A stretch of 53,453 nt of DNA from NCBI GenBank assembly GCA_902580855.1, contig CACHMF010000007.1, positions 1 to 53,453 of the forward strand, written 5' to 3'. Position numbers and translations under genes: made by a program. The DNA is from an uncultured Bacteroidota bacterium. GTDB lineage: Bacteria; Bacteroidota; Bacteroidia; Flavobacteriales; UBA7312. Each line of letters opens with the position of its first letter. The stretch's first letter is position 1. Below the pieces are notes generated by a model. The model was not told where the DNA came from. It did not search any database and saw nothing but the letters and a program-made list of their open reading frames with translations. Below, one piece after another: positions 1-53,453 of this stretch.

Positions 1-43
1 ATTAATAATGATTTTTTTGAAAATATTATTTTTTTTAAAAACA

Positions 44-79
44 TTTTGTATAAGTTTGCATAATCAAAATTATACAAAA
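44..79. promoter_or_regulatory. Palindromic operator candidate TTTTGTATAA-N16-TTATACAAAA overlapping a TAnnTTTG-like box (TAAGTTTG, 51-58)
   Basis: 10-bp perfect inverted repeat ending 1 nt before the YceI ATG; same geometry as 37663-37698. Confidence 0.6.
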
Positions 80-80
80 T

Positions 81-710
81 ATGAAAACAATAAATATTTT
101 TACTCTCTTAATATTATCTTTTCTGATTAATATTAATGTATTTGCATGTAAGTCATGTGGATGTAGCACTAGTAATGAATCACATACTCACTCAGAAAAA
201 TCCATAACTAAAGATGTTATTATTTCAAACAGTACTGTTAAATGGTTAGCCAAAAAAGTTACTGGTTCTCATGAAGGCAATGTATCAATCTTAGATGCTC
301 ATTTACATTTTGAAGATGATGTATTAACAGGTGGTAATATTAAGATAGACATGAATTCAATAAATTGTACTGACTTAGATGGTGAGCCAAAAGAGCAACT
401 TGAAGGTCATCTATTATCAGACGATTTTTTTGGCACTAAATATTACCCTACTGCTGAACTTGAAATCATCAAGGCAGAAAAAATTTCTACTGATTCCTAC
501 AATATAAAAGGAGTAATAGAAATAAAGGGAGTAAAGCAGAATATAGCATTCAAAGCTAATATCAAAAATGGTATTGCTAAAGCAGACCTAGTTATTGATA
601 GATCCAAGTTTAATGTGAAGTATGGTTCAGGTACTTTTTTCGAAAATCTTGGTGATAAAATGATTTATGATGAATTTAATCTTTCCGTTGTAATCGCTTT
701 CGAAATTTAA
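81..710 (+). CDS. YceI family (lipocalin-like) secreted protein with Cys-rich N-terminus
   Basis: Signal peptide followed by CKSCGC; YceI-like body (VKWLAKKVTGSHEGNV...LEGHLLSDDFFGTKYYPTAELEI...GVIEIKGVKQNI). Confidence 0.85.
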   Translation: MKTINIFTLLILSFLININVFACKSCGCSTSNESHTHSEKSITKDVIISNSTVKWLAKKVTGSHEGNVSILDAHLHFEDDVLTGGNIKIDMNSINCTDLDGEPKEQLEGHLLSDDFFGTKYYPTAELEIIKAEKISTDSYNIKGVIEIKGVKQNIAFKANIKNGIAKADLVIDRSKFNVKYGSGTFFENLGDKMIYDEFNLSVVIAFEI

Positions 711-736
711 CTATGTTAAATTTTTCACTTGTTTTG

Positions 737-763
737 AAACCGACTTTTAAAGTCGGTTTTTTT
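737..763 (+). terminator. Rho-independent terminator after YceI gene
   Basis: AAACCGACTT-TTA-AAGTCGGTTT followed by T-run. Confidence 0.85.
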
Positions 764-936
764 AATTGTGGAGATATCTTTAATATTTCACATAACTAAA
801 TTAGGCTTATACAAAAAAGTTAAGTAAACAAAACTTAAAAAAATAGATAGAAGAAAAGATTTTTCACTTTTTATTTTTTTTAAAGTTGTTAGTATTATTA
901 AATACGAAACTCATAATCATTTAAATATAAGTAAAT

Positions 937-966
937 AAAAAACCCTCTATTAAAGAGGGTTTTTTA
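937..966 (-). terminator. Terminator after superoxide dismutase gene
   Basis: AAAAAACCCTCT...AGAGGGTTTTTT hairpin between sod stop and 937, U-tract on either strand. Confidence 0.8.
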
Positions 967-985
967 AATCTATGTGTTTAATCGT

Positions 986-1582
986 TTAAGCGTTTTCAAA
1001 TCTTCTATTTACTTCTTCCCAGTTTACTACATTAAAAAAAGCATTAATGTAGTCTGGCCTTCTGTTTTGGTAGTTAAGGTAATAAGCATGTTCCCACACA
1101 TCCAAACCTAAAATTGGTGTTCCGCCACAACCACTATCCATCAACGGATTATCTTGGTTTGGTGTAGAACAAACATTTACTTTTCCATTTTTTACACAAA
1201 GCCAGGCCCAGCCCGAACCAAACTGGGTGGCAGCTGTATTTGAGAATGCATCTTTAAAAGCATCGAAAGAACCGAAAGCAGCATTTATAGCTTCTGCTAC
1301 AGCACCAGTTGGCTCACCACCACCCTTTGGACTCATTACAGTCCAAAATAAACAGTGGTTATAAAACCCGCCACCATTATTTCTTACCCCAGCCGATAAG
1401 CCAGGAGCAGCTAAAATCTCCTCAATACTTTTGCCTTCAGCATCTGTTCCGCTAATAGCAGCATTTAATTTAGTAGTGTATCCTTTATGGTGTTTCCCAT
1501 GGTGGATTTCCATGGTTCTTGCATCAATGTGTGGTTCTAATGCATCGACTGCGTATGGTAAATTTGGTAATTCAAAAGCCAT
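986..1582 (-). CDS. sodA: Superoxide dismutase, Mn/Fe family
   Basis: [40 protein letters not shown]...[28 protein letters not shown]. Confidence 0.95.
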
Positions 1583-1632
1583 AATAATTTGTTTGTTTAA
1601 AATGTTAGTTTAATAGCTGCAAAGATAATGAT

Positions 1633-3207
1633 TTACAATCTAATTGCTTCTTGAAAGGTTTCATCTATTTGATGTATGACAGGGTAGAAGCCAGCATCAT
1701 TCCAAATATTGCGGGCAATAAATGCTTTTAGTTGTGTGCTGATGATTTTTTTATCCTCCAACGTCCATTCGTACATTTTTAAATCTACACCAGCTTCTTC
1801 ACATTGTCTTGCCAATGCCTTCAAGCTTTGGGTATCAATTTCAAAGAACTGTATAAAAGCCTCTAGCGTTAGTAATTCAAGTTCTTTTCGGTGCTGATTA
1901 GTGTAATCAAAAGCAAAGCTGCGCACTAAATCCTTGCGATTAGCTTTTGTAATACTATTATGATAGCTGATGGTATCAAGTGGAATAAATACATCTGGCA
2001 TAATACCTCCACCTCCATAAACGATTTTTCCCTTCGGAGTAACAAACATTAAGCTATCCGCAAAGTCGATACTGTCCTTCGATGTAAGTTCACCGCTTTC
2101 CAAGCGTATCATCCAATCATTATCATAACCATCTTTATCACCCTTCTCGTACGGTTTTTGAATACATCTACCTGTTGGGGTGAAGTAGCGCTGTGTAGTA
2201 ATGCGAAAAGCTGAGCCATCATTATGTTCAAACTGTTCTTGTACCAAACCTTTTCCAAACGAACGCCTTCCAGCAACTGTACCTCTGTCGTTGTCTTGAA
2301 GAGCGCCTGCTACAATTTCTGAAGCAGAAGCAGAACCCTCATCAATTAGCACAACCACTTTGGTACTCAACAATTGACCAGAGGCATTTGAAAAATATTC
2401 TTCTTTCTTTCTACTTCTTCCCTCCGTATAAACAATTAGTTTGTTGTTGACTAAAAACTCATTGGCCATATTGATAGCAGCACCCAAATAGCCGCCTGGA
2501 TTGTTGCGCAAGTCGAGCAACAATTTTTGCATGCCCTTATTTAACAATTGTTCACTAGCCACTTTAAATTCTTCGAAAGTGGTTGCTGAAAAACGATTTA
2601 CCTTAATGTAGCCCAGTTCATGATCTACCATATAGGCAACATCTACTGAGTGAATAGGAATCTTACCGCGTGTAATGTCAAAAACGATGAGTTCCTTTTC
2701 CCCTATTCTTAAGATCTCTAAAGTCACTTTAGTACCTCTTTCTCCACGAAGTAAATCGAAGACTTTTTGGTTTGTTAGGTTGGTGCCGGCAATTACTTCG
2801 CCATCCACACTAATAATTTTATCACCTGATTGAATACCCACTTTTTGCGAAGGACCTCCTGAAATAGGTGCGACTACCAAAATGGTGTCATCTTTGAGAT
2901 TAAATTCTACACCAATTCCATCAAAACTTCCTTCCATCGGTTCGTTTACAGCTTCTAAATCTTTTGCAGGAATGTAAGAGGAATGAGGGTCTAGCTCGGT
3001 AAGTAAATTTTCTACAGCTTTTTCTACAAGTTCTTCTTTTGCTAATGAATCGACATATAATTCATCTAGCTGTTGCAATATTAAATTAAATTTATTGTTT
3101 TCTAGAGCGTTAGTGTTGTTAGAGGGACTAAGCAATTGTCCTAGCAAAATACCTCCAATCAGTATTAAAGCGAAAATAATTGGACTGAAGTGATTGTCTT
3201 TACGCAT
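1633..3207 (-). CDS. S41 family C-terminal processing peptidase (PDZ + protease)
   Basis: PDZ region and DEGSASASEIVAGALQDNDRGTVAGRRSFGKGLVQ motif; start chosen at MRKDNHF (3207) rather than the ORF-track start at 3231. Confidence 0.9.
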   Translation of the reverse strand: MRKDNHFSPIIFALILIGGILLGQLLSPSNNTNALENNKFNLILQQLDELYVDSLAKEELVEKAVENLLTELDPHSSYIPAKDLEAVNEPMEGSFDGIGVEFNLKDDTILVVAPISGGPSQKVGIQSGDKIISVDGEVIAGTNLTNQKVFDLLRGERGTKVTLEILRIGEKELIVFDITRGKIPIHSVDVAYMVDHELGYIKVNRFSATTFEEFKVASEQLLNKGMQKLLLDLRNNPGGYLGAAINMANEFLVNNKLIVYTEGRSRKKEEYFSNASGQLLSTKVVVLIDEGSASASEIVAGALQDNDRGTVAGRRSFGKGLVQEQFEHNDGSAFRITTQRYFTPTGRCIQKPYEKGDKDGYDNDWMIRLESGELTSKDSIDFADSLMFVTPKGKIVYGGGGIMPDVFIPLDTISYHNSITKANRKDLVRSFAFDYTNQHRKELELLTLEAFIQFFEIDTQSLKALARQCEEAGVDLKMYEWTLEDKKIISTQLKAFIARNIWNDAGFYPVIHQIDETFQEAIRL

Positions 3208-3631
3208 TGTCGAGCTCGGTAAAATGAACAACTTCTACACCTGCTTTTCTTAAAAAATCTACACCAGATGTGTCTTTGTATGTCTTAAGGTAAACCAATC
3301 GGCTGATTCCTGCTTGATGCACCAATTTGCTGCAATCCTTACAAGGTGACATAGTGAGGTATAGCGTAGCTCCTTTGCAGTTGTGTGTAGAGCTTGCTGT
3401 TTTGGAAATAGCATTAGCTTCGGCATGTAACACATACCATTTAGTATTACCTTCTACATCTTCACATTCGTTTTCGAAGCCAGAGGGGCAGCCGTTGTAG
3501 CCATCCGAAATAATCATCCTGTCTTTTACAATAAGCGCGCCTACTTTTTTGCGTTTACAATGTGATAGCTTAGCCCACTCCAAAGCCATACGTAAATAAG
3601 CACTATCGTATCGTTTTTGTTTTTCAGTCAT
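3200..3631 (-). CDS. dCMP deaminase family protein
   Basis: HAEANAISK and SPCKDCSKLVHQAGI zinc deaminase motifs; start chosen at MTEKQKRYDSAYLRMA (3631), the ORF-track N-terminal extension being unlikely. Confidence 0.9.
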   Translation of the reverse strand: MTEKQKRYDSAYLRMALEWAKLSHCKRKKVGALIVKDRMIISDGYNGCPSGFENECEDVEGNTKWYVLHAEANAISKTASSTHNCKGATLYLTMSPCKDCSKLVHQAGISRLVYLKTYKDTSGVDFLRKAGVEVVHFTELDNA

Positions 3632-3660
3632 ACCTTTGATAAAATGGAATCGCAAGATAC

Positions 3661-3691
3661 AAAAAAAGCGCCCTCGAAAGAGAGCACTTTT
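3661..3691 (-). terminator. Terminator for tRNA-Leu
   Basis: On minus strand AAAAGTGCTCTC-TTTC-GAGGGCGCTTTT then T-run; 12-bp stem with two G-U pairs. Confidence 0.7.
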
Positions 3692-3692
3692 G

Positions 3693-3776
3693 TACCCGAG
3701 GCCGGGGTCGAACCGGCACGATATTGCTATCACTGGATTTTGAATCCAGCGCGTCTACCAATTCCGCCACTCGGGC
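3693..3776 (-). tRNA. tRNA-Leu(CAA)
   Basis: Minus strand GCCCGAGTGGCGGAATTGGTAGACGCGCTGGATTCAAAATCCAG...GGTTCGACCCCGGCCTCGGGTA; type II variable arm, anticodon loop TTCAAAA; CCA not encoded. Confidence 0.97.
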
Positions 3777-3843
3777 TAAATTCACATAAATCAGACCGCA
3801 AAATTAGATAATTGTTTTACCCCTACAAACGAAAGCGAAAAAA

Positions 3844-3876
3844 TTGTAGCTACACAAGGCAATTTTTCTATCTTTG
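3844..3876 (+). promoter_or_regulatory. Bacteroidota-type sigma-A promoter for prs
   Basis: TTG (3844-3846)-N22-TATCTTTG (3869-3876), matching the TTG / TAnnTTTG consensus. Confidence 0.55.
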
Positions 3877-3894
3877 TCGCCCATTTATTACAGC

Positions 3895-4827
3895 ATGAAA
3901 TCAGCAGTAAAAATATTTGCAGGAAATGCAAGCCAAGATATGGCCGATAAAATCGCTAAAAGATTTGGAGTTTCCTTAGGTGAGGTTTCTACCGTACACT
4001 TTAGCGATGGAGAGTTTGAACCATCCTTTGATGAAACGGTAAGGGGTTGCGATGTATTTATTGTACAATCTACTCCCCCACCTTCAGAAAACTTGATGGA
4101 GTTATTACTGATGATTGATGCGGCTAAGCGTGCTTCGGCACACAAAATTGTAGCTGTAATGCCGTATTTTGGGTATGCGCGTCAAGACAAAAAAGGTAAG
4201 CCAAGGGTGCCGATAGGAGCTAAATTGGTGGCTAACTTATTGACTGCCGCTGGTGTAGATCGCATTATGACAATGGATTTGCACGCAGATCAAATCCAAG
4301 GATTTTTTGAGGTACCGGTAGATCATTTGTATGCCTCTACTTTGTTCTTACCTTATTTAGAAAACTTGAATTTACCAAACTTGTGTGTTGCTTCACCAGA
4401 TATGGGAGGAACAAAAAGAGCAAACACCTATGCTAAGTATCTAAATACAGAAGTAGTAGTATGTTACAAGCATAGAGAAAAAGCAAACGAAGTAAGCAAA
4501 ATGATGCTGATTGGTGATGTGAAAGGTAAAGACATTGTTTTAATTGACGATATGGTGGATACTGCTGGAACACTAACTAAAGCAGCTGACTTGATGATAC
4601 AAAAAGGTGCTAACAGCGTCAGAGCTTGTTGTACACATGCAATACTCTCTGGAAGTGCTTACGCGCGCCTAGAAAATTCAAAAATTTCAGAACTATTAGT
4701 AACCGACAGTCTTCATAAAGAACACAAAAGTGATAAGGTAAAAGTGATTGAAGTTGCCGATTTGTTTGCAGACACCATCAAGCGTGTACATGCTAATCAG
4801 TCCATTAGCTCCAATTTTATTTGTTAA
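3895..4827 (+). CDS. prs: Ribose-phosphate pyrophosphokinase
   Basis: MKSAVKIFAGNASQDMADKIAKRFG...YARQDKKGKPRVPIGAKLVANLL...DLHADQIQGFF...VLIDDMVDTAGT; start at 3895. Confidence 0.96.
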   Translation: MKSAVKIFAGNASQDMADKIAKRFGVSLGEVSTVHFSDGEFEPSFDETVRGCDVFIVQSTPPPSENLMELLLMIDAAKRASAHKIVAVMPYFGYARQDKKGKPRVPIGAKLVANLLTAAGVDRIMTMDLHADQIQGFFEVPVDHLYASTLFLPYLENLNLPNLCVASPDMGGTKRANTYAKYLNTEVVVCYKHREKANEVSKMMLIGDVKGKDIVLIDDMVDTAGTLTKAADLMIQKGANSVRACCTHAILSGSAYARLENSKISELLVTDSLHKEHKSDKVKVIEVADLFADTIKRVHANQSISSNFIC

Positions 4828-4849
4828 TTATTAATTATTATTCATAAAA

Positions 4850-5491
4850 ATGAAAACATTTGCATTAAACGCTGAGGTTAGAGAAGCTTCAAAGATTGCT
4901 AACAAAGCGTTGAGAAATCAGGGTAAAGTTCCATGCGTGCTTTACGGGGGAGATAAGCAAGTGTGCTTCTCTGCTAAAGAGAATGACTTGAACAAACTTG
5001 TAAATACTCCCGATGTATTTTTGGTAAACTTTGAACTAGAGGGAAAATCGTATAAAGCTATTGTACAGGACCTTCAGTTTCATCCAGTAAATGATCGAAT
5101 CATTCACATCGACTTTTTACAAGTATTCGATGACAAAGAAGTAACAGTAAACATCCCTGTGAAATTTAAAGGCACGCCAATCGGTGTACGTAATGGTGGT
5201 AACTTAATAGTTCGTAGAAGACATATCAAAACGCGTGCGGTACCGGCTAACTTGCCAGATGCTATCGAAATCGATATCGAAAAAATTCGTATTGGTAAGT
5301 TTATCTATATCGGAGAAATCAGAAATGAAAACTATACTTTCTTAGCTCCTGATAGCGCTGTAATAGTCGGTGTAAAAACTGCTCGCGGCGCAATGGATCT
5401 AGAAGAAGACGAAGAAGAAGCTAAAGATGGTGAAGAAGAAGCTGGTACTGGAGGAGACGCTCCAGCGGCAGAAGCGCCAGCAGCTGAGTAA
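4850..5491 (+). CDS. rplY: 50S ribosomal protein L25/general stress protein Ctc
   Basis: L25/TL5-like sequence with acidic/Ala-rich C-terminal tail. Confidence 0.92.
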   Translation: MKTFALNAEVREASKIANKALRNQGKVPCVLYGGDKQVCFSAKENDLNKLVNTPDVFLVNFELEGKSYKAIVQDLQFHPVNDRIIHIDFLQVFDDKEVTVNIPVKFKGTPIGVRNGGNLIVRRRHIKTRAVPANLPDAIEIDIEKIRIGKFIYIGEIRNENYTFLAPDSAVIVGVKTARGAMDLEEDEEEAKDGEEEAGTGGDAPAAEAPAAE

Positions 5492-5524
5492 TTTTCTTCA
5501 TTCAGAATTTCTTAATTTTAGAAC

Positions 5525-6088
5525 ATGAAGTTTCTCATTGTTGGATTAGGAAACCCTGGGTCTAAATACGAAAATACTAGACATAATATCGGATTTAAAG
5601 TGTTGGACGCTTTAGCCGAGTTGTCCAACACTACTTTTAAGGAGGAGCGTTATGCTAAAGTAGCTGTAGTTAAGCACAAGGGACGATCTTTTCATTTAGT
5701 AAAGCCCACAACTTTTATGAATCTCAGTGGTAAGGCAGTAAACTATTGGCTGCAACAAAATAAAATAGATTATAATAATCTTCTAGTTATTACAGATGAT
5801 ATAGCGCTTCCTTTTGGTGCCTTGCGCTTAAGAGGAAAAGGAAGCGATGGAGGCCATAATGGTTTGAAAGACATACAGACTGTTTTAGGGCGTAGCGATT
5901 ATGCGCGCTTAAAATTTGGAGTTGGTAATGACTTTGCTAGAGGAAGGCAAGCAGACTATGTGCTAAGCGATTGGAACTCAGAAGAGGAGGAAACGCTGAA
6001 ACCTCGCATTGAGCAAGCGGGAAAAATAGTGCTTGCTTTTGGTACATTGGGCTTGGTTCGTGCCATGAGCGACTTCAACGGGAAATAA
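5525..6088 (+). CDS. pth: Peptidyl-tRNA hydrolase
   Basis: MKFLIVGLGNPGSKYENTRHNIGFKVLD...KPTTFMNLSGKAV...GGHNGLKDI. Confidence 0.97.
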   Translation: MKFLIVGLGNPGSKYENTRHNIGFKVLDALAELSNTTFKEERYAKVAVVKHKGRSFHLVKPTTFMNLSGKAVNYWLQQNKIDYNNLLVITDDIALPFGALRLRGKGSDGGHNGLKDIQTVLGRSDYARLKFGVGNDFARGRQADYVLSDWNSEEEETLKPRIEQAGKIVLAFGTLGLVRAMSDFNGK

Positions 6089-6112
6089 AATGTCCTGCTT
6101 TCATAGGACTTT

Positions 6113-7645
6113 CTACTGTAAGTAATTTTTTATATCTACTTTTTTAGATATAATGCTGTGCAATTTGTCAATACTTACTCGACTTTGTTCCATAGTATCT
6201 CTATCTCTTACAGTTACGGTATTGTCTTCCAATGTTTGATGATCTACTGTGATGCAGAAAGGTGTTCCGATAGCGTCTTGTCTGCGGTAACGCTTTCCGA
6301 TAGAATCTTTTTCTTCGTACTGGCAGTTGAAATCGCACTGAAGTTCTTTCAAAATTTCTCTAGCCTTTTCAGGCATGTTATCTTTCTTGGTTAATGGCAA
6401 TACAGCAGCTTTTACAGGGGCTAACATTGCAGGAATGTTCAATACAAGTCTTGTGTCTCCGTTTACTTTTTCTTCGTTATAGGCATGGCTCAAAATAGTT
6501 AGAAACATACGGTCTAATCCAATAGATGTCTCTACCACATAAGGCACATAACTTTCGTTAATTTCTGGATCGAAGTACTGTAATTTTCTTCCTGCGTGCT
6601 CTTGGTGGCTCTTCAAATCGAAATCTGTTCTTGAGTGAATACCCTCTAACTCTTTAAATCCAAATGGGAATTTAAACTCAATATCACAAGCAGCATTGGC
6701 ATAATGGGCTAGATTTTCGTGATCGTGAAAACGGTAGTTTTCTTCGCCCATTCCTAAGCTGTGGTGCCATTTTATACGCGCATCTTTCCAGTGTTCGTAC
6801 CACTGTATTTCTTCACCAGGTCTTACAAAAAATTGCATTTCCATTTGTTCAAACTCGCGCATGCGGAATATAAACTGACGCGCTACAATTTCATTACGGA
6901 ATGCCTTTCCTGTTTGTGCAATTCCGAAAGGAATCTTCATGCGAGCTGTTTTTTGCACATTTAGGAAGTTGACAAAAATTCCTTGTGCAGTTTCTGGTCG
7001 CAAGTATAAGTCGTTAGCACCATCGGCAGTAGAGCCCATTTGCGTTTTAAACATCAAATTGAACTGGCGTACATTTGTCCAGTTTTTTGTGCCTGAAACA
7101 GGACATACAATTCCTAATTCTTCAATTTGTGTTTTGATGTCGGCTAAGTCATCATTTTCCATGGCCTTGCTAAAGCGCGCCATGATAGCGCTGATTTTTT
7201 CTTTGTAACCCAACACTCTTGGATTGGTGTTTATGAATTGTTCTTGATTAAAAGAATTACCAAAACGCTTGGCTGCTTTTTTGACTTCCTTCTCTATTTT
7301 ATTTTCAATTTTTGCAGTATGATCTTCAATCAAAACATCAGCACGGTAACGCTTTTTAGAATCTTTATTGTCAATTAAAGGGTCATTAAAGGCATCTACA
7401 TGGCCAGAAGCTTTCCAAGTAGTAGGGTGCATGAAAATAGCTGCATCAATTCCTACTATATTTTCATTCATATTCACCATGGATTTCCACCAATAAGTTC
7501 GGATATTGTTTTTCAGTTCCGAACCATAAGGGCCATAATCGTAAACAGCGCCTAGGCCATCATAAACTTCGCTAGACTGAAACACAAAACCGTATTCTTT
7601 AGCATGTGCTACTACCTTTTTAAAAATGTCTTCGTAATTTGCCAT
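6113..7645 (-). CDS. glyS: Glycine--tRNA ligase (alpha2 type)
   Basis: MANYEDIFKKVVAHAKEYGFVFQSSEVYDGLGAVYDYGPYGSELKNNI; LYLRPETAQGIFVNF. Confidence 0.96.
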   Translation of the reverse strand: MANYEDIFKKVVAHAKEYGFVFQSSEVYDGLGAVYDYGPYGSELKNNIRTYWWKSMVNMNENIVGIDAAIFMHPTTWKASGHVDAFNDPLIDNKDSKKRYRADVLIEDHTAKIENKIEKEVKKAAKRFGNSFNQEQFINTNPRVLGYKEKISAIMARFSKAMENDDLADIKTQIEELGIVCPVSGTKNWTNVRQFNLMFKTQMGSTADGANDLYLRPETAQGIFVNFLNVQKTARMKIPFGIAQTGKAFRNEIVARQFIFRMREFEQMEMQFFVRPGEEIQWYEHWKDARIKWHHSLGMGEENYRFHDHENLAHYANAACDIEFKFPFGFKELEGIHSRTDFDLKSHQEHAGRKLQYFDPEINESYVPYVVETSIGLDRMFLTILSHAYNEEKVNGDTRLVLNIPAMLAPVKAAVLPLTKKDNMPEKAREILKELQCDFNCQYEEKDSIGKRYRRQDAIGTPFCITVDHQTLEDNTVTVRDRDTMEQSRVSIDKLHSIISKKVDIKNYLQ

Positions 7646-7703
7646 AGCACAAAAATAAACATATTAGAACCATAAACCACTTTGTGTTCCTTACTTTTGT
7701 ATA

Positions 7704-8285
7704 ATGATTCAGGTAGATGATAAAATCATTTCTTTTGAAGTTTTTGAGAAACAGTTTGTTTGCGATTTAAGTGCATGTAAAGGAGCGTGTTGTGTGGAGG
7801 GTGATGCTGGAGCCCCATTAGCTGATAAAGAGTTAGATGTTTTGCCAAATATATATAATGAGGTGAAGTCATACATGCGAGCCGAAGGGATTGCAGAAAT
7901 AGAAAAGCAAGGCTTTTTCGTTTTAGATGGCGATGGTGACAAAACTACACCTCTAGTTAAAAATAAAGAATGTGCTTTTGTGGTATTTGATGAAAACAAT
8001 ATAGCAAAATGCTCTATTGAACAGGCTTACAATGATGGAAAGATAAATTTTAAGAAGCCAATATCGTGCCACTTGTTTCCTATACGCATCAAGGAATATC
8101 GTGATTTTGATGCAGTCAATTATGAAGCAATAAATATCTGTAAACCCGCTTGCTTTTGTGGAGAGAGTCTACGGGTTCCAGTTTATAGATTCTTAAAAGA
8201 ACCGCTTATTCGCTTATATGGAGAAGAGTGGTATGACAAGCTAACAGAAGCAGCAAGATTGCTTAAAAATCAATGTAAAAAATAA
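7704..8285 (+). CDS. DUF3109 family Cys-rich protein
   Basis: FEKQFVCDLSACKGACCVEGDAGAPL...ISCHLFPIRI...NICKPACFCG. Confidence 0.85.
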   Translation: MIQVDDKIISFEVFEKQFVCDLSACKGACCVEGDAGAPLADKELDVLPNIYNEVKSYMRAEGIAEIEKQGFFVLDGDGDKTTPLVKNKECAFVVFDENNIAKCSIEQAYNDGKINFKKPISCHLFPIRIKEYRDFDAVNYEAINICKPACFCGESLRVPVYRFLKEPLIRLYGEEWYDKLTEAARLLKNQCKK

Positions 8286-8310
8286 AATAAATACCGTTTT
8301 ATTTCATTTT

Positions 8311-8466
8311 TGCAAAGCAATCAACTGTTAATACTTCGTTAATAAAATGAGCCTGTTTTAGTTTGACTTTTTGCAAGCAATCGAAAATCAGAGTATTGTC
8401 TAAAAATTCACAATGTAAGCTGTTAACAACTTGAATTTATTGTGAATAAAAATGAATTGCTTTGCA
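8311..8466. promoter_or_regulatory. Repeated motif TGCAAAGCAAT upstream of nrdBA
   Basis: Exact 11-mer at 8311-8321 (+) and 8456-8466 (-); one-base-deleted copy TGCAAGCAAT at 8372-8381 (+). Confidence 0.45.
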
Positions 8467-8665
8467 CAATTTTTTTTGAAACATTTGTGTCGTTCAATGC
8501 TCAGAATGGAATTTTAGCAACTACTAATTGATGTCTCATCAAGCACAGAATTCCAAAAATACAGAGAACATTTTTTGCTTTACAGAAGTCTTAAAAAGAC
8601 TCATACAATTCTAGAAAACGAATTGTACTAAGGCGATAATTTTTTAAAATTTTAAGAATAGGATT

Positions 8666-9940
8666 ATGAAAATAGCACACATTTACAAGCGAGATCAATC
8701 AAAGCAGCCATTTAAACTAGACAAGATTGCCAGCGCTATTTTACAAGCTATGATTTCTGTAGGAAAAGATGATGAAGAAGATGCAGTTCGTTTGGCTGCT
8801 AGTGTTCATGCAGAACTGCTAAATAGAAAGAATAAGTTTAAAAACTATCTCCCAAATATCGAAGAAATTCAAGATGTAGTAGAGCAAACGTTGATGAAGA
8901 ATGAGCATTTTGATGTAGCGAAAAGCTATATTCTTTACAGAGAAAAGCAAAATTCAAGAAGAAAGCGTAACATATTTGAAAAACGATTGAACCTGAAGCC
9001 ATACGAGTACCCAGAATTATACGAATACGTGCCAGCAATTAGACATTCCTATTGGATACATACAGAGTTCAACTTTACAAGTGATATTCAAGATTTTAAA
9101 ACTAAGCTAAATGATACAGAAAGAAGTGCTATCAAAAATACTATGTTAGCGATTTCGCAAATTGAAGTAGCCGTAAAAAGTTTTTGGGGAGATGTCTACC
9201 ACAGGATTCCAAAACCTGAAGTAGGTTCTGTAGGTGCAACATTTGCAGAGAGTGAGGTAAGGCATGCAGATGCGTACTCTCACTTACTAGAAATACTTGG
9301 GCTAAATGCTGAGTTTGAAGAGATCAAGAAGAATCCTGTAATAATGAAAAGAGTTCGTTATTTGCAAGCTGCTTTGGCAACTTCAAAAAGTGAAAAGAAT
9401 AAAGAATATGCTGAGTCGGTATTATTATTCTCTCTATTTATTGAACATGTTTCTTTGTTCTCTCAATTTCTTATCATCATGGCTTTTAACAAGCATAAAA
9501 ACATGTTGAAAGGTGTTTCGAATGTAGTAGAAGCGACATCTAAGGAAGAACAAATTCACGGAGACTTCGGCATTGATTTAATAAAGATTATCAAAGAAGA
9601 AAATCCAGATTGGTTCGACTTCATGTTCAATACAAAGATTCAACAAATGTGTAAAGATGCTTTTGAGGCAGAAAGTGCAATTATCGATTGGATTTTTGAA
9701 AATGGAGAAATTGATTTCTTACCGAAAAATGTTATTAATGAATTTATCAAAGACCGTTTTAACAAATCACTTGAAAGCATTGGCGTAGGAAGCGTATTCG
9801 CTGTTGATGCAGAACTGTTGAAAAAAACAGAATGGTTTGATGATGAAATTATTGGTACGAAGCACGGAGACTTCTTTGTGAAGCGTTCCATCAACTACAG
9901 CAAGAGAACGCAAAGCGTAACAGCAGACGATTTATTTTAA
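8666..9940 (+). CDS. nrdB: Ribonucleoside-diphosphate reductase beta subunit with N-terminal ATP-cone
   Basis: ATP-cone-like HIYKRDQSKQPFKLDKIASAILQAM then ferritin-like body: AESEVRHADAYSHLL, FIEHVSLFSQF, SKEEQIHGDFG; C-terminal DDLF. Confidence 0.93.
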   Translation: MKIAHIYKRDQSKQPFKLDKIASAILQAMISVGKDDEEDAVRLAASVHAELLNRKNKFKNYLPNIEEIQDVVEQTLMKNEHFDVAKSYILYREKQNSRRKRNIFEKRLNLKPYEYPELYEYVPAIRHSYWIHTEFNFTSDIQDFKTKLNDTERSAIKNTMLAISQIEVAVKSFWGDVYHRIPKPEVGSVGATFAESEVRHADAYSHLLEILGLNAEFEEIKKNPVIMKRVRYLQAALATSKSEKNKEYAESVLLFSLFIEHVSLFSQFLIIMAFNKHKNMLKGVSNVVEATSKEEQIHGDFGIDLIKIIKEENPDWFDFMFNTKIQQMCKDAFEAESAIIDWIFENGEIDFLPKNVINEFIKDRFNKSLESIGVGSVFAVDAELLKKTEWFDDEIIGTKHGDFFVKRSINYSKRTQSVTADDLF

Positions 9941-9975
9941 GAGATATAAAAAACCAAAACGAAACGATATAAATT

Positions 9976-11721
9976 ATGCAAAAAACAGCTGCCCCAGAAG
10001 ACCTTATAGAAGTAAAAGAAAGATTAGATGTAAAGAGCTCAGAAGACTCTTTTAAATGGCTTACAGAACATAGTAGAAATTTTTTAGCTTCAGGATACTT
10101 AGCACCTGGTGTGTCTGCTGAAGAAAGAATTCGTGAGATTGCAGAAAACGCAGAGAAGATTTTAGGAATTCCTGGCTATGCAGATAAGTTTGAACACTAT
10201 ATGTCTGAAGGGTTTTACTCTTTAGCTTCTCCGGTTTGGTCAAATTTTGGAAAAGAAAGGGGTTTGCCAATCAGTTGTTTTGGTTCTAATGTTGCAGATG
10301 ATATGGGGAATATCTTATATACCCAGTCGGAAGTTGGTATGATGTCGAAGTTAGGCGGCGGCACATCTGGTTATTTCGGAAATATTCGACATAGAGGTTC
10401 TGCAGTTAAAAATAACGGACAAGCATCTGGGGCAGTTCATATCATGCAATTATTTGAAACAATGGTAGATGTAGTAAGTCAAGGATCTGTTCGCAGAGGA
10501 AGATTTTCGCCTTACTTACCAGTAGAACATAGCGATATTGAAGAGTTCTTAGAAATTGGAACAGAAGGAAATCCAATACAAGAGTTAACACATGGCGTTA
10601 CTGTAACGGATGAGTGGATGGAGTCTATGATTGAAGGAGATCAGGAAAAGCGCGCTATATGGGCTAAGGTAATCCAAAGAAGAGGAGAAATTGGCTATCC
10701 ATATATTTTCTTCACAGACAAAGCTAATAATGGAGCACCTAAAGTATTTAAGGACAAAGGACATAAAATTGTTGCTAGTAACTTATGTACAGAAATCATG
10801 TTACCTTCTAACTCAGAGTGGTCATTTGTTTGTGTATTGTCATCGGTAAATGTATTACACTTCGATAAGTGGAAAGATACCGATGCAGTGGAAACAATGG
10901 TATTCTTCTTGGATGCGGTAATTACAGAGTTCTTAGAAAAATTAGAGCGTTATAGAGACTCAGATGATTTAGATGATCAGCAAACATTTATGTTCATGCA
11001 AAGAGCGTACAATTTTGCGAAAGATAATAGAGCACTAGGACTAGGTGTGTTAGGATGGCATTCATACTTACAATCCAAAATGTTACCATTCGATAGTCAA
11101 GAAGCATTTAATCTAAATAGCGATGTGTTTAAACACATTAAAGTAGCCTCTTACAGGGCCTCTACAGAGTTAGCAGATAAGTTTGGAGAGCCAAAAACAT
11201 TGGAAGGCTACGGTAGAAGAAATGCTACATTAAATGCGATTGCACCAACTACTTCATCAGCTTTCATTTTAGGACAGGTGTCTCAAGGTATTGAGCCTAT
11301 CTGGTCTAATATTTACGTAAAGGATATTGCTAAGGTGAAGACAACTATCAAGAATCCTTTCTTATTATCATTATTGGAAGAGAAAGGAATGAACACTCCA
11401 GAAGTATGGAAGAACATCAGAGATTATGATGGTTCTGTCCAGCACTTAGAATTTTTAACTGAAAATGAAAAAGAGGTATTTAAAACATACTCTGAAATTG
11501 ATCAGATGAGCATCATTTATCAAGCAGCAAACAGACAAAACCATATTGACCAAGGACAATCTTTGAATTTGATGGTACACCCCGATATGACTGCAAAGGA
11601 AATAAACAAGTTATATGTTACAGCTTGGAAGTTGGGTGTAAAATCACTTTACTATCAACACAGTATGAATGCTGCGCAAAAGTTCAAGCAGAATAAAGAA
11701 TGTACAAGCTGTGAAGGATAA
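9976..11721 (+). CDS. nrdA: Ribonucleoside-diphosphate reductase alpha subunit lacking an ATP-cone
   Basis: ISCFGSN, NLCTEIMLPSN, SLYYQHSMNAA, C-terminal ECTSCEG; only 581 aa, no N-terminal KRDG-type cone. Confidence 0.95.
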   Translation: MQKTAAPEDLIEVKERLDVKSSEDSFKWLTEHSRNFLASGYLAPGVSAEERIREIAENAEKILGIPGYADKFEHYMSEGFYSLASPVWSNFGKERGLPISCFGSNVADDMGNILYTQSEVGMMSKLGGGTSGYFGNIRHRGSAVKNNGQASGAVHIMQLFETMVDVVSQGSVRRGRFSPYLPVEHSDIEEFLEIGTEGNPIQELTHGVTVTDEWMESMIEGDQEKRAIWAKVIQRRGEIGYPYIFFTDKANNGAPKVFKDKGHKIVASNLCTEIMLPSNSEWSFVCVLSSVNVLHFDKWKDTDAVETMVFFLDAVITEFLEKLERYRDSDDLDDQQTFMFMQRAYNFAKDNRALGLGVLGWHSYLQSKMLPFDSQEAFNLNSDVFKHIKVASYRASTELADKFGEPKTLEGYGRRNATLNAIAPTTSSAFILGQVSQGIEPIWSNIYVKDIAKVKTTIKNPFLLSLLEEKGMNTPEVWKNIRDYDGSVQHLEFLTENEKEVFKTYSEIDQMSIIYQAANRQNHIDQGQSLNLMVHPDMTAKEINKLYVTAWKLGVKSLYYQHSMNAAQKFKQNKECTSCEG

Positions 11722-11740
11722 TTTCGCAACCAAACATAAT

Positions 11741-11775
11741 AAAATAAGCTCCGCTTAAAAAGCGGAGCTTATTTT
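11741..11775. terminator. Bidirectional terminator between nrdA and acyl-CoA dehydrogenase gene
   Basis: 16-bp perfect stem AAAATAAGCTCCGCTT-AAA-AAGCGGAGCTTATTTT between convergent genes. Confidence 0.93.
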
Positions 11776-11793
11776 TTATACTTAGTTCAGCTA

Positions 11794-12966
11794 TTATTTA
11801 AAAGCGTTTTCGCCTGTAATATCTAAACCTGTAATCAATAAATGAATATCGTGCGTCCCTTCGTAAGTAATTACTGACTCCAGGTTCATCATGTGACGCA
11901 TTATAGGATATTCTCCCGTAATTCCCATGCCGCCTAATATTTGGCGTGCTTCTCTAGTAATTTTTAAAGCCATGTCTACATTGTTACGCTTACACATTGA
12001 AATCTGAGCAGAAGTAGCCCTATCCTCATTACGCAACACACCCAAACGCCATGTAATAAATTGTGCTTTAGTGATTTCAGTAATCATTTCTGCCAATTTC
12101 TTCTGTTGTAATTGGAATCCTGCAATTGGTCTACCAAACTGCACTCGCTCTTTTGAGTAACGCAAAGCAGTATCGTAACAATCCATAGCTGCCCCGATAG
12201 CACCCCAAGCAATTCCGTAACGAGCAGAATCTAAACAACCAAGAGGTGCGCCTAAGCCATCTTTGTTAGGAAGAATATTATCTTTTGGAATCTTCACGTT
12301 GTCAAATACCAATTCTCCTGTAGCAGAAGCTCTTAAACTCCACTTGCCGTGTGTTTCTGGTGTGGTAAATCCTTCCATACCACGTTCAACAACTAGTCCT
12401 TTAATACGGCCTTCTTCGTTTTTGGCCCAAACAACAGCAATATCTGCAAATGGAGCGTTCGAAATCCACATTTTAGCTCCATTCAACAAGTAGTGGTCAC
12501 CCATGTCTTTGATATTCGTAACCATTCCTGCTGGGTTTGATCCGAAATCAGGTTCAGTCAATCCAAAACATCCTATATACTCACCAGAAGCTAATTTTGG
12601 TAAGTATTTTTGTCTTTGATCTTCATTACCATATTTCCAAATAGGATACATCACCAAAGAAGATTGAACCGAGGAAGTAGAGCGAATACCGCTATCTCCT
12701 CTTTCCAGTTCCTGCATGATTAAGCCGTAAGAAATTTGATCTAATCCAGCACCCCCATATTTAGCAGGGATGTAAGGCCCAAAGGCGCCAATCTCTGCCA
12801 AGCCATTTATAAGGTGTTTTGGAAACTCTGCCTTTTCGCAGGCATCTTCAATGATTGGTGAAACTTCACGCTTTACCCATTCTCGGGCTGCATCTCTCAC
12901 TAATTTATGCTCTTCCGTCAATAAGTCATCTAACTGAAAATAATCTGGTGCTTGAAACAAATCCAT
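11794..12966 (-). CDS. Acyl-CoA dehydrogenase, glutaryl-CoA dehydrogenase-like
   Basis: LTEPDFGSNPAGM...NGAKMWISNAPFADIAVVWA...YEGTHDIHLLITG. Confidence 0.9.
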   Translation of the reverse strand: MDLFQAPDYFQLDDLLTEEHKLVRDAAREWVKREVSPIIEDACEKAEFPKHLINGLAEIGAFGPYIPAKYGGAGLDQISYGLIMQELERGDSGIRSTSSVQSSLVMYPIWKYGNEDQRQKYLPKLASGEYIGCFGLTEPDFGSNPAGMVTNIKDMGDHYLLNGAKMWISNAPFADIAVVWAKNEEGRIKGLVVERGMEGFTTPETHGKWSLRASATGELVFDNVKIPKDNILPNKDGLGAPLGCLDSARYGIAWGAIGAAMDCYDTALRYSKERVQFGRPIAGFQLQQKKLAEMITEITKAQFITWRLGVLRNEDRATSAQISMCKRNNVDMALKITREARQILGGMGITGEYPIMRHMMNLESVITYEGTHDIHLLITGLDITGENAFK

Positions 12967-13042
12967 TTATATTGTTTTTAGTTTGGTACAAAATTATTGA
13001 ATAATTTAGGATAAAGAGGTAAATTGCAAAAAAATCAAGAGG

Positions 13043-13408
13043 GTGAATCAATTCGTAATAATAGCTGCTTTACTCATATTTGCAGTTTCAGCCTGTAAGG
13101 AAACTGAACCAACACCATTAGTTCAAGGTTCGTGTGACAATATCAACTATACTTTTTCGGACGTGCAATACATTTTTGAGAACAACTGTATAGGTTGTCA
13201 TGCTTATGGTGGAGAAGCTTTGGCTGCTGGAGATTTTTCATCTTACCAAGGGGTTGAGGCAGCATTAAATGCTGATCAATACACCTTTTTATCCCAAGTT
13301 CGTTGGGAAATGAGTGACTCAGATTACAATATGCCTCCAACTGAAAAAATGTCGAATGATGACGTTCAAAAATTAGAGTGTTGGATTGAAGCAGGTTATC
13401 CGCAATAA
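13043..13408 (+). CDS. Small lipoprotein with a single c-type heme motif
   Basis: Lipobox-like AVSAC; NNCIGCH (CxxCH); GTG start. Confidence 0.65.
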   Translation: MNQFVIIAALLIFAVSACKETEPTPLVQGSCDNINYTFSDVQYIFENNCIGCHAYGGEALAAGDFSSYQGVEAALNADQYTFLSQVRWEMSDSDYNMPPTEKMSNDDVQKLECWIEAGYPQ

Positions 13409-13411
13409 AAG

Positions 13412-14062
13412 GTGGCAGATTTAACATCGACACCACACGCCACATTGCACAACGAGTGGTTTTTTATCACTTGTGTTTTATTATTAGCAGCAGTTGCTTT
13501 TTTCCGTGTTCATTTTGGAAGAGGTCTTTTGTTAATTAGCCAAGCGGCATTTACACAGCGACACACCAATCAGTTTTTGCGTGAAACTAATAACTTAAAT
13601 GTTTCTCCTTATTTACTTCCTTTTTTTGTGCTTGTGTTTTCTTTATTTATTGCACATCCATCATGGGAAAAAACTAGTTGGTCTTTTTTTCTAATTCTAA
13701 AGTATACATTTTGGATTTCTTTGTTTTTGACATCGAAATACTTGTTAATTCGTTGGATAGGTCATCTTTTTCAGCAAGTGTATTTTTTTGAAGAAATCAT
13801 TTTTCTTACTTTTCTATTTGAAAAAGTGTCAGGACTAACCTTGTTTCCATTTTTAGTTTTATCTGTTTACGCTCCTTTTGATTCGAAAATATGCTTGCAA
13901 TTAGGGGTTTCTTTATTCATCTTTTTTTTACTTTTAAAATGGGTTCGTATGCTCTATTTGGGGTTTTTTAAGCGTTCCTTTTCTAAAACACATTTATTTA
14001 TATACCTTTGCATTCTCGAAATTTTACCATTAGTAGTCATTGTCAAATACTTTTTGTTGTAG
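13412..14062 (+). CDS. DUF4271 family multi-pass membrane protein
   Basis: Hydrophobic multi-TM protein directly upstream of a HemD-like gene, a typical Bacteroidota arrangement. Confidence 0.75.
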   Translation: MADLTSTPHATLHNEWFFITCVLLLAAVAFFRVHFGRGLLLISQAAFTQRHTNQFLRETNNLNVSPYLLPFFVLVFSLFIAHPSWEKTSWSFFLILKYTFWISLFLTSKYLLIRWIGHLFQQVYFFEEIIFLTFLFEKVSGLTLFPFLVLSVYAPFDSKICLQLGVSLFIFFLLLKWVRMLYLGFFKRSFSKTHLFIYLCILEILPLVVIVKYFLL

Positions 14063-14111
14063 CTGCGATTGGTATTTTTTTTAAGAATAATGACTTAAAA
14101 AAAGACGATAA

Positions 14112-14867
14112 GTGAAGGAGAATAAAGTGAAAACAATCCTGGTTTCTCAACCAAAACCAGAGTCCGACAAATCACCCTATTTCGATTTAGCCAAAAAATG
14201 TAAGGTTAAAATTGATTTCCGTCCTTTTATTCATGTAGAAGGTTTGACGGCAAAAGAATTTCGCCAACAGAAAATCAGCATCCTAAGTCATGACGCAGTA
14301 ATTTTTACTAGCAAAAATGCAATGGATCATTTTTTCCGTATGTGTGAAGCGACACGTATTACTGTACCAGAAGAGATGAAATACTTTTGTGTTTCTGAGG
14401 CGATTGCATATTATTTACAGAAATATATCATTTACCGAAAGCGTAAAGTTTTTATTGGTAAGCAAAAGATAGAAGATATGCTTTCTACTTTGAAGAAGCA
14501 TAAAGAGTGTAGCTTTTTATTGCCTTGTTCAGATATTTTGAAAGACAGTATTCCACAGTTCTTGAAAAACAATAATTTTAAGTTTACTAAAGCAGTTATG
14601 TACCGAACGGTATGTAGTGATTTGTCAGACTTAGAGAACGTGTTCTATGATGTTTTGGTGTTTTATAGCCCATCTGGAATAAAGAGTTTGTACCAAAACT
14701 TCCCAGAGTTTGAGCAGAATAATACACGTATTGCAGCTTTTGGTCCAACAACAGCTAAAGCAGTAGATAAAGCGGGTTTAGTATTAAATATTGGAGCGCC
14801 AAACCCAAATGCCCCGTCTATGACAATGGCTTTGGAACAATACATTAAAAAGGTAAATAAGCGATAA
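14112..14867 (+). CDS. hemD: Uroporphyrinogen-III synthase family protein
   Basis: MKENKVKTILVSQPKPESDKSPYFDLAKKCKVKIDFRPFI...HDAVIFTSKNAMDHFF...FYSPSGIKSLYQNF...AAFGPTTAKAV. Confidence 0.85.
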   Translation: MKENKVKTILVSQPKPESDKSPYFDLAKKCKVKIDFRPFIHVEGLTAKEFRQQKISILSHDAVIFTSKNAMDHFFRMCEATRITVPEEMKYFCVSEAIAYYLQKYIIYRKRKVFIGKQKIEDMLSTLKKHKECSFLLPCSDILKDSIPQFLKNNNFKFTKAVMYRTVCSDLSDLENVFYDVLVFYSPSGIKSLYQNFPEFEQNNTRIAAFGPTTAKAVDKAGLVLNIGAPNPNAPSMTMALEQYIKKVNKR

Positions 14868-14887
14868 TAATTTTTACAATATATTTC

Positions 14888-14917
14888 AAAAGGGGTGCAA
14901 GCATCCCTTTTTTTGTT
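14888..14917 (+). terminator. Terminator between hemD and rnpA
   Basis: AAAGGGGTGC-AA-GCATCCCTTT followed by TTTT. Confidence 0.7.
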
Positions 14918-14942
14918 TTCTAGAAATCCCTATTTTTACTTA

Positions 14943-15320
14943 ATGTCTAAGCACACTTTTGGTAAATCCCATCGTTTAAAGAGTAAGAAACAAATAGAAT
15001 GGCTTTTTGTTGAAGGTAATAGTTTTATCGAGTTTCCTTTGAGGGTGGTTTGGCTATGTACTGAAGCGACAGAATCATCTGTTCAAATAGCATTTAGTAT
15101 CTCTAAAAAGAGTTTACCAAAAGCGGTTCATCGAAATCATGTAAAGCGATTGCTAAGAGATTCATATAGACGTCAAAATCAAGCTTTAAAATCAATGGTT
15201 CATGAAAAAGGAAAACAGTTGCAAATGATGTTTATTTTTTTAGACAAACAACTTTGGAAATATCATGACTTGGATAATAAAATAAGCGTAACTTTAAAGC
15301 GTTTACAAGAGGAGTTATGA
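14943..15320 (+). CDS. rnpA: Ribonuclease P protein component
   Basis: [21 protein letters not shown]...[16 protein letters not shown]; start chosen at 14943. Confidence 0.93.
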
Positions 15321-15538
15321 GTCGGTTGCTAGCATGGTTGTTCATTTTCCTTATCCGTATTTACAAATTAGTGATTTCACCTATGTTCCCCGCACGCTGT
15401 AGATATACGCCAACCTGTTCGGAATATGGCTTACATGCCATTCAAAAATACGGTCCGTTTAAAGGAGGTTGGCTTACATTAAAAAGGATAGGTTCTTGTC
15501 ACCCATGGGGTGGGCATGGACATGACCCTGTTCGATAA
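15317..15538 (+). CDS. yidD: Membrane protein insertion efficiency factor YidD
   Basis: [59 protein letters not shown]. Confidence 0.96.
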
Positions 15539-15554
15539 AAAAGAAATTGAAGTA

Positions 15555-17213
15555 ATGAAAAAGATAAAGAAATTAATATTGATTTTATCCGTTGTTTCTA
15601 CCTCCATCCTCTCGATGGGCTTTGTAGATAACTATTTCGAGATCTCTAAAAATCTAGACATTTTCACCACTCTTTACAGAGAGTTAAATGTCTTTTATGT
15701 AGATGAGACCGATCCAGGAGATTTAATGAAAAAGGCAATAGATTCTATGTTAGAATCATTGGATCCATATACATCATACATACCCGAATCAGAAATGGAA
15801 GATTTTCGTTTTATGACAACAGGTCAGTATGGAGGTATAGGTGCCATTATTTCCAAAAGAGAAGATTATGTAATCATTTCTGAGCCTTACGAAGGATTTC
15901 CTGCGCAAAAAGCTGGTTTGATAGCAGGAGATAAATTGATAGAGATAAACGGGAAATCTGTGAAAGGAAAATCTACTGAGGATGTTAGTAAAGTTTTAAA
16001 AGGTCAACCAAACACAACAGTAAATGTCGTGATAGAACGAGAGGGCGAAGAGAAACCTTTTGAGGTAGAGTTGAAAAGAGAAGAAGTAAAAGTTAAAAGT
16101 GTTCCTTTTTACACCATGTTGGAGGGTGAAATTGGATATATAAAAATGACCTCCTTTACTAGAAACGTAAGTAAAGAAGTGGCAGAAGCATACAAAGAGC
16201 TTACCAAAGACAAAGATATTAAAGGATTAGTTTTTGATTTAAGGGGAAATCCCGGGGGACTCCTAAATGAAGCGGTGAACACTACTAATTTATTTATAGA
16301 CAAAGATCTGGAAGTGGTAAGCACCAAGGGAAAGGTAAAAGATTGGGATAAGGTATATAAAACATTAAATCAGCCATTGGATAAGGACATTCCTTTAGTA
16401 GTTCTTATTAATAGTCGTTCTGCTTCTGCCTCTGAAATTGTTTCAGGAGCCATTCAGGACTTAGATAGAGGTGTAGTGATTGGTCAACGCTCGTTCGGAA
16501 AAGGATTAGTGCAACAAACAAGAAAACTGAGTTATAATTCTCAGTTAAAAGTTACGATTGCTAAATACTATATACCTAGTGGAAGATGTATCCAAGCATT
16601 GGACTACACAAGTAGAAATGATGATGGTAGTGTGGGTTCTATTCCAGATTCTTTGAAAACAGAATACAAAACATTAAATGGTCGTTCTGTTTGGGATGGA
16701 GGAGGGGTAAAACCCGATATATCACTAGAGCCTCGCAAGTATAGTAATATCCTAATAAGCATTATGTCGAAAAGACACATTTTTGATTTCGCTAACAAGT
16801 ATTATAGAGAGCATGAAACATTACCAAGCTCTTCGGTTTTTGAAGTAAATGATGAGCTGTATAACAACTTTATCACCTATTTAAGTGGCAAAGATTACGA
16901 ATACGAAACGCGTACTGAAAAAGCAATTGCCAAGTTGATAAAAGATGCTAATAAGGAAAAATACGTTTCCGATTTACAAGCAGAAATAGATGCGTTAGAA
17001 GCTAAAATGGAAGCTAGTAAGACTAATGATTTAGATCGCTTCAAAGAAGAAATTAGTGAAGTGATTGAAGGAGAAATAGTAACTCGTTATTACTTCCAAA
17101 ATGGTCGTATAGAATCATCACTTAAACATGATAACGAGGTGAATAAAGCTGTTGAGATCTTACAAAATAAGGAAGTGTATAACGAAATACTTAACGGCAC
17201 TTATCAGCAGTAA
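15555..17213 (+). CDS. S41 family C-terminal processing peptidase
   Basis: PDZ + INSRSASASEIVSGAIQDLDRGVVIGQRSFGKGLVQ; start chosen at MKKIKKL (15555). Confidence 0.92.
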   Translation: MKKIKKLILILSVVSTSILSMGFVDNYFEISKNLDIFTTLYRELNVFYVDETDPGDLMKKAIDSMLESLDPYTSYIPESEMEDFRFMTTGQYGGIGAIISKREDYVIISEPYEGFPAQKAGLIAGDKLIEINGKSVKGKSTEDVSKVLKGQPNTTVNVVIEREGEEKPFEVELKREEVKVKSVPFYTMLEGEIGYIKMTSFTRNVSKEVAEAYKELTKDKDIKGLVFDLRGNPGGLLNEAVNTTNLFIDKDLEVVSTKGKVKDWDKVYKTLNQPLDKDIPLVVLINSRSASASEIVSGAIQDLDRGVVIGQRSFGKGLVQQTRKLSYNSQLKVTIAKYYIPSGRCIQALDYTSRNDDGSVGSIPDSLKTEYKTLNGRSVWDGGGVKPDISLEPRKYSNILISIMSKRHIFDFANKYYREHETLPSSSVFEVNDELYNNFITYLSGKDYEYETRTEKAIAKLIKDANKEKYVSDLQAEIDALEAKMEASKTNDLDRFKEEISEVIEGEIVTRYYFQNGRIESSLKHDNEVNKAVEILQNKEVYNEILNGTYQQ

Positions 17214-18556
17214 TGCTCTCCCAAGAAATACATCAGAAAATTTACTTTTGGTCACTAGCCTATCTGTGTTTTTCAGTCCCGTTCATGAGTAAATTCCTCC
17301 CATTTACTATTGGGGTAGTGATTTTAATACTTAATTTTTTATTTGAAGGAAATCTTTTTTTAAGGCTAAAAAAAATAGTTCGCACCCCTTGGATTTTATT
17401 GTTTGTTATTTTCTATGTATTACATCTTATCAGTGCATTTTACAGCACTAATTTTTCCGAAGCAAATAGAGATTTATTTTTAAAATTACCTTTACTTATT
17501 GTTTCAATTACGTTTTCGTCTATTTCTTTAAGTAAATCCCAAAAACAGAGACTATACTCGATTTGGATTATAGCAGTAGTGTTAGTTGCTTGTATATTAA
17601 TTGGACGAGCGTATGTTAATTATTTTGACACAGGTTATGTCAGATTTTTATTTTACTCAGCATTAGCTGAAGGTAAGCATCCAGCTTATTTTTCTTTGTA
17701 CTGTTTAACTGCAATAATATTATTGTTTCAAGGCAAATTTGAAAAATGGAAAGTAATACCACTCATGCTTTTGGTGTTAATGGTGTTTTTGCTATCAAGC
17801 AGGATGCAAATATTAGTATTATTAGTTCTGGCTTTTGTAAAAGTTTGTCATGAATTTGCTCAAAGTAAAAAAGTGAGTACTGTAGTTATCTTAGCAATTA
17901 TTGGCATTATATCACTATTTCTAAGTGAAAATTTACGAAATAAAACTAGGCTTAATAATGCACAGAAGGAAATTAGACAACTTTTTTCTCAAAACTACAA
18001 GAACAGCACAAGAGGTGCTATTTGGGGTTTCGGTTTACAGACAATACTGGACTCTCCATGGATTGGACATGGAAATGGTGATGAGTTTGAAAAGCTGAAT
18101 CAAGCGATACAATCTAAAGTCCAATTGACAGATTCTGAAGTTATTGCGTTAGCGAATGTTACATTTCAAGACACTACGATAATGAAAAGATTGTATTCAA
18201 CAGCCGAAAGAAGAGGTTGGGATAAATCAGACCTGCATTTTCGTTACGCTAGATGGAAATTGATTAAAGAATTAAGTAGTCCGTACAACAAATTTTACAA
18301 GAATTTTTACAATTATCACAATCAATTTTTACAATCATGGGCTACATCAGGCATACTATGTTTATTGCTTTTGTTGGCAATCTTTTTTATATCCATCAAA
18401 ACAGGGGTTCAACAAAAAGACTTCGCTCTTTTAGCAATTGTATTTTTGATTGCTATGAGCTTTATGTCGGAAAGTATGTTAGAAAGGCAATATGGAGTGA
18501 TTTATTTTGCTTTGATTCTACCGATTATGATGCTGGAAAGTCGTAAATCCGTTTGA
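17213..18556 (+). CDS. O-antigen ligase/Wzy-like polytopic membrane protein
   Basis: Multi-TM with NSTRGAIWGFGLQTILDSPWIGHGNGD and YHNQFLQSWATSGILCLLLL. Confidence 0.8.
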   Translation: MLSQEIHQKIYFWSLAYLCFSVPFMSKFLPFTIGVVILILNFLFEGNLFLRLKKIVRTPWILLFVIFYVLHLISAFYSTNFSEANRDLFLKLPLLIVSITFSSISLSKSQKQRLYSIWIIAVVLVACILIGRAYVNYFDTGYVRFLFYSALAEGKHPAYFSLYCLTAIILLFQGKFEKWKVIPLMLLVLMVFLLSSRMQILVLLVLAFVKVCHEFAQSKKVSTVVILAIIGIISLFLSENLRNKTRLNNAQKEIRQLFSQNYKNSTRGAIWGFGLQTILDSPWIGHGNGDEFEKLNQAIQSKVQLTDSEVIALANVTFQDTTIMKRLYSTAERRGWDKSDLHFRYARWKLIKELSSPYNKFYKNFYNYHNQFLQSWATSGILCLLLLLAIFFISIKTGVQQKDFALLAIVFLIAMSFMSESMLERQYGVIYFALILPIMMLESRKSV

Positions 18557-19613
18557 TTCTTCGGTTAATCGTAGCTAATATTTCGTATGGTATAGTGTCC
18601 AGGTCGTTCGCTATTTTTTGAATAGAGAAATCAGCGCTAAAAATAGTTACTATATCTCCTTCTTTAGCATTTACATCACTAATATTAGCTACAATGCTAT
18701 CCATGCTAACATCTCCTAATATAGCACACTCTTTATTGTCGACTAGCACTTTTCCTTTTCCATCTCCTAATTTTCTATTTAATCCATCAGCATAGCCAAC
18801 GGGGATAATAGCAATTCGCATATCGTAAGGTGCTACGAAAGCACTACGATAACCTATTTTTTCACCTTTTTTTATGTTTCTTATCTGTGAAATAGCACTT
18901 TCTAAACGACAAATTTGTTGGAGATTTTTATCATCGGAAACACCATATAATCCAATACCCATTCTTACCATTTCCATTTGATATTGTGGATGCCTTAGCA
19001 CACCATTAGTGTTGAGGATGTGTCTTTTGAAAGGAGTTTTCAATTCTTTTTGCAAATTGTTTGTTAACTTTTCAAAAAGTTCAATTTGACAATGTGTGTA
19101 GCCGTCTTTTTTTATTTCATCTGAGGCAGCTAAGTGCGAGCATACTGTTTTGATTTTTAATTGCGGATTTTCTTGAAGTAAGGTCAGCATATCATCTATG
19201 TCATCGGGGCTAAATCCATAACGATTCATGCCTGTATTTAACTTCAGATGAATATTGAAAGATGTTTTTTGCTTAGCATATAATTCTAATAATCGAAAAT
19301 TATATATGACAGCTTCTAGATTATATGTGTTGATTTCTTCAATACTTTTACTTCCGGGATTAGCAATAATGATACTTCCTTGAATTCCTTGTTCTCTTAG
19401 GTTTACGCCTTCTTCAAAATCAGCCACCCAAAAATGATGTACGCCTAATGTTTCTAAAAAAGCAGCTATTTCATAATCTCCTAATCCATACGCATGAGCT
19501 TTTACTACGGCAATAACTTCTGTTTTTTTAGACAGTTGACTGCGCAAGTAATGAAAGTTGTTTTTCAGTTTCGCTAAATCAATGTGCAATATGGTTTCGT
19601 GTGCTAAACTCAT
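18525..19613 (-). CDS. alr: Alanine racemase
   Basis: AVVKAHAYGLGDYEIA...MVRMGIGLYGV...ILGDVSMDSIVANISD; start at MSLAHETIL (19613). Confidence 0.95.
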   Translation of the reverse strand: MSLAHETILHIDLAKLKNNFHYLRSQLSKKTEVIAVVKAHAYGLGDYEIAAFLETLGVHHFWVADFEEGVNLREQGIQGSIIIANPGSKSIEEINTYNLEAVIYNFRLLELYAKQKTSFNIHLKLNTGMNRYGFSPDDIDDMLTLLQENPQLKIKTVCSHLAASDEIKKDGYTHCQIELFEKLTNNLQKELKTPFKRHILNTNGVLRHPQYQMEMVRMGIGLYGVSDDKNLQQICRLESAISQIRNIKKGEKIGYRSAFVAPYDMRIAIIPVGYADGLNRKLGDGKGKVLVDNKECAILGDVSMDSIVANISDVNAKEGDIVTIFSADFSIQKIANDLDTIPYEILATINRRIKRIYDFPAS

Positions 19614-20182
19614 GATTTGGTATGGAAACAAGCTCTACACAATGGCTCATACTCTTGTTTTTCTCCAAGTTGTACTAAGCTATTATTTTTCGTTTTACGA
19701 TGGGAGTATAATGCAGGATTACCACAGCTCACACAAATAGCATGTACTTTAGTAACATGATCAGCTGTTGCCATTAAATTCGGAATAGGTCCGAACGGTT
19801 TTCCTGTATAGTCCATGTCTAAACCAGCTACTATGACACGTTTACCTTGCTGTGCAAGTTGCCTACAAACATGAGGTAGTTCATTATCAAAAAACTGCGC
19901 TTCATCTATAGCAATGATTTGTGCTTTTTCGCTGAGTAAAAAAATATTTTTAGAAGAAGTAACAGGAATGGATGGAATGGAGTTGTTATTGTGCGATACA
20001 ATCTTTTCTTCATCATACCGAACATCAATTTTCGGTTTAAAAATCATGATGTTTTTTCCTGATATTTCCGCTCTTTTTACTCTTCTAATTAGCTCTTCTG
20101 TTTTTCCGGAAAACATAGATCCACAGATGACTTCTAGGTATCCGAAACTTGTTTGTTCGTTGAAAGGGTATTCCAAAAACAT
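19610..20182 (-). CDS. tdk: Thymidine kinase
   Basis: GYLEVICGSMFSGKTEELIRR...IDEAQFFDNELPHVC...VAGLDMDYTGKPFGP; zinc Cys pairs. Confidence 0.96.
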   Translation of the reverse strand: MFLEYPFNEQTSFGYLEVICGSMFSGKTEELIRRVKRAEISGKNIMIFKPKIDVRYDEEKIVSHNNNSIPSIPVTSSKNIFLLSEKAQIIAIDEAQFFDNELPHVCRQLAQQGKRVIVAGLDMDYTGKPFGPIPNLMATADHVTKVHAICVSCGNPALYSHRKTKNNSLVQLGEKQEYEPLCRACFHTKS

Positions 20183-20228
20183 TCTGCTAAATTTGTAACA
20201 AATGTAAGCAATTGATTATTCATTTTTT

Positions 20229-21095
20229 ATGAGAAAAAACATTCTTCTTTTTTTCTTGCTTCCTGCAATTCTGCAAGCACAAAATGACAGCATCTCTATT
20301 CATAAAGGTAGATTGGTATTAGTTGGTTCAAGTGCAGCTTCTGTTTTGGGTGGTTCTTATCTTTATGTGCAAAAATCTTGGTGGAGTGATATCGCTACGG
20401 AGTTTCATTTTGATGATGGTTCAGATTTAAGATATGCCCTAAATGTGGATAAAGCGGGGCATTTTTTTGGAGGTGTTTTAGTTGCTGATATGTTTCAGGG
20501 ATCTTTACAGTGGGCAGGAGTAAAAGAAAAAAATGCTTATTTATATGGAGCAGCTATGGGTTCTTTCGTTCAGCTTGGTATAGAGATGAAGGATGCTTAT
20601 GCTCCTTATTGGGGGTTTAGTGTTTGGGATTTTGGTGCAGGAACAATTGGCGCGATCGTTCCTTATGCCGAAAGATATTGGGGAGCCATGGAATATATTG
20701 ATTTTAAGATGAGTTATTACAAACGAAGCAATCATTATTGGGATTTAGGGATTGCTCAAAAACCCTATGCTCCTCCACACCCACACGCTTATCAGGATGA
20801 TTATGTGAATCAAACCTACTGGGTTTCTTTCTTTCCATTACGAGAAAATGGACATCATTTAGGAATATCTTTTGGGTTTGGACTAGATGATACACAGTAT
20901 TTAGATGCAACTAATACCAAGCGAGGAGGTAATAATGAATTTTATCTTGCACTAGATTATGACTGGTGCCAATTGCTCAAGAGATGGGATACTCCAATAG
21001 GAAAAAAAGTCAAACGTTGGTTAAATTATATAAAGTTGCCGGCGCCTACAATAAGAGTTTCTCCAACAGTAGAGTTCTATCCGTTTTTCATGTAA
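20229..21095 (+). CDS. DUF2279 family (YfiM-like) protein
   Basis: Signal peptide; DKAGHFFGGVLVADMFQGSLQWAGVKEKNAYLYGAAMGSFVQLGIEMKDAY. Confidence 0.75.
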   Translation: MRKNILLFFLLPAILQAQNDSISIHKGRLVLVGSSAASVLGGSYLYVQKSWWSDIATEFHFDDGSDLRYALNVDKAGHFFGGVLVADMFQGSLQWAGVKEKNAYLYGAAMGSFVQLGIEMKDAYAPYWGFSVWDFGAGTIGAIVPYAERYWGAMEYIDFKMSYYKRSNHYWDLGIAQKPYAPPHPHAYQDDYVNQTYWVSFFPLRENGHHLGISFGFGLDDTQYLDATNTKRGGNNEFYLALDYDWCQLLKRWDTPIGKKVKRWLNYIKLPAPTIRVSPTVEFYPFFM

Positions 21096-21104
21096 ATTTG
21101 TGAC

Positions 21105-21773
21105 ATGTCAAAATTGTTTTTAGTTCCTACGCCTATCGGAAATTTAGAGGATATGACCTTCCGAGGAATTCGTGTTTTGAAAGAGTCTGATTTTATTTTA
21201 GCCGAAGATACTAGAACAAGTGGGAAACTCTTGAAACATTTTGATATTGAAACACCTATGTATTCTCATCACATGCATAATGAGCATAAAACAGCGAGAA
21301 AATGGGTAAACAAAATTCTAACAGGACAAACGATTGCACTTGTTACAGATGCAGGAACACCTGCTATTTCTGATCCTGGTTTTTTACTTATAAGAGAATG
21401 TGTGAAAAAAAATATTGAAATAGACTGTCTTCCCGGGGCAACAGCTTTTGTTCCAGCATTGGTTAACTCAGGATTTCCATGTGAGAAATTTGTTTTTGAG
21501 GGGTTTCTACCACAAAAAAAAGGAAGGCAAAAACGGCTTAAATTATTAGCTAAAGAAGAGCGTACAATGGTGTTTTATGAATCGCCATACAGAGTGCTAA
21601 AAACATTGCAACAGTTCGCTGAATTTATAGGAGCGGATAGACAGGTTTCTGTTTCAAGAGAAATCACAAAAAGGTTTGAAGAAACCATAAGGGGATCAGT
21701 TTCAGAAGTATTAACACACTTTGAAAATAAAGATCCAAAAGGGGAATTTGTAATTGTGTTACAAGGTAAATAA
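21105..21773 (+). CDS. rsmI: 16S rRNA (cytidine(1402)-2'-O)-methyltransferase
   Basis: LFLVPTPIGNLEDMTFRGIRVLKESDFILAEDTRTSGKLLKHF...VTDAGTPAISDPGF. Confidence 0.96.
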   Translation: MSKLFLVPTPIGNLEDMTFRGIRVLKESDFILAEDTRTSGKLLKHFDIETPMYSHHMHNEHKTARKWVNKILTGQTIALVTDAGTPAISDPGFLLIRECVKKNIEIDCLPGATAFVPALVNSGFPCEKFVFEGFLPQKKGRQKRLKLLAKEERTMVFYESPYRVLKTLQQFAEFIGADRQVSVSREITKRFEETIRGSVSEVLTHFENKDPKGEFVIVLQGK

Positions 21774-22828
21774 TGGATATTAAAGCACCTTTTCATAAGA
21801 AACCTTGGGTGATTGCAGGCCCTTGTAGTGCTGAAAGTCAAGAACAATTATTGGTAACAGCAAAAGCAATACAATCAGATACTGATTTGTTTAGAGCTGG
21901 TGTTTGGAAACCACGTACAAGACCAAATTCTTTTGAAGGAATTGGAGAAAAAGCACTAGAATGGTTACAAGTAGTAAAGCAAGAAACAGATCTTCTTGTC
22001 GCCACTGAAGTAGCAAATGCACAGCATGTTGAAAAGTGTTTGCAAGCAGGTATTGATGTATTATGGTTAGGTGCTCGTACTACTGTAAATCCTTTTTATG
22101 TTCAAGAAATAGCTGAAGCCCTGAAAGGGGTAGATATGCCCATAATGGTTAAAAATCCATTGCATCCTGAACTTAGTTTGTGGATTGGAGCTTTGGAGCG
22201 CTTAAACAAGCTAGGAATAAATCAATTAACAGCTATTCACAGAGGTTTTTTCACCTTAGAAAAATCAGCATTTCGTAACGAACCAAAATGGGAAATCCCT
22301 ATCAGATTAAAAAAGAAATGCCCAGAACTACCTATAATTTGCGATCCTAGCCACATTTCTGGCAATAGAACAATGATTCAAGAAGTTGCTCAAACCGCAT
22401 TGGATTTAAACATGAGTGGCTTTATGGTGGAAACCCATGTTTCCCCGCAAACTGCCTTAAGTGATGCCGAGCAACAGATAACACCTAAGCAACTATCTAA
22501 CTTAATCTCATCATTGGTGTTGCGTGAAACTTCAGCGGAAGACAAAAACTTTAATGCGCAGTTGAAAAAACTTCGTAAGTCAATTGATGAGGTAGACATG
22601 AAACTACTCCAAGTTATGGGAGATCGCACAAAATTAGTACAAGAAATAGGAAGATTTAAAAAAGAAAATAGCGTTACTATTCTACAGATAGAGAGATGGT
22701 TTGAGATATTGAAAACAAGACAAGAGATGGGAGTGAGTTGTAATTTAGAAAATCAAATGGTTTCGGAGCTCTTTGAGCTGATTCATAAGCATTCTATCCT
22801 TACGCAGACAGATATCATGAAAAAGTAA
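21773..22828 (+). CDS. Bifunctional DAHP synthase / chorismate mutase
   Basis: WVIAGPCSAESQEQL...RAGVWKPRTRPNSFEGIGE...CDPSHISGNR; C-terminal LRKSIDEVDMKLLQVMGDRTKLVQEIGRFK. Confidence 0.93.
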   Translation: MDIKAPFHKKPWVIAGPCSAESQEQLLVTAKAIQSDTDLFRAGVWKPRTRPNSFEGIGEKALEWLQVVKQETDLLVATEVANAQHVEKCLQAGIDVLWLGARTTVNPFYVQEIAEALKGVDMPIMVKNPLHPELSLWIGALERLNKLGINQLTAIHRGFFTLEKSAFRNEPKWEIPIRLKKKCPELPIICDPSHISGNRTMIQEVAQTALDLNMSGFMVETHVSPQTALSDAEQQITPKQLSNLISSLVLRETSAEDKNFNAQLKKLRKSIDEVDMKLLQVMGDRTKLVQEIGRFKKENSVTILQIERWFEILKTRQEMGVSCNLENQMVSELFELIHKHSILTQTDIMKK

Positions 22829-22830
22829 GA

Positions 22831-24522
22831 ATGAAAAAACAGTGGAACTTAAAGCCGAAAGCAGATGAACATTTGGTTGCAGAGATTCAAGAAAGTTTAG
22901 GTGTAGCCAAAATTGTTGCAGAGCTTTTAGTGCAAAGAGGTATCACTACTTTTGAAACTGCAAAAACATTTTTCCGTCCTGATTTAAATGATCTTCATGA
23001 TCCATTTTTAATGAAGGATATGGACTCCGCAGTTGCACGTTTGAGCACAGCGATTCAGCAAGGTGAAAATATATTAGTGTATGGAGATTATGATGTTGAC
23101 GGAACAACCGCAGTATCTTTGATGTATTCCTTCATTAAGACTATTCACGACAAAGTGCAGTATTATATTCCAGATAGGTATTCCGAAGGATATGGCGTTT
23201 CTTTCAAAGGAGTGGATTATGCAGCGAACAATCAATTTTCACTCATCATTGCATTAGATTGTGGTATAAAAGCTGTTGACAAAGTAGATTACGCTAGAGA
23301 AAAAGGTATAGATTTTATCATTTGCGATCATCACCGTCCTGGAGACTTTGTGCCAAAGGCAACAGCTGTTTTAGACCCAAAACAAATCGACTGTTTGTAT
23401 CCATATAAAGAACTTTCAGGATGCGGTGTAGGGTTTAAATTGATCCAAGCCTATTGTCAAAAGTTCAAAATTCCTTTCGTGAAAATTATCCCATATTTAG
23501 ACTTATTAGTTGTGAGTATTGCGGCTGACATTGTCCCTATTACTGGAGAAAATAGAATATTAGCACACTACGGGCTACAACAACTTAATGAAAATCCAAG
23601 GATTGGTTTGAAAGCATTGATGGAGGTTAGTGATAGATATAAATCATTTACTATTTCAGATGTGATTTTTGGTTTAGCACCACGTATTAATGCTGCCGGA
23701 AGAATTGAACATGGAGTAAAAGCTGTAGAACTGATGGTGCAAGAAGATATAGAATTAGCAAAGGAAAAAGCACAAACGGTAAATCAACATAATCTAAAGC
23801 GAAGAGAACTTGATCAAAGCATTACAGAAGAGGCATTGCAAATGATCGTTACTGACGCTAAGAGTACGGTTGTTTTTCATCCTGACTGGCATAAAGGTGT
23901 GGTAGGAATCGTTGCTTCTCGTTTAATAGAATCATATTACAGGCCTACCATAGTTCTTACCGAACATAATGGAAAATTAGTAGGCTCGGCTCGTTCTGTA
24001 AAAGGATTTGATGTATATGATGCAATTGACGCTTGTTCAGAGTATGTGGAGCAGTTTGGCGGACATAAATATGCGGCAGGCCTTACGCTTAAAAAGGAAA
24101 ATTTAGAAGTATTTACTGCAAAATTTGAATCGATTGTTGCAGATACAATTAAAGAGGAGATGCTTATTCCGCAGGTCAGTATTGATGCGGTGTTAAACAT
24201 TTCAGATATTGACCATAAGCTATATAGAATCTTAAAGCAAATGGCTCCTTTTGGACCCGGAAACATGTCGCCTATATTTATGAGTAAGCAAGTGGTTGAC
24301 AGAGGTTATGGGCGAAAGATAGGAAAAGAGCAAACTCACCTAAAACTAAATGTAACGGATACAAATCGATCTCAGTTTTTAGATTGTATTGGTTTTGGAA
24401 TGGCGGATATGTTTGAGCTTATCAAAGGTGGCCAGCAATTTGATATTGCATATGCGCTTGAAGAAAATGAGTGGAATGGAAATGTAAATTTACAATTGCG
24501 TTTAAAAGATATTCGCATCTAG
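22831..24522 (+). CDS. recJ: Single-stranded-DNA-specific exonuclease RecJ
   Basis: ILVYGDYDVDGTTAVSLMY...IICDHHRPGD...FGLAPRINAAGRIEH...FGGHKYAAGLTL. Confidence 0.96.
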   Translation: MKKQWNLKPKADEHLVAEIQESLGVAKIVAELLVQRGITTFETAKTFFRPDLNDLHDPFLMKDMDSAVARLSTAIQQGENILVYGDYDVDGTTAVSLMYSFIKTIHDKVQYYIPDRYSEGYGVSFKGVDYAANNQFSLIIALDCGIKAVDKVDYAREKGIDFIICDHHRPGDFVPKATAVLDPKQIDCLYPYKELSGCGVGFKLIQAYCQKFKIPFVKIIPYLDLLVVSIAADIVPITGENRILAHYGLQQLNENPRIGLKALMEVSDRYKSFTISDVIFGLAPRINAAGRIEHGVKAVELMVQEDIELAKEKAQTVNQHNLKRRELDQSITEEALQMIVTDAKSTVVFHPDWHKGVVGIVASRLIESYYRPTIVLTEHNGKLVGSARSVKGFDVYDAIDACSEYVEQFGGHKYAAGLTLKKENLEVFTAKFESIVADTIKEEMLIPQVSIDAVLNISDIDHKLYRILKQMAPFGPGNMSPIFMSKQVVDRGYGRKIGKEQTHLKLNVTDTNRSQFLDCIGFGMADMFELIKGGQQFDIAYALEENEWNGNVNLQLRLKDIRI

Positions 24523-26471
24523 CGTAAAACTGTTCTTCCTAGTTTTTCTGAAATCATTTTTTTTAAAAGTAGAAGTTTACTCATCTTTTCAAGGGCTTGA
24601 TTTTGTGTCTCTAAATCAGGAGATTTCATTTCATCTTGAGCAGATTTGATCAACTGTTCAATCTTCTTCACTTTCAAAGAATACACGGCCGTTTCTACTG
24701 CTAATCTTAAATGTACATCTTCAGTGTCTGTATAGATTCCGTGTTTTTTCCAGTTTTCACTAAGTTCATACCTGTTAGACATTACATCAGTAGCTACTTG
24801 CGAAATAGTAGGGTTACTATGTTGAACAAAATGATTTGGGCTAGGTAATTCGTCATTATTGATGAAAGACATGTATTCAGTTAAGATGTCAGCATAAACT
24901 GAATGATCAAATTGTATTTCTCCAGAAATTTCTTCCAAAATAAACTGAGCCACGAATAAAGTATATTCTTTTACTATAGTTTTGTTGTTTCCTGCTTCCG
25001 AAACTTCCTCAACCTCTTCAAAAAAGACGATTTCTTTATCGCCATAACAAAGTAAAAAGCGAATAATTTCCCACTCTTGATAATTAGATTTGTTGAAATC
25101 AACCTTCTTTTGAGAAGGTGCTTTTATAGCTTGTTTCGGTGTGTATTCGTTTACTTGTCCACTACTACTTTCTTGTCTTTTTACACGCGCTACTTCTTGT
25201 GTCAAAATAGCTTCCGAAATCTGAAGTGTTTTACTGCAATCTTTAATAAAAACAGCACGTGTAATATGGTCAGGAATAATCGCAATTGAGCCTACAATTT
25301 CTTTAATTAAAGCAGCTTTTTTAGTTGGGTCATTTTTAGTTTCCTTTTGCAGTAGTTGTGTTTTAAAAGAAAGAAAATCTTTTGCTTCATTATGAATAAA
25401 ATTTTTCAATTTATCACTGCTTACTTTTTTAGCATAACTGTCTGGATCTTCTCCATCAGGGAAAAGCACGACTTTTACATTCATGCCTTCAGCTAAAATT
25501 AAATCGATACCTCTGAAAGAAGCCTTGATTCCGGCAGCATCTCCATCAAATAAAATATGGATGTTTTTAGTGTATCTACTAATCAGCTTTATCTGTTCAA
25601 CACTCAAAGCTGTTCCTGATGAAGCGACGACATTCTCTACTCCGGATTGATACATTGAAATAACATCGGTGTAACCCTCCACTAAATAGCAACAGTCTTC
25701 TTTTACAATAGCTGATTTTGCAAAATAGATACCATATAGGATTTTGCTTTTGTGATAAATGTCGCTCTCTGGAGAGTTGACATATTTTGCTATTTTTTTC
25801 TCTGTTTTTAAAGTCCTTCCGCCAAACCCAAGTACCCTTCCAGATAAGCTGTGAATTGGAAACATAACACGCCCTCGAAAGCGATCAAAAGATTTATCTT
25901 CTTTGAAGATGCTTAAGCCACTTTGCTCAAGGTATTCCTTTTTATAACCTGATTTCAGCGCTTCTTTAGTAAGCGCATCCCAGCTTTCAGGATTGTAGCC
26001 AAGTTGAAATTTTTGAATTATTTCATCAGTCATGCCACGCTCTTGAAAGTAGCTTATAGCAATGGCTAGACCCTCATTCGTTTTTAGTTGTTTTTGAAAG
26101 AATTCATTGGCAAAATTACTAACTACATACAAGCTTTCTTTTGTATTAGCCTTTTCTAATTGCTCAGCAGTGAGCTCAATTTCCGGAACATCAATGTGGT
26201 ATTTTTTAGCTAGAAACTTCAGTGCTTCTGGATAAGAAAACTGCTCGAGTTCCATAACAAAGTTTACAGAGTTTCCTCCTTTTCCACAGCCAAAACATTT
26301 GTAAATACCTTTGGCAGGAGAAACCGTGAAAGAAGGTGTTTTTTCATCATGAAATGGGCAGACACCAAGCATATTTGCTCCTTTTTTTTTCAACGTAACA
26401 AAATCACCAACAACCTCTTCTATACGAGCGGTTTCAAAAATGTTATCGACTATGTCTTTAGGTATCATCAT
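24519..26471 (-). CDS. dnaG: DNA primase
   Basis: CPFHDEKTPSFTVSPAKGIYKCFGCGKGGNSVNFVM; TOPRIM VEGYTDVISMYQSGVENVVASSGTALS. Confidence 0.97.
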   Translation of the reverse strand: MMIPKDIVDNIFETARIEEVVGDFVTLKKKGANMLGVCPFHDEKTPSFTVSPAKGIYKCFGCGKGGNSVNFVMELEQFSYPEALKFLAKKYHIDVPEIELTAEQLEKANTKESLYVVSNFANEFFQKQLKTNEGLAIAISYFQERGMTDEIIQKFQLGYNPESWDALTKEALKSGYKKEYLEQSGLSIFKEDKSFDRFRGRVMFPIHSLSGRVLGFGGRTLKTEKKIAKYVNSPESDIYHKSKILYGIYFAKSAIVKEDCCYLVEGYTDVISMYQSGVENVVASSGTALSVEQIKLISRYTKNIHILFDGDAAGIKASFRGIDLILAEGMNVKVVLFPDGEDPDSYAKKVSSDKLKNFIHNEAKDFLSFKTQLLQKETKNDPTKKAALIKEIVGSIAIIPDHITRAVFIKDCSKTLQISEAILTQEVARVKRQESSSGQVNEYTPKQAIKAPSQKKVDFNKSNYQEWEIIRFLLCYGDKEIVFFEEVEEVSEAGNNKTIVKEYTLFVAQFILEEISGEIQFDHSVYADILTEYMSFINNDELPSPNHFVQHSNPTISQVATDVMSNRYELSENWKKHGIYTDTEDVHLRLAVETAVYSLKVKKIEQLIKSAQDEMKSPDLETQNQALEKMSKLLLLKKMISEKLGRTVLR

Positions 26472-27442
26472 TTTTTACGTTCTATCACATAATTAACTAA
26501 ATGCTCTAACGAGTTTCGCGCCTCATTTTCTTCCATTTCTTTCAATATAGAAAGAGCTTTTTGTTGATATTCCTTCATCTTTTCAATAGTGTATCCAATG
26601 CCACCACTCTGACGCACCATTTCTATTACCTTCGTAACCATTTGTGGATTAGTGTTGTGGTTTTTTACAGTGTTGATGATGAATTTCTTTTGCTTTTTAT
26701 CTGCCTTAGTTAATGTATATATCAAAGGTAAAGTCATTTTTTGTTCTTTAATATCGATACCTGTAGGTTTCCCGATATAACTGTCGTCATTGTAGTCAAA
26801 TAAATCATCTTTCATTTGAAAAGCAATTCCTACAAGCTCTCCAAATGAATGCATTTTTTTTATTGTTTCTTCATTTTGTTTAGCGGCAGAAGCTCCACAT
26901 GCACAGCAGGCCGCAATTAAGGTAGCAGTCTTTTGTCGGATGATATCAAAATATACATTTTCTTCAATATCCAGCTTGCGTGCTTTTTCTATCTGCAACA
27001 ATTCACCTTCACTCATTTCACGCACTGCTTTAGATACAATTTGTAATAAGTCATATTCTTTATTGTCTAAAGAAAGCAGTAACCCTTGTGATAATAAATA
27101 GTCGCCAACAAGTACCGAAATTTTATTTTTCCAAAGTGCGTTGATAGAGAAAAATCCTCTACGAATATTGGCGTCATCAACTACATCATCATGCACTAGT
27201 GTGGCGGTGTGTAGTAACTCAATTAATGATGCTGCTCTGTAAGTAGAATCATTTACTTCGCCGAAAAGTTTTCCTGTTAAGAAAACAAACATTGGGCGCA
27301 TTTGCTTTCCTTTTCGCTTAATAATGTAATGCATGATTTTGTCAAGTAAGGGAACAGGGCTACGCATAGCTTCTTTGAACTTACTTTCAAAATGAAGCAT
27401 TTCTTCTTGTATAGGACGCTTAATATCTCGAATCACACTCAT
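26468..27442 (-). CDS. Polyprenyl synthetase family protein
   Basis: LLHTATLVHDDVVDDANIRRG and FQMKDDLFDYND (DDxxD motifs). Confidence 0.95.
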   Translation of the reverse strand: MSVIRDIKRPIQEEMLHFESKFKEAMRSPVPLLDKIMHYIIKRKGKQMRPMFVFLTGKLFGEVNDSTYRAASLIELLHTATLVHDDVVDDANIRRGFFSINALWKNKISVLVGDYLLSQGLLLSLDNKEYDLLQIVSKAVREMSEGELLQIEKARKLDIEENVYFDIIRQKTATLIAACCACGASAAKQNEETIKKMHSFGELVGIAFQMKDDLFDYNDDSYIGKPTGIDIKEQKMTLPLIYTLTKADKKQKKFIINTVKNHNTNPQMVTKVIEMVRQSGGIGYTIEKMKEYQQKALSILKEMEENEARNSLEHLVNYVIERKK

Positions 27443-27522
27443 TTATAAAATCCTTGTGTAGATAGCGAAGATACCAATTTATTAGACCGTAAAGAACGGC
27501 TGTTGATAAAAAGAAATAGTGT

Positions 27523-28569
27523 TTATTTAGCTAGTTTGTTAGCTAGTTGTCCGCAGGCAGCATCAATGTCTTTTCCGCGGCTTCTACGTAAATTGACTAT
27601 CAAATTATTACTTTCCAAAAACTGCACAAAGCGGTCTACTTTTTCGCTGCTAGCTTGTTGAAACTCCCCTTCATCAATAGGGTTATACTCAATGATATTG
27701 ATTTTACAAGGAGTAACTTTAGCGAATAGAGCGAGCTCTTGTGCATCTTTAATTTCGTCATTATAATTCTTGAAGATGATGTATTCGTAAGTTGGTCGAG
27801 TTCCTGTTTTTTCGTAAAAGTATTTTATGGCATTCGACAAAGAATCTAATGAGTTTTGTTCGTTAATTGGCATGATATAATCACGCTTTTTATCATTGGC
27901 AGCATGTAATGATAATGCCAAGTTAAAACGCACCTCATCATCGGCTAATTTTTTTATCATTTTTGCAATTCCGGCAGTCGATACCGTAATGCGTTTTGGT
28001 GACATCCCTAAACCGTCATTTGAAGTAACTTTTTCTACAGATGCCAATACATTTCGGTAATTAAGCAAAGGCTCGCCCATTCCCATGTAAACAATGTTAC
28101 TTAACTTCTGGTTGTAATTTCTTATAGATTGCTCGTTAAGTAAAAATACCTGGTCATAAATCTCGTCTGCATCCAGATTGCGTAAACGATCTAGTTTACC
28201 CGTTGCACAAAACTTACAACTTAAACTACAGCCAACTTGCGAGGAAATACAAGCCGTCATACGTGTTTTTGTTGGGATTAAAACTCCCTCTACAGTTTTA
28301 TTGTCTGCTAACCGAAAAGCAGATTTAATAGTGTGATCGTTGCTTTTTTGCTCATCACTAATTTCAACATGATTGATGCAAAAATGTTCATCTAGCAAAG
28401 TACGTGTAGGTGTTGCTAAATTTGTCATTTCCTCAAATGTACGAGCTGATTTTTTCCATAGCCATTCGTACACCTGTTTGCCTCGGAATGCTTGATCGCC
28501 TTGATTGACAAAAAACTCCTTCAGCTCATTCAAGCTTAATGAACGAATGTTTTTCTTGCTGTTTAACAT
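27523..28569 (-). CDS. rlmN: 23S rRNA (adenine(2503)-C2)-methyltransferase RlmN
   Basis: ISSQVGCSLSCKFCATGKLDRLRNL; YMGMGEPLLNY; RGKDIDAACGQLA. Confidence 0.97.
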   Translation of the reverse strand: MLNSKKNIRSLSLNELKEFFVNQGDQAFRGKQVYEWLWKKSARTFEEMTNLATPTRTLLDEHFCINHVEISDEQKSNDHTIKSAFRLADNKTVEGVLIPTKTRMTACISSQVGCSLSCKFCATGKLDRLRNLDADEIYDQVFLLNEQSIRNYNQKLSNIVYMGMGEPLLNYRNVLASVEKVTSNDGLGMSPKRITVSTAGIAKMIKKLADDEVRFNLALSLHAANDKKRDYIMPINEQNSLDSLSNAIKYFYEKTGTRPTYEYIIFKNYNDEIKDAQELALFAKVTPCKINIIEYNPIDEGEFQQASSEKVDRFVQFLESNNLIVNLRRSRGKDIDAACGQLANKLAK

Positions 28570-28598
28570 GCCATAAAGATACTTTATCTTTGAACGCT

Positions 28599-29696
28599 AT
28601 GCGCTATTTGTCAGCTGATATCATTTACCCTTTACACCGAGCACCTATCAAAGAAGGTGTTTTGGTGTTAAATGATGGGGTGGTAGTAGATTTGCTAGAA
28701 AGTATAGAAGGAATTGAAAATCTAGAGTTGTTTGAAGGGTTTCTTTGTCCAGGATTTGTTAATACACACTGTCATTTGGAGCTTTCTCATATGTTAGGGA
28801 AGTTGCCTGAGCAAACAGGCTTGCCGGATTTTATTGCTCAAGTACCGAAACAAAGACAGGCAAGTACAGAAAGTATTCAGGAAGCGATTTCTGCAGCTGA
28901 CAAGCAAATGCAAGCCAATGGGATTGTTGCAGTCGGAGATATTTCCAATTTTTCTGACACTTTTACCTTAAAATCGGAAAGCCCTATTCATTATCATACC
29001 TTTATTGAACTGTTTGCCATTGATGCTCAAAAGGCAGAAGCTGTTTTTCAACAAGGTTTAGAATTAAAGCAGCAATGCCAAACACCTTCATCTATTGTTC
29101 CGCATGCTACTTATTCGGTTTCTAACCTTTTGTTTGAAAAAATAAAACAGTACAATTCAGGAGAGATTGTATGCTTACATAATCAGGAAACGGCAACAGA
29201 AGACACACTTTTTTCGCAAGGAAGTGGAGCGCTTTACAATCAACTGAAAGCATTTGGTGAGTTGAATGTGAGCGGATTGTCATCATTAAGAACAGTGTTA
29301 CCTAAAATGCCTCAGGCTTCTACTTTATTGGTACACAATACTTATACAAGTAAAGAAGATGTGCAATGGGCTGAATTGCAACATGAAAATCTATTTTGGT
29401 GTACTTGCCCCAAAGCTAATCTATTTATAGAAGGTCGATTACCAAACTATGAAAATTTCAAAGGAGTAAAAATGACTATTGGATCGGATAGCTTGGCATC
29501 TAATCACACTCTTTCTATTTGGGAGGAGGTACAAACAGTTCTTAAAAACACCGATTTAGATTTAAATACGCTTTTAACTTGGGCTTGTAAAAATGGAGCT
29601 GAGTTTTTACAATTGAAGGATTTAGGAACTTTTGAAAATGGAAAAAAGCCTGGAGTAAATTTGGTGAATGAAAAGGGAGTGAAAAAACTAGATTAG
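28599..29696 (+). CDS. Amidohydrolase family protein (cytosine deaminase/chlorohydrolase-like)
   Basis: CPGFVNTHCHLELSHM...LHNQETATED...TIGSDSLASNHTLSIWEE; start at MRYLSADIIYP. Confidence 0.85.
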   Translation: MRYLSADIIYPLHRAPIKEGVLVLNDGVVVDLLESIEGIENLELFEGFLCPGFVNTHCHLELSHMLGKLPEQTGLPDFIAQVPKQRQASTESIQEAISAADKQMQANGIVAVGDISNFSDTFTLKSESPIHYHTFIELFAIDAQKAEAVFQQGLELKQQCQTPSSIVPHATYSVSNLLFEKIKQYNSGEIVCLHNQETATEDTLFSQGSGALYNQLKAFGELNVSGLSSLRTVLPKMPQASTLLVHNTYTSKEDVQWAELQHENLFWCTCPKANLFIEGRLPNYENFKGVKMTIGSDSLASNHTLSIWEEVQTVLKNTDLDLNTLLTWACKNGAEFLQLKDLGTFENGKKPGVNLVNEKGVKKLD

Positions 29697-30347
29697 CACT
29701 TCTGCCATTTTTAAGTCTTCAGGAGTAGTGATTTTAATATTTTCTTTATTACCATCTTCTAAATATATTTTGTATCCTAATTGTTCTACAACAGAAGCAT
29801 CATCTGTAAAACTGTTTTGATATTCCTGTTGATAGGCTTTTAAAATAACTTCTGATTGAAAACACTGCGGTGTTTGTACCAATACAAATTTGTTTCTGTC
29901 TGTTATTTGACTTCCGTTATCAGAGATTTTTCTAATACTATCGTGAATAGGTAAAGTAGGAATAGCTGTGCCAATTTTTTCAGCAGACTTTATGCAATTT
30001 TTGATTACAGTTTCACTTACTAAAGGGCGAACACCATCATGAATAGCCACAATACTTTTCTCATTTACTTTTTGTAAAGCATTTTGAACCGAATGAAACC
30101 GACTTTTTCCTCCATTCACAATTTGATGTGGAACATCAAAATGATATTTTTCACATAAAGCTTGCCAAGTGTTTTGCTCTTTTTCTGGTAATGCTAAAAT
30201 GATTTCTCCACCAACGATAGATTGCTGAAACTTTTTCAGCGTATGCATCAGTATAGGTAATCCAAGCAGCTCTAAAAACTGCTTAGGGGTAACCGAGCCC
30301 ATTCGGCTACCGCTACCCCCAGCAACTATGATTATGTATTTCTTCAC
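29688..30347 (-). CDS. ispD: 2-C-methyl-D-erythritol 4-phosphate cytidylyltransferase
   Basis: IIVAGGSGSRMGSVTPKQFLEL...IHDGVRPLVS...TPQCFQSEVILKAY...TDDASVVE. Confidence 0.95.
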   Translation of the reverse strand: MKKYIIIVAGGSGSRMGSVTPKQFLELLGLPILMHTLKKFQQSIVGGEIILALPEKEQNTWQALCEKYHFDVPHQIVNGGKSRFHSVQNALQKVNEKSIVAIHDGVRPLVSETVIKNCIKSAEKIGTAIPTLPIHDSIRKISDNGSQITDRNKFVLVQTPQCFQSEVILKAYQQEYQNSFTDDASVVEQLGYKIYLEDGNKENIKITTPEDLKMAEVLI

Positions 30348-30350
30348 TTT

Positions 30351-31409
30351 TTACAGGATAAGCATGGCATCTCCGTATGTAAAGAAACGATATTTTTCTT
30401 TAACAGCTTTGTTATATGCTTCCATCATCAATTCATAACCTCCAAAAGCACAAGTCATCATCATCAATGTTGATTTTGGTGTATGAAAGTTCGTAATCAT
30501 GCAATTTGCAATCTTGAAATCGTAAGGAGGATAGATGAATTTGTTCGTCCAGCCGTTGAATGGAGTCATTAAGTTTTGTGTAGTAACAGAGCTCTCGATA
30601 GAGCGTATGCTTGTTGTTCCAACAGCACAAATTCGTCTTTTGTTTTCAATGCCTTTATTGATGATTTCTACACTTTCTTGAGGTATGATAACCTGTTCAG
30701 AATCCATTTTATGTTTACTTAAATCTTCAACCTCTACAGGGCGGAATGTTCCTAGTCCAACATGCAGAGTTAGCTCAGCAAAATTAACACCAATAATTTC
30801 CAAGCGCTTCATCAATTCGCGACTAAAATGTAATCCGGCTGTAGGAGCAGCTACAGCACCTTCATGTTTTGCATAAATAGTTTGATAACGCTCTGCATCT
30901 TCTGCGTCAGGCTCACGGTTAATGTATTTTGGAAGAGGTGTTTCTCCTAGTTCTTTCAGCTTGGCACGAAACTCTTCATAAGAGCCATCAAATAAAAATC
31001 GTAAGGTCCTTCCTCGAGAAGTTGTGTTGTCAATTACTTCGGCTACTAAACTTTCGTCTTCGCCAAAGTAAAGCTTGTTTCCGATTCTGATTTTACGAGC
31101 AGGGTCCACTAATACATCCCACAATAGATTGTCACGACTCAATTCTCTTAGTAAGAATACTTCGATACGAGCCCCTGTTTTTTCTTTATTTCCGTACATA
31201 CGCGCCGGAAATACCTTGGTGTTATTGAAGATCATTACATCACCGTCAACAAAGTAATTGATAATGTCCTTAAACATTTTATGTTCAAATGTTCCTGTTT
31301 TACGATCTACAATCATCAATCGCGATTCATCACGGTTTGCTGCCGGACGATCTGCTAGCAATTCTTCTGGTAAATCAAAATTGAATTGTGAAAGCTTTCT
31401 TTTTATCAT
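30351..31409 (-). CDS. queA: S-adenosylmethionine:tRNA ribosyltransferase-isomerase
   Basis: [31 protein letters not shown]...[10 protein letters not shown]...[10 protein letters not shown]. Confidence 0.97.
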
Positions 31410-31448
31410 GATAAAATTTGATTCTGAAAAGGTGGCAAATATACGAAA

Positions 31449-32162
31449 TTAAACATCACATGTAGGAATATCTTGTGTTTCGAAATAGTCTTTAAGTATT
31501 TCGATATCAATGGCTTGATTTAAATGAAAATTACCGATGCGTGTTCGACACAATGCGCTGAGGTGTGCGCCACTATTCAGTTCTTTTCCAAAATCATGTG
31601 CTAAAGAACGGATATAGGTACCCTTGCTACACACTACTCGAAAATCAATTTCGGGCATTTCTTTTCTAGTAATTTCAAATTCATGGATGTGAACTTGTCG
31701 TGCATCTACTTGTACTAATTCTCCTCTTCTTGCTTTTTCATATAGTCGCTCACCATTTTTTTTTAATGCTGAAAATATGGGTGGAAACTGTTCTATAGTA
31801 CCTATGAATTTTTTGGTTGCAGCATGAATATCTTCATCTTTGATATGTGCTATTGAAAATATTTCGTCAACTTCTGTCTCTAAATCATAAGACGGGGTAG
31901 TGGCTCCTAAAGAAAAAGTCCCTGTATATTCTTTTTCTTGAGCTTGAAATTCGTTGATACGCTTTGTGAATTTTCCTGTACATACCACTAATAACCCACT
32001 CGCTAAAGGATCTAGTGTTCCGGCATGCCCTACTTTAATTTTTTTTACTTTGAAATAGTTACGTAACAGGTTTCGAATTTTTTTTACCACATCAAAAGAA
32101 GTCCAACCTAGTGGTTTGTTGACGAGTAAAACTTCTCCTTCAAATAGATTAGTGTTTTCCAT
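31449..32162 (-). CDS. truB: tRNA pseudouridine(55) synthase
   Basis: LLVNKPLGWTSFDVVKKI...VGHAGTLDPLASGLLVVC; start at MENTNLF (32162). Confidence 0.96.
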   Translation of the reverse strand: MENTNLFEGEVLLVNKPLGWTSFDVVKKIRNLLRNYFKVKKIKVGHAGTLDPLASGLLVVCTGKFTKRINEFQAQEKEYTGTFSLGATTPSYDLETEVDEIFSIAHIKDEDIHAATKKFIGTIEQFPPIFSALKKNGERLYEKARRGELVQVDARQVHIHEFEITRKEMPEIDFRVVCSKGTYIRSLAHDFGKELNSGAHLSALCRTRIGNFHLNQAIDIEILKDYFETQDIPTCDV

Positions 32163-32163
32163 A

Positions 32164-32958
32164 TTAGAGACAATTCCAAAAAACAAAAATAGTACCTACC
32201 ACAAAGCAGTAATAAGCAAAGTATTTCAATTGGCTTTTCTTCACCAATTGAATCATCCATTTACAAGCAATAAGACCAGTCAAAAAAGCGCTGATAAATC
32301 CGATAGATAAAGGTAATAATGTAGCCACATCCTTACTAATACTACCACCCAAAATATCATCAGCCATTTTTCCGAAAATTAATGGAATTACCATTAAGAA
32401 AGAGAAGCGCGCTGCTCTTTCTCTATCAATACCCAAAAGTACAGAAGTTGAAATAGTTGCTCCAGAACGAGAGATTCCAGGGAGGATGGCGATAGCTTGC
32501 GCTAAACCAATGAGTAATGCATGTCCGAAAGAGGTATCTTTCTCTGTTTTTTCTGCTTTATCTGCGAGAATTAAAAGCAAACCGGTAATGAAAAGCATGC
32601 TTCCGACCAACAGAATTTGTCCCCCAAAAAGAGCGTCTATTTCTTCATCAAAAAAGATGCCTACCAATGCGGCAGGAATCATAGAGATAATAATCTTTAG
32701 TGAAAACTGAAACTCTTTGTTCCACTTGAATTGAAGTAATCCTTCAAAAATTTCTTTAATCTCTTTCCAGAAAATAACAACGGTACTTAGAGCGGTAGCA
32801 GCATGTAGAACCACTGTCATCAATAAGCTTTCTTCCGGAACAGACTCATCTCCCAAGATGAATTTCACCAACTCCAAATGACCGCTACTACTGACTGGTA
32901 AAAACTCGGTTAATCCTTGAATAATTCCAAGTATAATAGCTTGCCAAATACTTTCCAT
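32164..32958 (-). CDS. uppP: Undecaprenyl-diphosphatase
   Basis: GIIQGLTEFLPVSSSGHLELVKFILG...LPGISRSGATISTSVLLGIDR. Confidence 0.96.
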   Translation of the reverse strand: MESIWQAIILGIIQGLTEFLPVSSSGHLELVKFILGDESVPEESLLMTVVLHAATALSTVVIFWKEIKEIFEGLLQFKWNKEFQFSLKIIISMIPAALVGIFFDEEIDALFGGQILLVGSMLFITGLLLILADKAEKTEKDTSFGHALLIGLAQAIAILPGISRSGATISTSVLLGIDRERAARFSFLMVIPLIFGKMADDILGGSISKDVATLLPLSIGFISAFLTGLIACKWMIQLVKKSQLKYFAYYCFVVGTIFVFWNCL

Positions 32959-33180
32959 TTAGTCTTCTTTCGGCTTGTGTAAAATGGCAAAAACCTCAAT
33001 AACTAAGCCAGTCAATATAAGGATAGGTGCAATTGTTAAACGCTGTGTGTTAAAGATAGCATTGCTAAACACATTTGGGTCTTCTGAGCCACCTCCACTC
33101 ATTAAAACAAAGCCAATTGCCATGACGATAACGCCTGCAATTAAAAGCTGATAATTTCTTTTTCCAAAAGTAAAATTCAT
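32959..33180 (-). CDS. DUF3098 family small membrane protein
   Basis: MNFTFGKRNYQLLIAGVIVMAIGFVLMSGGGSEDPNVFSNAIFNTQRLTIAPILILTGLVIEVFAIL. Confidence 0.9.
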   Translation of the reverse strand: MNFTFGKRNYQLLIAGVIVMAIGFVLMSGGGSEDPNVFSNAIFNTQRLTIAPILILTGLVIEVFAILHKPKED

Positions 33181-33183
33181 AAT

Positions 33184-34062
33184 CTATCGGTATAAATCGT
33201 CTTCATTCATTCGTAAGTATTTACCTACTGCCATGTTAGTAGCAAGTAAACTCATAAGGATTCCTATAATGAACATAGTTCCCATAATAACGCCAACCGT
33301 TGGTAAATCTTGCAGCACCAACAATTCGGGCATTTCTTTTTGGACACCAAACAATGCGATCATCAGTAATAATATGCTGATGAGTGCTCCAAACATGCCT
33401 TGCGTTAATCCATTATACAAAAAGGGTTTACGGATAAATCCATGTGTAGCACCCACTAATTTCATGGTACGAATTAAAAATCGTTTGGAGTAAACCGACA
33501 AACGAATGGTATTGTTGATAAGCGCTATGGCAATAATAAAAAGCAGTGCACAGAACCCAAGTAATAGTACGCTTATTTTTTGTACATTTTGGTTAATAGC
33601 TTCTACCAAATCTTTTTGGAAGACAATATCTTTTATCAAAGCGTGTTCTTTCAGTTCGCGTTCAATGCTAATTATTTGATCACTGGCTGTATGTGTGGCA
33701 TTTAAATTGATGTCAATAGATGAGGATAGTGGATTAAATCCTAAAAAAGAAATGAAGTCTTCTCCTAAATCTTGCTGTAGAATTGAAGCCGCTTCTTCTC
33801 GGCTCACATATTGGCTCGACTTCACCCAATCGGATGCATCTAATGTTTTTTGTAACTGTAAAACATCTATTTCTTTCACATCTTCATTCAACATCACTGT
33901 AAAGCCAATATTTTCTTTCACATAGTTGGTTAGACGCTGTGTATTGATAAGCACAAGTCCAAAAATTCCTAGCATAAAAATGACTAATGAAATACTGATA
34001 ACCGTAGATGCAGAAGAAGTACGAAGTTTGCGTCTTGTATGTTTTTCTTGAACTTGTGTCAT
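33184..34062 (-). CDS. ftsX: Cell division ABC-type permease FtsX
   Basis: FtsX-like: VISISLVIFMLGIFGLVLINTQRL...FTVMLNEDV...TMKLVGATHGFIRKPF; start likely at MTQVQEKHTRR. Confidence 0.92.
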   Translation of the reverse strand: MTQVQEKHTRRKLRTSSASTVISISLVIFMLGIFGLVLINTQRLTNYVKENIGFTVMLNEDVKEIDVLQLQKTLDASDWVKSSQYVSREEAASILQQDLGEDFISFLGFNPLSSSIDINLNATHTASDQIISIERELKEHALIKDIVFQKDLVEAINQNVQKISVLLLGFCALLFIIAIALINNTIRLSVYSKRFLIRTMKLVGATHGFIRKPFLYNGLTQGMFGALISILLLMIALFGVQKEMPELLVLQDLPTVGVIMGTMFIIGILMSLLATNMAVGKYLRMNEDDLYR

Positions 34063-34130
34063 ACAGCATGCTAAAGTAATCATTTTCCGAGCTTATTGAT
34101 TAACTTTGCCTTTTGATATTTTAAACGATA

Positions 34131-36902
34131 ATGGAATACAATTTCAACAACATAGAGAAAAAGTGGCAAGAGCGATGGAGAGCAGAAGGAACTTATCGAG
34201 TTTCGGAGGACAGTAGTAAAGAAAAGTTTTATGTGTTGGATATGTTTCCTTACCCTTCTGGAGCAGGTCTTCATGTAGGGCACCCTCTTGGCTATATCGC
34301 CTCTGATGTGTATGCGCGTTATATGCGTCACAAAGGATATAATGTCCTTCATCCTATGGGGTACGATTCGTTTGGGATTCCTACCGAGCAATACGCTATT
34401 GAAACCGGAATACATCCTGCTGTGGCGACAGATGAAAATGTGGCGCGTTATCGACAACAATTAGATGAAATTGGTTTTTCTTTTGATTGGAGCAGAGAGG
34501 TGCGTACTTCCAATGCCGATTATTATCGTTGGACACAGTGGATTTTCAAGCAACTATTCAATTCATACTATTGTAATATTGACGATAAGGCATTGCCCAT
34601 TTCAGATCTTATTGAAGAGCTAGAGAGAAATGGAAATGTAATGGTTAAATCTCCATGTGATGAAGACACTCCTATCTTTACAGCAGAAGAATGGAAGGCT
34701 TGGAGTGAGAAAGAGCAGCAAGCAATCTTATTGAAGTATCGTTTGGCATTTTTGTCTGATGCATGGGTAAACTGGTGTGAAGGACTAGGAACTGTATTAG
34801 CCAATGATGAGGTAAAAGATGGTGTTTCAGAAAGAGGAGGATATCCTGTAGAACAAAAGTTGATGCGTCAATGGTCGCTAAGAATTACCGCATATGCAGA
34901 GCGCTTGTTGAATGATTTAGATACGCTTGATTGGAGCGATTCCATCAAAGAGATACAGCGTAATTGGATTGGAAAATCCAAAGGTGCTTCAGTATCTTTT
35001 GCAGTAGATGAACACGATACCCACATAGAGGTGTTTACTACGCGTCCAGACACTATTTTTGGAGTTAACTTTTTGGTGTTGGCGCCGGAACATGAATTGG
35101 TGCAAAGCATTACTACAGAAGCTCAAAAAGCAGAAGTAGAATCCTATGTAAAGCAAGCTTCTATGAGGTCGGAAAGAGATCGACAATCAGATGTAAAAAA
35201 CATTAGCGGAGTTTTTACAGGGGCTCATGCTATCCATCCTTTTACAGGAGAGAAAGTAGCGATTTGGATTGGTGATTATGTATTGGCTTCTTATGGTTCA
35301 GGCGCTGTGATGGCCGTTCCTTGCGGCGACCAAAGAGATTGGGATTTTGCGCAACATTTTGGTATTGACATCATCAATATTTTCCAAGATGTAGTCGTAA
35401 GAGAAGGGGCTTGTGAAGATAAATCGGCAGTGATAGGTAATTCCGATTTTTTGAGCGGCTTATCTGTAACAGAAGCCATACAAAAAGCGATTGAGGCTAT
35501 TGAAGCAAAAGGAATTGGAAAAGGTAAAACCAATTACCGATTGCGTGACGCTATTTTTAGCAGACAACGTTATTGGGGAGAGCCATTCCCAGTATACTAT
35601 AAAGGAGAAACACCTTACTTAATAGAAGGAAACAGAGCGGTAGAACTGCCTGAAGTAGATAAGTACTTGCCTACAGAAACTGGGGAGCCACCGTTGGCAA
35701 GGGCTAAGAAAGAGGACTGGAATATGTTTGATGGTGACCGAATGGAATATAGCATAATGCCAGGTTGGGCAGGTTCTTCTTGGTATTTCTTGCGCTATAT
35801 GGATCCACAAAACGAAAACGAATTTGTATCCCGAAAAAAAGCAGATTACTGGGGACAAGTTGACCTATATATTGGGGGTGCTGAGCATGCCGTGGGTCAC
35901 CTTTTATACTCACGTTTTTGGACGAAGTTCTTGTGTGATATGCGCTTCATTGGGTTTAACGAGCCTTTCAAGAAAATGATTAACCAAGGGATGATTTTAG
36001 GTCGTTCTAACTTTGTATATCGTGTCAAGGATAGCAACACCTTTGTGACTTTCGAAAAACGCAAAGAACACAAAACAGCCCGTTTGCATGTGGATATCAA
36101 TATGGTCAATAATGATGTCTTGGACATGGAGGCTTTTAAAAAGTGGAGAAGCGAATTTGCCGATGCAGAATTTATCTTGAATGATAACGGACAATACACT
36201 TGTGGACACGAAATAGAAAAGATGTCCAAATCCAAATACAATGTGCAAACGCCAGATGACTTAATTGAGAAGTTTGGTGCCGATACCCTAAGGATGTACG
36301 AAATGTTCTTAGGTCCATTGGAGCAGTCTAAGCCATGGGACACTAAAGGGATTAACGGAGTACATAATTTCTTGCGCAAGCTTTGGCGCTTAATGCATGA
36401 TTCGGATAACAAATTTTTTGTTTCGGAAGAAATGCCTAATAAAGCCGAGCTGAAATCACTGCACAAGACCATTAAAAAAGCGTGTGAAGACATTGAGCGC
36501 TACTCTTTTAATACGGTTGTTAGCACGCTAATGATTTGTGTGAATGAACTAAACGACTTGAAGTGTAACAAGCGCACTATTATGAATGATTTGGTGATAT
36601 TACTTTCTCCTTATGCACCACATATAGCTGAGGAACTTTGGGAAAAGCTTGGACATTCTAATTCAGTGACACAGGCGACTCTTCCTGTTTTTGATGCCGC
36701 ACACTTACAAGAAGATGCCATTACTTATCCTGTTTCATTTAATGGAAAGATGCGGTTTAAAATAGAGTTGGATGCCAACTTAGGTGAAGAAGAGGTAAAA
36801 GCAGCGGTAATGGCACATGAAAAGACAGCACAATATTTAGAAGGTAAAATACCCAAGCGTGTAATTGTAGTACTTAACAAAATTGTGAATTTAGTATTAT
36901 GA
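34131..36902 (+). CDS. leuS: Leucine--tRNA ligase
   Basis: YVLDMFPYPSGAGLHVGHPLGYIASDVYARY...KMSKSKYNVQTPDDLIEKFGADTLRMYEMFLGPLEQSKPW. Confidence 0.97.
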   Translation: MEYNFNNIEKKWQERWRAEGTYRVSEDSSKEKFYVLDMFPYPSGAGLHVGHPLGYIASDVYARYMRHKGYNVLHPMGYDSFGIPTEQYAIETGIHPAVATDENVARYRQQLDEIGFSFDWSREVRTSNADYYRWTQWIFKQLFNSYYCNIDDKALPISDLIEELERNGNVMVKSPCDEDTPIFTAEEWKAWSEKEQQAILLKYRLAFLSDAWVNWCEGLGTVLANDEVKDGVSERGGYPVEQKLMRQWSLRITAYAERLLNDLDTLDWSDSIKEIQRNWIGKSKGASVSFAVDEHDTHIEVFTTRPDTIFGVNFLVLAPEHELVQSITTEAQKAEVESYVKQASMRSERDRQSDVKNISGVFTGAHAIHPFTGEKVAIWIGDYVLASYGSGAVMAVPCGDQRDWDFAQHFGIDIINIFQDVVVREGACEDKSAVIGNSDFLSGLSVTEAIQKAIEAIEAKGIGKGKTNYRLRDAIFSRQRYWGEPFPVYYKGETPYLIEGNRAVELPEVDKYLPTETGEPPLARAKKEDWNMFDGDRMEYSIMPGWAGSSWYFLRYMDPQNENEFVSRKKADYWGQVDLYIGGAEHAVGHLLYSRFWTKFLCDMRFIGFNEPFKKMINQGMILGRSNFVYRVKDSNTFVTFEKRKEHKTARLHVDINMVNNDVLDMEAFKKWRSEFADAEFILNDNGQYTCGHEIEKMSKSKYNVQTPDDLIEKFGADTLRMYEMFLGPLEQSKPWDTKGINGVHNFLRKLWRLMHDSDNKFFVSEEMPNKAELKSLHKTIKKACEDIERYSFNTVVSTLMICVNELNDLKCNKRTIMNDLVILLSPYAPHIAEELWEKLGHSNSVTQATLPVFDAAHLQEDAITYPVSFNGKMRFKIELDANLGEEEVKAAVMAHEKTAQYLEGKIPKRVIVVLNKIVNLVL

Positions 36903-36996
36903 TTTATGCTATATATAGTGCACACTTTAAAATATGATCTTATTTTATAAAAGTTAAATTGAGAAGCATCTATACTTTATCTACAGATTTTTTGCT

Positions 36997-37128
36997 TTAG
37001 CACCATATAACTACAATATTAGATCCGCCTTTTTCTTTTTCTTCCATTATAAGTTTATTTTTTTCATTAGTTTTTTGAAACCCTTTTTTAAATTTAGATT
37101 TCAGATTAACTAAACTAATGCGCATCAT
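36997..37128 (-). CDS. Candidate 43-aa small ORF downstream of SRPBCC gene
   Basis: Read by eye: MMRISLVNLKSKFKKGFQKTNEKNKLIMEEKEKGGSNIVVIWC*; same strand, 38 nt after the SRPBCC stop; no homologue known to me. Confidence 0.3.
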   Translation of the reverse strand: MMRISLVNLKSKFKKGFQKTNEKNKLIMEEKEKGGSNIVVIWC

Positions 37129-37166
37129 TTTATTTTAGAGACACAGCATGAGATACTGACTAAGTC

Positions 37167-37628
37167 CTATTTATTAAATTTCTCATCCATTACCTTGTAT
37201 CGGTAATCAAAGATATTCTTCAGTTGTTTTTTTATGAAAAAAGTATTGGCAATATCACCAACTATTCCAAAGGGGGGTATATAAGTAACAATATCAGTCA
37301 TTAAGACACCGTCATTTTGTTCTTCAAAAATGTGCTGATGATGCCACATATTGTAAGGTCCCATTCGTTGTTCATCAATAAAAAAGGATTTATCTTTTAC
37401 TTGTGTAATTTCTGTTAACCAATTCATTTTAATATTTAAAATGGGAGAAACTTCGTAGGCAATAATCATGCCAGGATACATTTTCTCAGGTAAATTTTTT
37501 GATGTAATATTAAACAACATGTAGTCGGGAGTTATCTCTTTTAGATTAGCAGGTGAAGAAGCAAAATCCCAAATAGTATCAATATCTGTTTTAAGAAATT
37601 GTTTTATTCGAAGTTGATAGTGCGACAT
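37167..37628 (-). CDS. SRPBCC family protein
   Basis: IWDFASSPANLKEITPDYMLFNITS...MGPYNMWHHQHIFEEQNDGVLMTDIVTYIPPFGIVGDIAN. Confidence 0.88.
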   Translation of the reverse strand: MSHYQLRIKQFLKTDIDTIWDFASSPANLKEITPDYMLFNITSKNLPEKMYPGMIIAYEVSPILNIKMNWLTEITQVKDKSFFIDEQRMGPYNMWHHQHIFEEQNDGVLMTDIVTYIPPFGIVGDIANTFFIKKQLKNIFDYRYKVMDEKFNK

Positions 37629-37662
37629 AATTATAAAATTGTTTTTTTTAATTGAATTATAC

Positions 37663-37698
37663 CTTTGTATAGTTTTTGTAAATAAAAACTATACAAAG
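37663..37698. promoter_or_regulatory. 15-bp perfect inverted repeat operator candidate
   Basis: CTTTGTATAGTTTTT-GTAAAT-AAAAACTATACAAAG between divergent genes; overlaps TACCTTTG (+) and TAACTTTG (-) promoter-like boxes. Confidence 0.7.
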
Positions 37699-37867
37699 TT
37701 ACATAAAACAAATCAAAATCAGTAATAGTTAATGGGACTATAATTTTAAATTAGTTTATTTAAGAATTAATCTAAAAAAAATGTGTTAAAACCCTGTCAA
37801 TAACTCCTTTTTGTAGCTTATCCATTTCATGTAAATTTTGATAAATTGCAAGTATAAATCTCAGGAC

Positions 37868-38863
37868 ATGGAATGGAGTGATGAAATTAAAGGAAAGGTA
37901 GAAAAGCTAGAGAAAAAATATGCTGCATCGGGTCAAGATTTAGGCTCTTACCTTGATGGTTTGTTGTACACTAATCCCTTACATTATTGGGACTACACCT
38001 GTATAGATACACTATTAAGCTTGCAGCATCCCAAAACTGATTTTCCTGATGAGGAAATCTTTATCATTTACCATCAAATTACAGAGTTATACTTTAAATT
38101 AGCACTAAATGAGATTGAGCAAATAGCTCACAATGGAAAAAATATTTCGAATGAAGGACAAGATTTAGGTTGGAAGAATCGTTTGGAAGTAGAATTTTTT
38201 ATCGCTCGTGTAAAGCGTATTAATAATTATTTTGAGGCGCTTTCGAAATCTTTTGGTATCATGGTACACGGCATGGAGAAAGAACAATTTTTGAAATTTC
38301 GCATGTCTTTGTTACCAGCCAGTGGGTTTCAATCGGCTCAATATCGAATGATAGAAATCTGTACAACAGACATCAATAATCTTACACAAAAAGACATTCG
38401 TGACTCTCTTAAAGGAAAGCCGATTTCAGAGCAGGCGCAGCATTTTTATTGGATGGAAGGATCGATAGAAGTCGAGACGGGTAAAAAAACCCAAATGCTA
38501 GAAAATTTCGTAAAGAAATATATGGATAAGTTTATTCAAACTGCTGAAGCATATAAGGGTAAAAACTTGTTAGCAAAATACCAATCGTTAACAGTTGAGG
38601 AGCAACAAAATGAAGTACTCATTACCGAGCTTCGTCAGTTAGATTTAAATATTAATGTTAACTGGCCATTGGTACATTATAAATCAGCTGTTCGTTATTT
38701 AAGTCAAGACAAAAATGATGTGCGTGCAACAGGAGGAACTAATTGGCAAAAGTATTTACCTCCTCGTTTTCAGAAACGCATTTTCTTTCCAGGGCTTTGG
38801 TCGGAAGAGGAACAAGAAAATTGGGGAAGACAATGGGTGTTAAACGCACTAAAAGGCGTATAA
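37868..38863 (+). CDS. Tryptophan 2,3-dioxygenase family protein (divergent)
   Basis: YTNPLHYWDYTCIDTLLSLQHPKTDFPDEEIFIIYHQITELYFKLALNEIEQI; FRMSLLPASGFQSAQYRMIE; RATGGTNWQKYLP; start at MEWSDE (37868). Confidence 0.87.
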   Translation: MEWSDEIKGKVEKLEKKYAASGQDLGSYLDGLLYTNPLHYWDYTCIDTLLSLQHPKTDFPDEEIFIIYHQITELYFKLALNEIEQIAHNGKNISNEGQDLGWKNRLEVEFFIARVKRINNYFEALSKSFGIMVHGMEKEQFLKFRMSLLPASGFQSAQYRMIEICTTDINNLTQKDIRDSLKGKPISEQAQHFYWMEGSIEVETGKKTQMLENFVKKYMDKFIQTAEAYKGKNLLAKYQSLTVEEQQNEVLITELRQLDLNINVNWPLVHYKSAVRYLSQDKNDVRATGGTNWQKYLPPRFQKRIFFPGLWSEEEQENWGRQWVLNALKGV

Positions 38864-40102
38864 ATGAGTGATTGGAATATGTTTCTGAAGACGTTTTTCG
38901 TCGGTTTTATTTTTATTTGTTTAGTTGCTTGTGGCAATGGTAATAGTTTGGAAAAAACAATTGAAGTGCCGGTGCAAACTTATGAATACGGTATAGCTGT
39001 TGATTCTTTTTCGGTAGTGAAAGGACAGGTAGAGCCTGGACAAACGCTTGGAGCTATTCTGTATCTACATCACATTGATCATCCAAAAATTGATAAGATT
39101 GTAAGAGCATCTAAAGATGTTTTTGATTTTCGTACAGCCCGTGCTGGAAAAAACTATACGGTGTTATGTAGCAATGATTCTGCTGAAATAGCGAAGTGCT
39201 TTATATATGAGGAGTCTTCTACCGATTATGTAGTGTTCGATTTCCGCGATTCTATTTATGTATACAGAGGTCAAAAAGAAATTGACGTACGAATTCGTGA
39301 GGCTAGTGGTCATATAGAATCTTCTTTATGGAATGCTTTGATGGCTAGTAATATGAGTCCTGCCTTAGTAATGGAGCTTTCAAGTATTTACGCTTGGACT
39401 ATCGATTTTTTCCGAATCCAAAAGGGAGATCATTTCAGGGTGGTTTATGAAGAGAAATATGTAGAGGATGAGTTTATAGGAATCGGTCGTATTTGGGCGT
39501 CAGAGTTCAATCACTCAAATGAAGATTTTTATGCTTTCTACTTTCAGGAAGATGAAAACTTTGGTGATTACTTTGATGAAAATGGAGGGACGTTGCGTAA
39601 GGCATTTTTACGTGCTCCATTAAATTATTCTCGCATCAGTTCTCGCTATAGTAAGCGTAGAAGACACCCTGTAACAGGTCGTGTAAAACCACATTTAGGA
39701 ACTGACTACGCAGCCCCAAAAGGAACACCTATTTTATCTACTGCTAATGGAACAGTAACAGAAGCGCGCTACAAAAAAAATAACGGTAATTATGTTAAAG
39801 TACGCCACAACAGTACTTATACCACGCAGTATTTGCATATGAGTAAAATCAAATCGGGTATCAAGCCTGGAGTATTCGTGAAGCAAGGCGAAGTGATTGG
39901 TTATGTAGGAAGCACAGGACTTGCCACAGGACCTCATGTTTGTTATCGTTTTTGGAAAAATGGTGTACAAGTTGACCCTTACAAACAAAAGCTTCCTCCA
40001 TCAGACCCTGTAAAAGAAGAAAATCGAGCGGCTTACGAAGTAGTAAAAGATAGTATGATGCTAGTTTTACAAGAGATTCCTTTAGAAATTACTACTGAAT
40101 AA
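38864..40102 (+). CDS. M23 family metallopeptidase, probable lipoprotein
   Basis: Lipobox CLVACG; HLGTDYAAPKGTPILSTANGTV; TGPHVCYRFWKNG. Confidence 0.9.
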   Translation: MSDWNMFLKTFFVGFIFICLVACGNGNSLEKTIEVPVQTYEYGIAVDSFSVVKGQVEPGQTLGAILYLHHIDHPKIDKIVRASKDVFDFRTARAGKNYTVLCSNDSAEIAKCFIYEESSTDYVVFDFRDSIYVYRGQKEIDVRIREASGHIESSLWNALMASNMSPALVMELSSIYAWTIDFFRIQKGDHFRVVYEEKYVEDEFIGIGRIWASEFNHSNEDFYAFYFQEDENFGDYFDENGGTLRKAFLRAPLNYSRISSRYSKRRRHPVTGRVKPHLGTDYAAPKGTPILSTANGTVTEARYKKNNGNYVKVRHNSTYTTQYLHMSKIKSGIKPGVFVKQGEVIGYVGSTGLATGPHVCYRFWKNGVQVDPYKQKLPPSDPVKEENRAAYEVVKDSMMLVLQEIPLEITTE

Positions 40103-40162
40103 GTAATCCTTCTGCTTAGACATTCGGAGATTAGCATGCAATAACGTAATTTAGCTAACGAC

Positions 40163-43100
40163 ATGCGCTTATTATTACTCATTACATCAATTTTATGTAG
40201 CCCATTTTCTTGGGCGGATGCACCTTATTTTATTAAGAATAAAGGACAGTGGAATCAGCAAGCTATAGCAAAAGCAGATATTCCAGGAGGCGCTATTTTT
40301 TTAGAAGATAAAGCAATCACCTATCATTTTATTAACCAAAGTCACCTAGCACATGCGCATGATAAAAAAGAAGTTTACGAAGAATTAAACGGTCATGCAA
40401 TACAGTGGCGATTTGTCAATAGTCAAAAAGCAAAAATCAGTTATGGAAATCCTAAAGAAGGGCGCTTGCATTATTTTGTAAGTGGAATTTCGGCTTCTAA
40501 TTTACAACGCTATCAAGAAGTGATTTATAAAGGAGTTTATCATAAAATAGATTACAGAATTTACACTTATGGTGATGGCTTAAAGTATGATTGGGTGGTA
40601 GCCCCTAGAGCAAATCCTAACAAAATACGAATGGAGTTGGAAGGGGTTGAAGATGTTTTTTTACTAGAGGGAAGACTACATATTAGAACTTCTGTAAACG
40701 AGATTATAGAAGAAAAGCCTTTTGCATATCAATACATTAACGGACAAAAAGTGGAGGTGGCTTGCTCATTTGTTTGGAGGCAAAACAAACTATCTTTCGA
40801 TTTCCCAAATGGCTATGATAAATCCAAAGAATTAGTAATTGATCCTATCTTAATATTCTCTTCGTATTCAGGTTCTACAGCCAATAACTTTGGCTACACT
40901 GCTACTTATGATGATTATGGTTTTTTATATTCGGGAGGGACCTCTTTTAATATTGGATATCCTACAACATTTGGGGCATATTCAATCAACTATAACGGAG
41001 GAATAGGAGGTACAGATATTGTATTAAGTAAATACGATACTACCGGAACATTTTTGCTGTACTCAACTTATTTGGGAGGCGCAGGAGATGAGGTGCCACA
41101 TAGTTTAATCGTTCATGAGAATGAGCTATATATGATGGGGACTTCAGGTTCTAATGACTTTCCAACAACAATTGGTTGTTTTGATAATACCTTTAATGGT
41201 GGAACTCCTTTAGCTGCAGGGGGAGTTGGTATTAATTATAGTAATGGTTGTGATATTGTTGTCAGTCGATTTTCTACTGATGGCTCACAGCTTTTATCTT
41301 CCACATACATTGGAGGAAGCTTTAATGACGGTTTCAATAGCGCAAATGATTTAAGATACAACTATGCCGATCAAATGCGTGGTGAAATTGATTTTGACAG
41401 TCAGGGTAATTGTTACATTGCATCTAGTACACAGTCTAACGATTTTCCAATTGTTAGTAGTTTAATACAACCTGTTCTTCAAGGCGTGCAAGATGGTGTT
41501 ATAGTAAAAATGGATAGTGACCTAACTAGTATTCAATGGAGTAGTTTTTGGGGAGGATCAAATAATGATGCGATTTACTCATTATCTTTTAATTCTTTAG
41601 ATGAAATTTTTGTTTGTGGAGGAACTAAGTCTAGCAACTTTCAAACCACTGCTGATGCACACGAATCAGACTATATTGGAGGTAGTGTAGATGCTTTTGT
41701 TAGTCGATTTAGTCAAGATGGAAGTAGTTTATTGAACTCTACTTTTTTCGGTTCAGAAGAGTATGACCAAGCATATTTTATTGAGCTAGATGCTACCGAT
41801 TCTGTTTATATTTATGGACAAACATTAGCACCGGCTAATACACTTATTTATAATGCAGCTTTTGCAGAACCTAATAGTGGACAGTTTGTAGCAAAGTTCA
41901 GTGAAGATTTATCTGTTTTGGAATTCTCTACGGTTTTTGGGTCAAGTTCAGGCGCAATAGATATTTCACCAACAGCTTTTTTGGTAGATGTTTGTAACCG
42001 TATATATTGTTCTGGTTGGGGTGGAAAAACAAATGATATTGTAAATGGAGGGCCAGGTGGACATACGGCTGACCTAACAACCACTAATGGAGCTTTTCAA
42101 GAGACAACCGATAGTAGTGATTTTTACCTAATAATTATAGAAGATAATGCCAATACGCTTTCTTATGCGACTTTCTTTGGAGGTAACTTAGCTGCCGAAC
42201 ATGTGGATGGTGGAACAAGTAGGTTTGATAGGAAAGGAGTGGTGTATCAATCTGTGTGTGCGGGTTGTGGTGGATTTTCAGACTTTCCCACTACACCAGG
42301 AGCTGTTTCTACCACCAATAATGCGTCTTGTAACAATGCTGTTTTTAAGTTTGACCCAGAATTTCCTTTAACAATTGCCAACTTTACAGCACCAGATGTT
42401 ACTTGTGATAATGAAGTGCAATTCAACAATTTGAGTTTTGGAAACAACACTTATTGGTGGGATTTTGGCGATGGACAAAATTCATCAGTAGAAAATCCAA
42501 ATCATATTTATGTAAACCCTGGAATTTATGAGGTAAAGCTTTACACAAGTGATCCAAACTCATGTAATTTACTAGATAGCATAAGTAAGTATGTAGAAAT
42601 ACGAACGCATCAATCACAGCAGTTAGATAGTTTATTTATCTGTAAAGGAGAAACTGTTCAATTGGACTTCTCAACGCAAGTAGATTTCACTTATAATTGG
42701 AATCCATCGTTATATTTAGATGATCCAAATAGCATTAGTCCAATTGCACAACCGGAAGACAGTATTCATTATTACTTAATTGGAAATTTAGGAGATTGTT
42801 ATGATACGCTTTCTCAACACATTGCTGTTTTTGAAGTACCTTTAGAAATTGCTGCTCATCAGGAAATTTGTGGTAACCCTATTTGGCTTTTTGCAGAATC
42901 TAATGATGAGGCATCTTTAAAATGGTCTGTAAGTCCTACTTTTTCAGCGCCACAAAATGATAGTTTATTAGCTTTTTATCCGGGGAACTATTATGTAAAA
43001 GCAGAACAATATGGTTGCCAAACATTAGGGGCTACAGAAGTACGTTTAAGTCCAGATTGTTGTACAGAAGATAAAATCAAAATACCTAATGCATTTAGTC

Positions 43101-43351
43101 CAAATGGTGATGGGCAAAATGACACATTCTTCATTAAAGACGATTCTAATATTATAGAGTATCTGGAGTTAAAAATTTTCAATAGGTGGGGTCAGAAAGT
43201 ATTTCAAACTTCAAATAAACACGAAGCCTGGGATGGTTACTTTCAAGAAAAATTATTGAACACAGCAGTTTTTGATTATCATTTAAACATTAGGTGTATA
43301 GGCGGTCAAGAATCCTTCTTTAAAAAAGGAGACATAACATTGATTCGATGA
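40163..43351 (+). CDS. Large secreted protein with SBBP-like repeats, PKD domain and gliding-motility-associated (T9SS type B) C-terminal domain
   Basis: Repeated STYLGG/GGxxDAFVSRF segments; WDFGDGQNSSVENPNHIYVNPGIYEVKL (PKD); IPNAFSPNGDGQNDTFFI...LKIFNRWGQKVFQT...WDGYFQ C-terminus. Confidence 0.92.
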   Translation: MRLLLLITSILCSPFSWADAPYFIKNKGQWNQQAIAKADIPGGAIFLEDKAITYHFINQSHLAHAHDKKEVYEELNGHAIQWRFVNSQKAKISYGNPKEGRLHYFVSGISASNLQRYQEVIYKGVYHKIDYRIYTYGDGLKYDWVVAPRANPNKIRMELEGVEDVFLLEGRLHIRTSVNEIIEEKPFAYQYINGQKVEVACSFVWRQNKLSFDFPNGYDKSKELVIDPILIFSSYSGSTANNFGYTATYDDYGFLYSGGTSFNIGYPTTFGAYSINYNGGIGGTDIVLSKYDTTGTFLLYSTYLGGAGDEVPHSLIVHENELYMMGTSGSNDFPTTIGCFDNTFNGGTPLAAGGVGINYSNGCDIVVSRFSTDGSQLLSSTYIGGSFNDGFNSANDLRYNYADQMRGEIDFDSQGNCYIASSTQSNDFPIVSSLIQPVLQGVQDGVIVKMDSDLTSIQWSSFWGGSNNDAIYSLSFNSLDEIFVCGGTKSSNFQTTADAHESDYIGGSVDAFVSRFSQDGSSLLNSTFFGSEEYDQAYFIELDATDSVYIYGQTLAPANTLIYNAAFAEPNSGQFVAKFSEDLSVLEFSTVFGSSSGAIDISPTAFLVDVCNRIYCSGWGGKTNDIVNGGPGGHTADLTTTNGAFQETTDSSDFYLIIIEDNANTLSYATFFGGNLAAEHVDGGTSRFDRKGVVYQSVCAGCGGFSDFPTTPGAVSTTNNASCNNAVFKFDPEFPLTIANFTAPDVTCDNEVQFNNLSFGNNTYWWDFGDGQNSSVENPNHIYVNPGIYEVKLYTSDPNSCNLLDSISKYVEIRTHQSQQLDSLFICKGETVQLDFSTQVDFTYNWNPSLYLDDPNSISPIAQPEDSIHYYLIGNLGDCYDTLSQHIAVFEVPLEIAAHQEICGNPIWLFAESNDEASLKWSVSPTFSAPQNDSLLAFYPGNYYVKAEQYGCQTLGATEVRLSPDCCTEDKIKIPNAFSPNGDGQNDTFFIKDDSNIIEYLELKIFNRWGQKVFQTSNKHEAWDGYFQEKLLNTAVFDYHLNIRCIGGQESFFKKGDITLIR

Positions 43352-44277
43352 AAAGGTTAACTATTATATTCTTCTTTTTTCCGTGTTTGTTGTGGTCGCA
43401 AGATATTCATTTTACTCAATGGATGCTTCACCCTGTTTTTTCTAACCCTGCTAATAGTGGTTTTTTTTACGGAGAGTATAGAATTCATGCTCAACAGCGT
43501 TCGCAATGGGGAAGCGTAAGTGTTCCATTTACAAGTACTTCTTTAGCAATGGATATGAGTTTGAAAGGAGTGGGTTTAGGTGGGCAGTTGTTATTAGATC
43601 ATGCAGGAACTTCAAGTCTGTCCACAACCCAATTTAATTTGACAGGGGCCTATCAATTAGGAACTTGGAGGGGGGGGGTTCAACTAGGACTTGCGCAGCG
43701 GAGTATTGACTATTCGAATTTATTATTTCCTGACGTAAATGAATCTTTCGCTTCAGAATCTAAAAGTTTTTTAGATGTTGGTGTGGGAGTTTTGAAAACA
43801 ATTGAAATGAGTTTTGATAAGTCTTTAGAATTGGGGATGACTCATTTTCATCTTAACAAACCTAATACATCCTTTACAGAAAATACAGATAAATTACCAA
43901 TGCGCCATCAATTACAAGCTAACTTATTTTGGCAGTTTTCCAATTATTGGGAGTTACAGCCAAGTTTAATGTATCAACAACAAGGCGTGTCTCGAGAGTT
44001 ATTTTTTGGCACGAGAGTTCAAGTTGACATTAGTGATTACTATCAAAGAAACATTAAACTTATTAGTGGAGCAATGTTTCGATTGGGCGATGCAGTTAGC
44101 ATACTGTTAGGCGCAAAAATAGAAGATACACATCTTGCATTGAGCTACGATTGGAATGTGTCCGATTTAGTGCCCGCAAGTAATGGTTTAGGTGCATGGG
44201 AAATTTCATTTACGCATATTCTTCAACAACAAATTCCAAAAAGACCGGGTTACAAAGTTTGTCCGATTTATCTATGA
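43348..44277 (+). CDS. PorP/SprF family type IX secretion system membrane protein
   Basis: QDIHFTQWMLHPVFSNPANSGFFYGEYRIHAQQRSQWGSVSVPFTSTSLAMDM. Confidence 0.93.
   Translation: MKRLTIIFFFFPCLLWSQDIHFTQWMLHPVFSNPANSGFFYGEYRIHAQQRSQWGSVSVPFTSTSLAMDMSLKGVGLGGQLLLDHAGTSSLSTTQFNLTGAYQLGTWRGGVQLGLAQRSIDYSNLLFPDVNESFASESKSFLDVGVGVLKTIEMSFDKSLELGMTHFHLNKPNTSFTENTDKLPMRHQLQANLFWQFSNYWELQPSLMYQQQGVSRELFFGTRVQVDISDYYQRNIKLISGAMFRLGDAVSILLGAKIEDTHLALSYDWNVSDLVPASNGLGAWEISFTHILQQQIPKRPGYKVCPIYL
43670..43678. repeat. G9 homopolymer inside the PorP/SprF-like gene
   Basis: TGGA-GGGGGGGGG-TTCAA, encoding W-R-G-G-V. Confidence 0.95.
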
Positions 44278-46151
44278 TTCGCTATTGTTACATACTATTG
44301 TTTTTTTTTATTGCTGGTATTTCATTTGGTCAAAGCAAGCAAGTATTGTTGCGAGAAGCGGACTACTATTTCTCGCAGCAAGATTTTTATGCAGCATCTC
44401 ATTTTTTCGAGTTAGCTTATCAAAAAGACAGTGGAGATTTACAACAATGGTGGAAAATGGCAGAAGTGTATCGATTTACTTTTCAGTATGATTTAGCTGC
44501 ACAATTTTACCGCAAAGTTTATCAAAAAGATAGAGCATTAAACTATCCTAATGTACAATTATGGGAGGGAGTTATGCTTAAACAATCTGATGATTATGAA
44601 CGAGCAATCAAAACTCTACAATCATATTTGGAAAATCAAGTTAACCCTTCCAATTTTTATTATCGAAAAGGACTGATGGAGCTGAAAGGAGCTAATCTTG
44701 CAATTAGTTTGCAAAACACAGAAACGATTGTACAGCATTTGAGCGAAAACATTAACTCCAAGGTATCTGATTTTGCACCCTTTGCTTTAGGTGATTCGGT
44801 ACTTTATTTTTCTTCTTTGGAAAAAGGAGATGGTACAGAAACGGAACAATTATTAGGGCATCATAGCAAATTGTTAAAATCAGAGAATCAACAATTAGCA
44901 GAGGTTTTAAGAGTGTTTAACACTCCAGATTACCACTTAGGCAACATCAGTTTTAACCCAACTGCCGATGAGGTGTTTTTTACTAAGTGTAAAACAGAAA
45001 AAGAAGGCATGCGTTGTGCTATTTATTCGGCTAAATTACTAAATGGTTTATGGGAAAATCCACAACAAATGTCATCAGAAATTAATAAACCGAATACGAC
45101 CAATACTCATCCTCAATGGGCATTTTGGAAAGAACAAGAAGGATTATTTTTCACTTCTAATAGAAAGGGCGGGTGGGGAGGTATGGATATTTGGTTCGCA
45201 CCTAAAGAAGGTGTTGCTACGAACCTTGGTGGCACGATCAATACAACGGGAGATGAGGTGACGCCATTCTATCATTCGGTTGAACAAAAGCTATACTTCA
45301 GCTCTGATTTTCATCCAGGAATTGGTGGGTTCGATATTTTTCAAACAACTTGGGATAATGAATGGGGAGTAGTAGAAAATGTAGGAAAACCACTAAATAG
45401 CTCACACAATGATTTGTACTACAATAGTCGCATCGACAATCCCTTGAAGGGATATCTTAGCTCTAACCGAAAAGGTTCTTTGTTTGTAGACAAAGAAAGC
45501 TGTTGCAATGATATTTATGCATTTGAGAAGCCAGAAGATTGTATTTGTGAGCGAGTGGATAGTTTAGCCAAACAAATGCAGCTTAACTTACCCATTAGTT
45601 TATACTTCCATAATGATGAGCCAAATCCAAATAGTAGAGACACAGTTTCAGAAGTAAATTATGAAGATTCCTTTCGAGAATATTATTTGATGAGGGAGCA
45701 GTATAAACAGCGTTTTGGACAAGTATTGGCTGGAAATTTAAAAACTTCGGCAGAACAAGAAATGCAAGTGTTTTTTGAACATTCTATCCGGAAAGGATTT
45801 GAGCAATTGGAAACCTTTGCAATCCAATTACAACTAGCCATGGATTTGGAAGCATCTGTTGAAATAAAGATAAAAGGCTTTACAAGTCCGTTGAATGATA
45901 CGGAGTATAACATGGCTTTAGCAAAGAGAAGAATCAATAGTATTCAGAATTATTTATACACCTACCAAAATGGAATTTTCTTGCCATATATAAAAAACGG
46001 ACAACTTAAAATAACAGAACTTCCATTTGGAGAGAGTCAAGTAAAAATAGGTGTAAGTGATAATCCAAACGATAGAAGGCAATCGGTTTATAGCATAGCT
46101 GCTGCTCGAGAAAGAAGGATAGAGATACAATCTATCTCTTTCCAGTTTTAG
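44274..46151 (+). CDS. TPR/WD40-like (PD40) protein with OmpA-like C-terminus, PorE-like
   Basis: TPR-like N-terminus, LYFSSDFHPGIGGFDIFQT PD40-type segments, C-terminal VEIKIKGFTSPLNDTEYNMALAKRRINSIQNYL; ATG overlaps the upstream TGA. Confidence 0.8.
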   Translation: MIRYCYILLFFFIAGISFGQSKQVLLREADYYFSQQDFYAASHFFELAYQKDSGDLQQWWKMAEVYRFTFQYDLAAQFYRKVYQKDRALNYPNVQLWEGVMLKQSDDYERAIKTLQSYLENQVNPSNFYYRKGLMELKGANLAISLQNTETIVQHLSENINSKVSDFAPFALGDSVLYFSSLEKGDGTETEQLLGHHSKLLKSENQQLAEVLRVFNTPDYHLGNISFNPTADEVFFTKCKTEKEGMRCAIYSAKLLNGLWENPQQMSSEINKPNTTNTHPQWAFWKEQEGLFFTSNRKGGWGGMDIWFAPKEGVATNLGGTINTTGDEVTPFYHSVEQKLYFSSDFHPGIGGFDIFQTTWDNEWGVVENVGKPLNSSHNDLYYNSRIDNPLKGYLSSNRKGSLFVDKESCCNDIYAFEKPEDCICERVDSLAKQMQLNLPISLYFHNDEPNPNSRDTVSEVNYEDSFREYYLMREQYKQRFGQVLAGNLKTSAEQEMQVFFEHSIRKGFEQLETFAIQLQLAMDLEASVEIKIKGFTSPLNDTEYNMALAKRRINSIQNYLYTYQNGIFLPYIKNGQLKITELPFGESQVKIGVSDNPNDRRQSVYSIAAARERRIEIQSISFQF

Positions 46152-46235
46152 TTGAAAAAACTGTTCAAAAAACTCAAGAAAGCAATCTTAAGCTATAGTA
46201 GTTTTAGCTACTTTAGACATCACAATAAAAACACT

Positions 46236-47135
46236 ATGAAACCTACACTTTTGATATTGGCTGCAGGAATGGGAAGTCGTTATGGAGGCTTGAAGCAGAT
46301 TGATGGAATTGGCCCAAACGAAGAGCCAATTATCGAATATTCTATTTATGACGCCATAAACTCTGGATTTGGAAAAATTGTTTTTGTTATTAGAAAGGAG
46401 TTTAATGAGGCCTTTCGCTCTAGATTCGATCAATTTTCTGACCGCATTCAGATTGAGTATGTTTATCAGGAAGTTAATGTAAAAGTAGAAGGTATCGACA
46501 TTGTAGAGCGCACGAAACCATGGGGAACATCTCATGCGGTATTAGTAGCGAAAGATGTCATAAACGAACCTTTTGCTGTTATCAATGCAGATGATTATTA
46601 TGGTGCAGGTTCATTTAAGTTAATAGCTGATTTCTTGAAAAATGAATGTACTCCTAACCTAATGTCTATGGTTGGATATACGCTACATAATACCCTATCA
46701 GAGCATGGAACAGTAAATCGTGGTGTGTGTTCTGTTGATGAAAGTAATAACTTAATTGAAGTGATTGAGCGTGTTAAAATTGCTGTGCAAGATGGTAAAG
46801 TACAGTATAATATTGGTGCTGATGATCCGTGTGGAGAACTAGATGCAAACGCTAGTGTATCAATGAACTATTGGGGTTTCCATCCATCTATTTTCAAAGA
46901 AATAGAAGAGGGTCTTCACGCCTTTATGAAAGAAAATGCAAACAATCCAACAGCGGAATATTATATACCAAATATTGTAACAGATATTATTGTTTCTGGT
47001 AAGATGAAAGTACGTGTGATACCAACAAATGACAATTGGTTTGGGGTAACATATAAAGAGGACAAGCCAATGGCAGTGGCTGCTATCAATAAGCATATTA
47101 CTGCCGGAGTTTATCCAGAAAAATTGTGGAGTTAA
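46236..47135 (+). CDS. Sugar nucleotidyltransferase family protein
   Basis: PTLLILAAGMGSRYGGLKQIDGIGPNEEPIIEYSIYDAI...PFAVINADDYYG; start chosen at MKPTLLIL. Confidence 0.88.
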   Translation: MKPTLLILAAGMGSRYGGLKQIDGIGPNEEPIIEYSIYDAINSGFGKIVFVIRKEFNEAFRSRFDQFSDRIQIEYVYQEVNVKVEGIDIVERTKPWGTSHAVLVAKDVINEPFAVINADDYYGAGSFKLIADFLKNECTPNLMSMVGYTLHNTLSEHGTVNRGVCSVDESNNLIEVIERVKIAVQDGKVQYNIGADDPCGELDANASVSMNYWGFHPSIFKEIEEGLHAFMKENANNPTAEYYIPNIVTDIIVSGKMKVRVIPTNDNWFGVTYKEDKPMAVAAINKHITAGVYPEKLWS

Positions 47136-48160
47136 AAAAAGCACAATATCTTTTTGAACAATTTTTTCCTCATGGGAAAGTTGAGCATTTACAAGCTATT
47201 ACAGAAGGTCTGATTAATCAGACCTTTGTTGTTTTTACTACTCATCAGAAATTTATTTTGCAGTCAATAAACACTACTGTTTTCCCTCTGTTTAAAGAAG
47301 GCTTGTTTAATATTTTACTTGTTAAAAAACACTTATTTGAGGCCAAATTTCCTTATGCTTTCCCTACGCCTATTCAAGATAAATATATAGAGTGTAAATC
47401 AGAAATATGGCGTTTATTCCCCTATATTGAAGATAGTGTTTGCTATAATAAAGTGCCATCACAGACGATAGTTCAAGAAGCGGGAAAATGCTTAGGGTCT
47501 TTTTATCGAAGTAGTGCAACGGTTCCTGTTGAGCAATTACATATTACCTTGCCAGATTTTCATGCAGGAGCATTTCGGTTAGCTCAATTCGAGCAAGCAG
47601 TCAATACAAGCGGGAAGGAACGAAAGCAATTAGCCCAAGAGCTGATTGAAAATATTGATTCACAAAAAGAGATATTGTTGCAGTTTGATCAATTGAACGC
47701 ATCATTACCACAAAGAGTGGTTCATTTTGATACGAAAATCAGCAATTTTTTATTTGATAAAAAAACGGATAAAGCCACAGCACTTATTGACTTAGATACA
47801 TTAATGCCCGGTACAGTTTTATCTGATATTGGCGATATGATTCGAACATATAGTAATGTGTTAGGAGAAGAGTCGCAAGAGATTAGTCAGGTTAGGGCAG
47901 ATGCTAAAATTATTAAAGTTTTGCTCCGTTCTTTTTTATCTGAAGTAACTCTTACTAAAGAAGAAAAAACACAATTATACTTTGCCGGACAAGCGATTAC
48001 TTTGATGCAGTCTGTTCGGTTTTTAACAGACTTTTTAAATGATAATGTCTATTTTAAGACTTCCTACGAAATGCATAATTTGATGCGTGCCCAGAATCAG
48101 TGGGCTTTATATAAGTCGCTTAAACACTCGGTTCTACCCAATCTCCATGAGAACGAATGA
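47126..48160 (+). CDS. APH-like phosphotransferase, N-acetylhexosamine kinase-like
   Basis: VVHFDTKISNFLFD (HxDxxxxN) and LIDLDTLMPGTVLSDIGDMIR; GTG start overlapping the upstream CDS. Confidence 0.82.
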   Translation: MELKKAQYLFEQFFPHGKVEHLQAITEGLINQTFVVFTTHQKFILQSINTTVFPLFKEGLFNILLVKKHLFEAKFPYAFPTPIQDKYIECKSEIWRLFPYIEDSVCYNKVPSQTIVQEAGKCLGSFYRSSATVPVEQLHITLPDFHAGAFRLAQFEQAVNTSGKERKQLAQELIENIDSQKEILLQFDQLNASLPQRVVHFDTKISNFLFDKKTDKATALIDLDTLMPGTVLSDIGDMIRTYSNVLGEESQEISQVRADAKIIKVLLRSFLSEVTLTKEEKTQLYFAGQAITLMQSVRFLTDFLNDNVYFKTSYEMHNLMRAQNQWALYKSLKHSVLPNLHENE

Positions 48161-50054
48161 GCTCAATAAGTGCATCTACTGCTTCTGCCTCAGGGATATT
48201 TCTTTGTACTACCTCTTTTTCTTTATAAAGAGTGATTTTCCCAATACCTGTTCCTACATAACCATAGTCAGCATCAGCCATTTCTCCAGGGCCGTTTACG
48301 ATACATCCCATGATTCCAATTTTCACACCTTTTAAGTGATCGGTTTTAGCACGAATTTTTGCGGTTGTTTCTTGCAGGTCAAAAAGTGTTCTACCACAAG
48401 AAGGGCAAGAGATGTATTCTGTTTTGGAGATGCGTGTTCTACTTGCTTGCAAAATGCCAAAAGCAGTATGGTTAATTGATTGGTCGCTTCCACAGTTTTC
48501 GGCTGCAATGAAGATGCCATCACCTAATCCATCAGTGAGTAAAGCCCCCATATCTGTGGCACTATGTAGTTGTAACTGTTCGGTTGTTAGGTTTCCATAA
48601 GCTCTACCAATGATGACAGGGACATCACAATTGTTATCCATCAGCTCGATGAATAACCTTCTTTGCTCGGCCATACCATGACTGTTCCAGCTATCAATAA
48701 GTAAAACAGCTGTTTTATCAGTTTTAACTTTCGTAATAAATGCTTCCGATAAATCAGAAAGACAAGCGTAAATCATATTCATTTTGTCCGAAAGTTCAAT
48801 TCCCATTAGGTAATCGCTAGCTTGTATAAATGGATATACTCTTTCTTTGTGTTTTTGTTGAAGCCAAGTATTGTGATTGTATATTATACCTAGCGTTCCA
48901 GGAATTTCAAAATCGATGATTTTATCCCCTACAAACACATAGTCACAAGCCATGTCAGATACATTCCACTTATCTAAAGGAACGGAGTAGTTATATCCTA
49001 AAGCGAAAAAAGATGCAGGAGTTATTTTTTCTTTCAAACAAAAATCAGCTATCACGACAGGCACATGTTTGCTTCCGATATTCAACACCTCTCTACTGGT
49101 TCGTTTAGTATATTCAAAAGGGTTGATTGGATTGTTTTCAATTGCTTTAATGGGATCGTGGTTGTCTCGATTAGCGTATCGAGCAACTAATTCGCGTGCG
49201 ACAGGAATTTCAAATTCTGGCTCTTCCGTTAGTGAAACACGAACGGTATCACCAATTCCATCTTCTAGTAAAGTCCCAATCCCTACTGCAGATTTGATTC
49301 TCCCATCTTCTCCTTCTCCTGCTTCTGTTACACCTAAATGCAAAGGATAATTCATGCCTTCTTCTTGCATTTTTACAATGAGTAAACGATAAGCTTGTAC
49401 CATTACTTGGGTGTTACTTGCCTTCATGGAAAGTACGATTTGGTGGTAGTCTTCTTCTTGACAAATGCGTAAAAACTCTAAAGCAGATTCCACCATACCC
49501 AAAGGGGTGTCTCCATATCTGCTTAAAATACGATCAGATAATGAGCCGTGGTTTGTTCCAATACGCATAGCAGTTCCATGTTCTTTACATATGCGTACTA
49601 AGGGGATGAATCGTTCTTTGATGCGATTTATTTCTTGCTGATAAGTATCATCTGTGTATTCGATGTGCTCAAAGCGTTTTTTATCAGCATAATTTCCAGG
49701 GTTTACACGTACCTTTTCAACAATTCGTGCTGCAATTTCTGCAGCGTTTGGTGTAAAGTGAATGTCGGCAACTAAAGGAGTTTCATATCCTCTTTTATGT
49801 AACTCATCTTTAATGTTTTGAAGGTTCTCAGCATCTTTTCTGCTAGGAGCAGTAATTCGAACAATTTCGCAGCCAGCTTCAATCATTCTGATAGATTGTT
49901 CTACCGTAGCTTCGGTGTCCATAGTGTCCGTAGTGGTCATCGATTGTAAACGAATTGGGTTGTCACCTCCTACGCCTACTTGACCGATCATAACTTCGCG
50001 TGTCTTAAAACGCTCGTACTTTGTTAAACTGTTGCAATAGACTGCTTTCTGCAT
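48120..50054 (-). CDS. ispG: (E)-4-hydroxy-3-methylbut-2-enyl-diphosphate synthase, long form
   Basis: VGGDNPIRLQSMTTTDTMDTEATVEQ...SCPSCGRTLFDLQ...GIMGCIVNGPGEMADADYGYVG; 644 aa with insert. Confidence 0.96.
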   Translation of the reverse strand: MQKAVYCNSLTKYERFKTREVMIGQVGVGGDNPIRLQSMTTTDTMDTEATVEQSIRMIEAGCEIVRITAPSRKDAENLQNIKDELHKRGYETPLVADIHFTPNAAEIAARIVEKVRVNPGNYADKKRFEHIEYTDDTYQQEINRIKERFIPLVRICKEHGTAMRIGTNHGSLSDRILSRYGDTPLGMVESALEFLRICQEEDYHQIVLSMKASNTQVMVQAYRLLIVKMQEEGMNYPLHLGVTEAGEGEDGRIKSAVGIGTLLEDGIGDTVRVSLTEEPEFEIPVARELVARYANRDNHDPIKAIENNPINPFEYTKRTSREVLNIGSKHVPVVIADFCLKEKITPASFFALGYNYSVPLDKWNVSDMACDYVFVGDKIIDFEIPGTLGIIYNHNTWLQQKHKERVYPFIQASDYLMGIELSDKMNMIYACLSDLSEAFITKVKTDKTAVLLIDSWNSHGMAEQRRLFIELMDNNCDVPVIIGRAYGNLTTEQLQLHSATDMGALLTDGLGDGIFIAAENCGSDQSINHTAFGILQASRTRISKTEYISCPSCGRTLFDLQETTAKIRAKTDHLKGVKIGIMGCIVNGPGEMADADYGYVGTGIGKITLYKEKEVVQRNIPEAEAVDALIELIRSHGDWVEPSV

Positions 50055-50071
50055 GAGTCAAAAATACCAAA

Positions 50072-50097
50072 AAAGGCGGGTGTATAGCCCGCCTTTA
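50072..50097 (-). terminator. Terminator of the PNGase F-like gene
   Basis: Minus strand AAAGGCGGG-CTATACA-CCCGCCTTT followed by T-run. Confidence 0.8.
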
Positions 50098-50100
50098 TGA

Positions 50101-52323
50101 TTATCTGTTTAAGATGATTCTTTCAGTAGTTATTCTATCCCCTAATTGGAGTTTCAACAAGTAAACACCATTTGGCTGGTTGGATATATCTAATCTCTTT
50201 AGAGAGGTGTGAGCTTTTATTTCTTCGTGCCAAATAGCTTCTCCCAAGATGTTGTAAAGTTGAACATTAAAGGGTTTATTATTCTCGCTTAATTCAATTT
50301 GTATTTGTCCTGTTGTTGGATTAGGGTATATATTGAAAGGTTTTATTACTTCATCTTCAATAGTACTTACACCACCACCTACAGTAAAATGATGAATAAT
50401 TTTTGATCCAAAATCTGGATGAAAAGTTTCTAAGATATATGGAGGGAATACTTGTTGGAACTTTGCTGATCCTGTTCCGGTAGTAGCATTGCTCCACCAA
50501 AAGTCTAAACCATCTTTTCCATTATCAGTTAGTTCGAATAAATAACAGCCATTAGGTAAATTAACAGTGTCGATATTATATTGATTACTTGTTAGCCCAA
50601 ACTTCCAATACAGAGCTGTTCCATCCATGTCAGAAATTATCCATGAATTTTCATTGCCAAAATTATTTGCGTCTATTACCACTTTAAACTCGTTAGGGTA
50701 GTCAGGAACAAGCTCGAATGAACTACTTAAAAAATCATTTTCTTTTTGCTCATCAATACCTCCATTAGGATTACTTATACGGACATTGAATATATTATCT
50801 GATCCATTAAACAAGAAAGAAGGTAGAGTTACTTCTTCAGATTGTAAGTAATCTAAATTTCCTGTCCAGTTATATGTTTCAGTACTACCCCCTTCCATTT
50901 CATATTCAATATCTAAAGTGTTAAGAGCGGTTGTTCCAAGGTTTTTAATTTTAATTTTTGGATTTCCACATACTGGATTGAATCTTGAATGGATATCTTT
51001 TGTGCTTGGGCTAATGATATCAACTATCTCAGCGTTTAAACTAAAGTTAGCAGCTTCAAATTGAAAGAATTGTAATGCACAAGAATAGGAAGCGCCACTA
51101 GTAGGATTAAAGCTTGTAAAATCAACATCGAATAAAGCAGAATCTCCAGGTATAATTTGTGAAGAAATATCGTGGTAGAATGTAGGAACAGCTTCGCCTG
51201 GGCACCAATTTGCTCTGTCAAAAATCCATGTTCCACCTTGAGGCCAAACAGCATTTAATCCACAATCATCTTTCCATATTTCATTTGATCCAACAGATGT
51301 TCCGTTAACTTTTAAGTAATAATGTATCCCAGGGGTAAACTCACCTGCCTGTCCATGTCCACTAGGGGTAAATCGAAACTCAAATTCTTCTGCATTACTT
51401 AGTGTAGGAAGTTTCTTTGCTGGCATTTGGTTTGTTTCAAAATCACTAGATGATGAATATGAATATGAACTAGCAGCATTTTTATATACGTTGTTCACAG
51501 CTAAGACATTTCTTGCAGGTATTCCCTCAATAAATTCAAAATCGGTAGTAGCGCTAAATCCGCTTGACCAGCCAGAGTAAAAGGCATCTATTTCTACTGA
51601 GTCAACAAGTAAATGTGCAAAATCAGTTATATCATAAGAAAATACATGTTGCCAATCTTCTGTATAACCATTTGTTCCGTAGGATGAGTTGGTGGGATTC
51701 ATATATGTCCCATATGGAGTAATTGCGCGCCCTAGTTCGTACTCTTCAATAATTTCATAAATATTATATGTGTTCGTATTTGAAAGGTAAATAACATTAT
51801 CTGCACTTACCCAAACAGAATCACTTTGATTTCCAAGACTATCAAATTGAAAGTAGAAATAATTTGCAGTAAACACATAAGACGTATCAGTTGCTAGCCA
51901 TGGGTCTGTGGGATTATTATATGAGATAACAACAATACTATCGTTGTATATAGTGTCTACTCCAGCACTATCAAATTGGAGTGTAAAAGTAGGTTGATTT
52001 GCATATTCTAAAGAATCTTGCGTGACACCATTAGCAGTAAAGGAAGGAGCTAGCACCAATGTGGAATCGTATTTTCCTGTTCTGTGTCTTAATGTAATAT
52101 GAGTAGTGTAATCCCATCCGCTACATCCTGTTGAGGCACAACCCATAGTGTAATGTAACATTACTTTACGATAATTTTCTGATCCATCAGGGAATTCTCC
52201 CCATTGTTTATAATGACCGTACCATGTCATATCCGTAGCGTCATGTACTTTTACCCAAGTAGTGTCTTCAGCATAAGTATGACCATAAATAACAACAGAA
52301 ATTATAATGAAAAACTTTCTCAT
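50101..52323 (-). CDS. Peptide-N-glycosidase F-like secreted protein with T9SS type A sorting domain
   Basis: VMLHYTMGCASTGCSGWDYTTHITLRHRTG; DWQHVFSYDITDFAHLL; C-terminal IYPNPTTGQIQIEL...GVYLLKLQLGDRITTERIILNR. Confidence 0.85.
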   Translation of the reverse strand: MRKFFIIISVVIYGHTYAEDTTWVKVHDATDMTWYGHYKQWGEFPDGSENYRKVMLHYTMGCASTGCSGWDYTTHITLRHRTGKYDSTLVLAPSFTANGVTQDSLEYANQPTFTLQFDSAGVDTIYNDSIVVISYNNPTDPWLATDTSYVFTANYFYFQFDSLGNQSDSVWVSADNVIYLSNTNTYNIYEIIEEYELGRAITPYGTYMNPTNSSYGTNGYTEDWQHVFSYDITDFAHLLVDSVEIDAFYSGWSSGFSATTDFEFIEGIPARNVLAVNNVYKNAASSYSYSSSSDFETNQMPAKKLPTLSNAEEFEFRFTPSGHGQAGEFTPGIHYYLKVNGTSVGSNEIWKDDCGLNAVWPQGGTWIFDRANWCPGEAVPTFYHDISSQIIPGDSALFDVDFTSFNPTSGASYSCALQFFQFEAANFSLNAEIVDIISPSTKDIHSRFNPVCGNPKIKIKNLGTTALNTLDIEYEMEGGSTETYNWTGNLDYLQSEEVTLPSFLFNGSDNIFNVRISNPNGGIDEQKENDFLSSSFELVPDYPNEFKVVIDANNFGNENSWIISDMDGTALYWKFGLTSNQYNIDTVNLPNGCYLFELTDNGKDGLDFWWSNATTGTGSAKFQQVFPPYILETFHPDFGSKIIHHFTVGGGVSTIEDEVIKPFNIYPNPTTGQIQIELSENNKPFNVQLYNILGEAIWHEEIKAHTSLKRLDISNQPNGVYLLKLQLGDRITTERIILNR

Positions 52324-52355
52324 GAAAGTGTGATTTATAGGGTTCTAGTTTTGAT

Positions 52356-53453
52356 TTATTTAATAATTTGAAATTTTCCAGACTGTATTTCATTGTTGGA
52401 AATGAATTGATAATGATACATTCCTTCAGTCAAGTCAGATATCTTGATATTAACGTTTGAAATAATTTGTTTATTTAAAACTTCTTTTCCATCGATACTA
52501 TATATTTTAAGAACTCCATCATGATTAATATTTAAGCTGATAAATTCTTTTGCAGGATTTGGATAAACCAATGATGCCTGATTATTTACTTCTTTAACAG
52601 ATGAGCTTAGACATTGATATTCACAATCAACTATATTATCGTACTCACCTGTTCCATTTCCTGGATCTATGCAAGCTCCCGCTATACAGTCCCATGTTTC
52701 ATTATTATTGACTCCTGATCCATCATTTAAAAACTCTACTTCATATATATCTCCCGATCCATCTGTATAAGCTGTTAATAATGGTAAGCCTGCGTCATTA
52801 GTATCATCAGTCCAAAATGTATAATATGATTCTCCTGAATTGCTGCTAGTTTGAAAGAATGTCCAATCGTCAACTACTGTTATCATTCCTTTCATTCCCA
52901 TACCAGCATGTGGAGAACATACATAGTAATAGGTTCCTGGCTCTGTGAAGACATGAAAATCATCAGATAAATAGGTAAAGCCTCCGTTAGATGTTGCTCC
53001 ATTTGATAAATATGTGGATTCGTTAACCTCTGTAACATCATGATAACCGAGTCCAGTAAAGAAAACAGTATCTAAAACGTTTATTGTTAATGTATCAGGG
53101 TCAAATGTCATACCCATAGTTTGAACTTGATGAGATGTCTGAAAAGGTTTAATCCAAATCGAATCAACGGATGACGCATCATTTTTTACTCTCAAAACAT
53201 CAAATGCTCCTAAAGGTGTGAAAGCAGTGCCAAAGGCATCAACTTCTGAAATGTTAAATGTATCTTTTTTATATCTTACTAAATCTGCTCCAGGCATTGG
53301 GACAAACGTATTTTCAAAAATTGAATCGATTACAAATGACCAATTAAAATTATCACCATAGGTCATTGGAAAATTTGCCCAGGTGTCGGAAACTGGAAAC
53401 GATCCAAACGGACCAACAAATTCCAAAATATAGAGTCCACCAGCGTCATTTCT
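52356..53453 (-). CDS. Cupredoxin (plastocyanin-like) domain protein with T9SS type A sorting domain, 5' end outside window
   Basis: TLTINVLDTVFFTGLGYHDVTEV...GTYYYVCSPHAGMGMKGMITVVDD (His...Cys-x2-His-x4-Met); VYPNPAKEFISLNI...GKFQIIK; frame open to the window edge. Confidence 0.85.
   Translation of the reverse strand, partial: RNDAGGLYILEFVGPFGSFPVSDTWANFPMTYGDNFNWSFVIDSIFENTFVPMPGADLVRYKKDTFNISEVDAFGTAFTPLGAFDVLRVKNDASSVDSIWIKPFQTSHQVQTMGMTFDPDTLTINVLDTVFFTGLGYHDVTEVNESTYLSNGATSNGGFTYLSDDFHVFTEPGTYYYVCSPHAGMGMKGMITVVDDWTFFQTSSNSGESYYTFWTDDTNDAGLPLLTAYTDGSGDIYEVEFLNDGSGVNNNETWDCIAGACIDPGNGTGEYDNIVDCEYQCLSSSVKEVNNQASLVYPNPAKEFISLNINHDGVLKIYSIDGKEVLNKQIISNVNIKISDLTEGMYHYQFISNNEIQSGKFQIIK

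Follow-up and report, generated by a model that had tools for sequence, protein, structure and literature searches.

A conserved inverted-repeat operator in Flavobacteriales and its probable control by a CarH/LitR-type cobalamin-sensing regulator

The palindrome and its flanking genes

The window, i.e. the whole stretch of 53,453 nucleotides that was analyzed, carries a palindrome, here called site 2, at positions 37663-37698 between two divergent genes. To its left, a minus-strand gene (37167-37628) encodes a 153-residue SRPBCC-like protein, and to its right a plus-strand gene encodes a tryptophan-2,3-dioxygenase-like (TDO-like) protein (37868-38863 from the ATG start; the open reading frame runs from a TTG at 37838). 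The matches behind the SRPBCC assignment are all weak (PF03364, E=0.03; PDB 3oh8, E=0.4). The TDO-like protein matches the Trp_dioxygenase family (PF03301, 4e-21), and scores far under the NCBIfam cut-off for TDO.

Site 2 reads CTTTGTATAGTTTTT-GTAAAT-AAAAACTATACAAAG, with perfect 15-bp arms around a 6-nt loop, exactly as reported in the first-pass annotation. When the window was scanned in Python for perfect inverted repeats with arms of at least 15 and loops of at most 10, just two were found, and none of that size occurred in 30 simulated windows of matching dinucleotide composition. The site 2 palindrome is real and far beyond chance. The other repeat, a strong, G+C-richer 16-bp hairpin at 11741-11775 (AAAATAAGCTCCGCTT...AAGCGGAGCTTATTTT), has a terminator-like appearance, lies between open reading frames at 9976-11721 (plus strand) and 11794-12966 (minus strand), and is likely a bidirectional terminator.

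A related element, site 1, is located at 45-78 and ends 2 nt before the start codon of a gene for a YceI-family protein (81-710, plus strand), its presumed target. The interiors of the two sites differ, but their outer arms and exact spacing are identical, which defines a core, TTTGTATA-N18-TATACAAA (37664-37697 in site 2), with the spacing found in the rest of the site family. The common arms and exact spacing uphold the earlier proposal of a symmetric operator sharing one regulator with site 1.

Promoters of the Bacteroidetes sigma-A format consist of a TAnnTTTG -7 box and a TTG at -33; in F. psychrophilum the box covers positions -12 to -5, and 5' UTRs have a median length of 24 nt (PMC9723704). 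At site 2 a -7 box, TACCTTTG, is present on the plus strand (37660-37667), shares its TTTG with the left arm and is preceded at a distance of 18 nt by a -33-like TTG (37639-37641, plus strand), as had been noted earlier. The resulting TTG-N18-TACCTTTG promoter agrees with the sigma-A format and reads rightwards to the TDO-like gene, with a predicted start at about 37672. The second -7 box, TAACTTTG, occupies 37701-37694 on the minus strand, shares its TTTG with the right arm and reads leftwards to the SRPBCC gene, with a predicted start at about 37689. This leftward box has no well-spaced TTG in the host; in relatives its place is taken by TATATTTG, in most cases with TTG-N18 upstream. The boxes had been described as pointing outward, but since the left one reads rightwards and the right one leftwards, they face inward across the palindrome. 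Two promoters that face each other and overlap in this way would be mutually exclusive even without a repressor.

In eight relatives from the same family as the host, leuS, the TDO-like gene and an M23-type gene are adjacent, with the TDO-like gene directly after leuS. Within 34131-38863 of the window the order is instead leuS, SRPBCC (minus strand), operator, TDO-like gene, so that SRPBCC and the operator split leuS from the TDO-like gene. The most plausible account of this gene order is that SRPBCC, together with its operator, was inserted here in the host lineage. The host SRPBCC-like protein is 84% identical to its orthologue in one relative (G002), and the operator lies directly upstream of SRPBCC orthologues in seven genomes (G002, five further relatives and the host), in the relatives beside a litR-like MerR gene. 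The comparison with related Flavobacteriales that had been proposed as a check thus revealed strong conservation. On the other hand, the operator was found at none of the TDO-like orthologues in the 11 relatives examined. The suggestion that site 2 switches both divergent genes consequently stands for SRPBCC, its main presumed target, and is weakly supported for the TDO-like gene, whose control looks secondary and due to juxtaposition, if it exists at all. In the host lineage the TDO-like gene may now be under operator control through its canonical TTG-N18-TACCTTTG promoter, which reads across the operator.

Sites elsewhere in the host genome and in relatives

In the 1.34-Mb host assembly, which is 75% complete, there are three exact matches to the 16-base core, against about 0.003-0.008 expected. 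They are located before the YceI gene, between the SRPBCC and TDO-like genes, and upstream of a fatty-acid desaturase gene, at a distance of 5 nt. A site with one mismatch lies 37 nt before a proteorhodopsin gene that is followed by blh (PF01036, PF15461), and one with two mismatches precedes a gene for a copper-binding/fasciclin (cyanin-fasciclin) protein. Altogether nine matches with at most two mismatches were obtained, compared to three for a reversed control pattern. Two further one-mismatch sites, one at the beginning of dxs and one at a kelch-repeat gene, are doubtful as operators. The dxs site (L005:1501-1534) would be functionally in keeping with the regulon by virtue of isoprenoid precursor synthesis, but its position 9 is not A or G and no counterpart was noticed, and the kelch site overlaps the start of the open reading frame.

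The genomes of the relatives lack annotation, and their genes were named from Pfam and NCBIfam matches. In relatives, the element recurs with unchanged spacing before SRPBCC plus two flavin reductases, before cyanin-fasciclin genes and before the gene for a 293-residue MerR protein. It is also found before a photolyase FAD-domain gene with a DPRP gene next in line (one genus), and between the divergent genes for an SDR and a pterin synthase, the latter lying upstream of a CrtI-like gene. Upstream of proteorhodopsin a site-like element was present at 27-62 nt in all 13 genomes checked, from three families; eight of these elements have at most two mismatches, four have three, and one is marginal (G042, four mismatches, TGCATAA...TTATGCA).

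All 32 loci with an orthologue of the MerR gene (litR) have sites, some of these loci belonging to the same genomes as those above. The spacing of 18 was observed in 37 sites with at most one mismatch, against 0-3 sites at each other spacing from 8 to 30. As a spacing control, a search with N20 across 60 genomes produced two matches, neither of them in the host's family. Upstream of many litR genes (ten of the loci) there are two tandem operators about 30-65 bp apart, the second often with AATGTATA or a variant arm.

Two layouts of site and -7 box recur. In one, the box shares TTTG with the left arm, an arrangement favored for sites immediately next to the start codon (12/22 vs 14/72, p=0.002); in the other, the box follows 4-15 nt past the site, as in 17/33 cases for genes 18-70 nt away vs 7/61 (p=4e-5). 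Both p-values are indicative only, offsets having been pooled after inspection. The raw count of left-arm boxes (26/94) was rejected as proof of overlap, TTTG being fixed in the motif, and only the internal comparison by start-codon distance was used. Both layouts are compatible with a repressor that blocks the polymerase. Taken as sequence evidence, the data leave little doubt about the operator and its regulon, for which our literature search retrieved no description, albeit an earlier mention is possible.

A CarH/LitR-type protein as candidate regulator

A scan of 84,980 genomes yielded 32 orthologues of the 293-residue MerR protein, from marine Flavobacteriales, each with at least one site nearby, and the protein is encoded in every near-complete genome of the host's family. 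Across the order (148 genomes), an exact copy of the operator was found in 16 of 21 with the regulator (presence scored at E<=1e-80) but in only 3 of 127 without it (p=1.6e-14), and the association also holds outside the host's family (p=4e-11). The three exceptions include the incomplete genomes of the host and of G039. The regulator gene was not found in the 75%-complete host assembly; a genome of the same genus (G001) has it, and the host organism presumably does too. The one MerR gene that the host assembly did yield, a short one after an M23 peptidase, was rejected as regulator, occurring also in operator-free genomes. More distant CarH-like proteins are common in other Flavobacteriales (families f3 and f8) without an operator of the site 2 type. 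These homologues (E about 1e-50) were not counted as the same regulator, and none of six distant homologue loci contained a site.

A MerR-type N-terminal DNA-binding domain (PF13411, MerR_1) scores above cut-off in the relatives' proteins, as does B12-binding_2 (PF02607, Pfam cut-off) in four full-length ones, and PF02310 is matched weakly in one. The protein combines a cobalamin-binding four-helix bundle with a Rossmann fold; a structural model (pLDDT 87.7) was obtained, and its best PDB match is CarH by both sequence and fold. The Wx9EH motif and the cobalt-ligand (lower-ligand) histidine are conserved (W in 18/20, EH in 20/20 and His in 20/20), and G-x3-P is also kept. The place of CarH His132, next to the Trp, is occupied by Leu or Ile, which does not conform to a bis-His light state. 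The H132A variant of TtCarH does not monomerize in light; His132 is not universal, with Arg, Gln or Tyr in other light-responsive members (PMC11796333). Light release may therefore differ from that of CarH. Judged by sequence and model, the 293-residue protein qualifies as a putative CarH/LitR-type cobalamin photoreceptor, and it is likely the protein that binds the operator.

The half-site, A-nn-T-nn-ACA, coincides with the consensus for CarH, nAnnTnnACAn (PMC8156234). With CarH and class I LitR (Thermus, Bacillus megaterium, Myxococcus) the system has in common the MerR and cobalamin domains, Wx9EH, ExH and G-x3-P, the half-site, the overlap of operator and promoter, and the tie to carotenoid genes. 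However, CarH operators consist of three or four tandem 11-bp direct repeats, whereas here two outward inverted half-sites stand 24 bp apart with a fixed N18, and no conserved third or fourth half-site or internal repeat was detected within the operator. The proteins also differ in the Leu or Ile at His132 and are 15-20% identical in the structure alignment, and the regulon here includes proteorhodopsin-blh, cyanin-fasciclin and other genes.

The class II LitR proteins PplR1 and PmlR2 of Pseudomonas are repressors that likewise use an inverted pair of TRTACA-type half-sites (TRTACA-N12-TGTAYA), at -35 and downstream of the start, and control photolyase, SDR, cryptochrome and pterin genes. The targets found here match gene classes that are light-induced under LitR in Pseudomonas, i.e. 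photolyase, cryptochrome, SDR and fol genes (PMC9758184). In contrast to the PplR1 type, the half-site order is reversed and the spacer is 18, and the full-length proteins keep the Rossmann half of the B12 domain, which class II LitR lacks, relying on a LOV partner; the regulator thus falls outside class II. CarA of Myxococcus xanthus belongs to the same family, and inverted repeats were once proposed at its operator, but it lacks Wx9EH and is B12-independent, and later work favors direct repeats (PMC9304148). In four genomes of family f11 (G050, G094, G118 and G128) in-frame stops interrupt the LitR copies, leaving about 220-240 residues. The copy in G050 is devoid of the Rossmann half and has ER in place of EH, and the sites in that genome have TTTGCATA arms. 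This state resembles that of a class II LitR needing a partner sensor.

Proposed mechanism and alternatives

Site 2 is thus probably one operator of a genome-wide light-response regulon under a CarH/LitR-type MerR regulator with a cobalamin sensor. In the dark, the AdoCbl-bound regulator would hold both TATACAAA half-sites and occlude the -7 box and start site of each of the overlapping, face-to-face promoters. In light, the Co-C bond would be broken and the regulator released, permitting transcription of SRPBCC and, in the host lineage, perhaps of the TDO-like gene. The same switch would act elsewhere on proteorhodopsin-blh, on carotenoid, pterin, photolyase-like, cyanin-fasciclin, desaturase and YceI genes, and on the regulator's own gene. 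By analogy with CarH and LitR, dark repression with light release is the best mechanism, and we hold it to be true with about three parts of confidence to one of doubt.

The main competing explanation, to which we assign a small but real probability, is that the same protein binds but acts as an activator or independently of light, e.g. as a sensor of B12 or of some other ligand. Activation is common among MerR proteins, and many promoters with a site upstream of the -7 box show, by eye, no obvious -33 TTG; sites that precede the box by about 40 nt could suit an activator as well, and the overlap of -7 box and left arm is partly built in, TTTG being part of the motif. At several targets, however, the site lies right up against the start codon and on top of the predicted start site, a position awkward for an activator. 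Replacement of His132 and the loss of the full Rossmann half in the four f11 genomes with broken copies might point to light-independence, but the targets are photolyase-like, carotenoid and rhodopsin genes, and the key AdoCbl residues are kept in nearly all of the proteins. That some other regulator binds the site, with the MerR gene merely a conserved member of the regulon, is improbable. The missing gene in the host assembly and the sites in G039, which has no regulator, would fit this idea, but both these main exceptions are incomplete genomes, the co-occurrence is tight outside the host's family too, the half-site agrees with CarH, and the six distant homologue loci lack the site.

Site 2 also folds strongly as RNA (-16 to -17.5 kcal/mol), which would suit a terminator or 5'-UTR element, and a transcript-terminator hairpin had been named in the first-pass annotation as a finding that would speak against an operator. 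Yet orthologous sites fold poorly to moderately, no T-run follows the site, and only 7 of 148 non-consensus arm pairs stay complementary, as expected from base use. Since the arm sequence is fixed and varies without compensatory pairing, the element appears to be read as DNA, and we regard an RNA hairpin as very improbable. A chance palindrome is the least credible of all; the window is AT-rich, but the simulated windows produced none and the site is kept before SRPBCC in seven genomes.

With dark repression and light release as the preferred reading, we consider it slightly better than an even bet that, in several marine Flavobacteriales families, proteorhodopsin phototrophy, the synthesis of retinal and carotenoids, and photoprotection are under the direct control of a B12 photoreceptor repressor, which would use a new operator geometry, inverted and facing outward, and a light release of the non-bis-His type. 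The regulation of proteorhodopsin in marine flavobacteria has been described as unresolved (PMC3587595). The operator, its regulon and a named regulator candidate make this regulation directly testable, and the system is a good candidate for the missing light-gene switch. If true, phototrophy in the ocean would be tied to the supply of vitamin B12, and the inverted operator would extend how CarH-type proteins read DNA.
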